Assembly: GCA_009789175.1 (NCBI GenBank) | Contig: CP046866.1 | Location: 2,542,001 to 2,606,000 of the forward strand | Source: Salinibaculum litoreum | Lineage (GTDB): Archaea > Halobacteriota > Halobacteria > Halobacteriales > Haloarculaceae | Length of the DNA: 64,000 nucleotides | Direction of reading: 5' to 3' | Shown: positions 1-64,000 of the stretch, piece by piece | How positions within the stretch are numbered: the first letter of the stretch is position 1 | Layout of the letters: each line of letters begins with the position of its first letter | Program-made: the position numbers and the translations under genes | Notes under the pieces: model-generated | Database searches by the model: none | What the model was told of the DNA's origin: nothing | Seen by the model: only the letters and a program-made list of their open reading frames with translations

Positions 1-690
1 GCCGGCCTCGCGTGCCCGCCGTGCGACCTGCTCGGTGGCGTCTTCGCCGACGGATTCGAGTTCGGAGAGGACCTCCCCGGGCGTCGCGATGCCGGGACTC
101 GACACCCCAGTGCCGACGTAGACGACGTGAACAGCATGGACCCGTGCGCCCGTTTGCTCGGCAACGGCGAGTCCGTGTTCGACGGCCGGTTCGACCGCGT
201 CACTGCCGTCGGTCGGAACGAGCACCTCCTCGAAATCGATTGCCGCGTCGATGGTCCCGTCGTCGGGGACACGGGTCGTGAGCACCGGCACGTCGGCGTG
301 GCTGACGACCCGCTCGGCGACACTGCCCAGAACCGTCCGACGAACCCCGGTCCGACCGTGGGTCCCCATCGTGATGAGGTCGATGTCGGCTTCCTCGACG
401 TAATCGAGGATGGTCGCCGACGGCCGGCCGGTTCGGACATCGGTCTGTACCTCGGCAGTCTCCAGTCGCTGTTCGGTGTCCCGAATCGACTCGCGGGCGT
501 CGGCTCTCAGTTCGTCGATGAACTCCTCGCCGACCCCGCCTGCCGAGAAGGGGCCGGCGTGTGCGTCGATATCGACGGCACAGAGCAAGTGGACCGACGC
601 ATCGAACGTCGCCGCAAGATACTCGGCGTGGACCGCCGCCCTGGCCGCGTGGTCGCTTCCGTCGGTTGGCACCAGAATATCGTCGTACAT
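1..690 (-). CDS. Universal stress protein, tandem UspA domains (3' end outside window)
   Basis: Read on the minus strand from ATG at 690, the protein begins MYDDILVPTDGSD, the usual start of a UspA domain. The first domain ends in a G-x2-G-x9-G-S ATP-binding pattern (GRTGVRRTVLGS). A second UspA domain begins near residue 155 with EVLVPTDGSD, so this is a two-domain protein (family size about 280-290 residues). About 230 residues are visible and the C-terminal end lies beyond position 1. UspA proteins are cytosolic ATP-binding stress or signalling proteins; the exact role cannot be told from sequence. It is divergent from the gene at 814, and a TATA-like TTTTAAGCC lies about 25 bp upstream of its start. 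Confidence 0.93.
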   Translation of the reverse strand, partial: MYDDILVPTDGSDHAARAAVHAEYLAATFDASVHLLCAVDIDAHAGPFSAGGVGEEFIDELRADARESIRDTEQRLETAEVQTDVRTGRPSATILDYVEEADIDLITMGTHGRTGVRRTVLGSVAERVVSHADVPVLTTRVPDDGTIDAAIDFEEVLVPTDGSDAVEPAVEHGLAVAEQTGARVHAVHVVYVGTGVSSPGIATPGEVLSELESVGEDATEQVARRAREAG

Positions 691-813
691 ACCTACGCCG
701 AGACGCGCCGAGGGCTTAAAACCGACAGCGGAATGGCACACACTGGGGATGGGCTGGGCCGCGCTGCGGCCAGTCGACAAAGCTTCATTGTCTGTGCCAC
801 GGTATCAAAAGTC

Positions 814-1257
814 ATGGCAGCAAACATCGGCGAGGAACTGGACGAGTACGAGACGGCGGCGTTTCTCCGCGAGCAGGGGCTGGGGGTGGTGAGTCTCGCA
901 ACAGCGGGCGAGGCGTATGCGGTACCGATGGCGTTCGCCTATGACGAGGACAGGAACCGGTGTCTCCTCCGGTTCGTCATGGGCGAGGAGAGTCGCAAGC
1001 GGTCGGTTCTCGCGGGGACCGGGACGGCGACACTCGTGACATTCGAGTGGCACGGGGCCGACGACTGGCGAAGCGCCGTCGCACGCGGGCCAATCGAAGA
1101 ACTGCCTAATGAGGACCTCGCGGAGGCGGCGGCGCTGTTCTCGGAACTGGGAGCCGAGGCCGCACTCGACGTGTTCAACGGGCCGATTTCGGACTACGAG
1201 ACGGGGTGGTACGCGCTGGAAATCGAGGAGGTGACCGGCCGCGGCGCGTTCGAGTGA
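814..1257 (+). CDS. Pyridoxamine 5'-phosphate oxidase-like flavin-binding protein
   Basis: The 147-residue protein has the small split-barrel pattern of haloarchaeal PNPOx-like proteins: an N-terminal helix (LDEYETAAFLREQGLGVVSLA), strands with YAVPMAFAYD, then RKRSVLAGTGTATLVTFEW and a C-terminal TGWYALEIEEVTGR. Family members bind FMN or F420; which cofactor this one uses is not visible. The open frame continues upstream, but ATG at 814 starts the conserved homology and follows the divergent intergenic region shared with the UspA gene. It is probably monocistronic. Confidence 0.8.
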   Translation: MAANIGEELDEYETAAFLREQGLGVVSLATAGEAYAVPMAFAYDEDRNRCLLRFVMGEESRKRSVLAGTGTATLVTFEWHGADDWRSAVARGPIEELPNEDLAEAAALFSELGAEAALDVFNGPISDYETGWYALEIEEVTGRGAFE

Positions 1258-1322
1258 GCGGGCTGGTCGGGGCCGGACACGCCACCCCCGACAGTCAATA
1301 GCAGGGAGGGACACACCCCGGT

Positions 1323-2966
1323 ATGTCTCTCAGGAACCGGAAGGCGCTCTCCTATCTCGCGCTGGTCGTCGTCACGACCGTCGTGTTGACGCTGGTCTAC
1401 AACACTGGGATGGCTGTCTGGGAGGGGCGGCCACGGCCGCTGTATCGCTCGCTGGAGGTCGTCATCCAGAGTTTCACGACGACCGGCTACGGCGAGGACG
1501 CACCGTGGCAGACCCCGCAGATGAACCTGCTGGTCATCCTGATGCAGTTCACCGGCATCGGGTTGATACTCACCGCCGTCGATATCTTCGCGGTCCCGTG
1601 GCTTCGGGACGCCCTCTCGCCGACGGCACCGACGACTGCACCCGAACAGGAGGGACACATCGTCGTCTGTGGACACACGCCCCGAACGGAGGCACTCATC
1701 GAGGAACTCGACGCCAGGGAGCAGGCGTTCGTCCTCGTCGAGCGAGACGAGACACGGGCACAGCGCCTGCACGAAAACGAATACGCGGTCGTCCACGGCG
1801 ACCCGGAATCGACTGACGTGCTCCGGGCGGCCCACGTCGAGACCGCTCGCGCCGTCGTCGCCGATGTCGCCGACGACACGAACGCGAGTATCGTCCTCTC
1901 GGTGCGGGCCGTCGACCCCGACGTACAGATAGTAACCTTAGTCGAGGACGCCGAACTCGCGGAGTACCACAGCGTCGCCGGTGCCGACGAGGTGCTGTCA
2001 CCGCGGCAGTTGCTCGGGGAGCAACTGGCTGCGGAGTTGCCGACGACGGTCACGACGACCGTCTCGGAGGGTGTCAGTATCGGCGAGGCGTTCGAACTCG
2101 TCGAGTTCGCTGTCGAGGAGAGCAGCGAACTCGCGGGCAACACCTTCGGAGAGGTGAGCCTCCGGGAGCAGTTTGGCGTGAACGTCCTCGGCGCGTGGCT
2201 CGATGGAACGTTTCAGACCCCGGTTTCCCCCAACACTGAACTCGACCCGGGGACGCGACTGCTGGCGGCCGGCGACCCCGACCGACTGGCGGAGCTCCGG
2301 GAGGCGATGGCGTCGACGGTGCGCCCGCTCTCGCCACAGCGGGTCATCGTCGCCGGCTACGGCGACTCCGGACAGGCCGCCGAGGACGTACTGTCGGAGA
2401 CCAGTTCGCGCGTGACAGTCGTCGACAGGAAGGAGGCGGACGCCGTCGACGTGGTCGGTGACGCACGCGACCCGGACGTGCTGGCGGATGCGGGACTCGC
2501 GGACGCCTCGGCGCTGGTGTTGATGATCGGCGACGACACCGCCGCCATCCTGTCGACGCTGATTGCGCGGGAGCGAAACCCCGACGTTCGCATCGTCGTC
2601 CGGGCAAACGAGGAGGAGAACATCGAGAAACTCTACCGGGCGGGCGCGGACTATGTCCAGTCGCTTGCGACGACCAGCGGCCGCATGCTCGCCTCCACGG
2701 TCTTCGAGGACGAGGACATCCTCACCTACAGCGAGCAGATAAGCGTCGTCCGCCTACCGGCAGCGAGACTGGCCGGGCGGACAATCGTGGACGCCGCCAT
2801 CCGCTCGCGGACGGGCTGTACGGTGGTCGCAATCGTCCGCGACGGCGACACCATCACCGATTTCGACCCCGCACGCTTCGAGTTCCGGGCGGACGACGAC
2901 GTCATCGTCGCCGGCACCGACGAGAGCACGACCACCTTCGAGAGCGAGTTCGGAACGCCCGCCTAG
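1323..2966 (+). CDS. Two-RCK potassium channel protein (2TM pore plus two TrkA-N/TrkA-C modules)
   Basis: The 547-residue protein has two membrane segments (about 11-29 and 66-88) with a pore loop between them that carries the selectivity-filter sequence TTTGYGE (residues 52-58). It continues with a TrkA-N Rossmann domain (HIVVCGHTPRTEALIEEL, from about 111), a TrkA-C domain, a second TrkA-N (RVIVAGYGDSGQAAEDVL) and a second TrkA-C ending near residue 540. This is the MthK-like ligand-gated K+ channel design with two RCK modules on one chain, located in the cytoplasmic membrane. The stop codon TAG at 2964-2966 forms part of a direct repeat flanking the insertion element just downstream, so the insertion set the 3' environment of this gene. 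Confidence 0.9.
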   Translation: MSLRNRKALSYLALVVVTTVVLTLVYNTGMAVWEGRPRPLYRSLEVVIQSFTTTGYGEDAPWQTPQMNLLVILMQFTGIGLILTAVDIFAVPWLRDALSPTAPTTAPEQEGHIVVCGHTPRTEALIEELDAREQAFVLVERDETRAQRLHENEYAVVHGDPESTDVLRAAHVETARAVVADVADDTNASIVLSVRAVDPDVQIVTLVEDAELAEYHSVAGADEVLSPRQLLGEQLAAELPTTVTTTVSEGVSIGEAFELVEFAVEESSELAGNTFGEVSLREQFGVNVLGAWLDGTFQTPVSPNTELDPGTRLLAAGDPDRLAELREAMASTVRPLSPQRVIVAGYGDSGQAAEDVLSETSSRVTVVDRKEADAVDVVGDARDPDVLADAGLADASALVLMIGDDTAAILSTLIARERNPDVRIVVRANEEENIEKLYRAGADYVQSLATTSGRMLASTVFEDEDILTYSEQISVVRLPAARLAGRTIVDAAIRSRTGCTVVAIVRDGDTITDFDPARFEFRADDDVIVAGTDESTTTFESEFGTPA

Positions 2967-2987
2967 AGCGAGAGGGTGTCATAGAAC
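2963..2987. repeat. Left terminal inverted repeat with flanking direct repeat
   Basis: The 14-bp arm GGGTGTCATAGAAC at 2974-2987 is the exact reverse complement of 3492-3505. Just outside it, CTAGAGCGA at 2963-2971 recurs in direct orientation at 3507-3515. The direct repeat includes the channel gene's TAG stop codon. Confidence 0.85.
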
Positions 2988-3506
2988 AGTTACCATGCCC
3001 CCCAGCTACACGGGCTGAATTGCTCGATACAGTGGGCAATTGTACGAAAGACAGCACCCTCATTGACCACCGGCTCAATAATATTTCATTAGATAAACGT
3101 GTCCAGAAAAACACTCTGGATAGCATGGCCCGCCAACTGTGGCGCTTAGCACTCAAAATAATAAAAACCGTTCTGCTGGTTTCAGTGGTTATCGTTATCC
3201 CGACAATGTGCTTGGTGCTGTTATTAGCTCTAATGACTCCTGAAACCAAGGGGTTACAGCCATTTGAGAGCCTGCTCTGGATGCCAACAGTATTGGCAAT
3301 GACACTACTAAGCTACTATTTTTATAAGGGCCTGCGTGACTCCCGTGAGCAACACTGAGAGTGAGTACGAACAGGCGTTGAGATTGGCACACAATGTACC
3401 CCACAGTGAAGCAGAGTAGCGGTCAGTTCGCAGGTCTAGTGAACAGCGTGTTCTGACAGTTCCACGCCGGAAAATAACCTCCTTGTGAAGAGTTCTATGA
3501 CACCCG
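2972..3506. mobile_element. Non-autonomous insertion element (MITE-like) of about 535 bp
   Basis: A segment visibly richer in A and T than its surroundings is bounded by perfect 14-bp inverted repeats (2974-2987 and 3492-3505) and flanked by a 9-bp direct repeat, CTAGAGCGA, at 2963-2971 and 3507-3515. This is the signature of a transposition event with target-site duplication. No transposase is encoded; the only credible gene inside is the short membrane-protein frame at 3125-3358. I cannot name the parent insertion-sequence family: an 8-9 bp duplication fits several (for example IS1595/ISH4-like or IS5-like), and a comparison with ISfinder ends would decide. The innermost flanking bases next to the arms differ by one or two, so element ends are exact only to about 2 bp. 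Confidence 0.75.
3125..3358 (+). CDS. Small two-segment membrane protein inside the insertion element
   Basis: A 77-residue protein starting at ATG 3125 with two hydrophobic stretches (about residues 8-36 and 50-66), basic ends and none of the acidic bias seen in neighbouring genes. An in-frame TTG start at 3020 would add 35 residues of unconvincing sequence. I recognise no family. Its codon use is AT-rich like the rest of the element, so it is either cargo or a remnant of the parent element. Translation is not proven. Confidence 0.45.
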   Translation: MARQLWRLALKIIKTVLLVSVVIVIPTMCLVLLLALMTPETKGLQPFESLLWMPTVLAMTLLSYYFYKGLRDSREQH

Positions 3507-3515
3507 CTAGAGCGA
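3492..3515. repeat. Right terminal inverted repeat with flanking direct repeat
   Basis: GTTCTATGACACCC at 3492-3505 is the inverted copy of the left arm, and CTAGAGCGA at 3507-3515 repeats the left flank. The right end sits about 55 bp upstream of the MBL-fold gene at 3569, so it could influence that gene's promoter. Confidence 0.85.
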
Positions 3516-3568
3516 AACAAGACAGTCCGGGCCGAACGTTTTTGCCCGCCGGCAGTGCACTACCGGCC

Positions 3569-4480
3569 ATGGCACTCGGTGACATCTACGAGGCGACCGC
3601 AGGCGATAGCACCGACCTCTACTACGTCGATACGGAGATGTACGACACCCCCGAGTACGGCTCCATCTACATTCTGGATGCGGAGCGACCGGCACTGGTC
3701 GATACCGGTATCGGCCGGCGCTACGAGGTCATCCTCGATGCACTCGAAGAGGTGGGCATCGCACCCGAAGAGCTTGCAGTCATCGCACCGACTCACGTCC
3801 ACCTGGACCACGCCGGCGGTGCCGGCTATCTGGCAGAGGCCTGTCCCAACGCCGAGGTGTACGTCCACGAAGTGGGTGTCGACCACCTCGTCGACCCCGG
3901 CCGGCTCTGGGAGGGGACGAAACAGGCCGTCGAAGACCAAATCGAGTTCTACGCCGAACCAGAGCCCGTCGACGAGGAGCGAATCACCGCACTCGAAGAC
4001 GGCGACACGATAGACCTCGGCGGCCACCGTCTGGAGGTCCATCACGCGCCCGGACACGCCCCCCACCAGGCAGTCTACTACGACCCCGTCTGTGACGGCG
4101 TGTTCACCGCCGACGCAGCCGGCATCTGTACGCCCGGGACCGATGGGGTCCGTCAGACGAGTCCGCCGCCGACGTTCGACCTGCCACAGGTACTCGCGGA
4201 TATAGAGTTGCTTCAGGACCTGGACCCGTCGGCGCTGTACTACGGTCACTTCGGTGACTTCCCGGCGGCCGACCGGCTGGCGGAGTACGCCGAGGTCACC
4301 GAGGAGTGGGTCGCCGAAGTCGAACGCGTCCGTGCGGAACTCGACGACGACGAGGCGGTTATCGAACACTTCCAGGAGGTGACCGACGCCACCGAGGTGT
4401 GGGGAACGCGCAAGGGCCGCGACGAGGAGCGGCTCAACGTCCGGGGCGTCCTGCGGTATCTTGACCACCGCGACAGCTAA
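3569..4480 (+). CDS. Metallo-beta-lactamase-fold hydrolase
   Basis: The 303-residue protein has the metal-binding motif THVHLDHAGG (near residue 83), a later HAPGHAPHQAVYY segment and a YYGHFG segment, as in the glyoxalase II/MBL-fold hydrolase group, which bind two metal ions and hydrolyse thioesters or related substrates. The start is set at ATG 3569 (MALGDIYEATAG), where family similarity begins, rather than the open frame upstream that runs back into the insertion element. The C-terminal half has a helical insertion (VTEEWVAEVERVRAEL) common in haloarchaeal members. The substrate is unknown. Confidence 0.88.
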   Translation: MALGDIYEATAGDSTDLYYVDTEMYDTPEYGSIYILDAERPALVDTGIGRRYEVILDALEEVGIAPEELAVIAPTHVHLDHAGGAGYLAEACPNAEVYVHEVGVDHLVDPGRLWEGTKQAVEDQIEFYAEPEPVDEERITALEDGDTIDLGGHRLEVHHAPGHAPHQAVYYDPVCDGVFTADAAGICTPGTDGVRQTSPPPTFDLPQVLADIELLQDLDPSALYYGHFGDFPAADRLAEYAEVTEEWVAEVERVRAELDDDEAVIEHFQEVTDATEVWGTRKGRDEERLNVRGVLRYLDHRDS

Positions 4481-4566
4481 TCACCACCACACTGGGATAG
4501 AGACGACTGAATTGGGGACGTTTATACACGGTGAGGGCGTTTCTCGGGACACATGGAGGTGGTGCT

Positions 4567-6495
4567 GTGGCAGCAAACGAGTTGATACTGCTGGTGGCGG
4601 GAATCATCGCACTGGGTGTCATCGCCCAGTTACTGGCGAACCGCTACGAAGTGCCGAGCATCATCTTCTATCTCGCAGCCGGCATCGCACTCGGCCCGGA
4701 GGGTGCTGGCTTCATCACACCGGACTCCTTCGGCGCGGGGCTGCCGACTATCGTCGGCCTCGCGGTGGCGATTATCGTCTTCGAGGGCGCGTTCCACCTG
4801 AAAATCGACCGGCTTCGCGAAGCGCCCGCCGCGACGTTCCGGCTGGTCACCGTCGGCGCGGTCATCGCGCTCGTCGGGACCGCTGTCGTCGCACGCTTCG
4901 CGCTGGGCATCGAGTGGTCGCTGGCCTTTCTCATCGGTGCGTTGCTCGTCGCCACCGGCCCGACGGTCATCACGCCGATACTGGAAGTCGTCCCCGTCAG
5001 GGACCACGTCGCGGCGGCGCTGGAGACGGAAGGTATCGTCAACGACGTGACGGCAGCGATTCTCGCCGTGGTCTTCTTCCAGGTCGTCAACCCGACGACG
5101 GCCGACAACGGGCTGATTTCCGACTTCACCGCCCGACTGGGAACCGGCGTCCTCATCGGCCTGGTCGTCGCCGGCGTGGTCTATTACCTGTTGCAGTACG
5201 TCGACCTCTCGCCGGGGTCGGCCCCACAGAGCGCACGCCTGCTCGTCCTCGCCGGGGCACTGGTCTCGTACGCGCTCGCCAACGCACAACTGGCAGAGGC
5301 CGGTGTCGCCGCCGCCGCAACGGCCGGTATCGTCCTCGGAAACGTGGACATCCCCTACGAGAAAAACGTCACTGACTTCAAAGGCGACATCACGCTGCTT
5401 GTCCTCTCCTTTGTGTTCATCACACTTGCGGCGCTGTTGCGGGCGGACGTGTTGTTCGAACTCGCACTCCCGAAGCTTATCGTCGTTGGGGCCGTCGCGC
5501 TGGTGTTGCGGCCGCTGCTCGTGTTCATCTCGACCAGAGGCGGCCAGTTCACCAGAAACGAGCGGGTGTTGATGAGTGCCATCGGACCCCGCGGCATCAT
5601 TCCGGCGTCGGTGGCGACGCTGTTTGCCGTCGAACTCCGGGCACAGGCCAGTGAACTCCGGGCAGAAGCGGCAGCGACGACGGGCCCGGAGTCAGCGGAG
5701 TTACTAGAGCAGGCGACACTGCTGTCGAATCAGGCCGACATTCTGGTCGGCACCGTCTTTCTGGTCATCCTCGTGACCGTCGTCTTCGAGGGTGGCCTCG
5801 CGCGATACATTGCGGAATACCTGGACGTGATACCAATGCGTGTCATCATCGTCGGCGGTGGAACGGTGGGCCGTGCGCTCGCCGACCGCCTCGAAGACCG
5901 TGGAGAGAACGTTGTACTGATCGAAGAGGACGGAGCCGTGGTAGAGGACGCACGAAACGAAGGATACACCGTGGAGATGGGTGACGGGACGGATATGGAC
6001 TTCCTCCGGAGTGCCGGGGCCGAGAACGCCAAAACCGTCGTCGCCGCAACGGCGGACGACGACACCAACCTGCTGGTCTCCCAGCTCGTCAAATCGCGAT
6101 TCGACACCGACAACATCCTCGCGCGGGCCAACAACCCCGACAACGTCGAGGCCTTCGAGGAACTCGGGGTCAACACCATCGACTCGGCGATGGCGACAGC
6201 GTGGGCCATCGACAACCAGATAGAGCGCCCCGCCCTCGCACAGTGGATGACCCAGGTCGGCGGCACCGGGGACGCACAGGAGGTCGCAGTCAGCAACGAG
6301 GAACTCATCGGGAAGTCCATCGAGGAGGTCGGGCCGATGTTGCCCGACGCCTGTCTCATCGCGCTGGTGAGCCACGAGGGAGAGACGGTGGTCCCGACCG
6401 CCGACTACGTCATCGAAGACGGTGACAAACTGACGTTGCTCGGGCAACACGACCCCGTGCGGGAAGGCATGCAGATGTGTCGCGGCGAGGACTAG
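4567..6495 (+). CDS. CPA-type cation/proton antiporter with C-terminal RCK (TrkA-N/TrkA-C) domain
   Basis: A 642-residue membrane protein. Residues 1-415 form about 12 hydrophobic segments of the Na_H_Exchanger family, including the GTAVVARFALGIEWSLAFL and LVATGPTVITPIL regions (the TGPT motif of CPA transporters). From residue 424 (MRVIIVGGGTVGRALADRL) a TrkA-N nucleotide-binding domain follows, then a TrkA-C domain. It likely exchanges Na+ or K+ for H+ under nucleotide control. The start is GTG at 4567: the GGAGGT Shine-Dalgarno-like sequence at 4556-4561 is well placed for it. A TATA-like TTTATACAC lies near 4519. Confidence 0.9.
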   Translation: MAANELILLVAGIIALGVIAQLLANRYEVPSIIFYLAAGIALGPEGAGFITPDSFGAGLPTIVGLAVAIIVFEGAFHLKIDRLREAPAATFRLVTVGAVIALVGTAVVARFALGIEWSLAFLIGALLVATGPTVITPILEVVPVRDHVAAALETEGIVNDVTAAILAVVFFQVVNPTTADNGLISDFTARLGTGVLIGLVVAGVVYYLLQYVDLSPGSAPQSARLLVLAGALVSYALANAQLAEAGVAAAATAGIVLGNVDIPYEKNVTDFKGDITLLVLSFVFITLAALLRADVLFELALPKLIVVGAVALVLRPLLVFISTRGGQFTRNERVLMSAIGPRGIIPASVATLFAVELRAQASELRAEAAATTGPESAELLEQATLLSNQADILVGTVFLVILVTVVFEGGLARYIAEYLDVIPMRVIIVGGGTVGRALADRLEDRGENVVLIEEDGAVVEDARNEGYTVEMGDGTDMDFLRSAGAENAKTVVAATADDDTNLLVSQLVKSRFDTDNILARANNPDNVEAFEELGVNTIDSAMATAWAIDNQIERPALAQWMTQVGGTGDAQEVAVSNEELIGKSIEEVGPMLPDACLIALVSHEGETVVPTADYVIEDGDKLTLLGQHDPVREGMQMCRGED

Positions 6496-6502
6496 GGCCT
6501 TT

Positions 6503-6937
6503 TTACTCCCCAGGGACTTCCGTGTGGTCAGCCCACGGCGTCTGGTCGCCCTGGCCGCCGGTCTTGTAGGTGCCGTGAGCGGTGGCGACGTGAGTCCCCT
6601 CGACATCGTGAATTTCGACGCGGGTCATCGCCAGGTGGTCGCCCGAGCGGACCACTTCCGCGTCCGCAACGAGGTCGGTCGTCGCCGGGGCGAGATAGTC
6701 AACGCGCATGTCGACCGTCGGCGAGACCGCCTGAGAAAGAGAGATAACCGCAGCACCGCCAGCGGTGTCGGCCAGCGCGTAGGTCGCGCCGCCGTGAATC
6801 ACTTCGCCGGCAGGGTTCGAGCGCAGGTCGTCTTCGAAGGGGAGGCGCGCTTCGGCAGCGCCCTCCTCGACGGTCTCGACTTCGATACCCAGCAGTCGGG
6901 CGAACGGGCTCTGGTTGAACAGCGCGGCAAGATCCAT
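6503..6937 (-). CDS. PaaI-type hotdog-fold thioesterase
   Basis: The 144-residue protein carries the hotdog thioesterase pattern N-PAGEVIHGGATYALADTAG, in which the HGG turn and following acidic residue form the active site, and VDMRVDYLAPA. Members hydrolyse acyl-CoA thioesters, often phenylacetyl-CoA derivatives; the substrate here is not known. The start at ATG 6937 (MDLAALFNQSPFARLLGIEV) fits family length. It is convergent with the antiporter, whose stop is only 7 bp away. Confidence 0.88.
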   Translation of the reverse strand: MDLAALFNQSPFARLLGIEVETVEEGAAEARLPFEDDLRSNPAGEVIHGGATYALADTAGGAAVISLSQAVSPTVDMRVDYLAPATTDLVADAEVVRSGDHLAMTRVEIHDVEGTHVATAHGTYKTGGQGDQTPWADHTEVPGE

Positions 6938-7014
6938 ACGGGAGGGAGCACGGCCTGGCTGAAAAGCCTCCTCGAACGGGCAGCAACGGGTCAGGCGTGG
7001 TTCGACCGACCCGG

Positions 7015-7407
7015 TCACATCTCCAGTGCGACGAAGTCGATGTCGTGGTCGAGCATGTACTCCCGGAACGCGCCGACAATCTCGGGGAGATGCGGGAAGA
7101 TGCCCCGCTCGAAGGCGGCAACTGCGACCATATCGTCGACGAAGCCGGTAAACAGCACCTTGTCGTCTGCCACCTTGATGACCTGATTGACGTTCTCGGC
7201 GTCCATCGCATGCTCGTAGGATTCCCTGGCAGTGACCTCGTGCAGTTCCTGTGAGATGAGTTGCTCCCGGCGCTCGGTCCAGTCCAGGTCATCGCGGAGT
7301 TCATGCACCGTCACGTCTTCGGTCTCTGGGTCGATACTGACGAAGAACCGAAGCCGGTCGGCCGCGTGGTCGGCAGTGATAGCCGCCATATCAGCGAGCA
7401 CGGACAT
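7015..7407 (-). CDS. Conserved haloarchaeal protein of unknown function
   Basis: A 130-residue acidic, soluble protein starting MSVLADMAAITADHAADRL. No metal-binding or catalytic motif stands out, and it reads as an alpha/beta domain. It is followed downstream on the same strand by the thioesterase and preceded by the DUF47-like gene, with modest spacing, so the three may be co-transcribed. I do not recognise a function. Confidence 0.75.
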   Translation of the reverse strand: MSVLADMAAITADHAADRLRFFVSIDPETEDVTVHELRDDLDWTERREQLISQELHEVTARESYEHAMDAENVNQVIKVADDKVLFTGFVDDMVAVAAFERGIFPHLPEIVGAFREYMLDHDIDFVALEM

Positions 7408-7443
7408 ACGCTATCGTGCGCAGCCAGACCATTCAATCTATGC

Positions 7444-8115
7444 CTACAACGTCGCGGACTGCATCGCCAGCAGGTGTTCGGCAGTGTCTTCGATGGCATC
7501 CATCGCCGCATCGAGCGCCACCAGTAACTCACGGACGACCAGCGCATCAGCCGTGTCGGAGTCATCGAAGGCCGCTCCGATGCCGTCGTACTTGTGTGCA
7601 TCACAGGCCGACTCCAGTGCGACGATTGTATCCACGTCGTCGGCCAGCGTAATCGGGTCGCCACCGGTCACCAGCGTCTCGACGTAGGCTTCGATGACAC
7701 CGGTGAGGATGGTCGTGCCCTCGACGACGAGCGCCCCCATCTCCCTGAGCGCGTGCAGCGTCTCCTCGGCCAGGTCAGGCCCCATCGCGGAGAGTTGCCG
7801 GACGAACTGCTCGGCGTGGTTGGGAATCTCGTCGACGCGGGTGTAGAGACGGATGACATCGTCGACGCGCAGATACACGTCCGTATAATTCGGCGGCAGC
7901 GACTCGCCCAGAAGCGTCGTCAGCTCCCGCAGCGTGGCGTCACACTCCGATTCCTGTGTGTTCAGGCGGTCGACGGCCGCCAGAAAGGCCTCCGGGTCGG
8001 CCCCATACGCGTCCAGCGCATCCGGGAGGTGTGCTGTCGTCGTCTCGACCTGGTCGAGATACGTTGTCGTACGAGACTGCACTTCGTCTGCGAAAGCACC
8101 GGTGACAGTCGCCAT
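7444..8115 (-). CDS. DUF47/PhoU-like protein
   Basis: The 223-residue all-helical protein has repeated heptad-like helices (QVETTTAHLPDALDAY, HAEQFVRQLSAMGPDL) and the E/D-rich ESACDAHKYDG segment of DUF47 proteins, which resemble PhoU and often accompany phosphate or metal transport. No phosphate transporter lies nearby here, so its role is open. The preferred start is ATG 8115; an adjacent in-frame GTG at 8118 would add one residue. Confidence 0.8.
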   Translation of the reverse strand: MATVTGAFADEVQSRTTTYLDQVETTTAHLPDALDAYGADPEAFLAAVDRLNTQESECDATLRELTTLLGESLPPNYTDVYLRVDDVIRLYTRVDEIPNHAEQFVRQLSAMGPDLAEETLHALREMGALVVEGTTILTGVIEAYVETLVTGGDPITLADDVDTIVALESACDAHKYDGIGAAFDDSDTADALVVRELLVALDAAMDAIEDTAEHLLAMQSATL

Positions 8116-8156
8116 CACGGGATAGGTTCGGCCAGCGACTTCAAAGGGTTGCTAAG

Positions 8157-8170
8157 AGGGCTATATATGC
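8157..8170 (-). promoter_or_regulatory. TATA-like element upstream of the DUF47-like gene
   Basis: On the minus strand GCATATATAGCC lies about 45 bp upstream of the ATG at 8115, a good archaeal TATA-box candidate. The start of transcription is inferred, not seen. Confidence 0.5.
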
Positions 8171-8251
8171 CTCCCGAGGCCAACAGGGCCGAATCACCGG
8201 CTCGCGAAACAGCTGGGACAAAAACCAGTCCTCACTCCGCTCGGACTGTCC

Positions 8252-9385
8252 TTATGCTAGCTCGAACTCGATTGCCGCACCCTGACCGAAGCCGACACAC
8301 TCCGTCGCCAGTCCCAGGTCGGCGTCCCGGCGTTGCATCTCGTGGACCAGCGTCACGGGCAGGCGCGCGCCAGAGGCCCCGAGCGGGTGCCCGATAGCGA
8401 TAGCGCCGCCGTTGACGTTGTAGATGTCGTCGTCAAAGCCGAGTTCCTCCTGACAGTACAGACACTGGGAAGCAAACGCCTCGTTCAGTTCGACGAGGTC
8501 GTACTCATCGGTGTCGCGGCCGGTACGCTCACAGAGCTGTCGAACCGCGGGGACCGGACCGACGCCCATGATGGTCGGGTCGACACCCGCGACCTCGTGG
8601 TCGCCGATTTCGGCCATGATATCGAGTCCGTGGTCCTCGGCGAAGGACTTGCTCGTCACGGCCAGGGCGGCCGCGCCGTCCGTCGTCTGGGAGGCGTTGC
8701 CCGGCGTGACCGTCCCGTCGGACTTAAAGACCGTCGGGAGCCCGGCCAGTTTCTCCATGCTGGTGTCGTAGCGGATACCCTCGTCCGTCTCGATGGTCCC
8801 CTCATCGGTCTCGATTGGGACGATTTCCTCGTCGAACGCGCCCGATTCGGTGGCCTCGGCGGCGCGTTCCTGGCTGCGCAGGGCGTACTCGTCCTGGGCC
8901 TCCCGGGAGATGTCGTACTCCTCGGCGACCTTCTCGGCGGTCATCCCCATCTGCAGTTCGCCGACGTTGTAGTGGTCGTTCAGGCCAGGGTGGACGTTGT
9001 GGGTGTTCTCTCCCATCTTCACCCGGCTCATCGACTCGACGCCGCCAGCGATGAGTACGTCGCGCTGCCCGGCAGCGATAGCGTCGGCCGCCCGCATCAC
9101 GGATTCCGCCGAGGAGGCACACCACCGGTTGACGGTCGCCGCCGGGACCGACTCGCCCAGTTCCGAGAGCAGGGAGATGACCCGGCCGACGTTGTTGCCC
9201 TGCTCGTCGCGTTGCTGGGCACATCCCCACAGCAGGTCGTCCACGTCCACACCGGCGAGGCCCGTGCTGTCGAGAATCTCGTTGACCAGCGGAATTGAGA
9301 GGTCCTCGCTTCTGGTGTCGGCGAAAACGCCGTCTTCCTTGCCAAGCGGTGTCCGCAACGCCTCGACGATAACTGGTGTTGCCAT
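8252..9385 (-). CDS. Acetyl-CoA C-acyltransferase (thiolase)
   Basis: The 377-residue protein shows the thiolase hallmarks: nucleophilic Cys89 in NRWCASS, GGVESMS, the active-site [10 protein letters not shown], and the second catalytic Cys in [10 protein letters not shown]. The last motif has Phe where most thiolases have Gly (CVGGGQG). It would cleave 3-ketoacyl-CoA in beta-oxidation or condense acetyl-CoA. No DUF35 or HMG-CoA synthase partner is next to it, so a degradative role in fatty-acid breakdown is more likely. It diverges from the dehydrogenase at 9497. Confidence 0.93.
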
Positions 9386-9496
9386 GCTTTCGTTCTCGCC
9401 TTCGCCTATGTTAAATCCTCACAAACTTGGAGCGACGGGAGAGCTGTTCACACTGTCGCGCCCGGAATTAAGGGACCGGCACTCCTGTCCGGACAC

Positions 9497-10444
9497 ATGA
9501 GCGAACCAGACATCGCCGTGTTGCGCCACGGCGTTCACGGGCGACCTGTCACCGAGTACGCCGACCACCTCCGGGAGCGGCTTCCGGACCAGGACATCCG
9601 CCTGGCACGGACACCGAAGGAAGAACGGGAACTGGTCGCTGGTGCACCCGTCGTCACGGGGATAGAGATGGACGCGGACCTGCTGGCGGCCGCCGGCGAG
9701 CTTGACCTGTTCGCGTGTCTGTACGCGGGTGTGGGTCACCTCCCCGTCGATACCTTCCAGAGTCACGACATCGCCGTGACGAACGCCTCGGGAGTCCACG
9801 GGCCGAACATCGCGGAGTACGTCGTCGGTGCGATACTCTCCGTCGTGCAGGGACTGCACCGGGGCTGGCAACAGGGACAGCGACGAGAGTGGCAGCATTT
9901 CAACACGGGGGAACTGCAGGGCTCGACGGTCACCGTCGTCGGTCTCGGTGCCATCGGTGAGGCCGTCGTCGACCGTCTCGCCCCGTTTGGCGTCGAGACC
10001 GTCGGCGTCCGCTACACGCCCGAGAAGGGTGGTCCGACCGACGAGGTGTACGGCTTCGATGAGATACACGAGGCCTGTGCCGGGGCGGATTTCCTCGTCC
10101 TCGCCTGTCCGTTGACCGACCGCACCGAGGGGCTGGTCGACCGGGCCCTGTTCAAGACGCTGCCCCCCGAAGCCGTCCTGGTCAACGTCGCTCGGGGCCC
10201 CGTCGTCGAGACGGACGCCCTCGTCACCGCCCTCCGTCGAAACGACATCGACGGGGCCGTACTGGACGTGACCGACCCGGAGCCACTGCCCGAAGACCAC
10301 CCCCTGTGGACGCTCTCGAACGTCGCCCTGACGCCTCACAACGCCGGTGACACTGCAGAGTACTACGAGCGGGTCGCGGACATTCTCGCGGAGAACGTCC
10401 GACGGCTGGAACGGGGCGAGCAACTTCGAAACCGCGCGTTCTGA
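9497..10444 (+). CDS. D-2-hydroxyacid dehydrogenase (NAD-dependent)
   Basis: A 315-residue protein with the NAD-binding Rossmann motif VTVVGLGAIGEAVV, the family signature VNVARGPVVETDALV and the catalytic-His region TPHNAGDT, as in 2-hydroxyacid dehydrogenases such as SerA, LdhA and glyoxylate reductases. There is no ACT or serine-binding regulatory domain, so it is not a classic SerA. The substrate is unknown. The start ATG 9497 (MSEPDIAVLRHG) has an intergenic region shared with the divergent thiolase. Confidence 0.9.
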   Translation: MSEPDIAVLRHGVHGRPVTEYADHLRERLPDQDIRLARTPKEERELVAGAPVVTGIEMDADLLAAAGELDLFACLYAGVGHLPVDTFQSHDIAVTNASGVHGPNIAEYVVGAILSVVQGLHRGWQQGQRREWQHFNTGELQGSTVTVVGLGAIGEAVVDRLAPFGVETVGVRYTPEKGGPTDEVYGFDEIHEACAGADFLVLACPLTDRTEGLVDRALFKTLPPEAVLVNVARGPVVETDALVTALRRNDIDGAVLDVTDPEPLPEDHPLWTLSNVALTPHNAGDTAEYYERVADILAENVRRLERGEQLRNRAF

Positions 10445-10504
10445 ACGGGAAGTGGCGAGAGACTTCGAGTCACTTATGCCGGTCGCGGGGCAATCTTTGT
10501 GGGA

Positions 10505-11836
10505 ATGAACGACCCGGAACTGGCTGTTGTGGAGTTCGTGTTGACAGCGACTGTCTACACCGAGGACAAGTCGCTCGACACGGACGACGTTCCGCCCGCG
10601 TATCGCACTGTCTTCTACAGCGACGGCCGTATCGAACGCCCACTGACGCCGACGGTCGACACTGCCCGGGAAGCCACGGGCATCGACCGGCCGTGGGATG
10701 TCATCTCGGGGCTGATGTTTACCGACAAGGACGACTTCGACGGGTCACTTACCTTCACCGACCGCGGGATGGCCGAGGAGTGGTTCATCGACCGGGTCGA
10801 CGCCGACCGCCTGCAGGAAAACCCCGTCCTCACCAAGCACTTCGAGGACGAACTCGAGGAAGTCGACTACGAACTCGCGGCCGAGCAGAACCGACCCTCG
10901 CGGGCCGACCGGGCCGTCATCGACAATCTGCTCACCGAGTACTTCGACGAGGACGAGGAAGAGGAGATGCTGGACCTCGTGGACGTGCGCGCCCCCGAGG
11001 AAATCGAGATGACACTCGACGATATCGTCCTCACGCCCGAGCAGGAAGGCGAGATTCACAAAATCGTCAAGGCAATCGAACACCGCGATTACCTGGCCTC
11101 GATTGGCCTGCGCGAAATCGGGAAGTTGCTCTTTGTCGGCCCGCCGGGGACCGGCAAAACGTCGGTCGCACGCGCACTCGCCCGCAAACTCGGGCTCCCG
11201 TTCGTCGAGGTCAAACTCTCGATGATAACCAGCCAGTATCTGGGCGAAACCGCCAAAAACGTCGAGAAGACCTTCGAGGTGGCCAAGCGCCTCTCGCCGT
11301 GTATCCTCTTCATCGACGAGTTCGACTTCGTCGCCAAGACGCGGGCCAGCGACGAACACGCCGCCATCAAACGCGCCGTGAACACCCTGCTGAAAAACAT
11401 CGACGAGGTCAGCCTCATCAACGACGAGGTGTTGCTCATCGGGGCGACGAACCACCCCGACCAGCTGGACGCCGCCGCGTGGCGGCGCTTCGACGAAATC
11501 GTCAACTTCCCCAAACCCGACCGGCAGATGCGCTCTGACATCCTGCAGGTCGTCACCCACGAGATGGACATCCTCGATTTCGACCCCGAAGCGGTCGCCG
11601 AGATTACCGAGGGCCTGACCGGCAGCGACCTCCGACTCGTGCTCCGGGAGGCCGTACTCGATGCGCTGACCGAGGAGCGGACCACCCTCACCCAGCAGGA
11701 CCTCGTCGACGCCGTCGAGTCGTTCGAGGAGCGTGACACGCTGAAGAACATGGACATGATAGAGGGCGACCACGACGCGCTCGTCGCCGGCGGCGGCGAC
11801 ATCGACGGCGGTCACGACCACAGCCACGACCACTGA
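10505..11836 (+). CDS. AAA-family ATPase with His-rich C-terminus
   Basis: A 443-residue soluble protein. After a roughly 160-residue N-terminal region with no recognised domain comes a single AAA module: Walker A GPPGTGKTS (about residue 212), Walker B CILFIDEFD, sensor-1 GATNHP and the arginine-finger region AWRRFDEI. The C-terminal helical lid GLTGSDLRLVLREAV resembles Cdc48/proteasome-type AAA proteins. The tail ends GGDIDGGHDHSHDH, a possible metal-binding stretch. No partner protease or substrate gene adjoins it. Start at ATG 10505, two codons after an in-frame GTG. Confidence 0.88.
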   Translation: MNDPELAVVEFVLTATVYTEDKSLDTDDVPPAYRTVFYSDGRIERPLTPTVDTAREATGIDRPWDVISGLMFTDKDDFDGSLTFTDRGMAEEWFIDRVDADRLQENPVLTKHFEDELEEVDYELAAEQNRPSRADRAVIDNLLTEYFDEDEEEEMLDLVDVRAPEEIEMTLDDIVLTPEQEGEIHKIVKAIEHRDYLASIGLREIGKLLFVGPPGTGKTSVARALARKLGLPFVEVKLSMITSQYLGETAKNVEKTFEVAKRLSPCILFIDEFDFVAKTRASDEHAAIKRAVNTLLKNIDEVSLINDEVLLIGATNHPDQLDAAAWRRFDEIVNFPKPDRQMRSDILQVVTHEMDILDFDPEAVAEITEGLTGSDLRLVLREAVLDALTEERTTLTQQDLVDAVESFEERDTLKNMDMIEGDHDALVAGGGDIDGGHDHSHDH

Positions 11837-11911
11837 GCGGCCGCGAGGGGTGTGACCGACCCCGCCAGCGACCCGGGTCATTTAGGCCGGTGCAGTCCGT
11901 TGCACGACCCG

Positions 11912-12736
11912 ATGGAGGTCACGCTGCTTGGGACCGGCGATACGACTGGAACGCCGACCGTGGGCTGTGACTGTGCCACCTGCGAGGAGGCCCGCACCAG
12001 GGGCGTCGAGCGGACCCGCTTTTCGATTCACGTCCGCAACGAGCGCACCGACCAGACGCTACTCGTGGACCTGAGTCCCGACTTTCGCCACCAGTTCCTC
12101 CGGGAGGAACTGGACGCCCCGGATACCGCTGTCATCACCCACATCCACTTCGACCACCTCCACGGGCTGGGCAACGTCTTCCGGCTGACCCGCTCGCTAC
12201 CGATACACGCCGCAGGCGAGGTGGACCCGGCGACCGGCCAGAGCATCGCCGGGACCGTCGCCGACCAGTACGACTACCTCGACGCCGCGGAGGTACACAG
12301 CCAGCCCCCGCTTGCGTTCTTCGAGGCCGCGGGGTTCGAGTGCCGTCTCGTCCCGGTGGACCACCCGCCGCTTGCCTGCTACGGGCTGGTCGTCGAGGAC
12401 CCGGAAACGGGCACGAAGCTCTCAATTTCGGGCGATACGACCTACGACGTACCACGCGAGTCCCGCGAGGCCCTGCGCGGTGCGGACCTACTCGTCACCG
12501 ACGGCATCGTCCACGCCGGCTTCTGTGACCGGCATCGACTCGGCGGGAAACACCCCGACGACGACGGCATCCCGCGCACGTTCGGAACCAAGCACATGAC
12601 CTTCGAGGGCGCGCGAGCGCTCGCGAGCGAGTTAGATGCCGACCGCCACCGCATCGTCCACGTCTCGCATTTCCCGCCACCCGAGGAGGCCTTCGGGGAG
12701 GACCTCGCGGTCGACGGCGAGAAGTTCTCGTTGTGA
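11912..12736 (+). CDS. PhnP/RNase Z-like MBL-fold hydrolase
   Basis: The 274-residue protein begins MEVTLLGTGDTTGTPTVGCDCATCEEA, the Cys-containing N-terminus of PhnP-type phosphodiesterases, and has the metal site THIHFDHLHGLGN plus a downstream SGDTTYD and HVSHFPPPEE. PhnP hydrolyses cyclic phosphate diesters; related archaeal proteins are annotated broadly as MBL-fold hydrolases. The preferred start is ATG 11912. It follows the AAA ATPase gene by 75 bp on the same strand. Confidence 0.88.
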   Translation: MEVTLLGTGDTTGTPTVGCDCATCEEARTRGVERTRFSIHVRNERTDQTLLVDLSPDFRHQFLREELDAPDTAVITHIHFDHLHGLGNVFRLTRSLPIHAAGEVDPATGQSIAGTVADQYDYLDAAEVHSQPPLAFFEAAGFECRLVPVDHPPLACYGLVVEDPETGTKLSISGDTTYDVPRESREALRGADLLVTDGIVHAGFCDRHRLGGKHPDDDGIPRTFGTKHMTFEGARALASELDADRHRIVHVSHFPPPEEAFGEDLAVDGEKFSL

Positions 12737-12796
12737 GCGGGTGCCGTCATGGCGGGTAACCGACGGTGTTTTTTCCCCGCGGCTGTCCATTGAACT

Positions 12797-13585
12797 ATGG
12801 TGAATTGGTCCTCCAACGCGAATCGTACCCTCCCCCTCCTGTTGGTTGTACTGGTCGCACTCGCCGGCTGTAGCGGCGCGCCGGCCGACGCCAGCGACGG
12901 CGAAAACGACTCGAGTGTCGCGGCTCTCGACGGCGGGGCGTTAGCAAACGAGACGGCAACAGCCGTCGAAAAAGCAGGGTCGTATACGATCGAATCAAGG
13001 AGCCAGCTAGCGTCCAACGATTCCATCGAACTGCGCACGCAGACAGTTCGTGTCGACGTGGACGCGGCGACTGGGTTCCGGCGCAGTACGTCGAATACCT
13101 CACGCGGGACGGACTGGCTGAACACGACGGAAGCCGTCTACACCGAGGGAGCGATGTCCTACGAGAAGGAGGTGCGCAACGACACGTTCAGAGAGAACTA
13201 CACGGATTACACGGCGACGGAGAGCCAGCGCCCCTCTATCGGAGCAGTCGAGGTATCGACGTTCGACCACGGCTTCGCCAGCGCGGTCGATAGCTTCACT
13301 TGGGAGCGGACGGGTGAGACGACGTTCGACGGCGACACCGTCGTCCGCTACGAGTCGACCGGCTTCGACAGAGACGGAGAGTTCCTGAGCGGTGCCGGAA
13401 CCGTCTCGAACGTCTCGGGCACGTTGCTCGTCGACGAATCGGGCGTCATTCGTCGAATCGCAGTGTCCGGAACCCTCGTGCAGGATGGCACGGAACGGAC
13501 CGTCTCCCTGTCGACCACGCTCACCGACATCGGGTCGACGACGGTGGAGCAGCCGGCGTGGTTCTCGAAGGCGGCCGAGTCCTGA
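12797..13585 (+). CDS. Haloarchaeal secreted lipoprotein of unknown function
   Basis: A 262-residue protein with an N-terminal hydrophobic segment ending in the lipobox LAGCSG (Cys near residue 25), so it is lipid-anchored and outward facing. The mature region is beta-rich and Ser/Thr/acidic, with NETATAVEKAGSYTIESR and a C-terminal DGTERTVSLSTTLTDIG, typical of haloarchaeal lipoproteins with LolA/LppX-like beta folds. I do not know its ligand. It is likely monocistronic. Confidence 0.82.
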   Translation: MVNWSSNANRTLPLLLVVLVALAGCSGAPADASDGENDSSVAALDGGALANETATAVEKAGSYTIESRSQLASNDSIELRTQTVRVDVDAATGFRRSTSNTSRGTDWLNTTEAVYTEGAMSYEKEVRNDTFRENYTDYTATESQRPSIGAVEVSTFDHGFASAVDSFTWERTGETTFDGDTVVRYESTGFDRDGEFLSGAGTVSNVSGTLLVDESGVIRRIAVSGTLVQDGTERTVSLSTTLTDIGSTTVEQPAWFSKAAES

Positions 13586-13737
13586 TACTGCCGGCTGTAC
13601 GTCCGAAGCCTGCGGCGACGTGGCTGTCCCACAAGCGCCAAACACCGGGAATGCGTTGAAACAGCGCCACGACCAACAGGACGACGGCCCCAACGATTTG
13701 GACCAAGGAGTACCTAAGAGAGACACGTATGCGTTGC

Positions 13738-13953
13738 ATGGACGAATCAGACGACATCATCGAACAGAACCCACTGCTGGCGCTTGCCATCATCGTCGTC
13801 GTGGGCGCAGGCGCGTACGCGGCCATCTCTTTCGTGATGCGCCAGACCGTCAATCCCCTCGAAGTCGGGCTGTTCGCCGTCGTCTTTGCCATCGTCTACG
13901 TGGTCTTTGCCTTCTACTCCGAGACCATCGAGGGGTATCTCGGCTCGGAGTGA
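13738..13953 (+). CDS. Small membrane protein (two segments)
   Basis: A 71-residue protein with hydrophobic stretches at about 13-31 and 45-62 and an acidic N-terminus (MDESDDIIEQNP). An in-frame ATG at 13729 would add three residues. It appears to be a conserved haloarchaeal small membrane protein, function unknown, and it is convergent with the gene at 13974. Confidence 0.7.
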   Translation: MDESDDIIEQNPLLALAIIVVVGAGAYAAISFVMRQTVNPLEVGLFAVVFAIVYVVFAFYSETIEGYLGSE

Positions 13954-13973
13954 CGAGAGGAGAGCCACGACAG

Positions 13974-14939
13974 TCACGAGGAGTCGGTAAAGCGGTCCAG
14001 CCCCGACTGGCGGCGCTGTCGACCTTCGGGCTCGGGTTCCCACGGGCTGTGAGCCGCGCGCAACGCCTCGTGGTCGACGCCGGGCGGGTCTGCCGGTTCG
14101 TGCCCGCCGCAGTCGGGACCGCAGTCGGTCGCCGGGCGGACGACGCTGCCCTTCCACGGGCAGTAGGGCAGACCGTCCTCGTCGGGGGCAACGCGGGCGC
14201 AGGCGGGCATCTCGAAGGTCCGCCAACCCTTGCCGTAGGCGCGCTCGGCGAGCCGACGGCGTGTGCGGCGCTTCCCGTCGGCCGTCGCAACGCGAATCTC
14301 CGTGCGTGCCGGCTGGCGGTCGATGATGTCGATGCCGGCCTCGTCGGTCGGGAGCGGGTCGGGGTCACGCAGAACCTCGCGCTCGCCGGTCGCGGGATCG
14401 AACTGCCAGATACCGACCGCGTCGGGGATGCGGTTACGGTGTGCGCCGGTGACGTGAGATTCCGTGGCCAGCACGACCGCGTCGACCAGGCCGAGTTCTA
14501 CGTCGGTCAGCAACTGGGTCTGGAGGTCGCCGGGCCGGCCGAGGTCGGGTTTGTTCTCGATGCCGAGGATGCGGTCGAACCACGCCTCGGGATAGCGCGT
14601 CGTCTGTCGGACGTAGGTGCGCCCCGAGCGGCGCTCCCGCTCGAAAAAGCCCACGTCGACGGCCCACTCGACGAGCGAGCGGGCGCGGTCCGGGTGACAG
14701 TCGAAGGCGTCTTTCCAGAATCGCGCCCGGCCGGGGCCGACATCGCTCTCGATGGCCGGGGGCGGAATGCGCTCGGCGGTGATGGCTGCTCGCTCCGCGA
14801 ACGCCGGGCCCGGCTCGACGACGATGGTGTCCAGCACACGCCGGCCGTGGACTGCGGCACCGAGCTGGCGGCTCACGATGGCGTCCCGTTCCCGTTCGAG
14901 ATGCGCCGACAGTGCCAGCTCGAAGGCGAACTCCGACAC
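13974..14939 (-). CDS. Conserved haloarchaeal protein (DUF5787-like)
   Basis: The 321-residue protein starts MSEFAFELALSAHLERERDAIVSRQLGAAVHG and contains GIENKPDLGRPGDLQTQL in a restriction-endonuclease-like context (E-x-K after a beta strand), then a Cys cluster (CARV...CPWKG...CGPDCGG) that could bind a metal. I believe this matches the DUF5787 family, whose function is not established. The ENKPD segment plus the Cys cluster suggests a nuclease-fold protein with a metal site, but that is inference. Confidence 0.72.
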   Translation of the reverse strand: MSEFAFELALSAHLERERDAIVSRQLGAAVHGRRVLDTIVVEPGPAFAERAAITAERIPPPAIESDVGPGRARFWKDAFDCHPDRARSLVEWAVDVGFFERERRSGRTYVRQTTRYPEAWFDRILGIENKPDLGRPGDLQTQLLTDVELGLVDAVVLATESHVTGAHRNRIPDAVGIWQFDPATGEREVLRDPDPLPTDEAGIDIIDRQPARTEIRVATADGKRRTRRRLAERAYGKGWRTFEMPACARVAPDEDGLPYCPWKGSVVRPATDCGPDCGGHEPADPPGVDHEALRAAHSPWEPEPEGRQRRQSGLDRFTDSS

Positions 14940-14992
14940 ACGCTGTGGTTGGCGGGCGTGAACAAAAACGTCGCGGCGAGGAGTGTCGACCG

Positions 14993-15325
14993 CTACTGGT
15001 CGGGCGGGGCTGCACGCGCTTCGTAGGTGTTCAGCCGGTAGACGAGTCGGGCAGTGTCGACGGTGACAGCCACGATGTAGACGAGCCAGACGACCTCCGG
15101 CGGGTCCGAGACGGCTTCCAGGATACCGAGTGCAACTGTCCCGAGGCCGATGCGGAGCATGGTGTTACCCGTCGCGTTGGCGGCGAGGTCAGCCGGGATA
15201 TCGACGGAGTCGTCGTAGCCGGCGATGAGAAACGTCCACCCCCGAAACCGGATGAGGTAACCGAGTGCAACGAGCAAGCCGCCGCTGGCGACGGTGAAAA
15301 ACGCGGGGCCGGACAGGCTGACCAT
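14993..15325 (-). CDS. Small integral membrane protein
   Basis: A 110-residue protein with about three hydrophobic segments (9-25, 57-71 and 79-93) and the FRGWTFLIAGYDDS segment, which resembles DUF3784-type membrane proteins. Function unknown. It lies between the DUF5787-like gene and the DUF1684 gene on the same strand, with 50-85 bp gaps. Confidence 0.72.
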   Translation of the reverse strand: MVSLSGPAFFTVASGGLLVALGYLIRFRGWTFLIAGYDDSVDIPADLAANATGNTMLRIGLGTVALGILEAVSDPPEVVWLVYIVAVTVDTARLVYRLNTYEARAAPPDQ

Positions 15326-15408
15326 GTGACAGGTTCGTCAGGTAGTACGTTAAGCCTCTCGGTCACAGTCCCCGGGGCAGCGCCACAACTACACACGAAG
15401 GCGGCAGT

Positions 15409-15954
15409 TCAGGGAGTCTGTTCGCCGGCCGTAACGGCAATTTCGAGCCAGTTCTCTTCGGGCGGGAGCGGACAGGAAAACGTCTCCGAGAAGGCACAGA
15501 ACGGGGAGTAGGCGAGGTTGAAGTCTATCGTGACGATGTCGCCGTCCGTGAGTTCCCGGTCGGGCTCCAGTTCCATGTAGCGACCGCCGTGGTAGCTCTG
15601 TTGCCCGGTCGTCTTGTCGCGGAACGGGACGAAGACGGTGTCGCTGTCGTCGGTCTCCTGGCGGTAGCCCGCAAGCGTGTGTTCGTCGCCGTCTAGCTCG
15701 AAAGAGAAAGTGACGACGCGCAGGTAGCGCACGCGGCGGTCGTCGCTGGTCTCCATCTCGACGGCTTCGGGGTCGTCGTGGACGCTCACCTCGGCCTCGA
15801 CGCGGTAGTCAGGGTCGGGGTCGAAATACGGCAACCCGTCGAACTCCTCGCGCTGTTCGGGCGGAATCGGCGACTGGCGGTGTTCGGCGAGAAAGCGGTC
15901 CTTTTCGCGGCGGTTCTCGCGGAGCCGGTCGGCCCACTCGTCCGTGTCGGTCAT
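15409..15954 (-). CDS. DUF1684 family protein
   Basis: A 181-residue protein with the DUF1684 signature at the C-terminus: [28 protein letters not shown] followed by AGE, and the N-terminal [17 protein letters not shown]. The two Cys and the acidic residues of the signature are intact. The family's function is not known. The preferred start is ATG 15954 (MTDTDEW); ATG 15963 is three codons upstream. It diverges from the aIF2-gamma operon. Confidence 0.85.
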
Positions 15955-16035
15955 GGCCGACATAGAGCGCCGAGCGGTTTCAGTCCGGCGAGTCGCGGCC
16001 GTGCGTGTGCGGGACGGTCGGCCACAGCGGTGTGC

Positions 16036-16048
16036 AAACAGTAGGTTT
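16036..16048 (+). promoter_or_regulatory. TATA-like element of the aIF2-gamma operon
   Basis: GTAGGTTTATCAC lies about 45-50 bp upstream of the aIF2-gamma ATG at 16091 and is the best promoter candidate between it and the divergent DUF1684 gene. Confidence 0.4.
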
Positions 16049-16090
16049 ATCACCGGCAGGGGGCGAATCCCTACCAGGATTACTGTCGAG

Positions 16091-17323
16091 ATGACAGCTA
16101 ACAATCAACCGGAGGTCAACATCGGGCTCGTCGGCCACGTCGACCACGGCAAGACCACGCTCGTTCAGGCGCTGTCTGGCCAGTGGACCGACCAGCACTC
16201 CGAGGAGATGAAACGCGGTATCTCCATCAGGCTGGGTTACGCCGACGCGACCTTTCGACACTGTCCGGACGTAGACGAACCGGAGCGGTACACCGTCGAC
16301 GAGGAGTGTCCGGACGGCTCACAGAGTGAGCCACTCCGGACAGTCTCGTTTGTGGACGCACCCGGCCACGAGACGCTGATGGCGACGATGCTCGCCGGTG
16401 CATCCATCATGGACGGGGCCGTCCTCGTCATCTCGGCGAGCGAGCCGGTTCCACAGGCACAGACAGAAGAACACCTGATGGCGCTCGATATCATCGGTAT
16501 CGAGAACATCGTCATCGCACAGAACAAAATCGACCTGGTCGACCGCGAGCAGGCCCAACAGAACTACGAGCAGATTCAGGAGTTCGTCGAGGGGACCGTC
16601 GCGGAAGGGGCACCCATCGTTCCCATCAGCGCCCAGCAGGGCGCGAACATGGACCTGCTCATCCAGACCATCGAGGAGGAGATTCCAACCCCCGACCGGG
16701 ACCCCGACGCCGACGGCGAGATGCTCGTCGCTCGCTCCTTCGACATCAACCGTCCCGGCACCACCTGGGACGACCTCTCGGGTGGCGTGCTGGGCGGCTC
16801 ACTCACACAGGGTCAGCTCGACGTCGACGACGAAATCGAGCTCAAACCGGGCCGCGAAGTCGAGGAGGGCGGCCAGACCGAGTGGCGGCCCGTCGAGACG
16901 ACGGTCCGGTCGCTACAGGCCGGCGGACAGCCGGTCGACGAGGCGACGCCGGGCGGATTGCTCGGTGTCGGCACCGGACTGGACCCTGCCATCACGAAGG
17001 GTGACGCACTCGCCGGACAGGTCGCCGGACCGCCCGGCACGCTCCCGCCGGTCCACGAGGCGTTCACGATGGACGTGAACCTGCTGGAGCGGCTGGTCGG
17101 CAGCGAAGAGGACGAAACCATCGACGAGATTTCGACGGGCGAGCCGCTGATGCTCACCGTCGGGACGGCGACGACCGTCGGGTCGGTCACCAGCGCCCGC
17201 GAGGGCGAGTGCGAGGTGCAACTCAAGCGGCCGGTGTGTGCCGACCCAGGCGTCAAAATCGCCATCAACCGCCGAGTCGGCGCGCGCTGGCGGCTCATCG
17301 GGTACGGTACCCTGCGGGAATGA
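16091..17323 (+). CDS. eif2g: Translation initiation factor aIF2 subunit gamma
   Basis: The 410-residue GTPase has G1 GHVDHGKTT (residues 15-23), switch region [13 protein letters not shown]3 DAPGHE, G4 NKID and G5 SAQ, then two beta-barrel domains. It delivers initiator Met-tRNA to the ribosome with the alpha and beta subunits. In the insert after switch I only two Cys remain (HCPDVDEP and EECPDG) where many archaeal homologues carry a four-Cys zinc knuckle. The start at ATG 16091 begins the conserved N-terminus. It is the first gene of a tight operon. Confidence 0.96.
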
Positions 17324-17694
17324 ACGTCGTGCTCGACACCAACGCCCTGATGATGCCGGTCGAATGCAACGTCAGGGTCCTCGACGAACTCGACCGATTA
17401 CTCGGGAATCAACGGCTGGTCATTCCCGAGTCGGTCCGCGAGGAGCTTGTGAAGCTTTCGGACGGTGCAGGCGAGGAAGCGAAAGCGGCGAGCGTCGGGT
17501 TGGATTTGAGCGAGCGATGTGAACTGCGGGCGACCGAGGCCGAGTACGCCGACGATGCGGTGGTCGAACTGGCACAGGCAGACGACGTGACACACGTCGT
17601 GACGAACGATGGCCCCCTCAAACAGCGTCTGCACGACGCGGGCGTATCAGTAATTAGTTTACGGGGGCAGAACAAATTGGGCATCACTAACTAA
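17320..17694 (+). CDS. PIN-domain ribonuclease-like protein (Fcf1/Utp24-like)
   Basis: A 124-residue PIN domain. The acidic catalytic residues are visible in [12 protein letters not shown], in [10 protein letters not shown], and in [15 protein letters not shown]. Its start ATG overlaps the aIF2-gamma stop (ATGA at 17320-17323), and its stop TAA overlaps the next ATG. This gene between aIF2-gamma and Rpo7 is a recurring archaeal arrangement; the protein resembles the Fcf1/Nob1-type rRNA-processing PIN proteins rather than a VapC toxin, as there is no adjoining antitoxin. Confidence 0.88.
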
Positions 17695-18269
17695 TGTACA
17701 AACGGGTTACACTGCGCGATACGGTCGAGGTGCCGCCGGAACATCTGGCGGATGTCACACCCGACCTCGTCAGGCGGCTCCTCCAGGACAAACTGGAGGG
17801 GCGGGTCGACGAGGACGTCGGGTCAGTGGTATCGGTAATCGAAGTCGATGATATCGGGGACGGCGCGGTCCTGCCGGGCAAGGAAGGCGTCTACTTCGAA
17901 GCGGAGTTCGACGCCGTCACGTTCGACCCACAGATGCAGGAAGTCGTCGACGGCGAGGTCGTCGAAGTGGTCAACTTCGGCGCGTTTGTCGGCATCGGGC
18001 CGGTCGACGGCCTGCTCCACGTCTCCCAGATTTCCGACGAGTATCTGGCTTACGACGAGGAGGGGCAGGCACTGGCCTCCCGCGAATCGAACAGGACACT
18101 GAGTGTGGGCGACGCCGTCCGAACGCGTATCGTCACGAAAAGCATCGACGAGCGCAACCCCCGGGACTCGAAGATCGGCCTCACGGCCAAGCAGGTCGGC
18201 CTGGGCAAACACGGCTGGCTCAAAGATGAACGCGAGTCCCGCGCAGCGCAGGCGGAAGGTGAGAGCTGA
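17694..18269 (+). CDS. rpo7: DNA-directed RNA polymerase subunit Rpo7 (E')
   Basis: A 191-residue protein starting [18 protein letters not shown], with the N-terminal SHS2/tip domain and an S1 RNA-binding domain from about residue 80 (VVNFGAFVGIGPVDGLLHVSQIS). With Rpo4 it forms the polymerase stalk. Its ATG overlaps the stop codon of the PIN gene by one base, indicating translational coupling. Confidence 0.96.
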   Translation: MYKRVTLRDTVEVPPEHLADVTPDLVRRLLQDKLEGRVDEDVGSVVSVIEVDDIGDGAVLPGKEGVYFEAEFDAVTFDPQMQEVVDGEVVEVVNFGAFVGIGPVDGLLHVSQISDEYLAYDEEGQALASRESNRTLSVGDAVRTRIVTKSIDERNPRDSKIGLTAKQVGLGKHGWLKDERESRAAQAEGES

Positions 18270-18466
18270 TGGCTGACAGACTCGTCTGCCGGGAGTGTCA
18301 CCGCGTCCAGCAAAACGCCGAGGCCGACGCATGCGAGGAGTGTGGCTCGACCTCGCTGACAGAGGACTGGGCCGGCTACGTGGTCATCACCCATCCCTCC
18401 GAGAGCATGATTGCGACGGAGATGGGCGTCAGCAAGCCGGGCAAGTACGCGCTGAAAGTGCGGTGA
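18269..18466 (+). CDS. spt4: Transcription elongation factor Spt4 (RpoE2)
   Basis: A 65-residue zinc protein with CRECH and CEECGS pairs (C-x2-C ... C-x2-C) and the conserved WAGYVVITHPSESMIA. Spt4 pairs with Spt5 to raise polymerase processivity. The ATG overlaps the Rpo7 stop by one base (TGATG). Confidence 0.96.
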   Translation: MADRLVCRECHRVQQNAEADACEECGSTSLTEDWAGYVVITHPSESMIATEMGVSKPGKYALKVR

Positions 18467-18473
18467 AAGAAGA

Positions 18474-19025
18474 GTGACAGAGGCCGTCGTCGAACTCCAA
18501 CCGGCGTTGCGCCCGAAGCTCAAAGAGCCGATGGGCCCCATCTATACGGACGCCGAGGAGTTGCTGGCGGCAGCCAGTAAACCGCTGATTACTGTCGGCG
18601 ATATGGTCACCTACTACCTGCTGGAGGCGGGACGGGTGCCCGAGGTGGCGCTGGTCGACGAGCGGACGGAACGGTCCGCCGTCGACGATGCCGTCGTCGC
18701 CGCCTTCGACGGGTTCGACCGCGAGGTGACCGTCGAGAACCCGCCGGCCGTACTGACGACGGAACTACTGGAGACGCTACAGACTGCCATCGCGGAGGCC
18801 GACGAGCGGTCGACGCTCATCATGGTCGACGGCGAGGAGGACCTCGCAACGTTGCCGGCGCTGGTCGCGGCACCGACCGGCGGGAGCGTTATCTACGGCC
18901 AACCCGACGAAGGGATGGTGCTGGTCGATGTCGACCTGGCATCGACCGACCGCGCGCGTGACCTGCTCTCGCGGATGAATGGTGAGACCCGGCGTCTCTG
19001 GTCCGTCCTGAGCGTCGGAGAGTAA
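18474..19025 (+). CDS. GTP-dependent dephospho-CoA kinase
   Basis: A 183-residue protein of the DUF359 family, shown in archaea to phosphorylate dephospho-CoA with GTP as the last step of CoA synthesis. Signature segments are present: GPIYTDAEELL near the N-terminus, ITVGDMVTYYLL, and VDGEEDLATLPA followed by GSVIYGQPDEGMVLVDV. It starts at GTG 18474, 8 bp after the Spt4 stop, and is the last gene of the operon. Confidence 0.92.
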   Translation: MTEAVVELQPALRPKLKEPMGPIYTDAEELLAAASKPLITVGDMVTYYLLEAGRVPEVALVDERTERSAVDDAVVAAFDGFDREVTVENPPAVLTTELLETLQTAIAEADERSTLIMVDGEEDLATLPALVAAPTGGSVIYGQPDEGMVLVDVDLASTDRARDLLSRMNGETRRLWSVLSVGE

Positions 19026-19030
19026 AGCGT

Positions 19031-19177
19031 CTACGTCGGCCGCGGGAGGCTGATATCCTGCAGATAGCCGCCACACGTACAGAGCCGACCGTCGAGGTCG
19101 TCCTCCGACACTCGCTGCCCGCAGTCGAGGCACTCGTAAATCGATTCCTGGTCTGGGGCAGGGTCAGTTCGTACCAT
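19031..19177 (-). CDS. Rubrerythrin-type zinc-ribbon microprotein
   Basis: A 48-residue protein too short for standard gene calling: MVRTDPAPDQESIYECLDCG opens with one Cys pair, and RLCTCGG supplies the second. This C-x2-C ... C-x-C pattern is that of the zinc- or iron-binding rubrerythrin-like ribbon common as free-standing haloarchaeal microproteins. It is convergent with the dephospho-CoA kinase operon, with 5 bp between stops. Function unknown. Confidence 0.7.
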   Translation of the reverse strand: MVRTDPAPDQESIYECLDCGQRVSEDDLDGRLCTCGGYLQDISLPRPT

Positions 19178-19227
19178 CGTACCTATTACTTTGGTAACTA
19201 TTCACAAGAAGGTTGCGTCCGTTCACG

Positions 19228-20202
19228 CTACGAGCGCCGGAGGACGAGGACGTAGCGAGTCAGCGACCGGTGGACGCGACGGTCGAAGGCGGCTTCGGTG
19301 GTCCAGCCGGCCTCGTGAGCGGGCTGTGCCCAAGGTCGGTCGCCGACGACGACGCATCGTGGTGCGACGCGGCGGGCCTCCGTCAGCGCCTGCTGGACGA
19401 GGCTATGCAGGTCGCCTTCGATTTTCGACTGGCGGCCGTAGGGGGCGTCGAAGACGACGGCGTCGACGCCGTCGTCGGCGACGGGCAGCGAGCGGGCGTC
19501 CCCGCGCGCGACCAGCCAGTCATCGTCGAGGCCATCCGCGAGGTTCGTTCGGGTACCCGCGACCATCTTCGACTGTGCGTCGATACCGAGGACGCTGGCA
19601 CCGACCAGCCCGGCCTCCAGCAGGATGCCGCCAGTGCCACACATCGGGTCGAGTACCGTCGCACCGGGACGTGCGCCGGCAAGGTTGACCAGTGCGCGCG
19701 CGAGCAGCGGGTCCATGCTCCCGGGCTGGAAGAAGGGGCGGTCGGTGGGCCTGCGCTGGCCGAAGTCGCGCTTGCTCTCGGTGTGAAGCCACCCGAGGAC
19801 GCAGGTTCCGTCCTCACCGCCGGCAAACAGCGCGCGGAGTTCGTGGTCGGGGTCGTCCAGGTCGACGGCGAAGCCGCGGTCGACGAGCACCTGCCCGAGT
19901 TCCCGCTCGGCGCGTTGGGTATCGACGCCGGTGCGCCCGCGCACGTCCTCGGCGCGGACGGCGACGGTCCCGGTCCGCTGGATGGTCGTCGCCTCCAGCA
20001 AAGTGCGCGCACTCTCGACAGCCGGGGCACAGCGGCCGAGTAACTCGCTTGCCGCCTGCGTGAACGCGAGCGTGCGCACGCGGTCAGTGATCGTCCGCGC
20101 CGTCGCGAGTCCGGGCGCGACGACCTCGACACCCGCAGCCGCGCTCTCGGCCTCGGCGGCCGCAAAATCGTCGTCCTGTCCGCCCAGTTCCAGCACGTAC
20201 AC
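19228..20202 (-). CDS. trmG10: tRNA (guanine(10)-N2)-dimethyltransferase, THUMP-type
   Basis: A 324-residue protein with an N-terminal THUMP RNA-binding region and a C-terminal SAM methyltransferase domain: FFQPGSMDPLLARALVNLA, motif I VLDPMCGTGGILLEAGL, and catalytic DAPYGRQS in place of the more usual DPPYG. The family methylates G10 of tRNA. The start is GTG 20202 (VYVLELGGQDD), since further upstream the frame lacks homology. A TATA-like TTTATAAG lies on the minus strand near 20310. Confidence 0.88.
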   Translation of the reverse strand: MYVLELGGQDDDFAAAEAESAAAGVEVVAPGLATARTITDRVRTLAFTQAASELLGRCAPAVESARTLLEATTIQRTGTVAVRAEDVRGRTGVDTQRAERELGQVLVDRGFAVDLDDPDHELRALFAGGEDGTCVLGWLHTESKRDFGQRRPTDRPFFQPGSMDPLLARALVNLAGARPGATVLDPMCGTGGILLEAGLVGASVLGIDAQSKMVAGTRTNLADGLDDDWLVARGDARSLPVADDGVDAVVFDAPYGRQSKIEGDLHSLVQQALTEARRVAPRCVVVGDRPWAQPAHEAGWTTEAAFDRRVHRSLTRYVLVLRRS

Positions 20203-20396
20203 ACCCCAACTGACGACGGCGCGCCAGTAAGCGTATCGGTCCCAGCAGTGTCGCGCCCGCCCCCGAGAGAACGGTGAACACACCCAAGTCCCGGCAACAA
20301 TCTCTTATAAATGGTGGCGTACACGGGTTCAGGCGAGACACCTATCACACAGTGGAATGCTTTCGAGCGTGCGTAGTCGTGGCCATGCCACGAACC

Positions 20397-20414
20397 TTTA
20401 TATACTTTAAATAC
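20397..20414 (+). promoter_or_regulatory. TATA box of tbp
   Basis: TTTATATAC at 20397-20405 is centred about 31 bp upstream of the tbp ATG, so the transcript is probably leaderless or nearly so. A second A/T run, TTTAAATAC, follows at 20406-20414. Such an unusually strong TATA region in front of the TBP gene would allow autoregulation, but that is inference. Confidence 0.65.
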
Positions 20415-20431
20415 GACGTTTAAGTCGAGTC

Positions 20432-20992
20432 ATGGTTGACCCAAAGGAGACCATCAACATCGAAAACGTCGTCGCTTCGACTGGAATCGGGCAGGAGCTC
20501 GACCTCCAGAGCGTAGCGATGGACCTTGAAGGGGCGGATTACGACCCGGAGCAGTTCCCCGGCCTCGTCTATCGGACGCAGGAGCCGAAATCTGCTGCGC
20601 TCATCTTCCGCTCGGGCAAGATCGTCTGTACAGGTGCCAAAAGCACCGACGATGTCCACCAGAGTCTACGTATCGTCTTCGACAAGCTCCGTGACCTGAA
20701 CATCCAGGTCGACGACGAGCCGGAGATTATCGTCCAGAACATCGTCACGTCGGCGGACCTGGGCCGGAATCTCAACCTCAACGCTATCGCCATCGGGCTG
20801 GGCCTGGAGAACATCGAGTACGAACCCGAGCAGTTCCCCGGGCTCGTCTACCGGCTCGACGACCCCGACGTGGTCGCGCTGCTGTTCGGGTCGGGGAAAC
20901 TCGTCATCACCGGCGGCAAGGAACCCGACGACGCGCGCGAAGCCGTCGACAAAATCGTCTCGCGGCTCGAAGACCTCGGCCTGCTCGAATAG
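20432..20992 (+). CDS. tbp: TATA-box-binding protein
   Basis: The 186-residue protein is two direct repeats of about 90 residues, each with the EQFPGLVYR signature (residues about 47-55 and 138-146) and IENVVAST / VQNIVTSA openings. It binds TATA elements and recruits TFB and RNA polymerase. Length and symmetry are those of archaeal TBP, with the acidic C-terminus typical of haloarchaea. Haloarchaea often have several TBPs; only one is in this window. Confidence 0.97.
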   Translation: MVDPKETINIENVVASTGIGQELDLQSVAMDLEGADYDPEQFPGLVYRTQEPKSAALIFRSGKIVCTGAKSTDDVHQSLRIVFDKLRDLNIQVDDEPEIIVQNIVTSADLGRNLNLNAIAIGLGLENIEYEPEQFPGLVYRLDDPDVVALLFGSGKLVITGGKEPDDAREAVDKIVSRLEDLGLLE

Positions 20993-21043
20993 GCCCATAA
21001 CCGCTTTCCCAGCCTACAAGACAGCGACAGCCAAAGGCAGTGT

Positions 21044-21433
21044 ATGGTCCTGCAGTCCACGCCGAGTCTCACCGGCGGCGGGATTCTCGCCATCGTGGTG
21101 ACGTTCCTGCTGACAGCACTGTTTTACGCTGTGACGCTTCATCTTGCAGCCACCTTCTTCCTGGGCGAGGTCCCCAGCCAGCGGGCCGTCACCGTCGCAC
21201 CAGTGCCCGCTCTCGTGAGCCTGCTCCTCCAGCAGTACGGCCTCGGCGGCGGCGTCGTCTCACCGGGAGTGGGTGTCCTCATCACCGTCGGAGCGACGCT
21301 CCTGGCCGACGCCGTCGCCATCAGCTTCGTCTACCGGCTGAAATGGCGCTCGGCGATTCCGCTCACCCTCCTCCACTTTGGCTTCGCGGCCGTCCTCGGG
21401 GTGGCACTCGGCAATATCTTCGGCCTACTGTAA
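21044..21433 (+). CDS. Four-segment membrane protein of unknown function
   Basis: A 129-residue protein with about four hydrophobic segments (12-42, 50-64, 72-94 and 105-127). It appears to be a conserved haloarchaeal family without known function. Its 3' end overlaps the convergent gene at 21425 by 9 bp. Confidence 0.72.
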   Translation: MVLQSTPSLTGGGILAIVVTFLLTALFYAVTLHLAATFFLGEVPSQRAVTVAPVPALVSLLLQQYGLGGGVVSPGVGVLITVGATLLADAVAISFVYRLKWRSAIPLTLLHFGFAAVLGVALGNIFGLL

Positions 21434-21913
21434 GGAGACCGCGGCCGCGAACGCGCCGGCGATGGCCCCGAGGCCGGCGACCAGAAACAGGTAGTTCGCC
21501 ACGCGGTTTTTCGCTTTCACGACATCGTAGGTGACGTGTCGCCCCGAGAGGGGAGTGAACGGGGTGACACCCATCGGGGTGAGCGCGTCGGCGGCGATAT
21601 GCGAGCAGATGGCGAGCGTCCCGACCAGAAAGCCAAACCCGCCGAGCGCGAGCGCCGTCGCGACGCCGAGTTGCCGCCCCAGGAGAAGGCCGCCAGTGCC
21701 CGTGGCCAGCCCAACAGCCAGCGCGAACCACAGCGTGTGCGTCGGGCCGCGGTGCGGGATGGGGAGTTTCACGTCCACGTCGGGCAGGGTCGCGAGCGCG
21801 GCGACGGCGGCTCCGCCAGCGAGTGCGAGTGTCTGGTAGCCAGCAGCGGTGACGGCGAAAGCGACGGGTGCGTACGCCAGCAACGCAGCACCGTAGTGGC
21901 CGTTACGATACAC
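21425..21913 (-). CDS. YdjM-type metal-dependent membrane hydrolase
   Basis: A 162-residue membrane protein with the conserved LPDVDVKLPIPHRGPTHTLW motif and a later HIAADALTPMG; the His and Asp residues are those proposed to bind metal in the YdjM/DUF457 family. About four membrane segments. The family's substrate is not known, and some bacterial members are LexA regulated. Confidence 0.88.
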   Translation of the reverse strand: MYRNGHYGAALLAYAPVAFAVTAAGYQTLALAGGAAVAALATLPDVDVKLPIPHRGPTHTLWFALAVGLATGTGGLLLGRQLGVATALALGGFGFLVGTLAICSHIAADALTPMGVTPFTPLSGRHVTYDVVKAKNRVANYLFLVAGLGAIAGAFAAAVSLQ

Positions 21914-21966
21914 AGAGCGCAGTCAGTGACGGACGGGCTTGTGTAATGCGGTCCCGGCGCGAGTGA

Positions 21967-23064
21967 TTAGACCGGGTCGTAGTCCACACAGTAGACGCAG
22001 TGTGGTTCATCGCGAGTCGCGGGCCCGTCACCGCCGGCGGCCGAGGGGACGCTACCGTCGTCAGTCCGGGTCACGTCCACGGCGCGGTAGAACTGCATGT
22101 CCTGTTCCTGTTTCGTCCGGACTGCGAAATCGTAGTTGGCGGCGTCATACGCGAGGTCGTCGTGGTCGGCGACGAAGGTGCGGTGGTCGGCCAGCCGTTG
22201 CTCGACGACGCGGTCCGACAGGTCGGGGACCGTCTCCGTCCGGTCGTCGAAGTGGGTGAGAAACTCGCCGTCGAGTTCACAGCCCACCGAGTCACGGCCA
22301 GCGACCATCGCTGCGAGCGTCGTCGTCCCCGTCCCCCAGAAGGGGTCAAGCACCCGGTCGCCGTAGACGGAGTACATGTTTATCAGGCGGTAGGGTAACT
22401 CGAAGGGAAAGGCAGCGGCGCGGTCCCGGAGGTCCTCGCCTGCGAGGTCCTGCACCCGCCCACGGATGTCGGTCCAGACATCGGTGAACCAGCGGTTGCG
22501 CTCCTCCCAGAAGAAGGCGCTCTCGTAGCGCCGGGGGGAGCCGGGTTCGAAGGAACGCCGGTCGCCTTTGCGGAAGATGAGGACGTACTCGTGTTCGAGC
22601 GTGACGTAAGCGTTTGGCGGGACCATGCCCGACCCCATGAACTTCGCGGCGCTGTTTGCGGGTTTGTGCCAGAGTACGTCCGGCAGCGGGTCAAAACCCA
22701 GCCCCTCGAAGGCTTCGGTGACGCGGGCGTGGTTGGGATAGACGCGAAAGCGCCCGTCGACTTTCCGTGTGGCGTCGCCGACGTTGATGCAGGCGATGCC
22801 CCCCGGGACGAGCACTCGCTCTAGTTCCGCCCAGACCGCATCCAGCGCCTCGTGCATCGCATCGAAGGCCGCCTCACCGTCGCCAGCATCGAGGGCATCG
22901 CCGGCCGCCGGTTCGAGGTCTGCAAAGAGGTCGTCCCACATCTCCACCATCGGATAGGGCGGGGAGGTGACGACCAACTCGACGGACTCGTCGGGAAGCG
23001 TCAGGTCGCGTGCGTCACCGGCGTGGACGCGGTGGGTCGTCTCCGAGAGGGAGCAGTCGGACAC
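21967..23064 (-). CDS. zim: Orphan DNA methyltransferase, N4-cytosine type, probably CTAG-specific
   Basis: A 365-residue beta-class methyltransferase: the catalytic TSPPYP motif lies at residues 34-39, typical of N4-cytosine enzymes, and the SAM-binding motif VLDPFWGTGTTTLAAM follows near residue 245. No restriction endonuclease gene is near, so it is an orphan. Size, motif order and haloarchaeal setting match the CTAG methylase (Zim, MthZI-like) found in most haloarchaea; the target specificity is therefore inferred. The start at 23064 is 4 bp after the hisG stop, so the two genes are likely one transcript. Confidence 0.8.
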   Translation of the reverse strand: MSDCSLSETTHRVHAGDARDLTLPDESVELVVTSPPYPMVEMWDDLFADLEPAAGDALDAGDGEAAFDAMHEALDAVWAELERVLVPGGIACINVGDATRKVDGRFRVYPNHARVTEAFEGLGFDPLPDVLWHKPANSAAKFMGSGMVPPNAYVTLEHEYVLIFRKGDRRSFEPGSPRRYESAFFWEERNRWFTDVWTDIRGRVQDLAGEDLRDRAAAFPFELPYRLINMYSVYGDRVLDPFWGTGTTTLAAMVAGRDSVGCELDGEFLTHFDDRTETVPDLSDRVVEQRLADHRTFVADHDDLAYDAANYDFAVRTKQEQDMQFYRAVDVTRTDDGSVPSAAGGDGPATRDEPHCVYCVDYDPV

Positions 23065-23068
23065 GTCC

Positions 23069-23914
23069 CTACTCCACCAGCCGCTCGATTTCGGTCACCA
23101 GCACGTCGCTTGCGCCCATGGCTTTCAGATCGGAAATCGTCTCGAAGACGCGGTCTTCGGCGACGACAGCATGGACGGCCACGAGGTCGTCCCCGGCGAT
23201 ATCCATCACGGTCGGCCCACCCATGCCCGGAATCACGTCTTTGACATCTTCCAGTTGGTCCTCGGGGACGTTCATCATCAAGTAACGTTTGTCCTCGGCG
23301 TCGAGGACCGACGAGAGGGCGGTCTGTACCTGCTGGACCTTCTCGTCGTCGGCCGTATCGGGGCGGGCAAACAGGCGGACGGAGGAGTCGAGCACCTCGT
23401 CGACGATGGCGAGACGGTTCATCCGCAGGGTCGTCCCCGTCGAGGTAATGTCGACGATAGCGTCGGCGATGTCGACGTGGGGTGTGAGTTCGGTCGCCCC
23501 CGATACCTCGGCAATCTCGACATCGACCGACTTCCCATCGAAGTAGTCGCGGGTGATGACGGGGAACTCCGTGGCGACGGTACCGCCGTCGAGGTCGGCC
23601 ACGTCCTCGACCGCCCCGTCTTCGGGCGCGGCCAGCACGAGGCGACAGGAGCCATACCCGAGGTCGAGCAGGTCGACGAGGCCGGTCTCGGATTCCTGTT
23701 CCTGGTCGTAGCCGGTGATACCGACATCGGCTGCGCCGTCGGCGACGTACTCGGGGATGTCCGCAGCGCGGGCAAAGAGGACGGTCACCTCGGGGTCGAC
23801 GGTGTCGGCGTAGAGTTTGCGGTCGGCCCCGTCGACGAGGTGGAGACCGGCCCGCTCCAGCAACTCGACAGTAGGGTCATGCAAGCGGCCCTTGTTGGGC
23901 ACGGCAATGCGCAT
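23069..23914 (-). CDS. hisG: ATP phosphoribosyltransferase (long form)
   Basis: A 281-residue protein beginning [20 protein letters not shown] with the phosphate-binding signature [14 protein letters not shown]. The C-terminal about 75 residues form the ACT-like HisG_C regulatory domain (from [14 protein letters not shown]), so this is the homohexameric long form, inhibited by histidine, which needs no HisZ. It catalyses the first step of histidine synthesis. No other his gene is in the window. Confidence 0.95.
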
Positions 23915-23961
23915 ACCGGCAGGTCACACTCGCGGGGCAACTGTCTTTCCCCTCGCGCCGA

Positions 23962-25227
23962 CTACCGGGATGGCTCCTGTGGCAACTCCCGCGGGGGCAA
24001 AAAGAGATAGACGATACCGGCCAGCACCGACAGCACTGCGAGCAGGAAAAACGCCTCCGCAAAGAGCGCGCGGTCGGCCATCGCCCCGACGACGGTCGAC
24101 CCGAACGCACCCACGGTGAAAAAGCCGGTCCGGAGCAACCCCCACGTCGTCCCCCTGACCGATTGGGGGAGCAAGGAGACGACGTAAGCATTCGAAATCG
24201 GCCCCATCGAGAGCCGGACCCCGAGCAAGACAGCCACACCTGCAAGCGCGAGCGTCCCGGAGACGAAAGGAAGCACAGCAAGCGGAACGGCCCCGGAGAG
24301 GGCAATGGCCGCCAGCACCGGCCCGTGACCGAACCGGTCCGCGAGGCCGCCGCCGACCGACTGCCAGACCGCACCGGAGACAAAGAGCAGGCCAAACAGC
24401 GTGCCAGCGGTCCCGGCGGAGAGCCCCTTGGCCGTGACGAGGTAGGTCGTGAAGAAGGCGGTCAGCCCCTGGAAGATAAAGAGCATCAGCGTCGCCGCAA
24501 GCACCGCGAGGCCGACCCGCCGGGAGCGGACAGCATCGACGACTGCGGCGGCCTTCGTGCGCGCACCGGCGGCCCCACCGTCCGCGGCGACTCGCTCCTC
24601 GGCTGTCGACGTGGACGACCGGCCGGGCACCGCGCGCCGGAGCGCGACGGCGACGAGCAGAAAGCCCGGAATCGTGACTGCGATGGCGCTGCGCCAGCCC
24701 GCGGTCCCGGTCAGCCACGTCGCCAGCACCGGGAGGGCGGCGGCACCGAGACTCCCCGAAGCCAGCACCACGCCGAAGGCAACGCCGTCACGGTCGGGGA
24801 AGGTCCGCGAGAGGACGGTCCCACGGGGTGGGCCGTACAGTCCCGACCCCAGCCCGAAGGCCGCAGTCGCCACGAGAAAGATGGTAAACGTCGGAGAAAG
24901 GGCGTAGCCGACCAGCCCCGTCGCAGCGAGCACCACGCTGGCGACCAGCAGGCGACGCTCGCCCAGTCGGTCGACCAGCGCGCCGGCGGGGAACTGCACC
25001 ATGGCGTAGGTGACCCACAAAAGCGTAATCGCGGCACCGGCCGTGGCGTTCGAGACCGGGAAGTCCTGCGTGATAGCCGGCAGGAGCGCCGGCACGACAA
25101 AGCGCAACCCGAGAAGGAAAAACCAGCCGCCAGCGACGGCGAGCAGAGTCCAGCCGCGGCCGTCGTCGTGGACCGCACGAATCGTCTCGCGGAGGCGAGC
25201 GAGCAGAGAGGGACTCCCGGCAGACAC
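23962..25227 (-). CDS. Major facilitator superfamily transporter
   Basis: A 421-residue membrane protein with about 12 hydrophobic segments in two halves separated by a charged central loop (about residues 190-215). The loop-2/3 MFS motif is visible as GALVDRLGERRLLV and its second-half counterpart as GGGLADRFGHGPVL. The substrate cannot be told; it resembles haloarchaeal nitrate/oxalate-formate-like or drug-type exporters. The start is GTG 25227, because upstream sequence has no homology. Confidence 0.88.
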   Translation of the reverse strand: MSAGSPSLLARLRETIRAVHDDGRGWTLLAVAGGWFFLLGLRFVVPALLPAITQDFPVSNATAGAAITLLWVTYAMVQFPAGALVDRLGERRLLVASVVLAATGLVGYALSPTFTIFLVATAAFGLGSGLYGPPRGTVLSRTFPDRDGVAFGVVLASGSLGAAALPVLATWLTGTAGWRSAIAVTIPGFLLVAVALRRAVPGRSSTSTAEERVAADGGAAGARTKAAAVVDAVRSRRVGLAVLAATLMLFIFQGLTAFFTTYLVTAKGLSAGTAGTLFGLLFVSGAVWQSVGGGLADRFGHGPVLAAIALSGAVPLAVLPFVSGTLALAGVAVLLGVRLSMGPISNAYVVSLLPQSVRGTTWGLLRTGFFTVGAFGSTVVGAMADRALFAEAFFLLAVLSVLAGIVYLFLPPRELPQEPSR

Positions 25228-25322
25228 TACCGGAAAAAGGGGCTGGACGGGAAAGACGCTGACGCTTGTCTGGCGGGTGTGAGCGTCTCGCAGGCCGGTA
25301 AGCAGTGGGCTGGGGCAGCCCG

Positions 25323-25793
25323 CTACTCGGATTCGAACCGGTCGAAGTCGATTCGCTCCGAACCGGCGTGTAACCGCTCGGGGCAGTGCCGGTCGACGCC
25401 ACGGTCGAAGACGCCGTTCCCGTTCGTGTCGTTGTACTTGACGACCTGAACAGTGTGAACACCGGACAGGGACTCGTTCAGGTCTATCCCGGCACCGTCT
25501 ACTGTAACCAGACCGTCGGCTGGGTTCTGCTCGTGGCGACTTCCCATAACGTTCCCGTCCACGTATGCGACGAGGAAGAAGCTCGCATTCGGTGGGACAT
25601 TGTAGCTGACATGTATGGTATCGGGTTTCCACAGCGTATCAGTATTCAACCCGTAGAAGGACAGGCCACGATTGCAGCCAGTCTCGGACGACGACAGTTC
25701 TACAGCCGTCGGCGTGCCCGCCGAGTCCGAAGTCGTGAGACACCCAGCAGTGGCTACGAGCATCAATAGAAGTGACAACCGGAGCGCGGTCAT
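25323..25793 (-). CDS. Secreted lipoprotein of unknown function
   Basis: The 156-residue protein has a signal peptide ending in the lipobox VATAGC (Cys18), then a beta-rich domain with two further Cys residues (ETGCNRG and DRHCPER). The segment VQVVKYNDTNGNGVFDRG resembles Ca-binding or DUF4397-like secreted haloarchaeal domains. Function unknown. It diverges from the deaminase gene. Confidence 0.75.
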   Translation of the reverse strand: MTALRLSLLLMLVATAGCLTTSDSAGTPTAVELSSSETGCNRGLSFYGLNTDTLWKPDTIHVSYNVPPNASFFLVAYVDGNVMGSRHEQNPADGLVTVDGAGIDLNESLSGVHTVQVVKYNDTNGNGVFDRGVDRHCPERLHAGSERIDFDRFESE

Positions 25794-26170
25794 CGGTGCG
25801 AGCAGTGCTCACGCGCTGGCTCAATACAGCCAGCCCTCGCCGAGACTGTTCTTTCTTCTGACATACGTGTACGGCTCCATCCCAGGTGATTATTAATCCC
25901 GCTATGTCTGCTATGTACTGGTATATTGGGCCGGATGCCCACACGTGCTGTCTCCAGGACCAGGGCTTGCTCTGTCCGGGATGTCTCGTGAGTATCTCGC
26001 GGCTCGCGGGTCGTCTCGCCCCGCTCGCTCTATCCGAGCCATTCCCCGTCGGTCGCTGTCTCGCGGCTCACGGCTCGCGCCGCTCACCGTTCGCCCTGTC
26101 CGAGATGCCTCCTTCCGGTCGGCATCTCGTGACCACCAGATTCACACCACCAGCAAGCCAACGCCGTCGC
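25794..26170. other. Intergenic region with repeats and a hairpin upstream of the deaminase gene
   Basis: No gene is supported. An A/T-rich part (about 25880-25935) contains TATA-like GTATATTGGG. A GC-rich part (about 25970-26130) carries repeated blocks: TCTCGCGGCTC at 25995 and 26059, and CTGTCCG followed by GGATG or AGATG at about 25974 and 26096. A perfect 9-bp stem lies at 26101-26129, 42 bp before the ATG at 26171. Confidence 0.6.
26101..26129 (+). promoter_or_regulatory. Hairpin in the probable leader of the deaminase gene
   Basis: CGAGATGCC (26101-26109) pairs perfectly with GGCATCTCG (26121-26129) across an 11-nt loop. Whether it is transcribed depends on the real promoter, which I place tentatively at the A/T-rich segment near 25920. 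It has no T-run after it, so it is not an obvious terminator. Confidence 0.4.
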
Positions 26171-27463
26171 ATGAGCGACCTTCTCGTCACGGGCGGGCGC
26201 GTCCTCCGTCCCGACATGCGAATCGAGCGCGCGGACGTACTCGTCGACCAGGACAGCGGCACAATCGAGGCTGTCGGCGACGGCGTCGGCCCCGCGGACG
26301 ACGAACTCGACGCCGAGGGCGGGCTGGTTATTCCCGGCCTCGTCAACGCCCACACGCACGTCGCGATGACACTCTTCCGGGGCTATGCCGACGATAAACC
26401 GCTGGATGCGTGGCTCCAGGAGGACATCTGGCCCGTCGAAGCGGAGTTACAGGCCGACGACGTGGCCGCCGGCGCTCGCCTGGGCATCGCCGAGATGATT
26501 CGCTCGGGGACGACTGCCTTCGCCGATATGTACTTCTTCATGCCCGAGGTCGCCGAAGTCGTCGCGGAGACGGGCATGCGTGCGAAGTTGGGCCACGGCA
26601 GTATCTCGGTGGGGAAAGACGACGAGGCCGCACGCGCCGATTTCCGGGAGGGACTCGATTTCGCCCGCGAGTACGACGGCTCCGCCGACGGCCGCGTCTC
26701 GACGATGTTCACCCCTCACAGCCTGACGACCGTCTTCGAGGAGCACTTCGAGACGTTCGTCCCCGAGGCTCGTGACGCGGACGTGCCGATTCACTTCCAC
26801 GCCAACGAGACGACCGACGAGGTCGACCCAATCATCGAGGAGCGCGACCGCCGGCCACTGGACTGGGCCGACGACTTGGGCCTGCTGGCCGAGGACTCCT
26901 TTATCGCCCACGGCGTCCACGTCGACGACTCGGAGATGGCCCTGCTCGCAGAACGAGACACCGCAGTGGTCCACTGTCCGGCCTCGAACATGAAACTGGC
27001 AAGCGGGATGGCCCCCGTCCAGGAGCTGCTGGACGCTGGCGTGACCGTCGGGCTGGGCACGGACGGCGCGGCCTCGAACAACGACCTCGACATGTTCGAC
27101 GAGATGCGCGACGCCGCGATGCTTGGCAAACTCGCCGCCGACGACGCCAGCGCCGTCGACGCTGCGACCACGGTCAGGATGGCCACCGAGGGGAGCGCAG
27201 CGGCGCTTGGCCTCGATAGCGGCCGAATCGAGGCCGGAGCCAACGCCGACCTCGCGGTGGTCTCTCTCGACGCGCCCCGCCTGACACCACACCACGACCT
27301 GGTGAGTCACCTCGCCTATGCCGCGACTGGCAGCGACGTACGCCACACCGTCTGTGACGGTCAGGTGCTCATGCGCGACCAGAAGCTGACGACCATCGAC
27401 GAGGCTGCCGCCCGCGAGCAGGCAGAGACACGGGCACAGGCACTGGTCGAACGGGCAGAGTGA
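26171..27463 (+). CDS. dadD: Amidohydrolase, probable 5'-deoxyadenosine / S-adenosylhomocysteine deaminase
   Basis: A 430-residue protein of the SAH/MTA/5'-deoxyadenosine deaminase group. Metal-binding residues are seen in VNAHTHVAMT, HFHANET, HGVHVDD and LGTDGAASNNDLDMF. It deaminates adenosine moieties of SAM-derived products to inosine forms. The adenosylhomocysteinase gene lies 760 bp downstream, so both act on S-adenosylhomocysteine metabolism. The start is ATG 26171 (MSDLLVTGGRVLRPD); the open frame upstream runs through repeats and has no homology. Exact substrate preference within the group cannot be settled by sequence reading. Confidence 0.85.
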   Translation: MSDLLVTGGRVLRPDMRIERADVLVDQDSGTIEAVGDGVGPADDELDAEGGLVIPGLVNAHTHVAMTLFRGYADDKPLDAWLQEDIWPVEAELQADDVAAGARLGIAEMIRSGTTAFADMYFFMPEVAEVVAETGMRAKLGHGSISVGKDDEAARADFREGLDFAREYDGSADGRVSTMFTPHSLTTVFEEHFETFVPEARDADVPIHFHANETTDEVDPIIEERDRRPLDWADDLGLLAEDSFIAHGVHVDDSEMALLAERDTAVVHCPASNMKLASGMAPVQELLDAGVTVGLGTDGAASNNDLDMFDEMRDAAMLGKLAADDASAVDAATTVRMATEGSAAALGLDSGRIEAGANADLAVVSLDAPRLTPHHDLVSHLAYAATGSDVRHTVCDGQVLMRDQKLTTIDEAAAREQAETRAQALVERAE

Positions 27464-27601
27464 TATCGCCAATAAACGAGCAGAATAGTTTTTAAACCGA
27501 ATTCGTCATTTTGCGCCGGTTTCAGCGGGCGTGAACAGGGGTTGAACGGGGTGAACCGCTGAGGGGGTTTAATGTGAAATTGGACGCAGTGAGAGACGAG
27601 T

Positions 27602-28180
27602 ATGACACAGAAACTGCGCGCCGTGCTGGTGGCGGCGCTTGTACTGTTCGCGGTGCCGTTCGCGGGGGGCGTCATGGCCGCGGACGCGGGGAACACGACC
27701 GACGATACGTCGGGTAATGACACGACAGAGGAGACGACAGGCAACGACGCGACGGCCGGGAACGACGACGGTGACGCCGTCTTCGGCATCCAGGTGTCGA
27801 GCTTCGTCGACTCGCTGAAAGAGGGCAACCAGAGCGGCCCCATCGGGCCGCTGGTCGCCGACTTCGTCACCTCGAACAACCCCGGGAACGCACCCGACCA
27901 CGCCGGACCGCCGTCGTGGCTGCTCGGCGGGAACGACTCGGACAACGAGACCGACAGGCGCGGCCCGCCCGAGAACGCAGGCCCCGGCGGTGACGACACG
28001 ATAGGGGACAACGAAACAGCGGACAACGAGACGGTCGAGCGTGCCCCACCCGAGGACGCGGGACCCGACGGTGACAAAGAGCGCGGCCCGCCCGGGGACA
28101 CCGGCCCCGACAGTGACAAAGAACGCGGTCCGCCCGAGAATGCCGGCCCCGGCGGTGACAAAGAGCGCGGTCCGCCCTAG
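27602..28180 (+). CDS. Secreted acidic protein with Gly/Pro-rich 14-residue repeats
   Basis: A 192-residue protein with a signal peptide (MTQKLRAVLVAALVLFAVPF, cleavage after about residue 27). The mature protein is Asn/Thr/Asp/Glu-rich with several N-glycosylation sequons (NTT, NDT, NQS, NDS and NET). The C-terminus has repeats of about 14 residues of type ERGPPENAGPGGDK. It resembles no enzyme I know and could be a cell-surface or matrix protein. It sits between dadD and ahcY, with its own TATA-like GGTTTAATG about 30 bp upstream. Confidence 0.75.
   Translation: MTQKLRAVLVAALVLFAVPFAGGVMAADAGNTTDDTSGNDTTEETTGNDATAGNDDGDAVFGIQVSSFVDSLKEGNQSGPIGPLVADFVTSNNPGNAPDHAGPPSWLLGGNDSDNETDRRGPPENAGPGGDDTIGDNETADNETVERAPPEDAGPDGDKERGPPGDTGPDSDKERGPPENAGPGGDKERGPP
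28037..28180 (+). repeat. Tandem 42-bp coding repeats
   Basis: Three consecutive 42-bp units at 28037-28078, 28079-28120 and 28121-28162, plus a partial unit to the stop at 28180, encode ER(A/G)PP(E/G)(D/N)(A/T)GP(D/G)(G/S)DK. A diverged copy precedes them at about 27955-28000. Copies differ at several codons, so the array is not recent. Confidence 0.85.
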
Positions 28181-28222
28181 CGGTTCGGTAGGGTTTTCCC
28201 GGCGCTACCCTATGCTCCGGGC

Positions 28223-29500
28223 ATGACAGCCCCAATCCGGGAACAGCTCGACGACCCCGACTCGGCCGTCGAGTCCGGTGCACGGAAGATGGACTGGGCG
28301 CGCCAGCACATGCCGATTATGGCCGCCCTCCGAGAGGAGTTCGAAGACGACCAGCCCTTCGCCGGCGAGCGCGTCGGGATGGCGATGCACGTCGAGGCGA
28401 AGACGGCTATTCTGGCGGAGGTACTCGCCGCTGGTGGTGCGGAAGTTGCTATCACCGGCTGTAATCCGCTCTCGACACACGACGACGTAAGCGCAGCACT
28501 GGATGCCGTGGAGGGCGTTACCTCGTATGCGAAACGCGGCGTCGAAGACGACGCCTACTACGACGCGATGGCGGCCGTGCTGGACCACGAGCCGACGATT
28601 ACTGTCGACGACGGGATGGACCTCGTCGCGATGGTCCACGAGGATTATCCCGAACTGCTCGATTCCATCGTCGGTGGCTGCGAGGAGACGACCACCGGCG
28701 TCCACCGTCTGCGCGCGATGGCCGAGGACGGCGCACTCGACTATCCGATGTTCGCCGTCAACGACACGCCGATGAAACGCCTGTTCGACAACGTCCACGG
28801 CACCGGCGAATCCTCGCTGGCCTCGATTGCGATGACGACCAACCTCTCGTGGGCCGGCAAAACCGTCGTCGTCGCCGGCTACGGCCACTGCGGGAAAGGC
28901 GTCGCCAAGAAGGCACGCGGGCAAAACGCCGACGTGGTCGTCACGGAGGTCGAACCCCGCCGCGCGCTGGAAGCGCACATGGAGGGCTACGACGTGAAAC
29001 CGATGGCCGAGGCCGCCGCGGAAGGCGATGTCTTCATCACCACGACCGGCAACCGCGATGTCATCGTCTCCGAGCACTTCGACGCGATGCAAGATGGGGT
29101 CTTGCTCGCCAACGCCGGCCACTTCGACGTGGAAATCGACCTCGACGCGCTCGAAGCGACGGCCGTCGAGACCTACGAGGCCCGTGACGGCGTGCAGGCC
29201 TACGAGATGGAAGACGGTCGCCGCCTGAACGTGCTGGCAGAGGGGCGACTCGTCAACCTCGCCACGCCCGTCGCACTCGGTCACCCCGTCGAGGTGATGG
29301 ACCAGAGCTTCGGCGTCCAGGCCGTCAGCGTCCGTGAACTGGTCGAGAACGGCGACGACTACGAGGCCGGCGTCCACGACGTGCCCGACGACCTGGACCG
29401 CGAGGTCGCCGAAATCAAACTCGAAGCGGACGGCGTCGAGTTCGACGACCTGAGCGGCGAGCAACGCGAGTACATGGACTCCTGGCAGCACGGAACCTGA
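28223..29500 (+). CDS. ahcY: Adenosylhomocysteinase
   Basis: The 425-residue protein has NAD-binding VVAGYGHCGKGVAKKARG and substrate-site segments EETTTGVHRLRAM, VNDTPMKRLFDN and NAGHFDVEID. It splits S-adenosylhomocysteine to adenosine and homocysteine, relieving inhibition of methyltransferases. It lacks the C-terminal extension of eukaryotic forms, as archaeal enzymes do. It probably has its own promoter in the 42-bp gap after the repeat protein, or is read through from it. Confidence 0.95.
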   Translation: MTAPIREQLDDPDSAVESGARKMDWARQHMPIMAALREEFEDDQPFAGERVGMAMHVEAKTAILAEVLAAGGAEVAITGCNPLSTHDDVSAALDAVEGVTSYAKRGVEDDAYYDAMAAVLDHEPTITVDDGMDLVAMVHEDYPELLDSIVGGCEETTTGVHRLRAMAEDGALDYPMFAVNDTPMKRLFDNVHGTGESSLASIAMTTNLSWAGKTVVVAGYGHCGKGVAKKARGQNADVVVTEVEPRRALEAHMEGYDVKPMAEAAAEGDVFITTTGNRDVIVSEHFDAMQDGVLLANAGHFDVEIDLDALEATAVETYEARDGVQAYEMEDGRRLNVLAEGRLVNLATPVALGHPVEVMDQSFGVQAVSVRELVENGDDYEAGVHDVPDDLDREVAEIKLEADGVEFDDLSGEQREYMDSWQHGT

Positions 29501-29554
29501 ACGGCCAGCCGTGAGGAGAACGTGTCGACAGGGTGGGCGACCGCAGGAATGGAG

Positions 29555-29797
29555 CTAGTCGTCCGCCGGAGCGCCCGCGCCACCATCGGCAGCGATGCGG
29601 GCAGGCGAGCGTTCGATGTCGGCGGGTGAACACGGGGAGAGTGCGGTCCCGCATGCCGGACAGTAGCGGAGCCAGTTACCGGTCGAGCAGTCCAGTCGCT
29701 CGGGCCAGTCGGTGCGTGCGTTCCCCTGGCGACCGCACTCGGGGCAAAACAGGGTCGCCTTCGCCGGAACAGTCGACCGGCTAGCATCGGGGCTCAT
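29555..29797 (-). CDS. Zinc-ribbon microprotein (four Cys)
   Basis: An 80-residue protein starting MSPDASRSTVPAKATLFCPE with C-x2-C pairs in FCPECGRQG and RYCPACGTALS, and an extra Cys in LDCSTG. This is a typical haloarchaeal small zinc-ribbon protein of unknown function. The tail is Ala/Gly/Asp-rich. The frame extends upstream without homology, so the start ATG 29797 is chosen. Confidence 0.65.
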   Translation of the reverse strand: MSPDASRSTVPAKATLFCPECGRQGNARTDWPERLDCSTGNWLRYCPACGTALSPCSPADIERSPARIAADGGAGAPADD

Positions 29798-29876
29798 ACT
29801 AGACGGGTGGCACTCGGCAGTGAAAGGGTTGTTTCCAAACCTGTTAGGTGTCCGAGGGCGTCGCGCCACCCGGCGG

Positions 29877-30056
29877 CTAATCCGGAGACGGGACGACGGG
29901 GTCGGCGACCAGTTCGATATCCGGTTCGCGTCGGAGCATGGCGAGACAGTCAGTGCACAAAAAGAGGTCACACTCCCGTGTGGCACCCCCCTCGGGAGTA
30001 CACAGAAGCGTGTACTCCCGTACGAGCGTATCTTCCCCGCAACTGAGACATGTCAT
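29877..30056 (-). CDS. Short Cys-rich zinc-binding microprotein
   Basis: A 59-residue protein: MTCLSCGEDTLVREYTLLCT, then TRECDLFLCTDCLAML, with C-x2-C pairs at both ends and two more Cys. The pattern is that of a treble-clef or double zinc ribbon. It is read from ATG 30056 to TAG at 29877-29879, and lies 80 bp upstream of the other zinc-ribbon gene on the same strand, possibly co-transcribed. Function unknown. Confidence 0.6.
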   Translation of the reverse strand: MTCLSCGEDTLVREYTLLCTPEGGATRECDLFLCTDCLAMLRREPDIELVADPVVPSPD

Positions 30057-30172
30057 GTGTGTAGCCCTCCTCAGCGAACCGGCGGGTAAAGCGCCGAACG
30101 CTGTCCTGAGCAGACAATACGCTGAGTGAACGCATTAGGTTATCCCGTGCACAGTGTGCAGGCCATGCACGC

Positions 30173-30970
30173 TCAGAGCTCCTCGGGGGGTTTGGGACGG
30201 GCCTGCTCGCGGAAGGATGCGTAGACATCTTCGGCCCACTCCCGGACGGCGGGGCTGTCGGTCTCCAGCAGCGCCCGGGGAAAGCCCTCGTCGTCCTCGA
30301 CGCCGATCTGGACGAGGTCGTGAGTGAGTCCGAGATAGAACGGTGCCTGTTGCTCGCAGACGAACAGTCGGAGGCTGCCGTCCGCGACCTGTTCGTGCAA
30401 CACCGGCGCGAACGGCTCCGTCGAGACGGTCTCCTCCAGCCCCGGCGAGAGCAGTATCTCCATGTCCAGCTCAGCGTTCAGGACACGGTCGTGCATGCGC
30501 TGTGCCATCTGCAGGTCTATCGACGGCAACAGCTGACGGCCACGGGGAGTGTCCGCCAGCGCCTCGGCGTGTTGCCGTGCGGGGGCGTAGGGGTCGGCCT
30601 CCGTCGAGACCGTCACCTCGCCGTCACGGAGGTGGTCGATGTCGAACTCGAACTCCGAGTAGGGAAACCACCTCAGAAACGTCCCGAGTTCCTCGGTCGC
30701 CTGAACGGTGTCGACGAGGTCGGCAAAGGAATCGGAGACGAGACGGCCCTGTGGCGTCAGGCTGTAGGACCCGCCATCCTGTTCGACGTAGCCACAGTCC
30801 GAAAGGGCAGAGAGCGCACGCGTCACCGTCGACCGGGACTGGTTCAACTCCTCACGGAAGGCTCGCCGCGTCGTCGGGCCAGCCACCAGCAGGTGGGTCA
30901 GTATAGTGACGCGCGCCTCCGAGCGGGCGAGAAAGGCTATCTGCTCGACCGCACCGGACTCGTCGTGCAT
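30173..30970 (-). CDS. Winged-helix transcriptional regulator (haloarchaeal two-domain type)
   Basis: A 265-residue protein with an N-terminal MarR/ArsR-like winged helix (about 15-75: ARVTILTHLLVAGPTTRRAF then SRSTVTRALSALSDCGYVEQ) and a roughly 170-residue C-terminal domain with no catalytic motif, a layout common among haloarchaeal regulators with a ligand or dimer domain. It is just downstream, on the same strand, of the ABC exporter operon (78-bp gap) and may regulate it; this is inference from position. Confidence 0.82.
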   Translation of the reverse strand: MHDESGAVEQIAFLARSEARVTILTHLLVAGPTTRRAFREELNQSRSTVTRALSALSDCGYVEQDGGSYSLTPQGRLVSDSFADLVDTVQATEELGTFLRWFPYSEFEFDIDHLRDGEVTVSTEADPYAPARQHAEALADTPRGRQLLPSIDLQMAQRMHDRVLNAELDMEILLSPGLEETVSTEPFAPVLHEQVADGSLRLFVCEQQAPFYLGLTHDLVQIGVEDDEGFPRALLETDSPAVREWAEDVYASFREQARPKPPEEL

Positions 30971-31048
30971 TCAGACGAAGGGTAAAGCGGTGACAGATTA
31001 TAGCTTGCGTGTTCAGAATGCGGTGAACAGCCCGCAGCGTGGGAGATA

Positions 31049-32290
31049 TCACTCGTGACGGAGGGCGTCGATGGGGTCGACGCTGGCGGCCCGCCAGGCA
31101 GGGTAGAGTCCGGCCAGCACGCCAACGAGGACGCCAACGACGATGGCGATAGCGAACCACTCGGGGACAAAGGTCAGTGGGACATCGGCATAGCTGGCGG
31201 CCGCCCAGCCACCGACGACACCGACCGGCATCGCGATGAGGGCACCCACGACGCCGAGCAGTGCCGACTCCGCCAGGAAGAGCACGAGTACGTCACGGTT
31301 GCGCGCGCCGACAGCTTTCATGATGCCGATTTCGCGGGTGCGCTCGGTGACGCTGACGAGCATGATGTTGGCGATGCCGATGGCACCGACGAGCAGAGAG
31401 ATAAGCGCCAGCCCGGTGACAAAGCGGGTGAGGCGGTCAACCAGTTCCTCCAGACTGTCGGCGATGTCGCCGGTCGTCCGGGCGCTTGGCTCAAACCCCG
31501 GCCGCTGGAGTTGTGCGGCATCGGAGTCCGGGAAGTACGCCTCGATGCGCTCTTTGGTCGCGGTCACCTCGGCGGGGTTGGCAACGACGGTCACCTGCGG
31601 ATAGGCTCGCTGCTCGGTGCCATCGGAGAGTTCGACCACGCGGTCGTAGTAGGGGTCGGTCGGGACGTAGAACTGGGGCTGTTGGGAGAACGACTGGAAC
31701 GGCGACTCCGTCCCGGTCCGGTTGACGACGCCGACGACAGTCAGGTTTGCCGTCTCGCCACCCGCAAGCGTCAGCGAGATGCCGTCGCCGACCGAGAGGT
31801 TCTCCTCGAAGAGGGCGCTGGCCTGCTCGTTGACGACCACCTCGGACTGGCCACGCTCGAAGCGCTCGCCTTCGAGGAACGTCGCCCGGTCGAAGGCCGC
31901 CGGTGTCGTCGCGGTAACGCTACCGCTGTTTGCCCCTAAGGCGACAGTCCCGTTGCGGGCGCTGACAGCGTCGGCACGCACTCCACCCCGGGGAACGACA
32001 GTGTCGACTCCCTCGATATCCCGGATGTTCTCGAGGTCGCGCTCGGTGTAGACCGGACCGGCAGCCTGTGGCGGACCGTCTCCGCCTTCCGGGCCGGAGA
32101 GGAGATAGATATTGTTGGCCGCCGACTGGTCTATCTGGCCGACCACGTCGGCCTTGACGCTTGCGCCGAGCGTGACGAAGGTGACGACGGCAGCGATACC
32201 GATGACGACGCCGAGCACCGTCAGCGCCGAGCGGAGTTTGTGTCCACGGATAGCCCGCGTCGCCAGCCTGAGGGTCTCTCGGCCGTCCAT
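31049..32290 (-). CDS. ABC transporter permease, MacB/FtsX type
   Basis: A 413-residue protein with one N-terminal membrane segment (about 20-40), a large extracytoplasmic MacB periplasmic-core-like domain, and three C-terminal segments (from about 285) with the FtsX signature GIANIMLVSVTERTREIGIM. Such permeases export or release lipoproteins and peptides rather than import. It follows the ATPase gene by 1 bp. The substrate is unknown. Confidence 0.9.
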   Translation of the reverse strand: MDGRETLRLATRAIRGHKLRSALTVLGVVIGIAAVVTFVTLGASVKADVVGQIDQSAANNIYLLSGPEGGDGPPQAAGPVYTERDLENIRDIEGVDTVVPRGGVRADAVSARNGTVALGANSGSVTATTPAAFDRATFLEGERFERGQSEVVVNEQASALFEENLSVGDGISLTLAGGETANLTVVGVVNRTGTESPFQSFSQQPQFYVPTDPYYDRVVELSDGTEQRAYPQVTVVANPAEVTATKERIEAYFPDSDAAQLQRPGFEPSARTTGDIADSLEELVDRLTRFVTGLALISLLVGAIGIANIMLVSVTERTREIGIMKAVGARNRDVLVLFLAESALLGVVGALIAMPVGVVGGWAAASYADVPLTFVPEWFAIAIVVGVLVGVLAGLYPAWRAASVDPIDALRHE

Positions 32291-32291
32291 C

Positions 32292-33029
32292 TCAGACCTC
32301 CTCGATGCCGGTTATCTCGCCGTCCCGGACGTGGACGATGCGGTCGGCGTGCTCGGCGATGGCGCGTTCGTGTGTCACGAGCAGGATCGTCCGGCCCTCG
32401 TCGTTGACCTCCTGGAGCAGGCCCATCACCTGCTCGCCGGTGTCGGTGTCGACGTTCCCGGTGGGTTCATCGGCCAGCAGGATTGCGGGCTCGGAGGCGA
32501 GGGCACGCGCGATGGCGACCCGCTGGCGCTGGCCACCCGACAGTTCCGGCGGGTGGTGGTCATAGCGGTCACCCAGGCCGACCGAGTCGAGCAACTGCTT
32601 TGCACGGTCGATGCGTTCGGCGGGGTCGACCCCCTGGAAGGCGAGCGGGAGGGCGACGTTCTCGGCGGCGGTCAGGCGGGGCATCAGGTTGAACGTCTGG
32701 AAGACGAACCCCACAGTCCGGCCGCGAACGTCGGCCCGCTCGGGTTCCGAGAGGTCGCCCAGGCGCTTGCCGTCGACTTCGACGGTGCCGCTGGTGGGCG
32801 TATCGAGCCCGCCAACGAGATTGAGGAGGGTGCTCTTGCCGGAGCCACTGGGACCCATCACTGCCGTGTAGGACCCATCGGGGAGCGACAGCGATACCGC
32901 ATCCAGTGCCGTTACCGTCCCACCCAACTCGTAGGTCTTGGAGACATCGGCCAGTGAAACGACGGCGTCGGTCTCGTCGTCGGTCAGGGCGTCTGTTGCC
33001 ACAGCCCGAAGTAGGGGGCCGACGGGCAT
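32292..33029 (-). CDS. ABC transporter ATP-binding protein, LolD/MacB type
   Basis: A 245-residue ATPase with Walker [10 protein letters not shown], signature [15 protein letters not shown], Walker [13 protein letters not shown] and the switch His in VTHERAIA. The VDTDTG after Walker B is typical of the LolD/MacB family. It is the first gene of the exporter pair, with the start at ATG 33029; the ATP-binding and permease subunits would form a dimeric exporter. Confidence 0.92.
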
Positions 33030-33081
33030 ATATGTCGCGCTGCCGGCACGAGACGGGCCAGACGGGCACGCGGTGCCGACA

Positions 33082-33098
33082 GACCGTTTAAGTCGGTC
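33082..33098. promoter_or_regulatory. Palindromic, probably shared promoter between hjc and the ABC exporter
   Basis: GACCGTTTAAGTCGGTC has GACCG and CGGTC arms around a TTTAAG core. The core is about 29 bp from the hjc ATG (33118) and about 59 bp from the divergent ATPase ATG (33029). It could serve as TATA box for hjc and as an operator, but no regulator is shown. Confidence 0.4.
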
Positions 33099-33117
33099 CG
33101 GTGGTGAGTTGCCGGTA

Positions 33118-33636
33118 ATGTCCAACGCGAAGGGTGACCGCCGGGAGCGGGAACTCGTGAACAAACTCGACGAGGCTGGGTTTGCGGTGATGCGTGCACC
33201 CGCAAGCGGGAGCGCGACTGAGCGGGAACTACCGGACGTGCTGGCAGGTGACAGCGAGAACTTCTATGCCATCGAGGCGAAATCCTCCGCCGGCGACCCC
33301 ATCTATCTCGACGGCGAAGAGGTGTACGCACTGGTGTATTTCGCGCGGAACTTCGGGGCGGTCCCTCGCATCGGCGTCCGCTTCGACCGCGAGGACTGGT
33401 ATTTCTTTCACCCGGACGAGTGCTACACGACCGACGGTGGCAACTACCGCGTGAAAAAGGAGACCGCGCTGGCCGAGGGCACCGACTTCGCGGAACTGAC
33501 CGGCCACTCCGAGCGGGTGACACTGGACGAAATCGGCGAGCAGGACGACGACGATGACGAACGCGTCCGGGAGATACTCGAAGCGTTCCAGCGGGACGAT
33601 ATCTCGCTTTCCGACGCTGTCTCGATGCTGGCGTAA
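33118..33636 (+). CDS. hjc: Holliday junction resolvase Hjc
   Basis: A 172-residue protein with the Hjc nuclease core: [19 protein letters not shown] at the start, [19 protein letters not shown] (the D and E-x-K residues of the metal site), then the conserved [16 protein letters not shown]. It cleaves four-way DNA junctions in recombination and replication restart. The C-terminal about 50 residues (from [16 protein letters not shown]) form an acidic tail extension beyond the usual about 130-residue core. Confidence 0.92.
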
Positions 33637-33668
33637 TCTTTTGCCGGTGCGGCCCGTCACCGAAAACG

Positions 33669-33929
33669 ATGCTCGAACTCTACCAGTCGGAAGGGTGTCC
33701 ACACTGTGGGAAGGTCCGGGAAACACTCTCCGAACTCGGCGTCTCGTATGTGACGCACAATCCGCGACTGCCGGGCGATGCCGGTGGCGACGTGACCAAC
33801 GAGGTGACCCACGAGGAATTGACGGCAGGCGGGGAAAACCAGATTCCGTTTCTCGTCGACACCGACCGCGGTGTCACGATGTACGAGAGCGACGATATCG
33901 TCGAGTATCTCGAAGAACACTACGCCTGA
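33669..33929 (+). CDS. Glutaredoxin-like thioredoxin-fold protein
   Basis: An 86-residue protein with the redox motif GCPHCGKVRE (Cys10-x2-Cys13), then QIPFLVDTD with the cis-Pro, and VTMYESDDIVEYLEEHYA, which is the N-terminal domain of glutaredoxin/GST-like proteins. Haloarchaea use gamma-glutamylcysteine rather than glutathione, so this may be a reductase linked to it. It follows hjc by 32 bp. Confidence 0.88.
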   Translation: MLELYQSEGCPHCGKVRETLSELGVSYVTHNPRLPGDAGGDVTNEVTHEELTAGGENQIPFLVDTDRGVTMYESDDIVEYLEEHYA

Positions 33930-33994
33930 GCGACGCGGGTGTGTCGGGTACCGGGTCACCAGTGCTTTTCGGCGTCGCGCCCCAACAGGGTAGT

Positions 33995-34747
33995 ATGGAG
34001 TCCGTCCCCGCGAGACGCCACAATCCGTTGCGGTTAGTCACCGCGTGTTTCGGCCTCGCACTCGGCGGTGTCATCCTCGGAAGCATCATCGCCTTCTGGG
34101 TGTTCCTCTTCGTCATCCTCCCGTTTGGTATCGAACTGACGGACACGACGATTCTCGTGTTGAGCCTCGTCAGCCTGCAGGGAATCGCCTTTCCCGGCAT
34201 CGCAATCGTCTACTTCCGGGTGAAAGGCCGCTCGTTGCGGCAATTCGTCCCGGTCTCCCTGCCCGGCCTCCGAGAAATTGGCATCATCCTCACTGCGTGG
34301 GTCGGCGTCTTCCTGCTGGTCGGTGTCGGAGCGACAATCGTCTCCACGCTCGCCGGCTCAGCACCGGCCCAGAACAGCGCCGGGCAGACCGCCGCCGAGA
34401 ATCCCGAGTTCATCCCCGTTCTCATCGTGTTAGTCTTCCTGCTGAACGCGCCAGGTGAGGAACTGCTTTTCCGGGGGGTCATTCAGGGTCTGTTCCGGGA
34501 GCGCTTTGGCCCTGTGGCCGCCATTTTGCTGGCGACGGCGACCTTCGCCCCCATCCACATCTTCGCGCTGGTCGGGAGTCCACGGGCCGCACTCGTCACC
34601 ATCACCGTCCTCTCGATTCCGAGTATCGTCTTTGGCACGGTCTATGAACTCACCGACAACCTCCTCGTGCCGACGCTGGTGCATGGCCTGTTCAACGCGA
34701 CGCTGTTCGGTGGCCTCTACCTCGCCTCGACGACCGGGGGCGCGTAA
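33995..34747 (+). CDS. CPBP-family intramembrane metalloprotease
   Basis: A 250-residue membrane protein with about seven hydrophobic segments and the CPBP (Abi/CAAX-type) motifs: EELLFRGVIQGLF with the catalytic Glu pair, FAPIHIF with the first His, and VHGLFNATLF with the second. The family includes CAAX proteases and bacteriocin self-immunity proteins; the substrate is not known. The start is ATG 33995. Its stop TAA at 34745-34747 lies immediately beside the end of the convergent gene. Confidence 0.9.
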   Translation: MESVPARRHNPLRLVTACFGLALGGVILGSIIAFWVFLFVILPFGIELTDTTILVLSLVSLQGIAFPGIAIVYFRVKGRSLRQFVPVSLPGLREIGIILTAWVGVFLLVGVGATIVSTLAGSAPAQNSAGQTAAENPEFIPVLIVLVFLLNAPGEELLFRGVIQGLFRERFGPVAAILLATATFAPIHIFALVGSPRAALVTITVLSIPSIVFGTVYELTDNLLVPTLVHGLFNATLFGGLYLASTTGGA

Positions 34748-35449
34748 TCAGGACGTGATGCCGGCGGTAAGGGAATCCAGCACTGCATCGAGACCCACAC
34801 GGGCCGCCTCGAAGGGCGCATCCGCGGCCAGAAGCGCCTCGGCCGACTGGACGTACTCGCCGGAGCCGGTCTCACCGTCGACGGCCTCGACTAGCTGGCC
34901 GACGCTGTCGCGGGTGGCTTCGAGATGGAACTGCAGGCCAAGCGCCAGCCCGTCGGCGGCGAGAAAGGCCTGATTCCGGCAGGCCGGCGTCCTCGCAAGC
35001 AGCGTCGCCTCCGGCGGGAGGTCGAAGGTGTCGCCGTGCCAGTGAAACGCCGGGAACTCGGGAGCCAGCCACGAAAGCGGCGAGTGCTGGGCCGAGCCGG
35101 TCGTCTCGACTGGAAACCAGCCCACCTCCCGCTCGTCGTGGGGGTAGACCGCCCCGCCGAGTGCCGCCGCGAGTTGCTGGGCACCGAGACAGACCCCGAC
35201 GACCGGCGTCTCGGCGTCGAGGGTCCGTGTTATCAGGTCGCGCTCGTCGGCCAGCCACGGGAACTCGTCGGTGTCGTGGACACCCAACGGTCCGCCCATC
35301 ACCACGAGGCAGTCGTACTCGTCAGGCGCGGGCAGCGAGTCACCCGTATCGAGCCGTGAACCGGTGAGGTCGTGCCCACGCTGGGCGGCCCACTCGGCGA
35401 TGGCCGCGGGTGGCTCGTAAGGAACGTGCTGGAGGTAGTGGACGCGCAT
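34748..35449 (-). CDS. Class I glutamine amidotransferase-like protein
   Basis: A 233-residue protein with the nucleophile Cys in GVCLGAQQLAAALGG and the His-Glu pair in LQFHLEATRD, the GATase1 triad. It is a stand-alone domain without a synthase, like GMP-synthase-related proteins of unknown acceptor. The start is ATG 35449 (MRVHYLQHVPYEPP); its promoter would be in the accessory patch upstream. Confidence 0.9.
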   Translation of the reverse strand: MRVHYLQHVPYEPPAAIAEWAAQRGHDLTGSRLDTGDSLPAPDEYDCLVVMGGPLGVHDTDEFPWLADERDLITRTLDAETPVVGVCLGAQQLAAALGGAVYPHDEREVGWFPVETTGSAQHSPLSWLAPEFPAFHWHGDTFDLPPEATLLARTPACRNQAFLAADGLALGLQFHLEATRDSVGQLVEAVDGETGSGEYVQSAEALLAADAPFEAARVGLDAVLDSLTAGITS

Positions 35450-35529
35450 GCCGGAATCCAGGCCGGTGCGGGCATCAAAGTCAGGGTCGGCGCAATATTG
35501 GGCAGCCAGTGGACGCTCCGAGACAGGGA

Positions 35530-35604
35530 AAACGACTGCTCGATAAACTTGCGAACGGATCGGTGAAGCAAGTAGAATATGAGAACCATATTTGGACGGT
35601 GTAA
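35530..35604 (+). pseudogene. Possible 3' fragment of an eroded gene upstream of doc
   Basis: In one frame the stretch ends LLDKLANGSVKQVEYENHIWTV and a stop, with lower GC than its neighbours and no credible start. It reads like the C-terminus of a small protein, perhaps an antitoxin that once preceded doc. The 5' part is absent, and this may be chance. Confidence 0.25.
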
Positions 35605-35680
35605 ATAATGGAGGTCGCGAACGGGTACATCGGCTGTCACCATCCTTTATCGGGTTCGGGGGAGATGAGAGGACGAAGGG

Positions 35681-36076
35681 ATGGGCGTCGAAGACTTGCC
35701 GACCGTCACGGATATCCACGGAATCCACGAGCTCATTGAACAGCAGTGGGATCTGAGCCATCGCGGGACACGGGGAGTGCTCCCCGACCAGACGCTACAG
35801 TCGATTCTCGATAACGTTCGTGACCTCGATGGGGAGTATCGCCGGGCGGCCGCGTTGCTGAATCGACTCGCCGACGCCCACGTCTACGAGGACGGGAACA
35901 AACGAACGGCTTGGACAGTGACCGAAACCTATCTCAACGAAGCCGGCCAAGAGGTGGTTCCGTCCGACGAAAGCGCCGAGCGAGTGCTTTTGAATCGCAG
36001 ACGCTTCGATGAGGCGGAATTGGCAACGTGGCTGGAGACGGGCGATATCCCTGAGCAAAAATTCCGCGATTCGTGA
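35681..36076 (+). CDS. doc: Doc/Fic-family toxin
   Basis: A 131-residue protein with the Fic core motif AHVYEDGNKRTAW (residues about 66-78): the catalytic His, the acidic residue and the GNKR anion-binding loop are all present. Doc proteins phosphorylate EF-Tu to stop translation; other Fic proteins AMPylate targets. No Phd-type antitoxin gene sits upstream, but a 43-residue acidic gene follows. Flanking DNA has lower GC and no conserved housekeeping genes, which suggests acquisition. Start at ATG 35681 (MGVEDLPTVTDIHG). Confidence 0.85.
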   Translation: MGVEDLPTVTDIHGIHELIEQQWDLSHRGTRGVLPDQTLQSILDNVRDLDGEYRRAAALLNRLADAHVYEDGNKRTAWTVTETYLNEAGQEVVPSDESAERVLLNRRRFDEAELATWLETGDIPEQKFRDS

Positions 36077-36120
36077 CCCCCACAGATTTAACCGTCCGTA
36101 CTGCCTGATTTTACGTACGA

Positions 36121-36252
36121 ATGGCACAACGTGACGACGACGTGGGTGACGCTCCCAATGATCCTGCCCACGATGACGAATCATCCTTCGTGGCGACGGC
36201 ACGTGAGGTTATCGCCCGCCGTGAGACGCTTCTCGACGCCCTCGACGAGTAA
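36121..36252 (+). CDS. Small acidic protein downstream of doc (antitoxin candidate)
   Basis: A 43-residue protein MAQRDDDVGDAPNDPAHDDE then SSFVATAREVIARRETLLDALDE: a disordered acidic N-terminus and a probable C-terminal helix. It lies 44 bp after doc on the same strand, with a TATA-like GATTTAACC about 30 bp upstream of its ATG, so it could be transcribed on its own and leaderless. I see no homology to Phd; function is inferred from position only. Confidence 0.5.
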   Translation: MAQRDDDVGDAPNDPAHDDESSFVATAREVIARRETLLDALDE

Positions 36253-36470
36253 CACGAACCCGCCCTGTCTCTTCGAAACCTCTCATCGAACGCATCGGAC
36301 GTGTCGAACACCTCAAACAGAAGCCAGTCCGGCGTATGTGCCGCATCCCTCCTCTGTATGTTTCATCGGTTTTCTGATGTATTTCACACAGATTATCACT
36401 CGGCACGGCATCTGTGTGCTCTGTATCGAGCACAGACGCGCGAAGAGAAGTGCCGTATTCACAACCGCTG
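36253..36470. other. Gene-poor AT-richer segment beside the Doc locus
   Basis: No convincing coding frame, inverted repeat or RNA gene is seen. It includes sequences such as CATCGGTTTTCTGATG and TATTTCACACAG that are atypical for the surrounding GC-rich DNA. It may be residue of an integrated or deleted element. Confidence 0.35.
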
Positions 36471-37103
36471 CTAGTCGACGAGAGTGGCGTCGTCGGTGGG
36501 CCGGAGCCGCGAGAGCGGGAAGGCGTAGGTCCGGTCGGTCCCAGTCGCCACGTCCGAGAGATAGCTGGCTTCGACGACGATGTCGTCGTCGGGATAGCCG
36601 TCGTTAGTGGGGTAGTCGGCGACGGTGGTCTCTCCGGCGTCGACGGTAACCTTCTCGGCCCGTCGGTCGGTGACAGCGGCGACGACAAGCCGGTCGCCCG
36701 TCTCGCGGTCGAGTACGACCTCACCGGGGTCCAGCCGGCAGGTCCCACAGAGTGCGGGTGGGTCGCTGTCCTCGGGGACGACGGTGTCGGTTCCACAGGC
36801 CGCACACGTCTCACGACGGTGACCCGGCGGCGGCACGCGACGGGCAGTAATCTCGATTGCGACGCGGCGCTGGTGTTTGCAGGTCGCCGACCGAATCCGT
36901 GCGTCCGGGCAGCTACAGGTCCCGACCTCCGCGTCGACGACGTAGGTCGCACCGCTCTGGCTGTCGACAGCATACTCGGGGCCGCCGAGATGGCGGACGG
37001 CCATCGGCTCGGCCCACGCTCGCGCCGCCCGGTCCGGCATCCGTCGAAGGTCCGGTGCAAGTGCAACCCGCTTCGGGGCCGCTGGTGTATTGGAATCGCT
37101 CAT
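36471..37103 (-). CDS. SWIM zinc-finger protein
   Basis: A 210-residue protein with the SWIM motif CSCPDARIRSATCKH (Cys63, Cys65, Cys75 and His77) and a second CAACG / CGTC zinc ribbon (Cys100, 103, 119 and 122), followed by a beta-rich domain of about 85 residues (VVLDRETGDRLVVAA). SWIM domains bind zinc and often mediate DNA or protein contacts. Function unknown. The start is ATG 37103 (MSDSNTPAAPKRVAL). Confidence 0.85.
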   Translation of the reverse strand: MSDSNTPAAPKRVALAPDLRRMPDRAARAWAEPMAVRHLGGPEYAVDSQSGATYVVDAEVGTCSCPDARIRSATCKHQRRVAIEITARRVPPPGHRRETCAACGTDTVVPEDSDPPALCGTCRLDPGEVVLDRETGDRLVVAAVTDRRAEKVTVDAGETTVADYPTNDGYPDDDIVVEASYLSDVATGTDRTYAFPLSRLRPTDDATLVD

Positions 37104-37324
37104 TGGTCTCGGACGCTGTCGTTTTCCTGGCTGCGTCCAGTCGAAACATAGGTGTCTGAAGCAGGTAAATGGTTCGGCGAGACACGTCCGCTCGGGGCCC
37201 ACAAGGCCGGTCATCCGGCGGGAGTCCCCACTAGGGGAACTGTCAGACCTTCGGCCATCGTGGTTCGACCTGTCGCGGCCGGCGGTTCGACACCCTTTTC
37301 TCCTCTCCTCTGGAATCGCCGGGC

Positions 37325-37546
37325 ATGGAATTCGACGAGGAGACAATCAGACAGATACTCCTCGCGCTCGGCGTGGTAGTGGCGTTCGTCGCCGGACTAG
37401 TCGGCGTCAGCCAGTCCTACGGAACGAACGGGACCACGCTGAGCGAGACCGGCGGCCTCGCCATGGTCGGCCTGCTTGCGGGCTTTATTCTGCTTATGGC
37501 CGCCGTCGGCCTCTGGCTCGAACGTCAGGACTTTGACTCCGACTGA
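37325..37546 (+). CDS. Small two-segment membrane protein
   Basis: A 73-residue protein with hydrophobic segments at about 10-28 and 44-64, an acidic N-terminus (MEFDEETIRQILLALG) and a QDFDSD end. It is a conserved haloarchaeal small membrane protein of unknown function. Its last 22 bases overlap the 3' end of priL on the other strand. Confidence 0.72.
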   Translation: MEFDEETIRQILLALGVVVAFVAGLVGVSQSYGTNGTTLSETGGLAMVGLLAGFILLMAAVGLWLERQDFDSD

Positions 37547-38604
37547 CGCTCGCGCCAGTCGGTCAACTCTTCGTCATCCGCCTGCTCCAGCCTGTGCTCG
37601 TAGTAGTTCAGCGGGTGTGACTCCTCGATGACATCCTCGCAGATGTCGTCCATGTTCACACAGTCACCGTAGGACTGCATGGTAGCACACGACGGCGGCG
37701 AGTACTCCGTGGGGCTGGTCGCCCCGCGAATATGGTCGACCTGATAGCGGGTCGCTTCCTCGCCGAAGCCGGGGTTGACCTGGAACAACTCGACGATTTC
37801 GTCGGTGTTCATGCCGATGGTGGTCAGGAAGGCAGCGATGGCAAACCGGGAGTGGTGTTCGAGGTGTTCGCCTTTCTGGACCTGGTCGAGCAGGTATTTC
37901 ATGCAGGGCGGGAACCGCTCGGGGACGACCGTATCGATGTCCCGTGTCAAATCGAGGTCGGACAGTTGCTCCCGGAGGGACTCGACTTCCGCGGAGAGTT
38001 CCACCGCAATCGGCTCGGGCACGTCGAAGGGCAGGCCGTCCTCGATGCGGTGAGTGACCGCCTGCCGGAGCAGTTCCAGCAGTTCCTCTTCGGAGAGGGG
38101 AACCTCGCCGTCTTGCAAGTCGCGGTTGACCAGCCGCCACTCGTCGTCGCGCTGGTCGGCAGCGTGTTCGAGATAGGTCCCGACGGCGACGCGGTAGCCC
38201 TCGGGCGTCTCCCTGGCCGCTCGCGCGAGGTCGAACTCCTGCAACAGGGCATCGAGCGTGAGGTGTTCGGTGTCGGTACTCTGAAGTGGGTCGTCAGTCG
38301 CCAGTTCCTCGGTGAAACGGTCGTACGCGGTCTGTGCCTCCGCGCGGGCATACTTGCGCGTGAGGACGTGTTCGTCGACCAGCGAGACCAGCACGCGTGC
38401 GACCGGATACGAGAGTAGCTCCACACGCGGGCGGCGATGAACGTCGCCGACGGTCCCATCGTACAGCGCTCCTTCCAGCCGGTCCATGGCACGCTGGACG
38501 ACCGGCTGTTCGCGAGCGACGACCCCCGCCAGGTCGACATCGGCAGTCTCGACGGCCTCGCGGGCGGCCGCCAGAAACGGGTACCGCGCGTGGAGCGGCT
38601 TCAT
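37525..38604 (-). CDS. priL: DNA primase large subunit PriL
   Basis: A 359-residue protein with the PriL/Pri2 N-terminal helical domain (MKPLHARYPFLAAAREAVE) and the C-terminal iron-sulfur domain: FPPCMKYLLD supplies the first Cys, and SCATMQSYGDCVNMDDICED the others, the usual four-Cys cluster. The subunit positions and stimulates the catalytic subunit PriS, which is not in this window. It is convergent with the small membrane-protein gene. Confidence 0.93.
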   Translation of the reverse strand: MKPLHARYPFLAAAREAVETADVDLAGVVAREQPVVQRAMDRLEGALYDGTVGDVHRRPRVELLSYPVARVLVSLVDEHVLTRKYARAEAQTAYDRFTEELATDDPLQSTDTEHLTLDALLQEFDLARAARETPEGYRVAVGTYLEHAADQRDDEWRLVNRDLQDGEVPLSEEELLELLRQAVTHRIEDGLPFDVPEPIAVELSAEVESLREQLSDLDLTRDIDTVVPERFPPCMKYLLDQVQKGEHLEHHSRFAIAAFLTTIGMNTDEIVELFQVNPGFGEEATRYQVDHIRGATSPTEYSPPSCATMQSYGDCVNMDDICEDVIEESHPLNYYEHRLEQADDEELTDWRERQSESKS

Positions 38605-38811
38605 GGGCCTGCGATAGTATGCGGGCCAGCAAAAACCCGACGGTCACGGGTACGGCCAGATATGTCGTGGTAGGCTGTCGTTACCACACGAGAGCCCCGG
38701 AGACAGCCACAGCCCGACGTTGTGATACGGGAGGGACACGGCGACGGATGTCGTGTCGGTCTGTACCCACCAGCGTCGCCAACAGTCACCGACGGTGGCA
38801 GCCGATTACTA

Positions 38812-38820
38812 ACTATAGTG
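38812..38820 (+). promoter_or_regulatory. TATA-like element of the UspA gene at 38842
   Basis: The sequence TAACTATAG lies about 26 bp before the ATG at 38842, consistent with a leaderless transcript. The upstream 38605-38811 interval holds no supported gene. Confidence 0.45.
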
Positions 38821-38841
38821 CTGGTTGGCGAGACACGACCC

Positions 38842-39258
38842 ATGTACGACACCATTCTGGTCGGAACCGACGGAAGCGCGTCGGCAAACAGGGCAGTCGT
38901 CACCGCACTGGACCAGGCGGAACAGACCGACGCGACGCTGCATGCTATCTTCGTCGTCGATACCAGGAAATACAGCGAGCCGGCCCTGAGCAGCCAGGAA
39001 CTCGCCACCGACGATATCGAAGACTGGGGCCACGAACAGCTCAAGGAGGTGACGGAGCGAGCCGAGGAACTGGACGTGGATGTCGTCACGCGGTCCTGTC
39101 ACGGAAAACCACACAAGGAGATTGTCGAGTACGCGGACAAGACCGACACCGACCTCATCGTCCTCGGCTACCAGGGCCACTCACATAGCGAGGACCACAT
39201 CGGAAGCGTCACCGACCGCGTCGTTCGAAACGCCGGACGGCAAGTGCTGATAGTGTAA
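38842..39258 (+). CDS. Universal stress protein (single UspA domain)
   Basis: A 138-residue protein starting MYDTILVGTDGSASANRAVV. The ATP-binding loop is altered: GYQGHSHSEDHIGSVTDRVV replaces the usual G-x2-G-x9-G-S/T, keeping the first and last Gly with a different middle. The role is presumably stress signalling. It is a stand-alone gene. Confidence 0.9.
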   Translation: MYDTILVGTDGSASANRAVVTALDQAEQTDATLHAIFVVDTRKYSEPALSSQELATDDIEDWGHEQLKEVTERAEELDVDVVTRSCHGKPHKEIVEYADKTDTDLIVLGYQGHSHSEDHIGSVTDRVVRNAGRQVLIV

Positions 39259-39288
39259 GTAGAAGCCGATTACTGACCCCGAGCAGTA

Positions 39289-39855
39289 CTACTCGTCAAG
39301 TTCCCGGATGACATCGCTGGCGTCGCCGCCGTCGCCGACGATGCGCCGGTAGCGGTCCCGGCTGACCTCCACGGTTTTGGTCTCGCCCTGGCGGACGACT
39401 TCGAGTTCGACAGTCCCCTGTGGGTTGTTGCGCCGCCGGAAGGAAGCAACAGCGCTGAAGACGAACCACAGTGCAACGGCCCCACCCACGCCATAGAGCA
39501 TCACCGTCTCGAAGGCCATGGAGTTGCTGGTACGGGTCCACTGCGTCGGATAGGCGTGCCAGAACAGCCAGACGCCGGCCACGGACAGCACGTTCCCCGC
39601 GACGACGCCCAGCCGCGCCCGGCGACTCGATGGCAAGACGAACACGACCGACAGGAAGAGCGCGGGCACACCAAGCCCTGCCAGCAGGCCGGCCTGGGCC
39701 TTCGCGGCGGTGGTGTCACCGGCGACAGCGAGGAGAACGATAGCCGACAGCACCGCCAGCGCGCCGACACCCCCGAGTGCGAGCCCGCCCGCGACCCGGC
39801 GAGGGTCCCGCTCGCCACGCCGGTTTCGCCCGTAGGCCTCGTCGAGACTCGGCAT
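39289..39855 (-). CDS. Haloarchaeal membrane protein of unknown function
   Basis: A 188-residue protein with about four hydrophobic segments between residues 28 and 142, a basic-acidic N-terminus (MPSLDEAYGRNRRGERDP) and a soluble C-terminal domain ending VSRDRYRRIVGDGGDASDVI. It appears to be a conserved haloarchaeal family, function unknown. Confidence 0.72.
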   Translation of the reverse strand: MPSLDEAYGRNRRGERDPRRVAGGLALGGVGALAVLSAIVLLAVAGDTTAAKAQAGLLAGLGVPALFLSVVFVLPSSRRARLGVVAGNVLSVAGVWLFWHAYPTQWTRTSNSMAFETVMLYGVGGAVALWFVFSAVASFRRRNNPQGTVELEVVRQGETKTVEVSRDRYRRIVGDGGDASDVIRELDE

Positions 39856-39944
39856 ACCTGATTCCTTGCGCTCCACCTACAAAACGCTACGTCAGACGGA
39901 CGCACGACGGCATCCGGACAGACTTTCGAGAGAAAGCGGGAGGC

Positions 39945-40688
39945 CTAGTTACTCTGAATCCGCGGGGCGAGCATGAAGGTGACTGCACCCTCGCCGTCGG
40001 CGATATCGAAGTGCATCTTGACGGGGAACTCCTCGCCCAGCTCCATCCGCACCTCGGCGTCGGCCGGGATGGCCTTGTTCATGTCTTTCAGGTAATCGAG
40101 CGAGAACAGCGAGGAGGCAGCCCCGACGACGAGGTCGATGAGGTCGTCGGTGTCGAGTTCGAGGTGGACATCGTCGGTGTCGCCCTCGGCTTTGACATAG
40201 AAGACTTCCTCGGCATCGTCGACGCCGAGTTCGATGTGGTCGGAGACCATATCGGCCGCGGTCACGGCGCGGTCGATGTCCCGGCCCTCGATGACGATGT
40301 TCGCCGGCAGGTCCAGGTCCGGCAGGTCCGGTTCCTCGCGGATGGATTCGGGGTCGATGAGCGCGAGGGTGTACTCCAGCCCGTCGATAGAGATGTGTAG
40401 CTTCCGGGTCTCCTCGTCGAGTTCGAGGTGGACGAGCTGGTCGGAGTCGGCCATGCCCGCGATGTCCTGGAGTCGGACGAGGTTGACGCCGATAAGCCCG
40501 CCATCGGCCTCGTAGGATTCGAAGGCCTCGGCTGACAGCGAAAGGTCGACCATGCCGACGTTTGCGGGGTCGACAGCCCGAATCTCCAGCCCGTCTTCTT
40601 CCATGTGGATCTTGCATTCGTCCACCAGCACGCCCACAGAGTCAAGTGTCGCCTGGAGCGTGTTCGCGCTCACGATGGCGTTGAACAT
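39945..40688 (-). CDS. pcn: DNA polymerase sliding clamp PCNA
   Basis: The 247-residue protein begins [18 protein letters not shown] and shows two beta-clamp halves joined by the interdomain loop ([20 protein letters not shown]), ending [11 protein letters not shown]. It is a homotrimeric ring that tethers polymerases, ligase and FEN1 to DNA. The acidic surface is typical for haloarchaeal PCNA. A TATA-like CTTTTTACG (minus strand) lies near 40718, about 30 bp upstream of the ATG. Confidence 0.95.
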
Positions 40689-40772
40689 CTTGCCAGCCGG
40701 TACGCCCCCATCCCGTAAAAAGGCACGCCATGTGCGCTCGCGCGTGCGCGTCGGTGACAGGTGAGCAATACG

Positions 40773-40781
40773 TTCATATAG
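40773..40781 (+). promoter_or_regulatory. TATA-like element of the gene at 40804
   Basis: TCATATAGC is centred about 27 bp upstream of the ATG at 40804, a leaderless arrangement. It lies in the divergent region shared with pcn. Confidence 0.45.
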
Positions 40782-40803
40782 CCTGAGAGAAAATGAAAGA
40801 CCG

Positions 40804-41340
40804 ATGACTGAATCGGGGGTGCGCAGCGTCGCCGGCCGCCTCGGAACGACACTTGCAGCAAGCCCGGCAGCACAGGCGGTCGGGGCGCTGGTGACCGTCT
40901 TGCTCGCACTGTCCCTGGTGTACTGGGCAACCTCGCTTGTCGGCGTGACAGCCGCCACCGACAGCACGCTGACGACGATAGAGACCGTCGGGATACCGCT
41001 CGTGCTCGCGTGGGCGAGTGTCGTTACGGTACTGCTGGGGCGGTGGCTGTGGGAGACGAGCCTGCCCGACGATGTGGGCGGCGAGGGCTGGGCCCGCGTC
41101 CGGCGGCTGGTGTGGGTGGAGTGGGTCACACAGGGAGTGCGCTGGCTGGTCCTCGGTGGCCTGCTGAACCTCGGTCTCATACTGCCCGTCACGTGGGTTC
41201 AGTGGGCGAGCCTGGCGTTCGGGGTCGAGACCACCGTCGGGTCCGTGGACATGGCACTCGCGTCACCGTTCGTCGTCGGTGCGGTCGCTCTCCTCGTCTG
41301 GGCCGCCCGCGGGTTCCGGCAGGGACTCGCGGAGGCGTGA
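40804..41340 (+). CDS. Membrane protein of unknown function
   Basis: A 178-residue protein with about four hydrophobic segments (29-49, 61-79, 110-130 and 150-168). No motif stands out. It precedes the Mrp operon by 99 bp but has its own TATA element; functional linkage is not shown. Confidence 0.7.
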
Positions 41341-41399
41341 CTGGTGGGCGGCACGGAGCAGCCCACAGACCACGCCGGCAGTGTGCCAGCCCGAAGTAA

Positions 41400-41412
41400 G
41401 CACAGTTAAGTT
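41400..41412 (+). promoter_or_regulatory. TATA-like element of the mrp operon
   Basis: ACAGTTAAGTTTC lies about 30-35 bp upstream of the mrpA ATG at 41440. The rest of the 99-bp gap after 41340 holds no other signal that I see. Confidence 0.4.
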
Positions 41413-41439
41413 TCGCGTGCCGTTGTCTCAGACACGTTC

Positions 41440-43812
41440 ATGGCACCGCAAGGTGGGGTCGTGGTGGCGGCGATTGCCCTCCCGTTTCTTGGGGCAGCAC
41501 TCGTGCCGCTACTCTATCGACTGTTCGGACGCGTCGGCGGCCGTCTGGACGAGGAAGGCGTCGGCTACGTCGGCGCTGGTGTCGCGCTGACCTCCTTCGC
41601 GCTCGTCGTCTCCCAGGTCGGCGAGGCCGGCGTCGTCTCCTTCTCCTGGATTCCCTCACTGGATGTCGCCCTCCGCTTGCAGGTCGACGGTCTCGCCGTG
41701 CTCTTTGCCCTGCTCGCAAGCGGCATCGGCGTCTGTATCTTCACGTATGCCGCCCGCTACATGCACGGCAAGGACAACCTCGGTCGCTTCTTCGGGACGC
41801 TGCTTGCCTTCATGGGGTCGATTCTCGGCGTCGCCTTCGCCGCCGACCTCGTCGTCCTCTTTGTCTTCTGGGAACTGACGAGCGTCTGTTCCTTCGTCCT
41901 CATCGGCTACTACACCGACGACGACGAATCCCGCTACTCGGCGCGGATGGCGATGCTCGTGACCGTCGGTGGCGGCCTCTGTCTGCTCGTCGCCGTCGCC
42001 ATGCTCGCCATCGGCGCGGAAGCAGCCTTCGGGGCGCGCACCTTCGACCTCGCGGCGATGCTCGCAGAGCCCGAGGCGATGCGCGCTGCACTCGAAACGA
42101 AGGGGCTCTTTCTGCCCGCGATGGGCCTGCTGGTCGTCGCCGCGGCCGCCAAGTCCGCGCAGGTCCCGCTTCACTTCTGGTTGCCCCGTGCGATGGTCGC
42201 ACCGACGCCCGTCTCCGCGTTTTTGCACTCGGCGACGATGGTCAAGGTCGGCGTCTACGTCCTCGGACGGACCCGCCCGCTCTTTGTCGGCGAGGAGTGG
42301 ACGCTGCTCGTCGCGACGCTGGGGCTGGTGACGATGGCCGTCGGGGCGTTGCTTGCGGTGCTGGCGACCGACATCAAGGAGCTGCTCGCGTACTCGACGG
42401 CCAGCCACCTCGGGCTGATGGTCGCCGGCTTCGGCCTGGGCTCGCATTACGGCGCTGAAGCCGGTGCCTTCCACCTCTTCAACCACGCGCTGTTCAAGGC
42501 CGCCCTCTTTCTGGTCGCCGGCATCGTCGCCCACGAGGTGGGCACCCGCGACATCGACGAGTTGGGCGGGCTCTGGCGTGACCTCCCGGTCACCGCCCTC
42601 ATCACGGGTGTCACCGCGCTTTCGATGGCCGGCATCCCGCCCTTTGGTGGCTTTTACTCCAAGGAAATCCTCTTCGAGGCCACCTGGGAGGCCGCGGCCC
42701 ACGACGGCGGAGCCACGTGGCTGTTCCCCGCGCTCGCGGTCTTTGCCAGCATCTTCACCGTGGTCTACTCGCTGCGATTCCTCTGGCTCTTCGTCGGCGA
42801 CCGGCCCGAGGGCACGACTGTCGCCCACCGGCCCTCGCCGCTGCTGGTCGCGCCGGCGGCGCTGCTGGCCGTACTCGTCGCAGTCACAAGCGTCGTGCCG
42901 GACCTCGCAATCGACGCCGTCGTCAACGACGCCGCCGCGGCGACTGCCGTCCACGACGTCGAGATTCACGCCGCCCTCCCGACACACGTCACTCCGCCAG
43001 TCGCGATGAGCGCCGTCGCGGTCGGCGGCGGCGTCGCGGCCTTCCGCGTGGTCGAGGACGTGCGGACCGCCATCGGGCGGGTTCACGCGGGTCTGCACGC
43101 TGTCCACCCGGAGGCGGTCTACGACAGGCTACTCAGTGTGACCGAAACGGCGAGTGCCAGCCTGGGGCCGCTGGTCCACAACGGCCTCGTGCGGACCTAC
43201 GTCAGTTGGGCGCTCATCGCCTCCTCGGCGCTGGCGCTGGCCGGCTACGCCTCGGCGACGGTCGCAATCCCGTCGCTGTCGACCGAGGTGCCCGTTACGA
43301 TAGTTCTCGTCCTCGGGGTAGCAGTGCTTGCGGCAATCGCCACCACGCGCGCTGAGGCCCACGTCACCGGCGTGTTGACGCTGGGCATCCTCGGCTTCAT
43401 GGTCGCCATCTTCTACATCCTCGCCAGCGGACCGGACCTCGCGTTGACACAGCTCATCGTCGAGACGCTCGTGTTGCTCATCTTCCTGTTGGTCATCGAG
43501 CAGATGCCCGCCTTCTACGGCGAACTCGACCGGCGTATCGCCGCCAGGGACGCCGTCGTCTCCCTGTTCGTCGGCGCGACGGCGACGGTGACGGTGCTGG
43601 TAGCGGCTCCCTCCGCTGACCGCCCGCTGTCGGACACCGCCCGCTACTACGTCGACTCCGCAGTACCGGAAGGCGGCGGCGCGAACGTCGTCAACGTCAT
43701 CCTGACCGACTTCCGGGCGCTGGACACGCTCGGGGAGTCCATCGTCATCGCCGTCGCGGCGCTGTCGGTGTTGGTCTTGCTCGCCATGCGTGGCAGGGGG
43801 GAGGTCCGATGA
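41440..43812 (+). CDS. mrpA: Mrp Na+/H+ antiporter subunit A (with MbhD/MrpB-N-like C-terminus)
   Basis: A 790-residue membrane protein. Residues about 60-430 form the proton-antiporter core shared with NuoL (MHGKDNLGRFFGTLLAFMGS; AKSAQVPLHFWLPRAMVAPT), with key Lys and Glu residues in membrane helices. After a long NuoL-like C-terminal region there is an MbhD/DUF4040-like segment (ILGFMVAIFYILASGPDLAL, about 645-665), then an MrpB-N-like end. It is the largest subunit of a seven-subunit complex exporting Na+ for H+. Confidence 0.93.
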   Translation: MAPQGGVVVAAIALPFLGAALVPLLYRLFGRVGGRLDEEGVGYVGAGVALTSFALVVSQVGEAGVVSFSWIPSLDVALRLQVDGLAVLFALLASGIGVCIFTYAARYMHGKDNLGRFFGTLLAFMGSILGVAFAADLVVLFVFWELTSVCSFVLIGYYTDDDESRYSARMAMLVTVGGGLCLLVAVAMLAIGAEAAFGARTFDLAAMLAEPEAMRAALETKGLFLPAMGLLVVAAAAKSAQVPLHFWLPRAMVAPTPVSAFLHSATMVKVGVYVLGRTRPLFVGEEWTLLVATLGLVTMAVGALLAVLATDIKELLAYSTASHLGLMVAGFGLGSHYGAEAGAFHLFNHALFKAALFLVAGIVAHEVGTRDIDELGGLWRDLPVTALITGVTALSMAGIPPFGGFYSKEILFEATWEAAAHDGGATWLFPALAVFASIFTVVYSLRFLWLFVGDRPEGTTVAHRPSPLLVAPAALLAVLVAVTSVVPDLAIDAVVNDAAAATAVHDVEIHAALPTHVTPPVAMSAVAVGGGVAAFRVVEDVRTAIGRVHAGLHAVHPEAVYDRLLSVTETASASLGPLVHNGLVRTYVSWALIASSALALAGYASATVAIPSLSTEVPVTIVLVLGVAVLAAIATTRAEAHVTGVLTLGILGFMVAIFYILASGPDLALTQLIVETLVLLIFLLVIEQMPAFYGELDRRIAARDAVVSLFVGATATVTVLVAAPSADRPLSDTARYYVDSAVPEGGGANVVNVILTDFRALDTLGESIVIAVAALSVLVLLAMRGRGEVR

Positions 43813-44270
43813 CGACGACCATCATGCGTACGACCGCCCGCGTGGTCGTCCCCATCGTACTCGTGTTGGCCATCTCGCTGTTCGTCCAGGGGCACAACCT
43901 GCCCGGCGGCGGGTTCATCGGCGGCGTCCTCACGGTGACCGCGTTCACGCTGGTCTACGTCGCCTACGACCTCGATTACGTCGAGGTCGGGGTGCTGGGC
44001 CGGGACGTTGACGACGACGTGGGAATGCTAGACCACCGGACGGTCACCACATACCGGCGCATGTTCACATTCGGGCTGCTCGTGGTCGTCGCAAGCGGAC
44101 TCGCCGCCATCGTGCCCGGCGCACAGTTCCTGGCACAGACGTACACCTACGTCCATCTGCCGCTGTTTGGCGAAGTCGAACTGGCGAGTGCGATCATCTT
44201 CGACCTCGGTGTCTACTGCGTGGTCGTGGGCGGACTGCTCACGATTTTCTCGGTGGTGGGCAACGAATGA
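43809..44270 (+). CDS. mrpB: Mrp Na+/H+ antiporter subunit B
   Basis: A 153-residue membrane protein with the MnhB signature FVQGHNLPGGGFIGGVLTVT and about four hydrophobic segments. The start ATG overlaps the mrpA stop (ATGA at 43809-43812). It is part of the seven-gene complex. Confidence 0.92.
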   Translation: MTTTIMRTTARVVVPIVLVLAISLFVQGHNLPGGGFIGGVLTVTAFTLVYVAYDLDYVEVGVLGRDVDDDVGMLDHRTVTTYRRMFTFGLLVVVASGLAAIVPGAQFLAQTYTYVHLPLFGEVELASAIIFDLGVYCVVVGGLLTIFSVVGNE

Positions 44271-44626
44271 CACTGGCTATCGCACTCACGGTCGGTGCCC
44301 TGTTTACGATGGGCACCTTTCTCCTGCTCCGTGACGACCTCGTTCGCGTCGTCTGGGGCGTGGCAATCATCTCACAGGCCGCAAACGTCTACCTCATCGC
44401 GATGGGGGGCATCGAGGAAGGGACCTTCGACCTCGTCCCGATTCTCGCCGGTCACGGCCACGACGCAGGTGGCGTCGAGACCGCGGACCCGCTGGTGCAG
44501 GCGCTCGTCCTGACGGCAATCGTCATCAGTTTCGGGATGACCGCCTTCGCGCTGGTGTTGTCCTATCGCGCCTACGAGGAAAACGGAACGATGAACGTGA
44601 CCGAGTGGGCAGGTGGTGACCAATGA
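44267..44626 (+). CDS. mrpC: Mrp Na+/H+ antiporter subunit C (NuoK-like)
   Basis: A 119-residue membrane protein with NuoK-like segments (VWGVAIISQAANVYLIAMGG; DPLVQALVLTAIVISFGMTA). It overlaps mrpB by ATGA at 44267-44270 and mrpD by the same arrangement at 44623. Confidence 0.92.
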   Translation: MTLAIALTVGALFTMGTFLLLRDDLVRVVWGVAIISQAANVYLIAMGGIEEGTFDLVPILAGHGHDAGGVETADPLVQALVLTAIVISFGMTAFALVLSYRAYEENGTMNVTEWAGGDQ

Positions 44627-46212
44627 CTGCCCTGTTGGCGCTGGCACCGCTGGTCGTCGCGCTCGTTGCCAGCGTGCTCACGCTTGCAGTCCGGTCCTGG
44701 CCCCGCTTCCAGCGCGCGGTCAGCGTCGTGAGCGCGCTCGTCTACGTCGTGAGTGTCGGTGCGCTCGCGTGGACGGTCGTCTTCGCGCCCGATGCCAGCG
44801 CCCTCGTCTATCAGGTCGGGGGCTGGAAGGCACCCTTCGGCATCACGCTTGTCGCGGACGCGCTGGCGGCCTTTATGCTCGCAGTCTCGGCCGTCGTCGT
44901 CCTGTTTACCGTCGTCTTCTCGGTGCCCTACATCGACCCCGAGAACCAGCAGGTCTACTACCACCCGCTCTTTCATTTCCTCGTCGCCGGGATGACCGGT
45001 GCCTTCCTGACCGGGGACCTGTTCAACCTCTTCGTCTGGTTCGAGGTGATGTTGATGACCAGCTACGTCTTCGTCGCTTTCTACGGCGGCGCACGACACA
45101 CCGCCGCAGCGGTCCGGTACGTCGTGCTCAACATCGTCGGCGGTGCCCTGATGTTGCTGGCCATCGGCGGCCTCTACGCGACGGTGGGGACGCTCAACAT
45201 GGCCGATATGGCGGCCCGGCTTGGCGCACCGGGCGTCGACGCCGCGCCGGTCGTCGGCCTGACGGCGCTGTTGCTCGCCGCCTTCGCGCTCAAGGCCGGC
45301 CTCGTCCCCTTCCAGTTCTGGGTGCCCTCCGCGTACCGAGCAGCCCCGCTGCCCATCGCTGCAGTCTTTGCCGGGGCCTCGAAGAAAGTCGGAGTGTACG
45401 CCATCATCCGCCTCTACTTCACGGTTCTCGGGGACGCGAACGTCACCACGGAGGTGCCACTGGTCGGCGTCGACTCCCCGCTTGCCTTCCTCGCGCCGGT
45501 CCTGCTCGTGATGGGGCTGGTGAGCATCGTCGTCGGCGGCGTGGGCGCGGTGAGTCGGAAACGGCTCGACGGACTGCTCGCCTACTCGAGCATCGGCCAG
45601 ATCGGCTTCATCGTCGTCCCCATCGCCATCGCCGCCGGGACGAGTTCGGCGTCGCTTCGCCATCTCGGGGTGCTGGCGGGGCTGGTGTACGCTCTCCATC
45701 ACGCACTCGCCAAGAGCCTCCTCTTCCTGGCGGCTGGCACGATTCGGGATGCCGCCGGCACGACCCGCCTTGCGGAGTTGAGCGGGCTTGGCGAACGCTC
45801 GCAGGTCTTCTCCGTGACCGTCCTCGTCGGCAGCCTCTCGCTCGTCGGTATCCCGCCGCTCGCGGGCTTTTTCGGGAAGTTCCTCGTCTTCACGACGGCG
45901 GCCGACCAGTTCGCCACCGCACGCGTCGCCGGCAGCAGCATCGTACTGGGCGTGTTGCTGCTCGGGGCGGTCCTGACCATCATCTACGCGACCCGCGTCT
46001 GGGTCGGGAGTTTCTGGGGCGCACAGAGCGACCGAGTCGAACTCGCGACGCTCGACGGTCTGCAGGTCGCCATTCTCGTCGGCCTCGCCGCCGTCGTCGT
46101 CGCCGTCGGCCTCGGATTCGAGCCAGTCTACCAGTTCGCCGACGCCGCCGCCGAGGCTGCCATCGACACCGAGGGCTACGTGACGGCCGTCGGGCCGGGA
46201 GGTGAGCCATGA
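44623..46212 (+). CDS. mrpD: Mrp Na+/H+ antiporter subunit D (NuoM/N-like)
   Basis: A 529-residue membrane protein of the NuoL/M/N family, with FVWFEVMLMTSYVFVAF, LKAGLVPFQFWVPSAYRAAP and GASKKVGVYAIIRL. About 14 hydrophobic segments with the conserved membrane Lys/Glu residues. It pairs with MrpA as the second antiporter-like subunit. Overlaps mrpC and mrpE by four bases each. Confidence 0.94.
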   Translation: MTALLALAPLVVALVASVLTLAVRSWPRFQRAVSVVSALVYVVSVGALAWTVVFAPDASALVYQVGGWKAPFGITLVADALAAFMLAVSAVVVLFTVVFSVPYIDPENQQVYYHPLFHFLVAGMTGAFLTGDLFNLFVWFEVMLMTSYVFVAFYGGARHTAAAVRYVVLNIVGGALMLLAIGGLYATVGTLNMADMAARLGAPGVDAAPVVGLTALLLAAFALKAGLVPFQFWVPSAYRAAPLPIAAVFAGASKKVGVYAIIRLYFTVLGDANVTTEVPLVGVDSPLAFLAPVLLVMGLVSIVVGGVGAVSRKRLDGLLAYSSIGQIGFIVVPIAIAAGTSSASLRHLGVLAGLVYALHHALAKSLLFLAAGTIRDAAGTTRLAELSGLGERSQVFSVTVLVGSLSLVGIPPLAGFFGKFLVFTTAADQFATARVAGSSIVLGVLLLGAVLTIIYATRVWVGSFWGAQSDRVELATLDGLQVAILVGLAAVVVAVGLGFEPVYQFADAAAEAAIDTEGYVTAVGPGGEP

Positions 46213-46877
46213 CCCGGCGCTGGGTGGTCGCGGGGCTTGCCTTTGCCGTCCTGTGGGTGTTCGTCACCGGCGCGGCACTGACCGCACAGTCACTCCTGAC
46301 CCACACCATCGTCGGCCTGGCCGTCGGCCTGCCCGTGGCCTTCCTCTTCCGGCGGTTCTACGGCGAGGAAGTCGACCTCGCCGGGACGGTGACCGACTTC
46401 CCGTACGTCGTGTTGTACGTGGCCGTCTTCGCCAAGGAGGTGGTCGTCGCCAACCTCGACGTGACCTACCGCGTGCTCGCACCGGGGATGCCGCTGCGTC
46501 CACAGGTCATCCTCGTCCCCTTGCGCGTGGAATCGGACCTCGGGGTGACCACCATCGCCAACAGCATCACCATCACGCCGGGGACCATCGCGCTGGACCA
46601 CGACCCCGAGGAGAACGCCCTGTACGTCCACATCATCGACGGCCGGGACCCCGAGGCTGTCGTCGAGCCGATTTACCAGTGGGAGGACTACGCGCTGGAA
46701 ATCTTCGACGAGGAGGCCTCGCCCGACGACGAGCCACGCGACATCCGCATCCACCCGCCGGACTACCCACCGGAACCGAAGACGATGACCGAGCGACATC
46801 CATACGAACAGCAACTGTGGGAGACGACAGAGCAAGACACCGCAGACGGCAAGCGAGGTGACGACGATGGCAACTGA
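46209..46877 (+). CDS. mrpE: Mrp Na+/H+ antiporter subunit E
   Basis: A 222-residue protein: two N-terminal membrane segments, the MnhE motif VLYVAVFAKEVVVANLDVTY and TIANSITITPGTIALD, then a soluble acidic tail of about 90 residues. The tail beyond about residue 160 is a haloarchaeal extension. Overlaps mrpF by 11 bp. Confidence 0.92.
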   Translation: MTRRWVVAGLAFAVLWVFVTGAALTAQSLLTHTIVGLAVGLPVAFLFRRFYGEEVDLAGTVTDFPYVVLYVAVFAKEVVVANLDVTYRVLAPGMPLRPQVILVPLRVESDLGVTTIANSITITPGTIALDHDPEENALYVHIIDGRDPEAVVEPIYQWEDYALEIFDEEASPDDEPRDIRIHPPDYPPEPKTMTERHPYEQQLWETTEQDTADGKRGDDDGN

Positions 46878-47169
46878 GGCGGCGTTTGTCACCCTCGCCA
46901 TCGACGTGGCACTGATTGTCGTCGCCGGCCTGTGCCTGCTCTGTGGCTACCGGGTCGTCGTCGGTCCGACCGTGCCCGACCGCGTGGTGGCACTCGATGC
47001 CATCGCCACCAACGTCGTCGCCATCGCGGTGCTCTTTGCGCTGAAGACCGGCCGGGGCCTCTTCGTCACTGTGAGCCTCGTTCTCGCCATCATCGCCTTC
47101 CTCTCGACGGTCACCGTCGCCAAGTACGTCACCGAGGGCGACATCATCACCCGGAGGGACGAACCATGA
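46867..47169 (+). CDS. mrpF: Mrp Na+/H+ antiporter subunit F
   Basis: A 100-residue protein with three membrane segments and the MnhF motif GPTVPDRVVALDAIATNVV. An in-frame GTG at 46858 would add three residues. It starts within the mrpE stop region and overlaps mrpG by ATGA at 47166. Confidence 0.92.
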   Translation: MATEAAFVTLAIDVALIVVAGLCLLCGYRVVVGPTVPDRVVALDAIATNVVAIAVLFALKTGRGLFVTVSLVLAIIAFLSTVTVAKYVTEGDIITRRDEP

Positions 47170-47573
47170 GTGCCGCGGAAGCGACCGGCCTGGCGGGAAT
47201 CGCCGTCGTCGCGCTCGTCGTCATCGGCGTCTTCTTCCTCACCGTCGGGACCATCGGCCTGTTGCGCCTGCCGAACGTCTACAACCGGATGCACGCCACG
47301 AGCAAGCCGACGACGCTTGGGACGGCGGCCATCTTCTTTGCCGGGTTCGTCCAGTTCGGTCCCGGCGGGGCCGGTCTCACCTCGCTTGTCGGCATCGTCT
47401 TCCTCTTCCTGACGGTGCCCACCGGCGCGCACATGATTTCCCGCGCCGCACAGAAGACCGGGGTGCCCTTCCTCAGCGGCGTCACCTGGCCCGCCGAAGA
47501 CAGCGACGAGGGCGGCGAGAAGGCGGCAGCGCGCGCAGCCGAGGACGACGACGCCGAGACGCCCGAGTCGTGA
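47166..47573 (+). CDS. mrpG: Mrp Na+/H+ antiporter subunit G
   Basis: A 135-residue protein with the MnhG motif LLRLPNVYNRMHATSKPTTLG, three membrane segments and an acidic Glu/Asp/Ala-rich tail. Last gene of the complete mrpABCDEFG operon. Confidence 0.92.
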   Translation: MSAAEATGLAGIAVVALVVIGVFFLTVGTIGLLRLPNVYNRMHATSKPTTLGTAAIFFAGFVQFGPGGAGLTSLVGIVFLFLTVPTGAHMISRAAQKTGVPFLSGVTWPAEDSDEGGEKAAARAAEDDDAETPES

Positions 47574-47705
47574 AATGAGCCAGTTCTCGCCGACACGCCT
47601 GATAGGCAGGTCATCCGATGTGCCTTTCCGCTTCGACGGTCTGTCTCTGTGTATGACAGCAGAGTCGCCGGCTGGACCGACGCCGGCGAGGAGTCGGTGA
47701 GCACC

Positions 47706-48509
47706 ATGTCAGGGAAAGACAAATACTACAACAAAGCCAAACAGGAGGGCTATCGCGCCCGCTCGGCATACAAGCTCCAGCAACTCGACGAAGCCACCGG
47801 GCTGCTCGGCGATGGGCGCACCGTCGTCGACCTCGGTGCAGCACCCGGCGGCTGGCTGCAGGTCGCCGCCGAGCGCGTCGGAAGCGAGGGAACGGTCATC
47901 GGCGTCGACCGCCAGCGCATCGAGGACCTGGACGACCCCGAGGCGACGACGGCCTACGTCCGCGGGGACATCACCGAGGAGGGGACGAACGAAGCCATCC
48001 GCGAGACCGTCGCCGAGGTCACCGGGACCGACAGCCAGCAGCGGCCGGTCGACGTGGTGCTCTCGGATATGGCACCGAACATGAGCGGAGACTACGACCT
48101 CGACCACGCGCGGTCGGTCCACCTCGCACGGCAGGCCTTCGAGGTGGCGACGGAACTGCTCGACACCGGCGGCGACCTCGCAGTGAAGGTCTTCGACGGG
48201 CGGGACCTCGAAGCCTTAGAGGCCGACATCGACGCCGAGTTCGAGTACGTCCGGCAGATGCGCCCCGACGCCTCGCGGGACTCCTCCTCGGAGCTGTATC
48301 TCGTCGCCAAGAACTACCTCACAGCGCCGGTCCGCACCGGCGACGAACTCGACGTGGAAATCGTCGACGTGGGCGAGGAAGGCGACGGAGTCGCCAAAGT
48401 CGAGGACTTCACCCTCTTCGTCGACGGCGGCGAGACCGGTGACGAACTACGCGTCGAAGTGACCGACGTGAAACCGCGGTACGCCTTCGCCGAGCCAGTC
48501 GAGCAATAG
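47706..48509 (+). CDS. rlmE: 23S rRNA 2'-O-methyltransferase (RlmE/RrmJ) with TRAM domain
   Basis: A 267-residue protein: KAKQEGYRARSAYKLQQLDE at the N-terminus (catalytic Lys region), SAM motif VVDLGAAPGGWLQVAAE, catalytic DMAPNMSG and VKVFDG, then a C-terminal TRAM RNA-binding domain from about residue 205 (DELDVEIVDVGEEGDGVAKV). It methylates U2552 in the A-loop of 23S rRNA. Start at ATG 47706. Confidence 0.93.
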   Translation: MSGKDKYYNKAKQEGYRARSAYKLQQLDEATGLLGDGRTVVDLGAAPGGWLQVAAERVGSEGTVIGVDRQRIEDLDDPEATTAYVRGDITEEGTNEAIRETVAEVTGTDSQQRPVDVVLSDMAPNMSGDYDLDHARSVHLARQAFEVATELLDTGGDLAVKVFDGRDLEALEADIDAEFEYVRQMRPDASRDSSSELYLVAKNYLTAPVRTGDELDVEIVDVGEEGDGVAKVEDFTLFVDGGETGDELRVEVTDVKPRYAFAEPVEQ

Positions 48510-48521
48510 ACAGCCCGAAGG

Positions 48522-49235
48522 CTACAGCGACCGAGACCAGATATTTCTGAACCGGACCGGAAAGTCGTGGTCCTGCAGGCGAAGCGGCGCGGGACCGTGT
48601 GGCTCGTAGGGCTCGAAATCGCGGTATGTCGTCGGTCCGAACGGCTCGACGGACTCGTGAATCACCACCCCGTTGTGCAGCGCCGTCACGCGTGCCGGCG
48701 TCGCCAGGGTATCGCCGTCAAAGCGTGGCCGCCGCCAGACGATATCGAACGACTGCCACGCGCCGGAGGGACGGCTCGCGTCCACGAGCGGTGGGTGCTG
48801 ACCGTAGAGTGCACCCACCCAGCCGTCGGCGTAGATGTCCGTCGCCGCACAGTCGAGAATCTGTAGTTCGTACCGGTCGGCGAGGAAGACGCCGCTGTTG
48901 CCCGGGTACTCGGCGTCGCCGGGGTCGGCGGGAGTCGCCCACTCGACGTGAAGCTGGCAGTCCCCGAGGGGGTCGGCGGTCCTGATATCGCCCGTCCCCG
49001 GAACGACCACCAGTTCGCCGTCCTCGACGGTCCAGCCAGGGTCGCCGCCGTCGGCGGCTTCCCACCCCGTCAGGTCCGTCCCGTCGAAGAGGACGGTCGC
49101 GTCCGCCGGAGGTGGCTGTGTCACTACTCCCCCGGGAGTCACAGTCGGCGGGTGTGGGCGGCCCGGGTCGTGGACCCGGTACTCGGAGCCGGGCAAAAGC
49201 GGCGTATCCTCGAACCCCGGGCGGTCTGCAGTCAT
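48522..49235 (-). CDS. DUF1080 (3-keto-disaccharide hydrolase-like) protein
   Basis: A 237-residue protein with the DUF1080 concanavalin-like sequence: LFDGTDLTGWEAADGG, then YPGNSGVFLADRYELQILD, HPPLVDASRPSGAWQSFDIV and a C-terminal RNIWSRSL. No signal peptide is visible. The family binds or cleaves oxidised sugars; the substrate is unknown. It is convergent with rlmE. Confidence 0.9.
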   Translation of the reverse strand: MTADRPGFEDTPLLPGSEYRVHDPGRPHPPTVTPGGVVTQPPPADATVLFDGTDLTGWEAADGGDPGWTVEDGELVVVPGTGDIRTADPLGDCQLHVEWATPADPGDAEYPGNSGVFLADRYELQILDCAATDIYADGWVGALYGQHPPLVDASRPSGAWQSFDIVWRRPRFDGDTLATPARVTALHNGVVIHESVEPFGPTTYRDFEPYEPHGPAPLRLQDHDFPVRFRNIWSRSL

Positions 49236-49240
49236 GAGTT

Positions 49241-49933
49241 TCAGTCAGCCGCGACCGGTCCCACGCGCTCGCGTCGGCGCACGGCCCCGACGATGGCGTA
49301 GACGAAGGGTGTATCGAGCAGTGCAATCCCGAGTTTGAAGACGTACTGCCCGACCATCAGCCCGACCGCAACGTCGAGCGGGACCCCCTGAAAGAGGACG
49401 AAGGCGACGGTCACGAACAGAACGGTGTCGATGAGCTGGCTGCTGGCCGTCGAGGCAATGTTGCGCAGCCAGAGGGCCTCCCCGTCGGTGTAGCTCCGCA
49501 GGCGCTCGAAGACCAGCACGTCCCAGTTCTGGCTGACGAGGTAGGCGAGGAGGCTGCCGGCGACGATGCCGGTACTCGACCCGATGACGGTGCTGAACTG
49601 TGCCTGTCCCACCGGGGAGTTGGGCGCGATTGGCAGGCCGATGGTCAGCCACGCCAGCCCCAGAAAGACGAAGTTCATCGCGAAGCCGACGTTGACGATG
49701 ACCTGTGCCGGCCGGCGGCCGTACAGTTCCGTATAGCAGTCCGTGGCGAGGAAGGTCACGGCGTAGGCGACGGCCGCCCCCGGGAGAATCAGCGCGTCGC
49801 CGGCAAGCGGCAACGAGACCGGCAGGTCGAAGGCGAGCACTTTCGAGGCGGTCACCTGCGCGGTGACAAGCGCCGTGATAAACAGCGCGACCAGGGACAC
49901 CTGCGTGACGCCCAGTGTGTCCTCACTGCTCAT
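49241..49933 (-). CDS. Queuosine/archaeosine precursor transporter, YhhQ (VUT) family
   Basis: A 230-residue membrane protein with about six segments and the VUT motifs: ALVTAQVTASKVLAFDLP, TFLATDCYTELYGRRPAQVI and SQLIDTVLFVTVAF. YhhQ-type proteins import queuine precursors (preQ0 or preQ1), which archaea insert as archaeosine at tRNA position 15. Its start overlaps the upstream ribbon-helix-helix gene stop by 11 bp, so it is translated in the same mRNA. Confidence 0.88.
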   Translation of the reverse strand: MSSEDTLGVTQVSLVALFITALVTAQVTASKVLAFDLPVSLPLAGDALILPGAAVAYAVTFLATDCYTELYGRRPAQVIVNVGFAMNFVFLGLAWLTIGLPIAPNSPVGQAQFSTVIGSSTGIVAGSLLAYLVSQNWDVLVFERLRSYTDGEALWLRNIASTASSQLIDTVLFVTVAFVLFQGVPLDVAVGLMVGQYVFKLGIALLDTPFVYAIVGAVRRRERVGPVAAD

Positions 49934-50099
49934 CGTCGAGGCGACCCTGCCGGGCGTCGATATCGTCGAGTACGTCCAGCGTCTTGCGAATCGAGGCGCG
50001 AATCGCCTCGCTGCGGTTGACGAACTTGCCGTCTTCGCCGACGTGGTCGTCGAGGTCCGCCAGCAGTTCCTCGGGGACCTCGACGCTTATCTTGGGCAT
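49923..50099 (-). CDS. Ribbon-helix-helix (CopG/NikR-type) DNA-binding protein
   Basis: A 58-residue protein MPKISVEVPEELLADLDDHV then GKFVNRSEAIRASIRKTLDV: a basic beta strand followed by two helices, the classic RHH dimer, with an acidic end. No metal-binding C-terminal domain is present. It is the first gene of a two-gene unit with the YhhQ-type transporter. A local regulatory role is inferred from this overlap. Confidence 0.88.
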   Translation of the reverse strand: MPKISVEVPEELLADLDDHVGEDGKFVNRSEAIRASIRKTLDVLDDIDARQGRLDDEQ

Positions 50100-50212
50100 G
50101 CTCGATTCGTGGCAATCGACGGGGATAACCGTTGTGTCGCGGCCGGCGTCGGTCCGACTCAGGTCTCGATACGTACCATGCTTTATCAAGCCCGTCAGGT
50201 GTAGAATCAACT

Positions 50213-51220
50213 ATGAAAGGGCCGAAACACGACCACACGGCCCGTGGTATCTCACCGGTTATCGGTGTCGCCCTCATGGTCGCCATCGTCGTTCTCCTCG
50301 TCGCGGTGACGGCAATCGGCGTCGTCAACCTCGCGCAGTCGGAGGTCAGTTCGACCGACGCACAGGCCATCGGCCAGTACGAGTTCGATATCGAGGACAC
50401 CGGCGGCGACAGCGTCGTCATCCGTCCGCAGGCGGTCTCGAAACTCGGCGAGGACCCGACGTTTCACGTGCGGGTCAACGACGAGCGCGTCCACGAGTGG
50501 GGCGGACAAGGGCAGGTCGAAATCAGCTGTCTCTACCCCGGTGATAAGGTCACTATCACGACCTCCAGTGGGACGACGGGGAGTACCCTCCAGACGGAGT
50601 ATTTCGACCGGACGACCGACTGTGATCGGTTCAACTCCTTCCCCGAGAAGTTCAGCCACGTCGTCGTCAACGGGACCGAACACAAGGTGAGCGAGCGCTA
50701 CGCCTTCGGCCTCGCTATCGAACCCAACGGGGACGACCCCGCGAACGGCATCAACCTCGGACCGATTTCGCTGTCGAATCGCTGGCACTACGTCGAACAG
50801 TACGACCGCGAGGTCGAAGGGCTGGAGCCGCCCGTCTTCGTCGCCGTCATGGTCGACAACGTCCACTGGAACGACGTGCCCGACCCGAGCGCCCACAGCG
50901 AGGTTCCAGCCGGGCAACAGTACAACTGGACCGACAATCCACCTAGCGGTCTCAACCCCGGTGAAGCCGCCTTCACCGTCAACGCCGACGGGACGCTCGT
51001 GACCGACTCCTCCAGCAGCACGGAGCCGACCAACGATGTCTTCCTCGTGTTCAAGCCGGGCTGTGAGCAGAGCAGGCTCAAGTTCATCAAAAACGACGCC
51101 GGCTACGACAACCGCATCTACCTCGACGGGTCGGTCATCATCGACGACGCGAACGCGGCCACAGAAGGGAAAGTTTTCACCGCGCCCGGCGTCGAGTGCC
51201 GCGGCGACGCGAGCTGGTAA
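50213..51220 (+). CDS. Archaeal type IV pilin with class III signal peptide
   Basis: A 335-residue protein with the haloarchaeal pilin N-terminus: short basic leader, cleavage site after ARG, then ISPVIGVALMVAIVVLLVAV, processed by a PibD peptidase. The long C-terminal head (about 300 residues) is larger than most adhesion pilins and contains Cys residues and an NxT sequon (NGT). It may be a surface pilin or secreted filament-associated protein. It has its own upstream region, divergent from the RHH gene. Confidence 0.88.
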   Translation: MKGPKHDHTARGISPVIGVALMVAIVVLLVAVTAIGVVNLAQSEVSSTDAQAIGQYEFDIEDTGGDSVVIRPQAVSKLGEDPTFHVRVNDERVHEWGGQGQVEISCLYPGDKVTITTSSGTTGSTLQTEYFDRTTDCDRFNSFPEKFSHVVVNGTEHKVSERYAFGLAIEPNGDDPANGINLGPISLSNRWHYVEQYDREVEGLEPPVFVAVMVDNVHWNDVPDPSAHSEVPAGQQYNWTDNPPSGLNPGEAAFTVNADGTLVTDSSSSTEPTNDVFLVFKPGCEQSRLKFIKNDAGYDNRIYLDGSVIIDDANAATEGKVFTAPGVECRGDASW

Positions 51221-51266
51221 CGCGGTGCTGTAGCGACGCTGTGGAGGTGACTACCCCAGCCCCGGA

Positions 51267-52319
51267 TTACTCGGTGTGGGCGATGCGCTCGCCGGTGTCA
51301 AGGCCGTTGCGAAGCGCCGCGTGCAGGCGGGCCTCACCGGCCACCCAGTCGCCCAGAAAGTAGAGGTCGCTGTCGGCGGCGGACTGGAGCAGCCCCGAGG
51401 GAGCCCCCTCCTCGGCCAGGGCGTATCGCCAGCCCTGGTGGTCGCTCCAGTCAGGGTCGACGAGTCGGTCGTCACCGATGACGTCGGCGGTCATCTCGGC
51501 CAGTTCGGCAACGTTGTCTTCGGGTGGGTCGTCGTAGTGGGTGAGCGACCACTCCTGGTTGGCCTGGACGACGAGCAGGGACTCCCCGTCGGGGACGTGG
51601 CCGCGTTTGCACTCCTCGCGGGAAATCCAGCCGACCTCGTGCTCTTTGTCGGTGTTGACCAGCCCGTAGTAAGGCACGTCGAGGTCAAAGTCATACCCCA
51701 GGACGGCGGTGTAGATGGTCCGGTAGTCGACGCCGTCGATGGCATCGGCAAGTTCCGCCCGCAACGGGTCCTCCCACGCGGCGTCGCGCAGTAGCTGTGC
51801 GGTCTGTGGAGCCGGGGGGTTCAAGACGAGTGCGTCGAAGGGACCCCACTCCCGTCCGTCGGTGTCGGTTGCACGCCAGGTTCCCTCGGCAGCGTCGTCA
51901 CCGGTGCGGGTGAGCGTCTCGACGCGGGTCTTCCTCTCGACGGTGACATCGGTGCGAGCAAGGAGTCGCTTGGCAATCTGTGTCAACCCCTGCTCGTAGC
52001 TCCACTTGTGGTCGTCGGCGTCCCTGCCTTCCGAGACCGTGCCCTCGGCGTCGAAGGTGTAGATCGGTTCGGTCACGTCGACCAGTCCGTCAGTGTCCAG
52101 CGTCTCGGTCAGCAACTCGACGACGCGGTCGTCGTCGGATTTGACGTAGTTCGCGCCGTAGTCGTAGTAGCGCCCGTCGCGGCGGCGAGTCGCAGCGCGG
52201 CCACAGACGCCGCCCGATTTCTCAAGCACCGTCAGCTCGGCATCCGGAAGTGTCGAGTCGAGTACAAACGCCGCAGCAGCAGTCGCCGCACCAGCGCCGA
52301 CGAAGCCGATTCGTGTCAT
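51267..52319 (-). CDS. FAD-dependent NAD(P)-binding amine oxidase-like protein
   Basis: A 350-residue protein with a Rossmann motif FVGAGAATAAAAFVL near the start, ELTVLEKSGGVCGRAATRRR (the flavin-binding GGxxGR region) and a C-terminal DLYFLGDWVAGEARLHAALR FAD segment. It resembles renalase/phytoene-desaturase-like oxidoreductases. The substrate is unknown. Start at ATG 52319. Confidence 0.87.
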   Translation of the reverse strand: MTRIGFVGAGAATAAAAFVLDSTLPDAELTVLEKSGGVCGRAATRRRDGRYYDYGANYVKSDDDRVVELLTETLDTDGLVDVTEPIYTFDAEGTVSEGRDADDHKWSYEQGLTQIAKRLLARTDVTVERKTRVETLTRTGDDAAEGTWRATDTDGREWGPFDALVLNPPAPQTAQLLRDAAWEDPLRAELADAIDGVDYRTIYTAVLGYDFDLDVPYYGLVNTDKEHEVGWISREECKRGHVPDGESLLVVQANQEWSLTHYDDPPEDNVAELAEMTADVIGDDRLVDPDWSDHQGWRYALAEEGAPSGLLQSAADSDLYFLGDWVAGEARLHAALRNGLDTGERIAHTE

Positions 52320-52373
52320 CACCGATGGTAGGGTGTCGAGGGTCAAAAAGCGAGTGCGCAATCACTTACCGAG

Positions 52374-54584
52374 TCAGTGACGCAGCCAGTGGACGACTCC
52401 GAGCGCACCGAGTCCGATGCCGTAAGCGATAGCAGCGGGGATGGCGACGATGAACATCGTAAAGACGCCTTTGGGAGTCCCGAAGCCGGCAACGGCGAAG
52501 ACGCCGATGACGAACACCCGCCAGCGGGTGCGCAGCGTCGCGTAGGAGAGGATGTTGCCCCGGACGAACAGCCACATCGTGACCGGAATCATCGCCAGCA
52601 CGCCGACGCCGATGGTGGTGAAGATGACCAGCCATCCGAAGTTGTTGATGCGGTAGGCGATAATCATGTTCGAGGACAGGGCGTCGCCGGCGAGCCACGC
52701 GATGACCGTCGGGGCGATGTAGAAAAAGCCCAGTAGCGTGCCGACAATCAGCGAGGCAAACAGCGACCCGCCCCAGACCAGCAGGATGTTGCGGTTGCCG
52801 CCGGTGGTCAGCCCGCGGTCCTCGATGGCTGGCCACGCGAAGTACAGCACCAGCGGGATGATGGACAGCGCTGCCAGCAGCGTCGAGAACTTGATTTCGA
52901 AGATGAGCGCCTCGACGGGGTGCAGCGTGACGATGTTGACCTCCGTGGCCAGTGCATCGGGCATGCTGGAGAGGAAGGAGTTCTTGATGACCCTGATGCC
53001 GCCCTGATAGAGGAACAGGAACGTGCCCGCAAGCACAGCCATGAACAGGCCGACGACCCAGATGGCCTTCGAGGTCAGCGAGTCGAGGATGAAGGCGATA
53101 TCGTAGTAGTAGCCCCCGATGTCCTCCTCGTCGGTCTCGTCTTCGGTGAAGGCGTTGGCCATCCCCGCTGCCGTCGACGTGACGGGGTTGGTGTCGTCGA
53201 CCTCCTCCTCGTCTTCCGCTTCGTCCTCGTGGACCTCCTCGAAGCGGTCGAGGATGGCTTCGGCCTTGTCGGCGTTTTCCTCGTCGACGGCATCCTGTGC
53301 GAGTTCGAGCGCTTCCTGCTCGCTCAGGGCCTCGAACGCCTCCCGAGGGGCGGCATTGATGGCGTTCGCGTTCAGCTGGCCGATGTTGATTTCGGCGGGA
53401 CTCCCGGCGCTCGCGGAGCGCTCGTCGGCAGTCACCGCGGCCTGGTCGGTCGTCGACTCCTCGACAGTCGGTGACCGGGCGGCAGTCCGGTCGGCTGCTG
53501 CGACGGCTTCGAGTTCACTGATGCGCAGATAAAACAGCGCAGCGAGCGTGGCGACAGTGGCAACGACGATAGCATACAGCGCCGCCGTGTTCTCCGCGCC
53601 GAGCCCGAACTGGCCCAGCTGGTCGAACGTCGGGAAACGATAGGTCGACTCGATGAAGGCAAGCCCCTCGTTGAGCGCCGTGAGCGCGCCGCGGGCCAGC
53701 AGGAAATAGAAGCCAGTACTGACAAGCAGCGCCGTCCCGGCGAGGACGTTCCAGCGCTTGCGGAGGACCCGTGAGATGGGAACTTCCGCGCCGGCCCGCC
53801 TGGAGAGTACGGCGAGTTTGGTCACACCGAGGCTGAAACCATAGAGGGCGATAAGCGGCAGCGCCCACATAATCTGCGTGAAGGGGTCCGGCGGGGAGAA
53901 CGCCGCGCCGAAGACGAAGATACCGAGCACCGCATAGCGCCACTTGTCGCGGAAGGTCTCGTAGGGGACCGCACCGGTCAGTGCCAGCCCGCTCATGGCG
54001 AGGGGTAACTGCGCCGCGAGACCAAAGGAGAGCGTGAGGAAGAACACGAACTCCGTCCACTTGACGATAGAGTACGTCGGGGTAAAGCCGACGTTGACGG
54101 CGTTGGTCGCCAGGAAGTTGAACATAATCGGGAAAAAGAGCTCGTAGGCATACGAGACCCCAGCGACGAACAGAACGACGGTAAAGAGGCCAACGAGAAA
54201 GAGCTTCCAGCGCGGGATGGCCTCGTCAGGCCAGATACCGCGGTTTTTGAGTGCGCTCCGTGAGACCCACACCAGCATCGGAACGGCAGTGATGACACCC
54301 ACGATGAGCCCCACCTTCACTTGCAAGAGGATGACATCGAAGGGCGTAACCGCGACGACGGTCGTCTGGCTGGCGACTTCGTCGGTCATCTTCGAGTAGA
54401 GGATGTCCCGTTTGAGCGCGTCCCAGACGTACCACCGGAGGACGAAAAACGCCCCCAGCATACCGACGAGGAAGGTCAGAAAGACTTTCTTGAGCTGGGT
54501 CTGCGCCGAGGACAGCATCGCACCGACAGTTTCGCGGCCGCTCGCGACTGTCCGTGCGGCGTCCTCGTCAATCGCGCCAGCCAT
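52374..54584 (-). CDS. tatCt: Twin-arginine translocase TatC, fused double-domain form (TatCt)
   Basis: A 736-residue protein that is two TatC domains in one chain, the form unique to haloarchaea. The first TatC region is at about 30-350 (LSFGLAAQLPLAMSGLALTG, YETFRDKWRYAVLGIFVFGA), followed by a long acidic linker (VEESTTDQAAVTADE; EEVHEDEAEDEEEVDDTN), then the second from about 500 (FSTLLAALSIIPLVLYFAWP). About 14 hydrophobic segments. It is divergent from the single tatC at 54723. The start is ATG 54584. Confidence 0.93.
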   Translation of the reverse strand: MAGAIDEDAARTVASGRETVGAMLSSAQTQLKKVFLTFLVGMLGAFFVLRWYVWDALKRDILYSKMTDEVASQTTVVAVTPFDVILLQVKVGLIVGVITAVPMLVWVSRSALKNRGIWPDEAIPRWKLFLVGLFTVVLFVAGVSYAYELFFPIMFNFLATNAVNVGFTPTYSIVKWTEFVFFLTLSFGLAAQLPLAMSGLALTGAVPYETFRDKWRYAVLGIFVFGAAFSPPDPFTQIMWALPLIALYGFSLGVTKLAVLSRRAGAEVPISRVLRKRWNVLAGTALLVSTGFYFLLARGALTALNEGLAFIESTYRFPTFDQLGQFGLGAENTAALYAIVVATVATLAALFYLRISELEAVAAADRTAARSPTVEESTTDQAAVTADERSASAGSPAEINIGQLNANAINAAPREAFEALSEQEALELAQDAVDEENADKAEAILDRFEEVHEDEAEDEEEVDDTNPVTSTAAGMANAFTEDETDEEDIGGYYYDIAFILDSLTSKAIWVVGLFMAVLAGTFLFLYQGGIRVIKNSFLSSMPDALATEVNIVTLHPVEALIFEIKFSTLLAALSIIPLVLYFAWPAIEDRGLTTGGNRNILLVWGGSLFASLIVGTLLGFFYIAPTVIAWLAGDALSSNMIIAYRINNFGWLVIFTTIGVGVLAMIPVTMWLFVRGNILSYATLRTRWRVFVIGVFAVAGFGTPKGVFTMFIVAIPAAIAYGIGLGALGVVHWLRH

Positions 54585-54722
54585 CTCTGACGGCCTTTGC
54601 CGGCTATCGATTATCAATCTATTCGTTCGAGGAGCAGAGAGTCCGCGGTCACGCCGCTGATAGCCGGGATTCGCCCGTGGAAGAGAGAAGGCTTACAAGA
54701 ACTGCCAGCTAACCGGCCGCCA

Positions 54723-55868
54723 ATGAGCGAGGGGGACCCCGACGACCGTGACGAGTCCGACGAGCGTCACGACACGGGTTCCGCCGACGACGGTGACGAC
54801 CATCCCGTAGACGACGCGCCGGCCGACGAGGACCCAGCGGCCGAGACACCCGACAGCAGTGACGAGAAAGCGACAAACGACGGGGCCGCTTTCGACTCCG
54901 GAAACGGCGACGCCGACGGCGGGGACGGCAGCGACCAGGAGCAAAACAGCGACACCGACGGGGATGGTGGTGGCAGCGAGGCGACACCGGCGGGACCGTC
55001 GGAAGATGTCTCGGTGTCGGGCGCGGCGACCACCCCGGAGCCGCCGGAGGCAGCCGCCGTCGAGGGGGCACCCGACGACCAGGAGATGCCCCTGACGGCG
55101 CACATCGAGGAGATGATAAAGCGGTTGCTGGTCGTCATCGTGGTGATGGCCATCGTCAGCGCCGTCGTCTTTCCGTTCGCGGACCGCCTCATCAACTTCC
55201 TGTGGTACTCCTTCCTGCCGGGCCAGCCAACTGAGTGTGTGCAGGCAGCGAGTGCAGCGGCCAACAACTCGACTGCCGCCGCCAACGGCAGCGCCACCGC
55301 GGGCAGTTCCAATGCGGCCTGTCCCCGGCTGTACCACCCGCTGTCGCTCGTGCTTGCGCGGCTGAAAGTCGCGTCGCTGTCAGGCTTTATTATCGCGTTG
55401 CCCGTGTTCGTCTACGAGACCTATCTGTTCATGCGCCCCGGCCTGTACCCCAACGAGCGTCGCTACTACCTCGCCTCAGTGCCGACGAGCCTGATACTCG
55501 CAGGCATCGGGGTTCTCTTCGCGTACCTCGCCGTGTTGCCGCTCATCTTCACGTACTTCCTCGGCTATTCCCAGCCGGTCGCCGATGTGGCCTTCGGGCT
55601 CTCCGAGACCTTCGGGCTCATCCTGTTGATGCTGGGGATGTTCGCGGCCATCTTCCAGATTCCGCTCTTTATCATGCTCGCCATCATGATGGGCGTGACC
55701 AGTCGGCGCTGGCTCCTCGACCGCCGGCTGTACTTCTGGTTCGGGTTCGCCGGCTTCGCGTTCCTCTTCAGCCCCGACCCGACCGGGATGGCTCCCTTCA
55801 TCGTCGCCCTGACGATGATTGCTCTCTTCGAGGGGACGTTGCTGTTGCTCCGGTGGACCGGGCGGTAA
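54723..55868 (+). CDS. tatCo: Twin-arginine translocase TatC, single-domain form (TatCo)
   Basis: A 381-residue protein with a very long, acidic, low-complexity N-terminus (about 120 residues, Asp/Glu/Gly/Ser-rich) before TatC proper: PLTAHIEEMIKRLLVVIVVM opens six membrane segments; FVYETYLFMRPGLYPNERRY is the conserved cytoplasmic loop. Haloarchaea export most secreted proteins by Tat. No tatA gene is in the window, so its partner lies elsewhere. It shares an about 140-bp divergent promoter region with the double tatC. Confidence 0.92.
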   Translation: MSEGDPDDRDESDERHDTGSADDGDDHPVDDAPADEDPAAETPDSSDEKATNDGAAFDSGNGDADGGDGSDQEQNSDTDGDGGGSEATPAGPSEDVSVSGAATTPEPPEAAAVEGAPDDQEMPLTAHIEEMIKRLLVVIVVMAIVSAVVFPFADRLINFLWYSFLPGQPTECVQAASAAANNSTAAANGSATAGSSNAACPRLYHPLSLVLARLKVASLSGFIIALPVFVYETYLFMRPGLYPNERRYYLASVPTSLILAGIGVLFAYLAVLPLIFTYFLGYSQPVADVAFGLSETFGLILLMLGMFAAIFQIPLFIMLAIMMGVTSRRWLLDRRLYFWFGFAGFAFLFSPDPTGMAPFIVALTMIALFEGTLLLLRWTGR

Positions 55869-55952
55869 CGCGTGGACAGGGGCGGAATCGACTGAGGACG
55901 GACGGGCGAAAACGGAAAGCGCCGCGAGAGTTTGCGCAACGGCCGATGTCTG

Positions 55953-57425
55953 TCAGGAGTCGACGGTCACACTCGCGATTTCGAAGCGTGCGCCACCGTC
56001 AACGCTGTCGGTGACGGAAATCTCCCAGCCGTGGGCGTCGACGATTTCGTCGACGATGAGCAGTCCGAACCCGGTGCCGTCCGAAGTCGTGGTGTAACCG
56101 CGTTTGAAAATCGCCTCGCGGTCGGCCTCGGGGATGCCGGGGCCGTCGTCTGCGACGTAGAATCCCGACGCATCGTCGAGTTCTCCGACCCGGACCAGTA
56201 CGTCGGGCCCAGCGTGGTCGACCGCGTTGTCAAAGAGGTTCTCGAAGATATGCCGGAGCCGTTCGGGGTCGGCGTGAATCCGGGGCGTGTCAGCGAGGGC
56301 GAGTCGTGCTTGCTCGGTGTCGAATCGCGTCCAGCACTCGCGGGCAATGGCATCGAGAGCGACGGGTTCGGTCTCGCCGATAGCGTTGCCCTCACGGGCG
56401 AGCGTAAGCGTGTACTCGATTATCTCCTCCATCCGGTCGAGTGCGTCACTGGCTTTTTCGAGTGCTGTCTCGGACTCTGTCGCTGCCTCAAGCTGGAGTT
56501 GCGCGATATTCAGCGGATTGCGGAGGTCATGAGAGACGAGGTCGGCGAACTCGTCGAGGCGGTCTATCTGGCGCTGTAGCTCGTTTTCCTGATGGATACG
56601 GTCGAGAATCGTCGCGGCGTTGGTCGCCAGGTTCGACGCGAGGTCGCGGTCGTGGTGGTCGAAGCTCCCGGCGTCGGAGTCGAGTACCGAAAGGACGCCA
56701 TACGAGCCGATAGGGATATACATCGCTGCGCGGGCATCCCCACGGTCGTAGCCATCCGCGAGCGTCTGGATGTCATCGTACCACTCTGGCTCACCGGACT
56801 CGTAGACGCGGGCGACGGGATTGTCGTCGTCGATGGGGTATGCCGGACGCACGTCCATGCCCAACATGTCGGCCCCTTCGACGGCGACGGGAAAGAGGAA
56901 CTCCTCGTCGTCGGTGAGACGGGAGACGCTGCTCTCGTAGCCAAACAGGTCCGTCGCGGTTGTCGCGACCATCTCTGCGACCTCAGTTTCTGTCTCCGCA
57001 TCGATGAGCTGAGTGGTCGCTTCGCGGAGTCGGGAGATTCGTTGCCGGTGTTCGCGCCGCTCGGAGACATCGCGAACGGCGGCCAGTATCTGGACGTCGT
57101 CACCACCATCGAGCGGCGAGAGACGGATATCGACAGGGGCCGTCGACCCGTCAGCACACCGCGCCTCGGGGTCGAGGTCCATCCCCACCGCTCGTTGCTC
57201 CGGGTCCGACAGATACGTATCCCGGCGTGTCGCGTGGCCCTCGCTGGACCGGCCCGGGACCAGGCGCTCGACTGGCTCCCCGATGAGACGGTCCGGTTCG
57301 TACCCAAACAGATCCCGAACGCGGTCGTTCGCGTAGGTTATTGTCCCCTCACTGTCAGCGAGCAACACTGCATCCGGAGTGGCGTCCAAGAGTACCTCTG
57401 CGGAGAGGTCCGTTACGTCAGTCAT
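55953..57425 (-). CDS. Soluble sensor histidine kinase, PAS-GAF-HisKA-HATPase
   Basis: A 490-residue protein without membrane segments: PAS domain at 10-130 (TPDAVLLADSEGTITYAN), GAF-like domain at about 145-290, phosphoacceptor helix VSHDLRNPLNIAQL, and the ATPase domain (NLFDNAVDHAG, YVADDGPGIP, GTGFGLLIVDEIVDAHG). The phospho-His is in SHDLRNP. No response regulator lies nearby, so its partner is unknown. It detects an internal signal, not an external one. Confidence 0.92.
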   Translation of the reverse strand: MTDVTDLSAEVLLDATPDAVLLADSEGTITYANDRVRDLFGYEPDRLIGEPVERLVPGRSSEGHATRRDTYLSDPEQRAVGMDLDPEARCADGSTAPVDIRLSPLDGGDDVQILAAVRDVSERREHRQRISRLREATTQLIDAETETEVAEMVATTATDLFGYESSVSRLTDDEEFLFPVAVEGADMLGMDVRPAYPIDDDNPVARVYESGEPEWYDDIQTLADGYDRGDARAAMYIPIGSYGVLSVLDSDAGSFDHHDRDLASNLATNAATILDRIHQENELQRQIDRLDEFADLVSHDLRNPLNIAQLQLEAATESETALEKASDALDRMEEIIEYTLTLAREGNAIGETEPVALDAIARECWTRFDTEQARLALADTPRIHADPERLRHIFENLFDNAVDHAGPDVLVRVGELDDASGFYVADDGPGIPEADREAIFKRGYTTTSDGTGFGLLIVDEIVDAHGWEISVTDSVDGGARFEIASVTVDS

Positions 57426-57479
57426 CCCTCTACTGTCGTGAAACACGTTTTACTTTCTCCCGGAGCGGTGCCACGGTAG

Positions 57480-57674
57480 GTGACGGCCGCTCTGTTGGTT
57501 GTCTGTGACAAGCCGCGTTGCCGTGAGTCGGAAACAGTCACCGGAGACGCTGTCCCCCTCACCCGGGACTTGATGGTTCCCGATGCCATTAGCTGGCATT
57601 TGATGGTAGGAATTATATTATTATCGGTTGCGATGTTCGCAGAGGAGGTCCGTGGACGAGTGATGGAACAATAG
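57480..57674 (+). other. Possible small membrane peptide frame
   Basis: The frame from GTG 57480, or ATG 57573, ends with VPDAISWHLMVGIILLSVAM, a single hydrophobic segment, then a short charged tail ending REV-like GRVMEQ. It may be a real microprotein but has no start signal or homology that I recognise. The rest of 57426-57787 holds the iron boxes and a TATA-like element. Confidence 0.25.
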
Positions 57675-57732
57675 ATGCGACCTGTCCCGGTTGGTCCGGC
57701 TATATACCCATTGTGACGTTCCTCGCAGGCTT

Positions 57733-57746
57733 TTAGGTTTGCCTAA
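57733..57746. promoter_or_regulatory. Iron box 1 (DtxR/Idr-type operator)
   Basis: TTAGGTTTGCCTAA is a 5-4-5 palindrome of type TTAGGN4CCTAA, matching binding sites of DtxR-family iron repressors (SirR/Idr1 in haloarchaea). It is centred about 48 bp upstream of the ATG at 57788. Confidence 0.75.
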
Positions 57747-57768
57747 CTTTCGGAATGTTCTTGTGTTA

Positions 57769-57782
57769 TTAGGCCAGCCTAA
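57769..57782. promoter_or_regulatory. Iron box 2 (DtxR/Idr-type operator)
   Basis: TTAGGCCAGCCTAA has the same TTAGGN4CCTAA form. Its centre is 36 bp from that of box 1. It ends 5 bp before the start ATG, overlapping the expected transcription start of a leaderless message, so a bound repressor would block RNA polymerase. Confidence 0.75.
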
Positions 57783-57787
57783 AACAC

Positions 57788-58915
57788 ATGGTAGACAACG
57801 CCACTGAGCACGGGGCACCGACGCGTCGAGAGTACGTGAAATACGGAGGGGCAGTAATCGGCGGTGGGCTGCTCGCGGGCTGTGCCGATGATGAAGAGCA
57901 ATCGGCAGCCGATGGAACGGGGCCGTACACGGTGTCGATAGCCCCCGCCGGCGAGGTAGCCTTTGAGACCGTCCCGGAGACGTGGGTCGCCGAGAATGCG
58001 AGCTGGGCGGACATGGGCGTCGCACTCGGCCTGGAGAAGCCAAGCGCCGTTGTGCTCACCGGCGAGTACCGGACCTGGCACTACGAGGACATCCCAGGAC
58101 TGTCGACGAGCAAAGACGGGATGACATCACTCTGGCAGGACGGGATTTCGAAGGAGTTGCTTTACGACATCGACGCCGGCGTTCACTTTATTGACCCGAA
58201 CTACATGGTCAATCTCATTCCCAACTGGGAACAAAGCGACGTGGACGAGATGGCCGACAACGTCGGACCGTTCTGTGGGAACACGAGCTTTTCCGACTAT
58301 CCCTGGCACGATGACTACCCGTACTACGACCTGTACGAGGCCACGGAGAAGGTTGCACAGGTGTTCCAGCGGATGGACCGATACGAAGCACTCTCCGAAT
58401 ATCACGACGATGTCATCGGCACCATCACCGACCGAGCGCCCGAACGGCAACCGTCAGTCGCGCTTCTGTCTCCGCAGTCTACCCAGCCGGAATCGTTCGC
58501 GCCGTACACGCTCGGAGAGCGGACGGCGTACAAACACTGGCACGACCTTGGCGTCGAGGACGCGTTCGCCGGCACAGATGTCTCGACGTTCACGTCCGAC
58601 CGGGGCATGATTGACTACGAGCCATTGCTGGAAATCGACCCCGAGATACTACTCTTTTACACCGACAAACACCGGACAGCCGAGGAGTTCCGGTCGACGT
58701 ATCTCTCGTTCATGCGCAATCACAGTACGGCGAGTCAGCTAACGGCTGTCCAGGAAGGACAGGTCTTCCCGACGGGTAGCATGTACCAGGGGCCGATTAT
58801 CAACCTCTCGAAGACCGAACGGGCGGCAAAGCAGCTGTTCCCCGAAGAGTTCGACGCCGACGAGCAGTTGTACGAGCGACAGAAGCTAGCTGATATCCGG
58901 GACGGAAACCTCTGA
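57788..58915 (+). CDS. Tat-exported siderophore-type ABC substrate-binding lipoprotein
   Basis: A 375-residue protein with a twin-arginine signal TRREYVKYGGAVIGGGLLAG followed by C (lipobox LAGC, Cys32), then a two-lobed TroA/FepB-like binding fold (PSAVVLTGEYRTWHYEDIPG; EIDPEILLFYTDKH). It would capture a ferric siderophore or related metal chelate at the cell surface. No permease or ATPase lies in the next genes, so the rest of the transporter is elsewhere. Two iron boxes precede it, so iron repression is inferred. Confidence 0.88.
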   Translation: MVDNATEHGAPTRREYVKYGGAVIGGGLLAGCADDEEQSAADGTGPYTVSIAPAGEVAFETVPETWVAENASWADMGVALGLEKPSAVVLTGEYRTWHYEDIPGLSTSKDGMTSLWQDGISKELLYDIDAGVHFIDPNYMVNLIPNWEQSDVDEMADNVGPFCGNTSFSDYPWHDDYPYYDLYEATEKVAQVFQRMDRYEALSEYHDDVIGTITDRAPERQPSVALLSPQSTQPESFAPYTLGERTAYKHWHDLGVEDAFAGTDVSTFTSDRGMIDYEPLLEIDPEILLFYTDKHRTAEEFRSTYLSFMRNHSTASQLTAVQEGQVFPTGSMYQGPIINLSKTERAAKQLFPEEFDADEQLYERQKLADIRDGNL

Positions 58916-58985
58916 TACGGGCGAATACGGGAGTCGGAGAGACCAGCCCGCTCGTCGCGTTTCGCCGGAAGTCGGACTGTCCCGC

Positions 58986-60089
58986 TCAGAGGTCGGCGAC
59001 GTCTTCGATGGCGTCGGTGAGTTCCTTGATGGACTCGACGGTGTGTTCGCCCATGTGGCCGATGCGGAACGACTCCTCGCTGAGGTCGCCGTAGCCACTG
59101 GAGAAGACGAAGTCGTACTGCTGGGAGACTTCCTCGACGGTGGCGGCCACGTCGATACCCTGCGTGTTCTCGACGCAGGTCACGGTCTGGGACTCATAGC
59201 CCTCCTCGGGGAACAGGCCGAAGTGGTCGCGTGCCCACTCGCGGGTGTACTCGGCCATCTCCCGGTGGCGCTGGTCACGCGCTTTGTGGCCTTCCTCCAG
59301 CATGTGTTTCATCTGCTTGCGGTAGGCGAGCATGATGGGGATGGCGGGCGTGGAGTGGGTCTGGCCCTTCCGGTCGTAGTAGTCCAGACAGCGCTGGAAG
59401 CCACCGTACCACGAGGCGGAGTCTTTCTCCAGTTCCCGCTCGTAGGCGGCGTCGCTGACCGTACACACGGCGAGACCGGGCGGCATCGCGAAGGCCTTCT
59501 GTGTGGAGGTGAAGATGGCGTCGATGTTGCTCCCCTCGATGTCGACGAAATCGCCACCCAGACAGGAGATAGCGTCGACGATGAAGTAGGTATCCGGGTA
59601 GTCCCCGAGCAGGTCGCCGACCTCTTCGACGGGGTTGCGCACGCCGGTGGAGGTTTCGTTCATCACCATGCCGACGGCGTCGTAGTCGTCGGCTTCGAGC
59701 GCGTCGCGGATGTCTTCGGGCTTGACAGCCTGGCCCCAGTCGTACTCGACGCGGTCGACCGTCTTGCCAAGGCGCTCGGCGACGTTGGCCTGCCGTTCGC
59801 TGAAGGCACCGGAGGTGGGCACGAGCATCTTCTCGTCGACGAGGTTCATCGTCGTCGCTTCCCAGAACTCGGTGCCCGAGGCAGTCAGGACGATGACCTC
59901 CTGGTCGGTGTCGAGAAACTCCTTGGTGTCCTCGACGATAGTCGTATAGAGGTCGGTCATCCGGTCCATCCGGTGGCCGAACATCGGCTCTGCCATCGCG
60001 TCGATGACGTCCTCGCGGACTTCGGTCGGGCCGGGGAGATACAGCGTCTTCTCGGGGTAATCGCCGGTGTATTCGCTCTTTTTGGTCAC
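58986..60089 (-). CDS. Class V aminotransferase (alanine-glyoxylate / serine-type)
   Basis: A 367-residue PLP enzyme starting (V)TKKSEYTGDYPEKTLYLPGP. PLP-site residues: SGTEFWEATTMNL, the Asp in IVDAISCLGGDFVDI, and the Schiff-base Lys in STQKAFAMPPGLAV. The SGYGDLSEESFRIGHMG end is typical of alanine-glyoxylate or serine-pyruvate transaminases. An earlier in-frame GTG (60098) would add three residues. No serA neighbour is here. Confidence 0.88.
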   Translation of the reverse strand: MTKKSEYTGDYPEKTLYLPGPTEVREDVIDAMAEPMFGHRMDRMTDLYTTIVEDTKEFLDTDQEVIVLTASGTEFWEATTMNLVDEKMLVPTSGAFSERQANVAERLGKTVDRVEYDWGQAVKPEDIRDALEADDYDAVGMVMNETSTGVRNPVEEVGDLLGDYPDTYFIVDAISCLGGDFVDIEGSNIDAIFTSTQKAFAMPPGLAVCTVSDAAYERELEKDSASWYGGFQRCLDYYDRKGQTHSTPAIPIMLAYRKQMKHMLEEGHKARDQRHREMAEYTREWARDHFGLFPEEGYESQTVTCVENTQGIDVAATVEEVSQQYDFVFSSGYGDLSEESFRIGHMGEHTVESIKELTDAIEDVADL

Positions 60090-60208
60090 GGAAACCACCA
60101 GTGTGGCCTACCGTGGCGTCCGCGAGGGTATGGTAGTTTTGGTGTCGCCGTGACCGCACCCCAGGACAGATGTGGTGAGTCAGATGACAGTTCTCCAGGG
60201 GTCGTGAC

Positions 60209-60385
60209 ACCATCGTCTCCTGGCAGACGTGGTCGCTGTTCGTACTCTCCGCCAGTCGCTATCGCCGCCATCGTCCTCTTTCCGTAACGTTGCTCGTGCT
60301 GTTCTGGCTGTACTACCGGGGGAAGGGTCAGGGGGCACAGAGACGACCAACGGCATCGGAGCGTCGACAGGACGCCGAAAGCTAG
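60209..60385 (+). pseudogene. Possible frameshifted small membrane protein
   Basis: No intact start exists, but coding-like pieces lie in two frames: SWQTWSLFVL then, in another frame, VAIAAIVLFP, then back in the first, TLLVLFWLYYRGKGQGAQ to a TAG at 60383-60385. Joined, they would make a single-pass membrane protein of about 55 residues. Its 3' end overlaps the stop of the kinase gene on the other strand. It may be decay, a sequencing error or coincidence. Confidence 0.25.
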
Positions 60386-62598
60386 ACGGTGCTTTCCTCG
60401 GCCAGAGCCAGCGAGTGGACGTGATGCACCTCGAAGCGGGCCCCGCCAGCCGAACTCTCGGTGGCCTCGACCGACCAGCCGTGTCCCTCGACGATTTCGG
60501 AGACGATGGCCAGCCCGTAGCCGGTGCCGTCCTCGCTGCCGGTCACGCCCTGCTCGAACACCTCGTCGCGGTCACCCTCGGGGATACCGGGGCCGTCATC
60601 GCCGACGTAGAAGCCGTCGTCGTGGGGGCCGACCAGCACCGTCACGTCCGCGCCGGCGTGGTCTCTCGCGTTGCGATAGAGGTTCTCGAATAGCTGCTTG
60701 AGCCGGGTCGGGTCGGCGCTGAAACTGGCATCGCCAGTGACTTCGAGTGTCATCGCGTCCGTGTCGACACCCTCCCAGGCTTCCTCGGCGGCCGCCGCCA
60801 GCGAGACGGTCTCCCGTTCGAGTTCCTGCTGGCCGCGAGCCCGCTCCAGCAGGTCCTCGATGAGCGTCTCCATCCGTTCGAGCGAGGCGGAGACTTTCTC
60901 CAGATGCTCGGTGTCGCCGGTGTCGTGGGCCAACTCGGTCCGGGCCGAGGCGATATGCAGCGGATTGCGGAGGTCGTGCGAGACCGTCGACGCGAAGTCG
61001 TTGAGGCGTTCGTTGCGACGGGCCAGTTGCCGTTCGCGCATCGCGCGGGTCATCGCCGACTCGACGGACGTGCCGAGAATCCGGAACAGTTCGGTGTCGG
61101 TCTCATCGAAGGCCGCCTCCTCGGTGGCGTAGGTGCCCAACAGCCCGTACTCGCCCAGGGGCACCAGCAACGACGAGTCCACGTCACCCGGGTGATGGGA
61201 GTTGGGCGTGACGATGGTCACGGAGTCGATAACCTGTAACTCGGAGGCGTCGTAGGCGTCCCAGGCCATGCCGCTGTCGTACTCGATTGTCTGGACCTCG
61301 TCGACGCGCTCAGCGACGGCGTCGGACCAGGCAATCGGCTGGAGCGACCGGGTCGTCTCGTCGAACCGCCAGCAAATCGTCAGGGGGAACTCCAGCACGT
61401 CGACGGCCGCGTCGATGGCCTCCTCGGCGATTTCCTGGTCGGACTCGGCGACGATGAGTTCCTGGGTGGTGTCGTGCAGCGACTGCAGGCGCTTCTGGAG
61501 GCGGACCTGTTCGGTCACGTCCCGCAGAAACACGGAGAGGCCGTCCTCCGAGGGGTAGGCGTTGACCTCGAACCAGCTATCCAGCGGCCGGTAGTACTCC
61601 TCGAAGCTCGTGGGTTCCTGTGTCTCCATTGCCTCGTTGAACTCGTGATAGAATGTCGTCGACACCGCGGCGGGAAAGACATCCCAGAACCGCTCGCCGA
61701 CGACCGCCTCGGCGTCGACATCTAACACGAACTCAGCACGGCTGTTTAGCAGGACGAACTCCTCGTCGTTGTCCAGCACGAAGACGGCGTCCGTAATGCG
61801 TTCGAGGGTATCTTCGAGGCGGTCGCGGGTCTCCTCCATCTCCCGCTCGTAGCGTTTGCGCTCTGTGATATCGCGGACGAACCAGACCAGTCCCTCACCT
61901 GCGGGGACCGCACGCAACTGGAGCCACTCCCCACCGTCGGTCCGAAATTCCACCGAATCGGGAGAAACCGAATCGAGGACGCGCTCGCCGAGGGAGCGAA
62001 CAGTGCTGTCCGAAAGGGCTGGGAAGGCCTCACCGAGTGCCAGCCCGGAGACAGTACCGTCCTCGACGCCCAGTCTGTCCTCCAGTCGGGGGTCCCAGTC
62101 GACGACTCGCCACTGCGCGTCGGTCGTTATCGTCGGCTCCATCCCGCCCGGCAGACCCGTGGTTCCGGTCTCGGCCTCGGTGTCCTCGCCGTCACCGAAC
62201 TGTCCCTTATCCTCGGCGTCCCCTGGACCGCGGTCAGGGTCGTCGGGTCCCGCAACTTCAAGAATCTCGTCGGCTACCCGCGTCGCGTCCGTCGCGGGGT
62301 AGAGGTGGTGGACATCCACTGTCGACGGGACCGCTGCCACCTCATTGGAGAGGTCAAACAGCGGTACGTCGGCCTGCTGATCTTCCGTAGCGTCTACAAC
62401 CTGCTGGAGTTGGTCGCTGTCGAGACTCCCGCCACAGATGACTCCATCGAGGCGGTCATCGGAGAACAGCGACTCCACTGCCGACGGGGAGACAGTCAGC
62501 AGATGCAGGCTGTCCTGTGCGCGCCGCTGGAGGACACGTGAGACATCCAGCGAGTGTCCCGCATCACCGACATAGGCCAGGACGGTGGGTGACAACAC
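60382..62598 (-). CDS. Soluble sensor histidine kinase with two PAS domains and GAF
   Basis: A 738-residue cytosolic protein: an N-terminal receiver-like region (1-120) without the usual acidic phosphoacceptor Asp cluster, a PAS at about 150-245 (DAQWRVVDWDPRLEDRLGV), a PAS at about 255-370 (LERITDAVFVLDNDEEFVLL), GAF at about 385-525, HisKA VSHDLRNPLHIASART, and HATPase (NLYRNARDHAG, GTGYGLAIVSEIVEGHG). Its C-terminal half is similar to that of the kinase at 55953. GTG start at 62598. Confidence 0.9.
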   Translation of the reverse strand: MLSPTVLAYVGDAGHSLDVSRVLQRRAQDSLHLLTVSPSAVESLFSDDRLDGVICGGSLDSDQLQQVVDATEDQQADVPLFDLSNEVAAVPSTVDVHHLYPATDATRVADEILEVAGPDDPDRGPGDAEDKGQFGDGEDTEAETGTTGLPGGMEPTITTDAQWRVVDWDPRLEDRLGVEDGTVSGLALGEAFPALSDSTVRSLGERVLDSVSPDSVEFRTDGGEWLQLRAVPAGEGLVWFVRDITERKRYEREMEETRDRLEDTLERITDAVFVLDNDEEFVLLNSRAEFVLDVDAEAVVGERFWDVFPAAVSTTFYHEFNEAMETQEPTSFEEYYRPLDSWFEVNAYPSEDGLSVFLRDVTEQVRLQKRLQSLHDTTQELIVAESDQEIAEEAIDAAVDVLEFPLTICWRFDETTRSLQPIAWSDAVAERVDEVQTIEYDSGMAWDAYDASELQVIDSVTIVTPNSHHPGDVDSSLLVPLGEYGLLGTYATEEAAFDETDTELFRILGTSVESAMTRAMRERQLARRNERLNDFASTVSHDLRNPLHIASARTELAHDTGDTEHLEKVSASLERMETLIEDLLERARGQQELERETVSLAAAAEEAWEGVDTDAMTLEVTGDASFSADPTRLKQLFENLYRNARDHAGADVTVLVGPHDDGFYVGDDGPGIPEGDRDEVFEQGVTGSEDGTGYGLAIVSEIVEGHGWSVEATESSAGGARFEVHHVHSLALAEESTV

Positions 62599-62706
62599 AC
62601 AATCAGATATAGTCGGTCAAACTATAATGATTCTGGAAGAGTAGCGTCATCGACACCTGCGAATGAGGGGGACACAAGTAACATCGAACCGAATGCATAC
62701 CCATCC

Positions 62707-63345
62707 GTGTCAGCTACGACCGTCGTCCTCGTTCGCCACGGCGAAACCGACTGGAACCGACAGAGTCGCATTCAGGGCTGGGCCCCCTCGCGGCTCACCG
62801 ACCGCGGCCGTGAACAGGCCCGCAGGCTCGGCCGCCATCTCGCCGACGCCTACGACATCGACCGCCTCGTGGCGTCGGACCTCCAGCGCACCCGGGAGAC
62901 TGCCGCGCTCATCCGCGAGGCCGGTGCCGACGCCGACGTGACCTTCGACCGGGTCTGGCGCGAGCGTGACTTCGGCGTCCTCCAGGGGTTTACCAAGGAG
63001 ACCATCTTCGAGCGGTTCCCCGAGTACGAAGCCGACAGCGGCGTCATCGCCGCCCGCGAGCGCCCCGAGCGCGGTGAGAGTCTGCTCGATGCCCGCGAGC
63101 GTGTCCTTGATGGATTCGAGCAGGTGACCGAGGTCGACGACGACACCGTCGCCGTGGTCACCCACGGCGGCCCCATCTACTTCTTACTCGGACACGTCCG
63201 CGACCAGGACGTACTGACAGCGGTGACCGACCACTCCCAACACAACTGCTCGATAAACGAACTCCGAATCAGCGACGATATCGAGATTCGCCGGCACAAC
63301 GAGACGGTCGGTGAGTCCGTCCCGGTGCCGGCCGCCGACGACTAG
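62707..63345 (+). CDS. Histidine phosphatase (phosphoglycerate mutase-like)
   Basis: A 212-residue protein with the catalytic RHG motif VVLVRHGETDWNRQSRIQGW, phosphate-binding Arg in SDLQRTRETA, and the second His in VVTHGGPIYFLLG. It is of the cobalamin phosphatase/phosphoglycerate-mutase type. The exact substrate is not known. It begins at GTG 62707. Confidence 0.9.
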   Translation: MSATTVVLVRHGETDWNRQSRIQGWAPSRLTDRGREQARRLGRHLADAYDIDRLVASDLQRTRETAALIREAGADADVTFDRVWRERDFGVLQGFTKETIFERFPEYEADSGVIAARERPERGESLLDARERVLDGFEQVTEVDDDTVAVVTHGGPIYFLLGHVRDQDVLTAVTDHSQHNCSINELRISDDIEIRRHNETVGESVPVPAADD

Positions 63346-63350
63346 ACGAC

Positions 63351-64000
63351 TCAATCCGTCGGGTACTCGGCGTCGAGGGGGTCCGGCGAGGGCGTCGGGT
63401 CGGCGGCGTCGACGGAATCGGCCTCGTCTGCACGTTCCGTGGTTGCTGCCTTCGTTTCGTCTGTACTTTCGGCGTCGGCAGGGCTCACGCTCCCGGTTCG
63501 GTAGCCGTGCAGGTCAAGGGTCACGTGCTTAAACCCAAGGTCGGTGATGTGGTCCCGCGCAGCACGCACGAAGTCGGGGTCGAGCGCCACGTCGAGTTCG
63601 TCCTCGCTGACCTCGATGCGTGCGAGGCCGTCGTGGTCCCGAACTCGGAACTGGTCGAACCCCCACGTCCGGAGGAGTCGCTCTGCTTTCTCGATGCGGG
63701 TAAGCCGGTCCTCGGTGACCGCCAGCCCCGTCGGGATGCGCGAGGAGAGACAGGCCATCGAGGGCTTGTCGGCGACCGAGAGGTCATACTCCCGAGCAAT
63801 CGCCCGGACCTCCTCTTTGGTGATGTCGTGTTCCAGAAGCGGGGAATAGGCATCCAGTTCCTCGACGGCCCGCAGGCCGGGCCGATGCCCCTCACCGGGG
63901 TCCGAGGCGTTGGTGCCGTCACAGACCACGTCGATGTCCAGTTCGCGTGCGCGGTCGAACATCGCCGACAGCCGCATCGACCGGCAGTGATAGCAGCGCT
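63351..64000 (-). CDS. larE: LarE-type ATP-dependent sacrificial sulfur transferase (5' end outside window)
   Basis: On the minus strand the frame enters the window with RCYHCRSMRLSAMFDRA, the conserved CxxC region of LarE, and continues CDGTNASDPGEGHRPGLRAV, SPLLEHDITKEEVRAIA and KPSMACLSSRIPTG. LarE makes the pincer cofactor of lactate racemase by donating a Cys sulfur. The acidic Ala/Thr/Asp-rich tail (last about 55 residues, to 63351) is an extension. The N-terminal ATP-binding loop is beyond position 64000. Confidence 0.9.
   Translation of the reverse strand, partial: RCYHCRSMRLSAMFDRARELDIDVVCDGTNASDPGEGHRPGLRAVEELDAYSPLLEHDITKEEVRAIAREYDLSVADKPSMACLSSRIPTGLAVTEDRLTRIEKAERLLRTWGFDQFRVRDHDGLARIEVSEDELDVALDPDFVRAARDHITDLGFKHVTLDLHGYRTGSVSPADAESTDETKAATTERADEADSVDAADPTPSPDPLDAEYPTD

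Follow-up and report, generated by a model that had tools for sequence, protein, structure and literature searches.

The window, which is the whole stretch of DNA analysed (64 kb, C1:2542001-2606000 of a haloarchaeal genome), contains at 57788–58915 on the plus strand a gene for a FhuD-like substrate-binding lipoprotein of 375 aa, preceded by two palindromes of a TTAGGN4CCTAA type that we take to be the published FerR motif. Box 1, TTAGGTTTGCCTAA (57733–57746), is a predicted accessory operator of the DtxR family (FerR type) located just 5' of the BRE, and box 2, TTAGGCCAGCCTAA (57769–57782), which lies between the TATA and the start codon, is the predicted main operator; neither is assigned to a strand. 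The sequence between them, CTTTCGGAATGTTCTTGTGTTA (57747–57768, plus strand), is the core-promoter spacer, assigned from the register of 55 aligned 36-bp spacers. Direct reading bears out the original prediction of two DtxR-type palindromes 36 bp apart, measured start to start with a gap of 22 nt, the second ending 5 nt (57783–57787) before the ATG at 57788.

The box pair and the binding lipoprotein

The two boxes are the only exact TTAGGN4CCTAA sequences in the window, where about 0.02 are expected from the base composition. When up to two mismatches are allowed, six sites of this type are found in the window versus a chance mean of 5.23, so that a site is informative only when it matches exactly. 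The classical 19-bp two-dimer DtxR/IdeR site is not reached by either box, and no second TTAGGN4CCTAA overlaps them at a 5-bp offset, with 5 and 9 mismatches for box 1 and 7 and 7 for box 2.

The spacer contains a BRE-like CGGAA at 57751–57755 in register with the aligned pairs (BRE score 7.6) and, at about 57759–57764, a stretch in the TATA register that is weak (score 3.4 versus a median of 5.1). Farther upstream, CTATATA at 57700–57706 is by eye a better-looking TATA than the spacer stretch and could be the real promoter element; the boxes would then be located within a leader of about 57 nt and would act by blocking elongation. The weakness of the spacer TATA favors this arrangement, whereas in the 55 aligned pairs, with the window among them, BRE and TATA fall within the spacer and the window keeps its BRE, and an upstream promoter is regarded as quite unlikely.

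The product of 57788–58915 matches the Peripla_BP_2 profile with an E-value of 1.8e-12. Its N-terminus, TRREYVKYGG...LLAGC, reads as a twin arginine followed by a lipobox, and in this predicted Tat signal (57788–57883, plus strand) the columns of R13-R14 and G31-C32 are invariant in 30 aligned sequences. The AlphaFold2 model has a mean pLDDT of 85.2, with residues 1–43 below 50, and its best solved fold matches are PiaA, a Eubacterium iron-transporter protein, a Bacillus hydroxamate-siderophore protein, HtsA, and VatD. The 50 best-listed structure matches have E-values from 2.6e-12 to 1.8e-9, 11–17% identity, and query TM-scores of 0.46–0.60, and a heme-uptake protein and a ferric-citrate protein are included among them; a sequence search found no solved relative at E-values up to 0.1. 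The fold class of the modelled lipoprotein is clear, and the ligand is not fixed by the fold. The proposal of a Tat-exported siderophore-type binding lipoprotein is thus supported by the predicted signal and fold, not by function. A scan of four neighbouring ORFs found no ABC-transporter parts. About 2–5 kb upstream of this predicted Tat substrate (52374–55868) there are two oppositely oriented TatC genes, one with two TatC domain matches, probably by coincidence.

Boxes, transporters, and regulators in the genome

The genome-wide search for TTAGGN4CCTAA that had been proposed as a check retrieved 14 exact sites in 3.73 Mb, several of them at iron-uptake genes, versus one for the pattern read backwards and 1.2 expected from the base composition. 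A chance origin of the exact sites is ruled out by the window and genome counts against expectation and by the reversed control. Exact boxes precede three FhuD-type genes (the window gene and two others), sit upstream of a FecCD permease gene, and are present 97 nt before the likely ATG of a DtxR-like gene. The other boxed genes encode a DUF5059-plastocyanin lipoprotein, two DUF7552 proteins, and a DUF7547 protein, together with an ORF showing a weak Amphi-Trp match just below the cut-off. In addition, a box pair at C1:1218947-1218987 (starts 1218947/1218974), with a spacing of 27 bp, lies between two divergent genes, one on each strand. The DUF5059-plastocyanin lipoprotein is encoded at C1:2033238-2035709 behind its iron box, and the recurrence of DUF5059 in the class suggests an iron-linked function; the DUF7552 genes, at C1:2756622-2757125 and 1687438-1687732, are directly behind theirs.

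Seven Peripla_BP_2 matches are present in the genome. Five proteins are FhuD-like (E-values up to 1e-20 to the window protein), namely the window gene product and four encoded at C1:2786150-2793156, in a cluster that also includes a FecCD permease, an ABC ATPase, and an ORF resembling by eye an FAD-dependent oxidoreductase, with a DtxR-like gene nearby. The original prediction had described the permease and ATPase as missing locally and probably encoded elsewhere, which is supported. The genome's three FecCD matches all fall outside the window's stretch, and the FecCD permease at C1:2787739, behind its own box and with the ABC ATPase adjoining, is separated from the window gene by about 187 kb. 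The second FecCD gene, at 1620618, is near a different binding-protein gene, has no exact box in the 9 kb examined, and may serve cobalamin; the third match is below the cut-off. With the box-bearing siderophore permease at such a distance, the window gene is read as a stand-alone binding subunit. No IucA/IucC siderophore synthase was found in the genome, the E. coli and Haloferax controls being positive, and this absence, together with five FhuD-like proteins and one box-bearing permease, fits the scavenging of siderophores made by others.

A genome without any DtxR-family protein would have refuted the original prediction, but this one encodes three proteins with both domains of the family: 522983-523417, 522100-522789, which also has a FeoA domain, and 2783313-2783702, where the match to the C-terminal domain is below the Pfam cut-off. 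The DtxR N-terminal model gives ten matches in the genome, six of them over the cut-off, and the three of these six that lack a C-terminal match probably represent winged-helix proteins of other kinds. Whether Mn or Fe is sensed by a DtxR-family protein depends on the lineage, and the presence of three of them leaves room for boxes that respond to a different metal (Mn, Zn) or a different regulator rather than iron. The prominence of siderophore-type uptake genes behind the boxes argues against this alternative, which is considered highly improbable.

The FhuD gene at 2786150 has a layout identical to that of the window gene, with 36 bp between the boxes and then 5 nt to the ATG. A recently copied promoter was rejected, since the flanks of the two genes are unrelated, with 19/85 upstream and 9/22 spacer positions identical.

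The window gene was compared with the best match of 29 other genomes (30 loci), taken from a family search of 116 genomes, 90 of which had a match. The 12 homologs at 69–75% identity have one box at −17 to −19, which is the box 2 position, in eight cases; no box was found in the other four, two of which start directly behind another gene. Box 1 is present in 0/12 of these closest homologs at up to one mismatch, and a two-box operator conserved in the ortholog group was therefore rejected. Among the 17 homologs at 49–53% identity, 15 have the proximal box and 7 have a pair when one mismatch is allowed, with spacings of 30 and 34–36 bp. FhuG/FhuC are encoded in the flanks (about 1.5 kb) of none of the 12 close homologs versus 11 of the 17 distant ones. 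By the boxes and flanks of the homologs, the window gene belongs to a group of mostly stand-alone genes with box 2 as its constant element.

Pair spacing and promoter register

At least one exact pair (gap of 8–38 bases) is found in 257 of 391 genomes of the haloarchaeal class and in 63 of 87 genera, the other 24 sampled genera being without one; the reversed-pattern control for exact pairs gave zero among the matches listed. One genome for each of the 63 pair-bearing genera, the first listed with a pair, provided 121 pairs, 106 of which are spaced at 34–37 bp and 67 at exactly 36 bp, the remaining 15 being at 24, 26–29, 31, 33, 38, and 43 bp. A 34–37-bp pair occurs in 56 of the 63 genera (56 of the 87 sampled) and a 36-bp pair in 39. 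A second, partly overlapping sample of 99 unique pairs has 88 at 34–37 bp and 62 at 36 bp, its loci being mostly picked for 22–52-bp pairs so that longer distances are under-sampled. The 36-bp spacing is not special to the window gene. A p-value for the spacing under a uniform null was set aside, since it takes no account of common descent. A minority class at 24–31 bp accounts for 12/121 pairs and extends to other genera, and in some of its members box 2 apparently lies, by eye, over the TATA. The 54 ORFs behind haloarchaeal pairs include 30 Peripla_BP_2, 8 DUF5059, 2 CARDB, and one each of three other families; for the remaining ORFs no match is listed, and some of them, being short, may be misread.

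An ATG 3–9 nt beyond one box oriented 78 of the 99 pairs, with 10 having it on neither side. In the other 11 it is found beyond both boxes, so that a single core promoter between two boxes may drive genes in both directions. The 55 oriented 36-bp spacers, including that of the window, have the consensus AAATCGAAAgcgTTTTATtgtT, with C and G at positions 5–6 in 90% and 92%, respectively. The spacer holds the core promoter, a CGAAA-type BRE followed by a TATA, and box 2 is located between the TATA and the start codon. The consensus agrees with the motifs proposed for haloarchaea, BRE CGAAA and TATA TTWT, in the available part of PMC4983044, where 72% of Haloferax volcanii protein-coding transcripts are given as leaderless. 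The distance from the TATA centre to the ATG is 25–26 nt in 43/55 spacers, which puts the start codon at the expected leaderless start. The end of box 1 is 3 nt from the BRE matrix in 53/55 pairs, and the end of the TATA is 4 nt from box 2 in 37/55.

The spacer matrices were built from the 36-bp set, where their fit is circular, and the 34- and 35-bp sets represent the independent check. In the 34-bp pairs (n = 7), box 1 is 2 bp closer to the BRE in five, and the distance between TATA and box 2 is unchanged in six; the 35-bp pairs (n = 9) show mixed shifts. Single boxes (n = 50) have a scorable TATA in 35 cases, and in 31 of these it lies 3–5 nt before the box, as in the pairs. A hidden degenerate box 1 at most single-box promoters was searched for with up to two mismatches at offsets of 30–39 bp upstream and is not general, the matches summing to 8 for the 50 boxes, a set that includes some wrong-direction boxes, the window's box 1 among them.

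Pairs with an ATG 0–15 nt after box 2 were also searched in named genomes, with rows counting both strands, and at least 118 stretches were found, which by record title divide into at least 57 in haloarchaea, at least 25 in marine group II/III or untyped Euryarchaeota, at least 16 in other archaea, and at least 20 in bacteria. Among the matches listed, 72 of 75 haloarchaeal rows are at 34–37 bp, the marine group II/III or untyped rows are at 31–35 bp (11/28) or 42–45 bp (15/28), and the relatives of Methanosarcina have pairs at 31 or 33 bp; the bacterial matches listed include tandem arrays of boxes. In the 42–45-bp class of the marine group, the ATG is 1–2 nt after box 2 in 9 of 15 rows, among the matches listed.

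These distributions bear on the cooperative repression that, according to the original prediction, the spacing could allow. With about 36 bp between sites, two repressor dimers could be in contact or communicate via the DNA, so that direct cooperativity would set the spacing and the promoter position would follow. The sharpness of the distribution (67/121 at exactly 36 bp) is in favor of this explanation, as is the cooperative binding of two IdeR dimers on an overlapping 19-bp site, proposed to act via the DNA in the available part of PMC8464063. However, in the 34-bp pairs box 1 shifts toward the BRE (5/7) and box 2 keeps its distance from the TATA (6/7), which makes the promoter look like the anchor, but with n = 7 and the nine 35-bp pairs mixed. 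The single boxes keep the TATA distance of the pairs, other archaea use other spacings among the matches listed, and neither box extends to the two-dimer site. Direct cooperativity is accordingly considered rather unlikely. Both boxes seem to be placed relative to the promoter, as the 34-bp shifts and the register counts suggest, and from the alignments the promoter geometry would explain the pair spacing without cooperativity; the spacing, which is the usual one in the class and puts the boxes on both sides of the BRE-TATA core promoter, does not bear out that part of the original prediction.

Proposed regulation and relation to known systems

The gene probably belongs to the haloarchaeal DtxR/FerR regulon and has a promoter that is repressed by iron; its product would be a stand-alone lipoprotein for binding ferric siderophores. 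With enough Fe(II), a DtxR-family dimer loaded with metal would occupy box 2, located between the TATA and the transcription start, and block the recruitment of RNA polymerase. Another dimer, on box 1 a few bases 5' of the BRE, would add repression by crowding TFB, so that dimers would bracket the TFB/TBP site. Since neither box reaches the 19-bp two-dimer site, each is expected to take a single dimer, the two flanking the TFB/TBP platform. Under iron scarcity both would dissociate and a leaderless mRNA would be made; the Tat-exported lipoprotein would then hand ferric siderophores to the box-bearing permease and adjoining ATPase about 187 kb away. On the best reading of the sequence, the main operator is box 2, with box 1 as an accessory. 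In favor of this explanation are the excess of exact sites in the genome and their presence at uptake genes, the identical layout at a second FhuD gene with unrelated flanks, the recurrent spacing and promoter register, and the frequency of Peripla_BP_2 behind the pairs. The weak spacer TATA, the better upstream CTATATA, the lack of box 1 in the closest homologs, the four of these 12 in which no box was found, and the 24 of 87 genera without an exact pair stand against it.

In haloarchaea, OxsR motifs 5' of the BRE/TATA go with activation and those 3' with repression, according to the available part of PMC9426492. By this positional rule box 2 would repress, and box 1, being adjacent to the BRE, might get in the way of TFB or have some other effect. 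In particular, box 1 could be activating or fine-tuning, with box 2 alone repressing and the position relative to BRE/TATA deciding the sign. This possibility is in line with the ferritin/Dps genes, whose degenerate boxes are mostly at −69/−70; a weak argument against it is that box 1 is only a few bases from the BRE, unlike the −70 site, and it is judged unlikely.

The ferritin/Dps set comprises the best matches from 30 of 87 genomes, with start codons assigned by a fixed rule. A degenerate upstream box, often TTAGGN4(A/C)C(G/A)AA, is present with up to two mismatches in 21/30, versus a mean of 1.8 and a maximum of 5 in a first-order simulation that ignores kinship, and with up to one mismatch in 7/30, versus a simulated mean of 0.17 and maximum of 2, kinship being likewise ignored. 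The box is at −69/−70 of the ATG in 15 of the 21, and the Dps gene of the window's own genome has a degenerate box at −97. It is a candidate activation site that fits the activation of storage genes; TroR in Haloferax is said to activate iron storage genes. A wider positional code is put forward tentatively, in which two one-dimer boxes, as a 34–37-bp clamp on the BRE-TATA of uptake genes, would make repressor and TFB/TBP binding mutually exclusive on both sides and a degenerate box about 70 nt upstream would activate ferritin/Dps genes.

The useful part of the finding is the geometry, in which a single box motif is placed in register with the BRE, the TATA, and the start codon. With such a rule, one might predict from sequence in which direction and how strongly a metal regulates a haloarchaeal gene, and it offers a clean setting in which to study how a repressor of bacterial type overcomes an initiation complex of eukaryotic type; if true, the clamp would be a stereotyped and widespread repression architecture. 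No description of the core-promoter bracketing or of the contrast with storage genes was found in the literature searched, as far as its available parts go; both may be in print, the 2015 comparative study being outside the search.

The haloarchaeal FerR/DtxR iron regulon was reportedly described by Leyn and Rodionov in 2015. This regulon is already known and the window gene adds an ordinary member: the locus has a TTAGGN4CCTAA-type palindrome, a DtxR-family regulator is encoded, and the target is iron uptake, as assigned by family and fold only. The archaeal DtxR homolog MDR1 of Archaeoglobus likewise has several operators near the start and reportedly blocks polymerase recruitment, with the operators reportedly placed differently around BRE/TATA than the box pair. 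In Haloferax volcanii, the available part of PMC11349517 states that a ferR signal precedes all fhu genes or operons and that 5 of 11 FhuD paralogs are up more than 4-fold under iron starvation. The genome analysed here is similar in its signals 5' of fhu genes, several FhuD paralogs, and DtxR-family regulators; the 34–37-bp pairing and the positions relative to BRE/TATA noted here have no counterpart in the descriptions of that part.

The window protein shares the Pfam family and fold of FhuD, HtsA, and PiaA, from which it differs in being an archaeal predicted Tat lipoprotein, with 11–17% identity and query TM-scores of 0.46–0.60. IdeR can bind as one dimer, and the 14-bp TTAGGNNNNCCTAA is its proposed one-dimer consensus in the available part of PMC8464063; the boxes resemble the actinobacterial DtxR/IdeR operator in this one-dimer core. 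In contrast to the actinobacterial 19-bp site with two overlapping dimers, as presented in the same part, two separate one-dimer boxes spaced at 36 bp here flank an archaeal core promoter.
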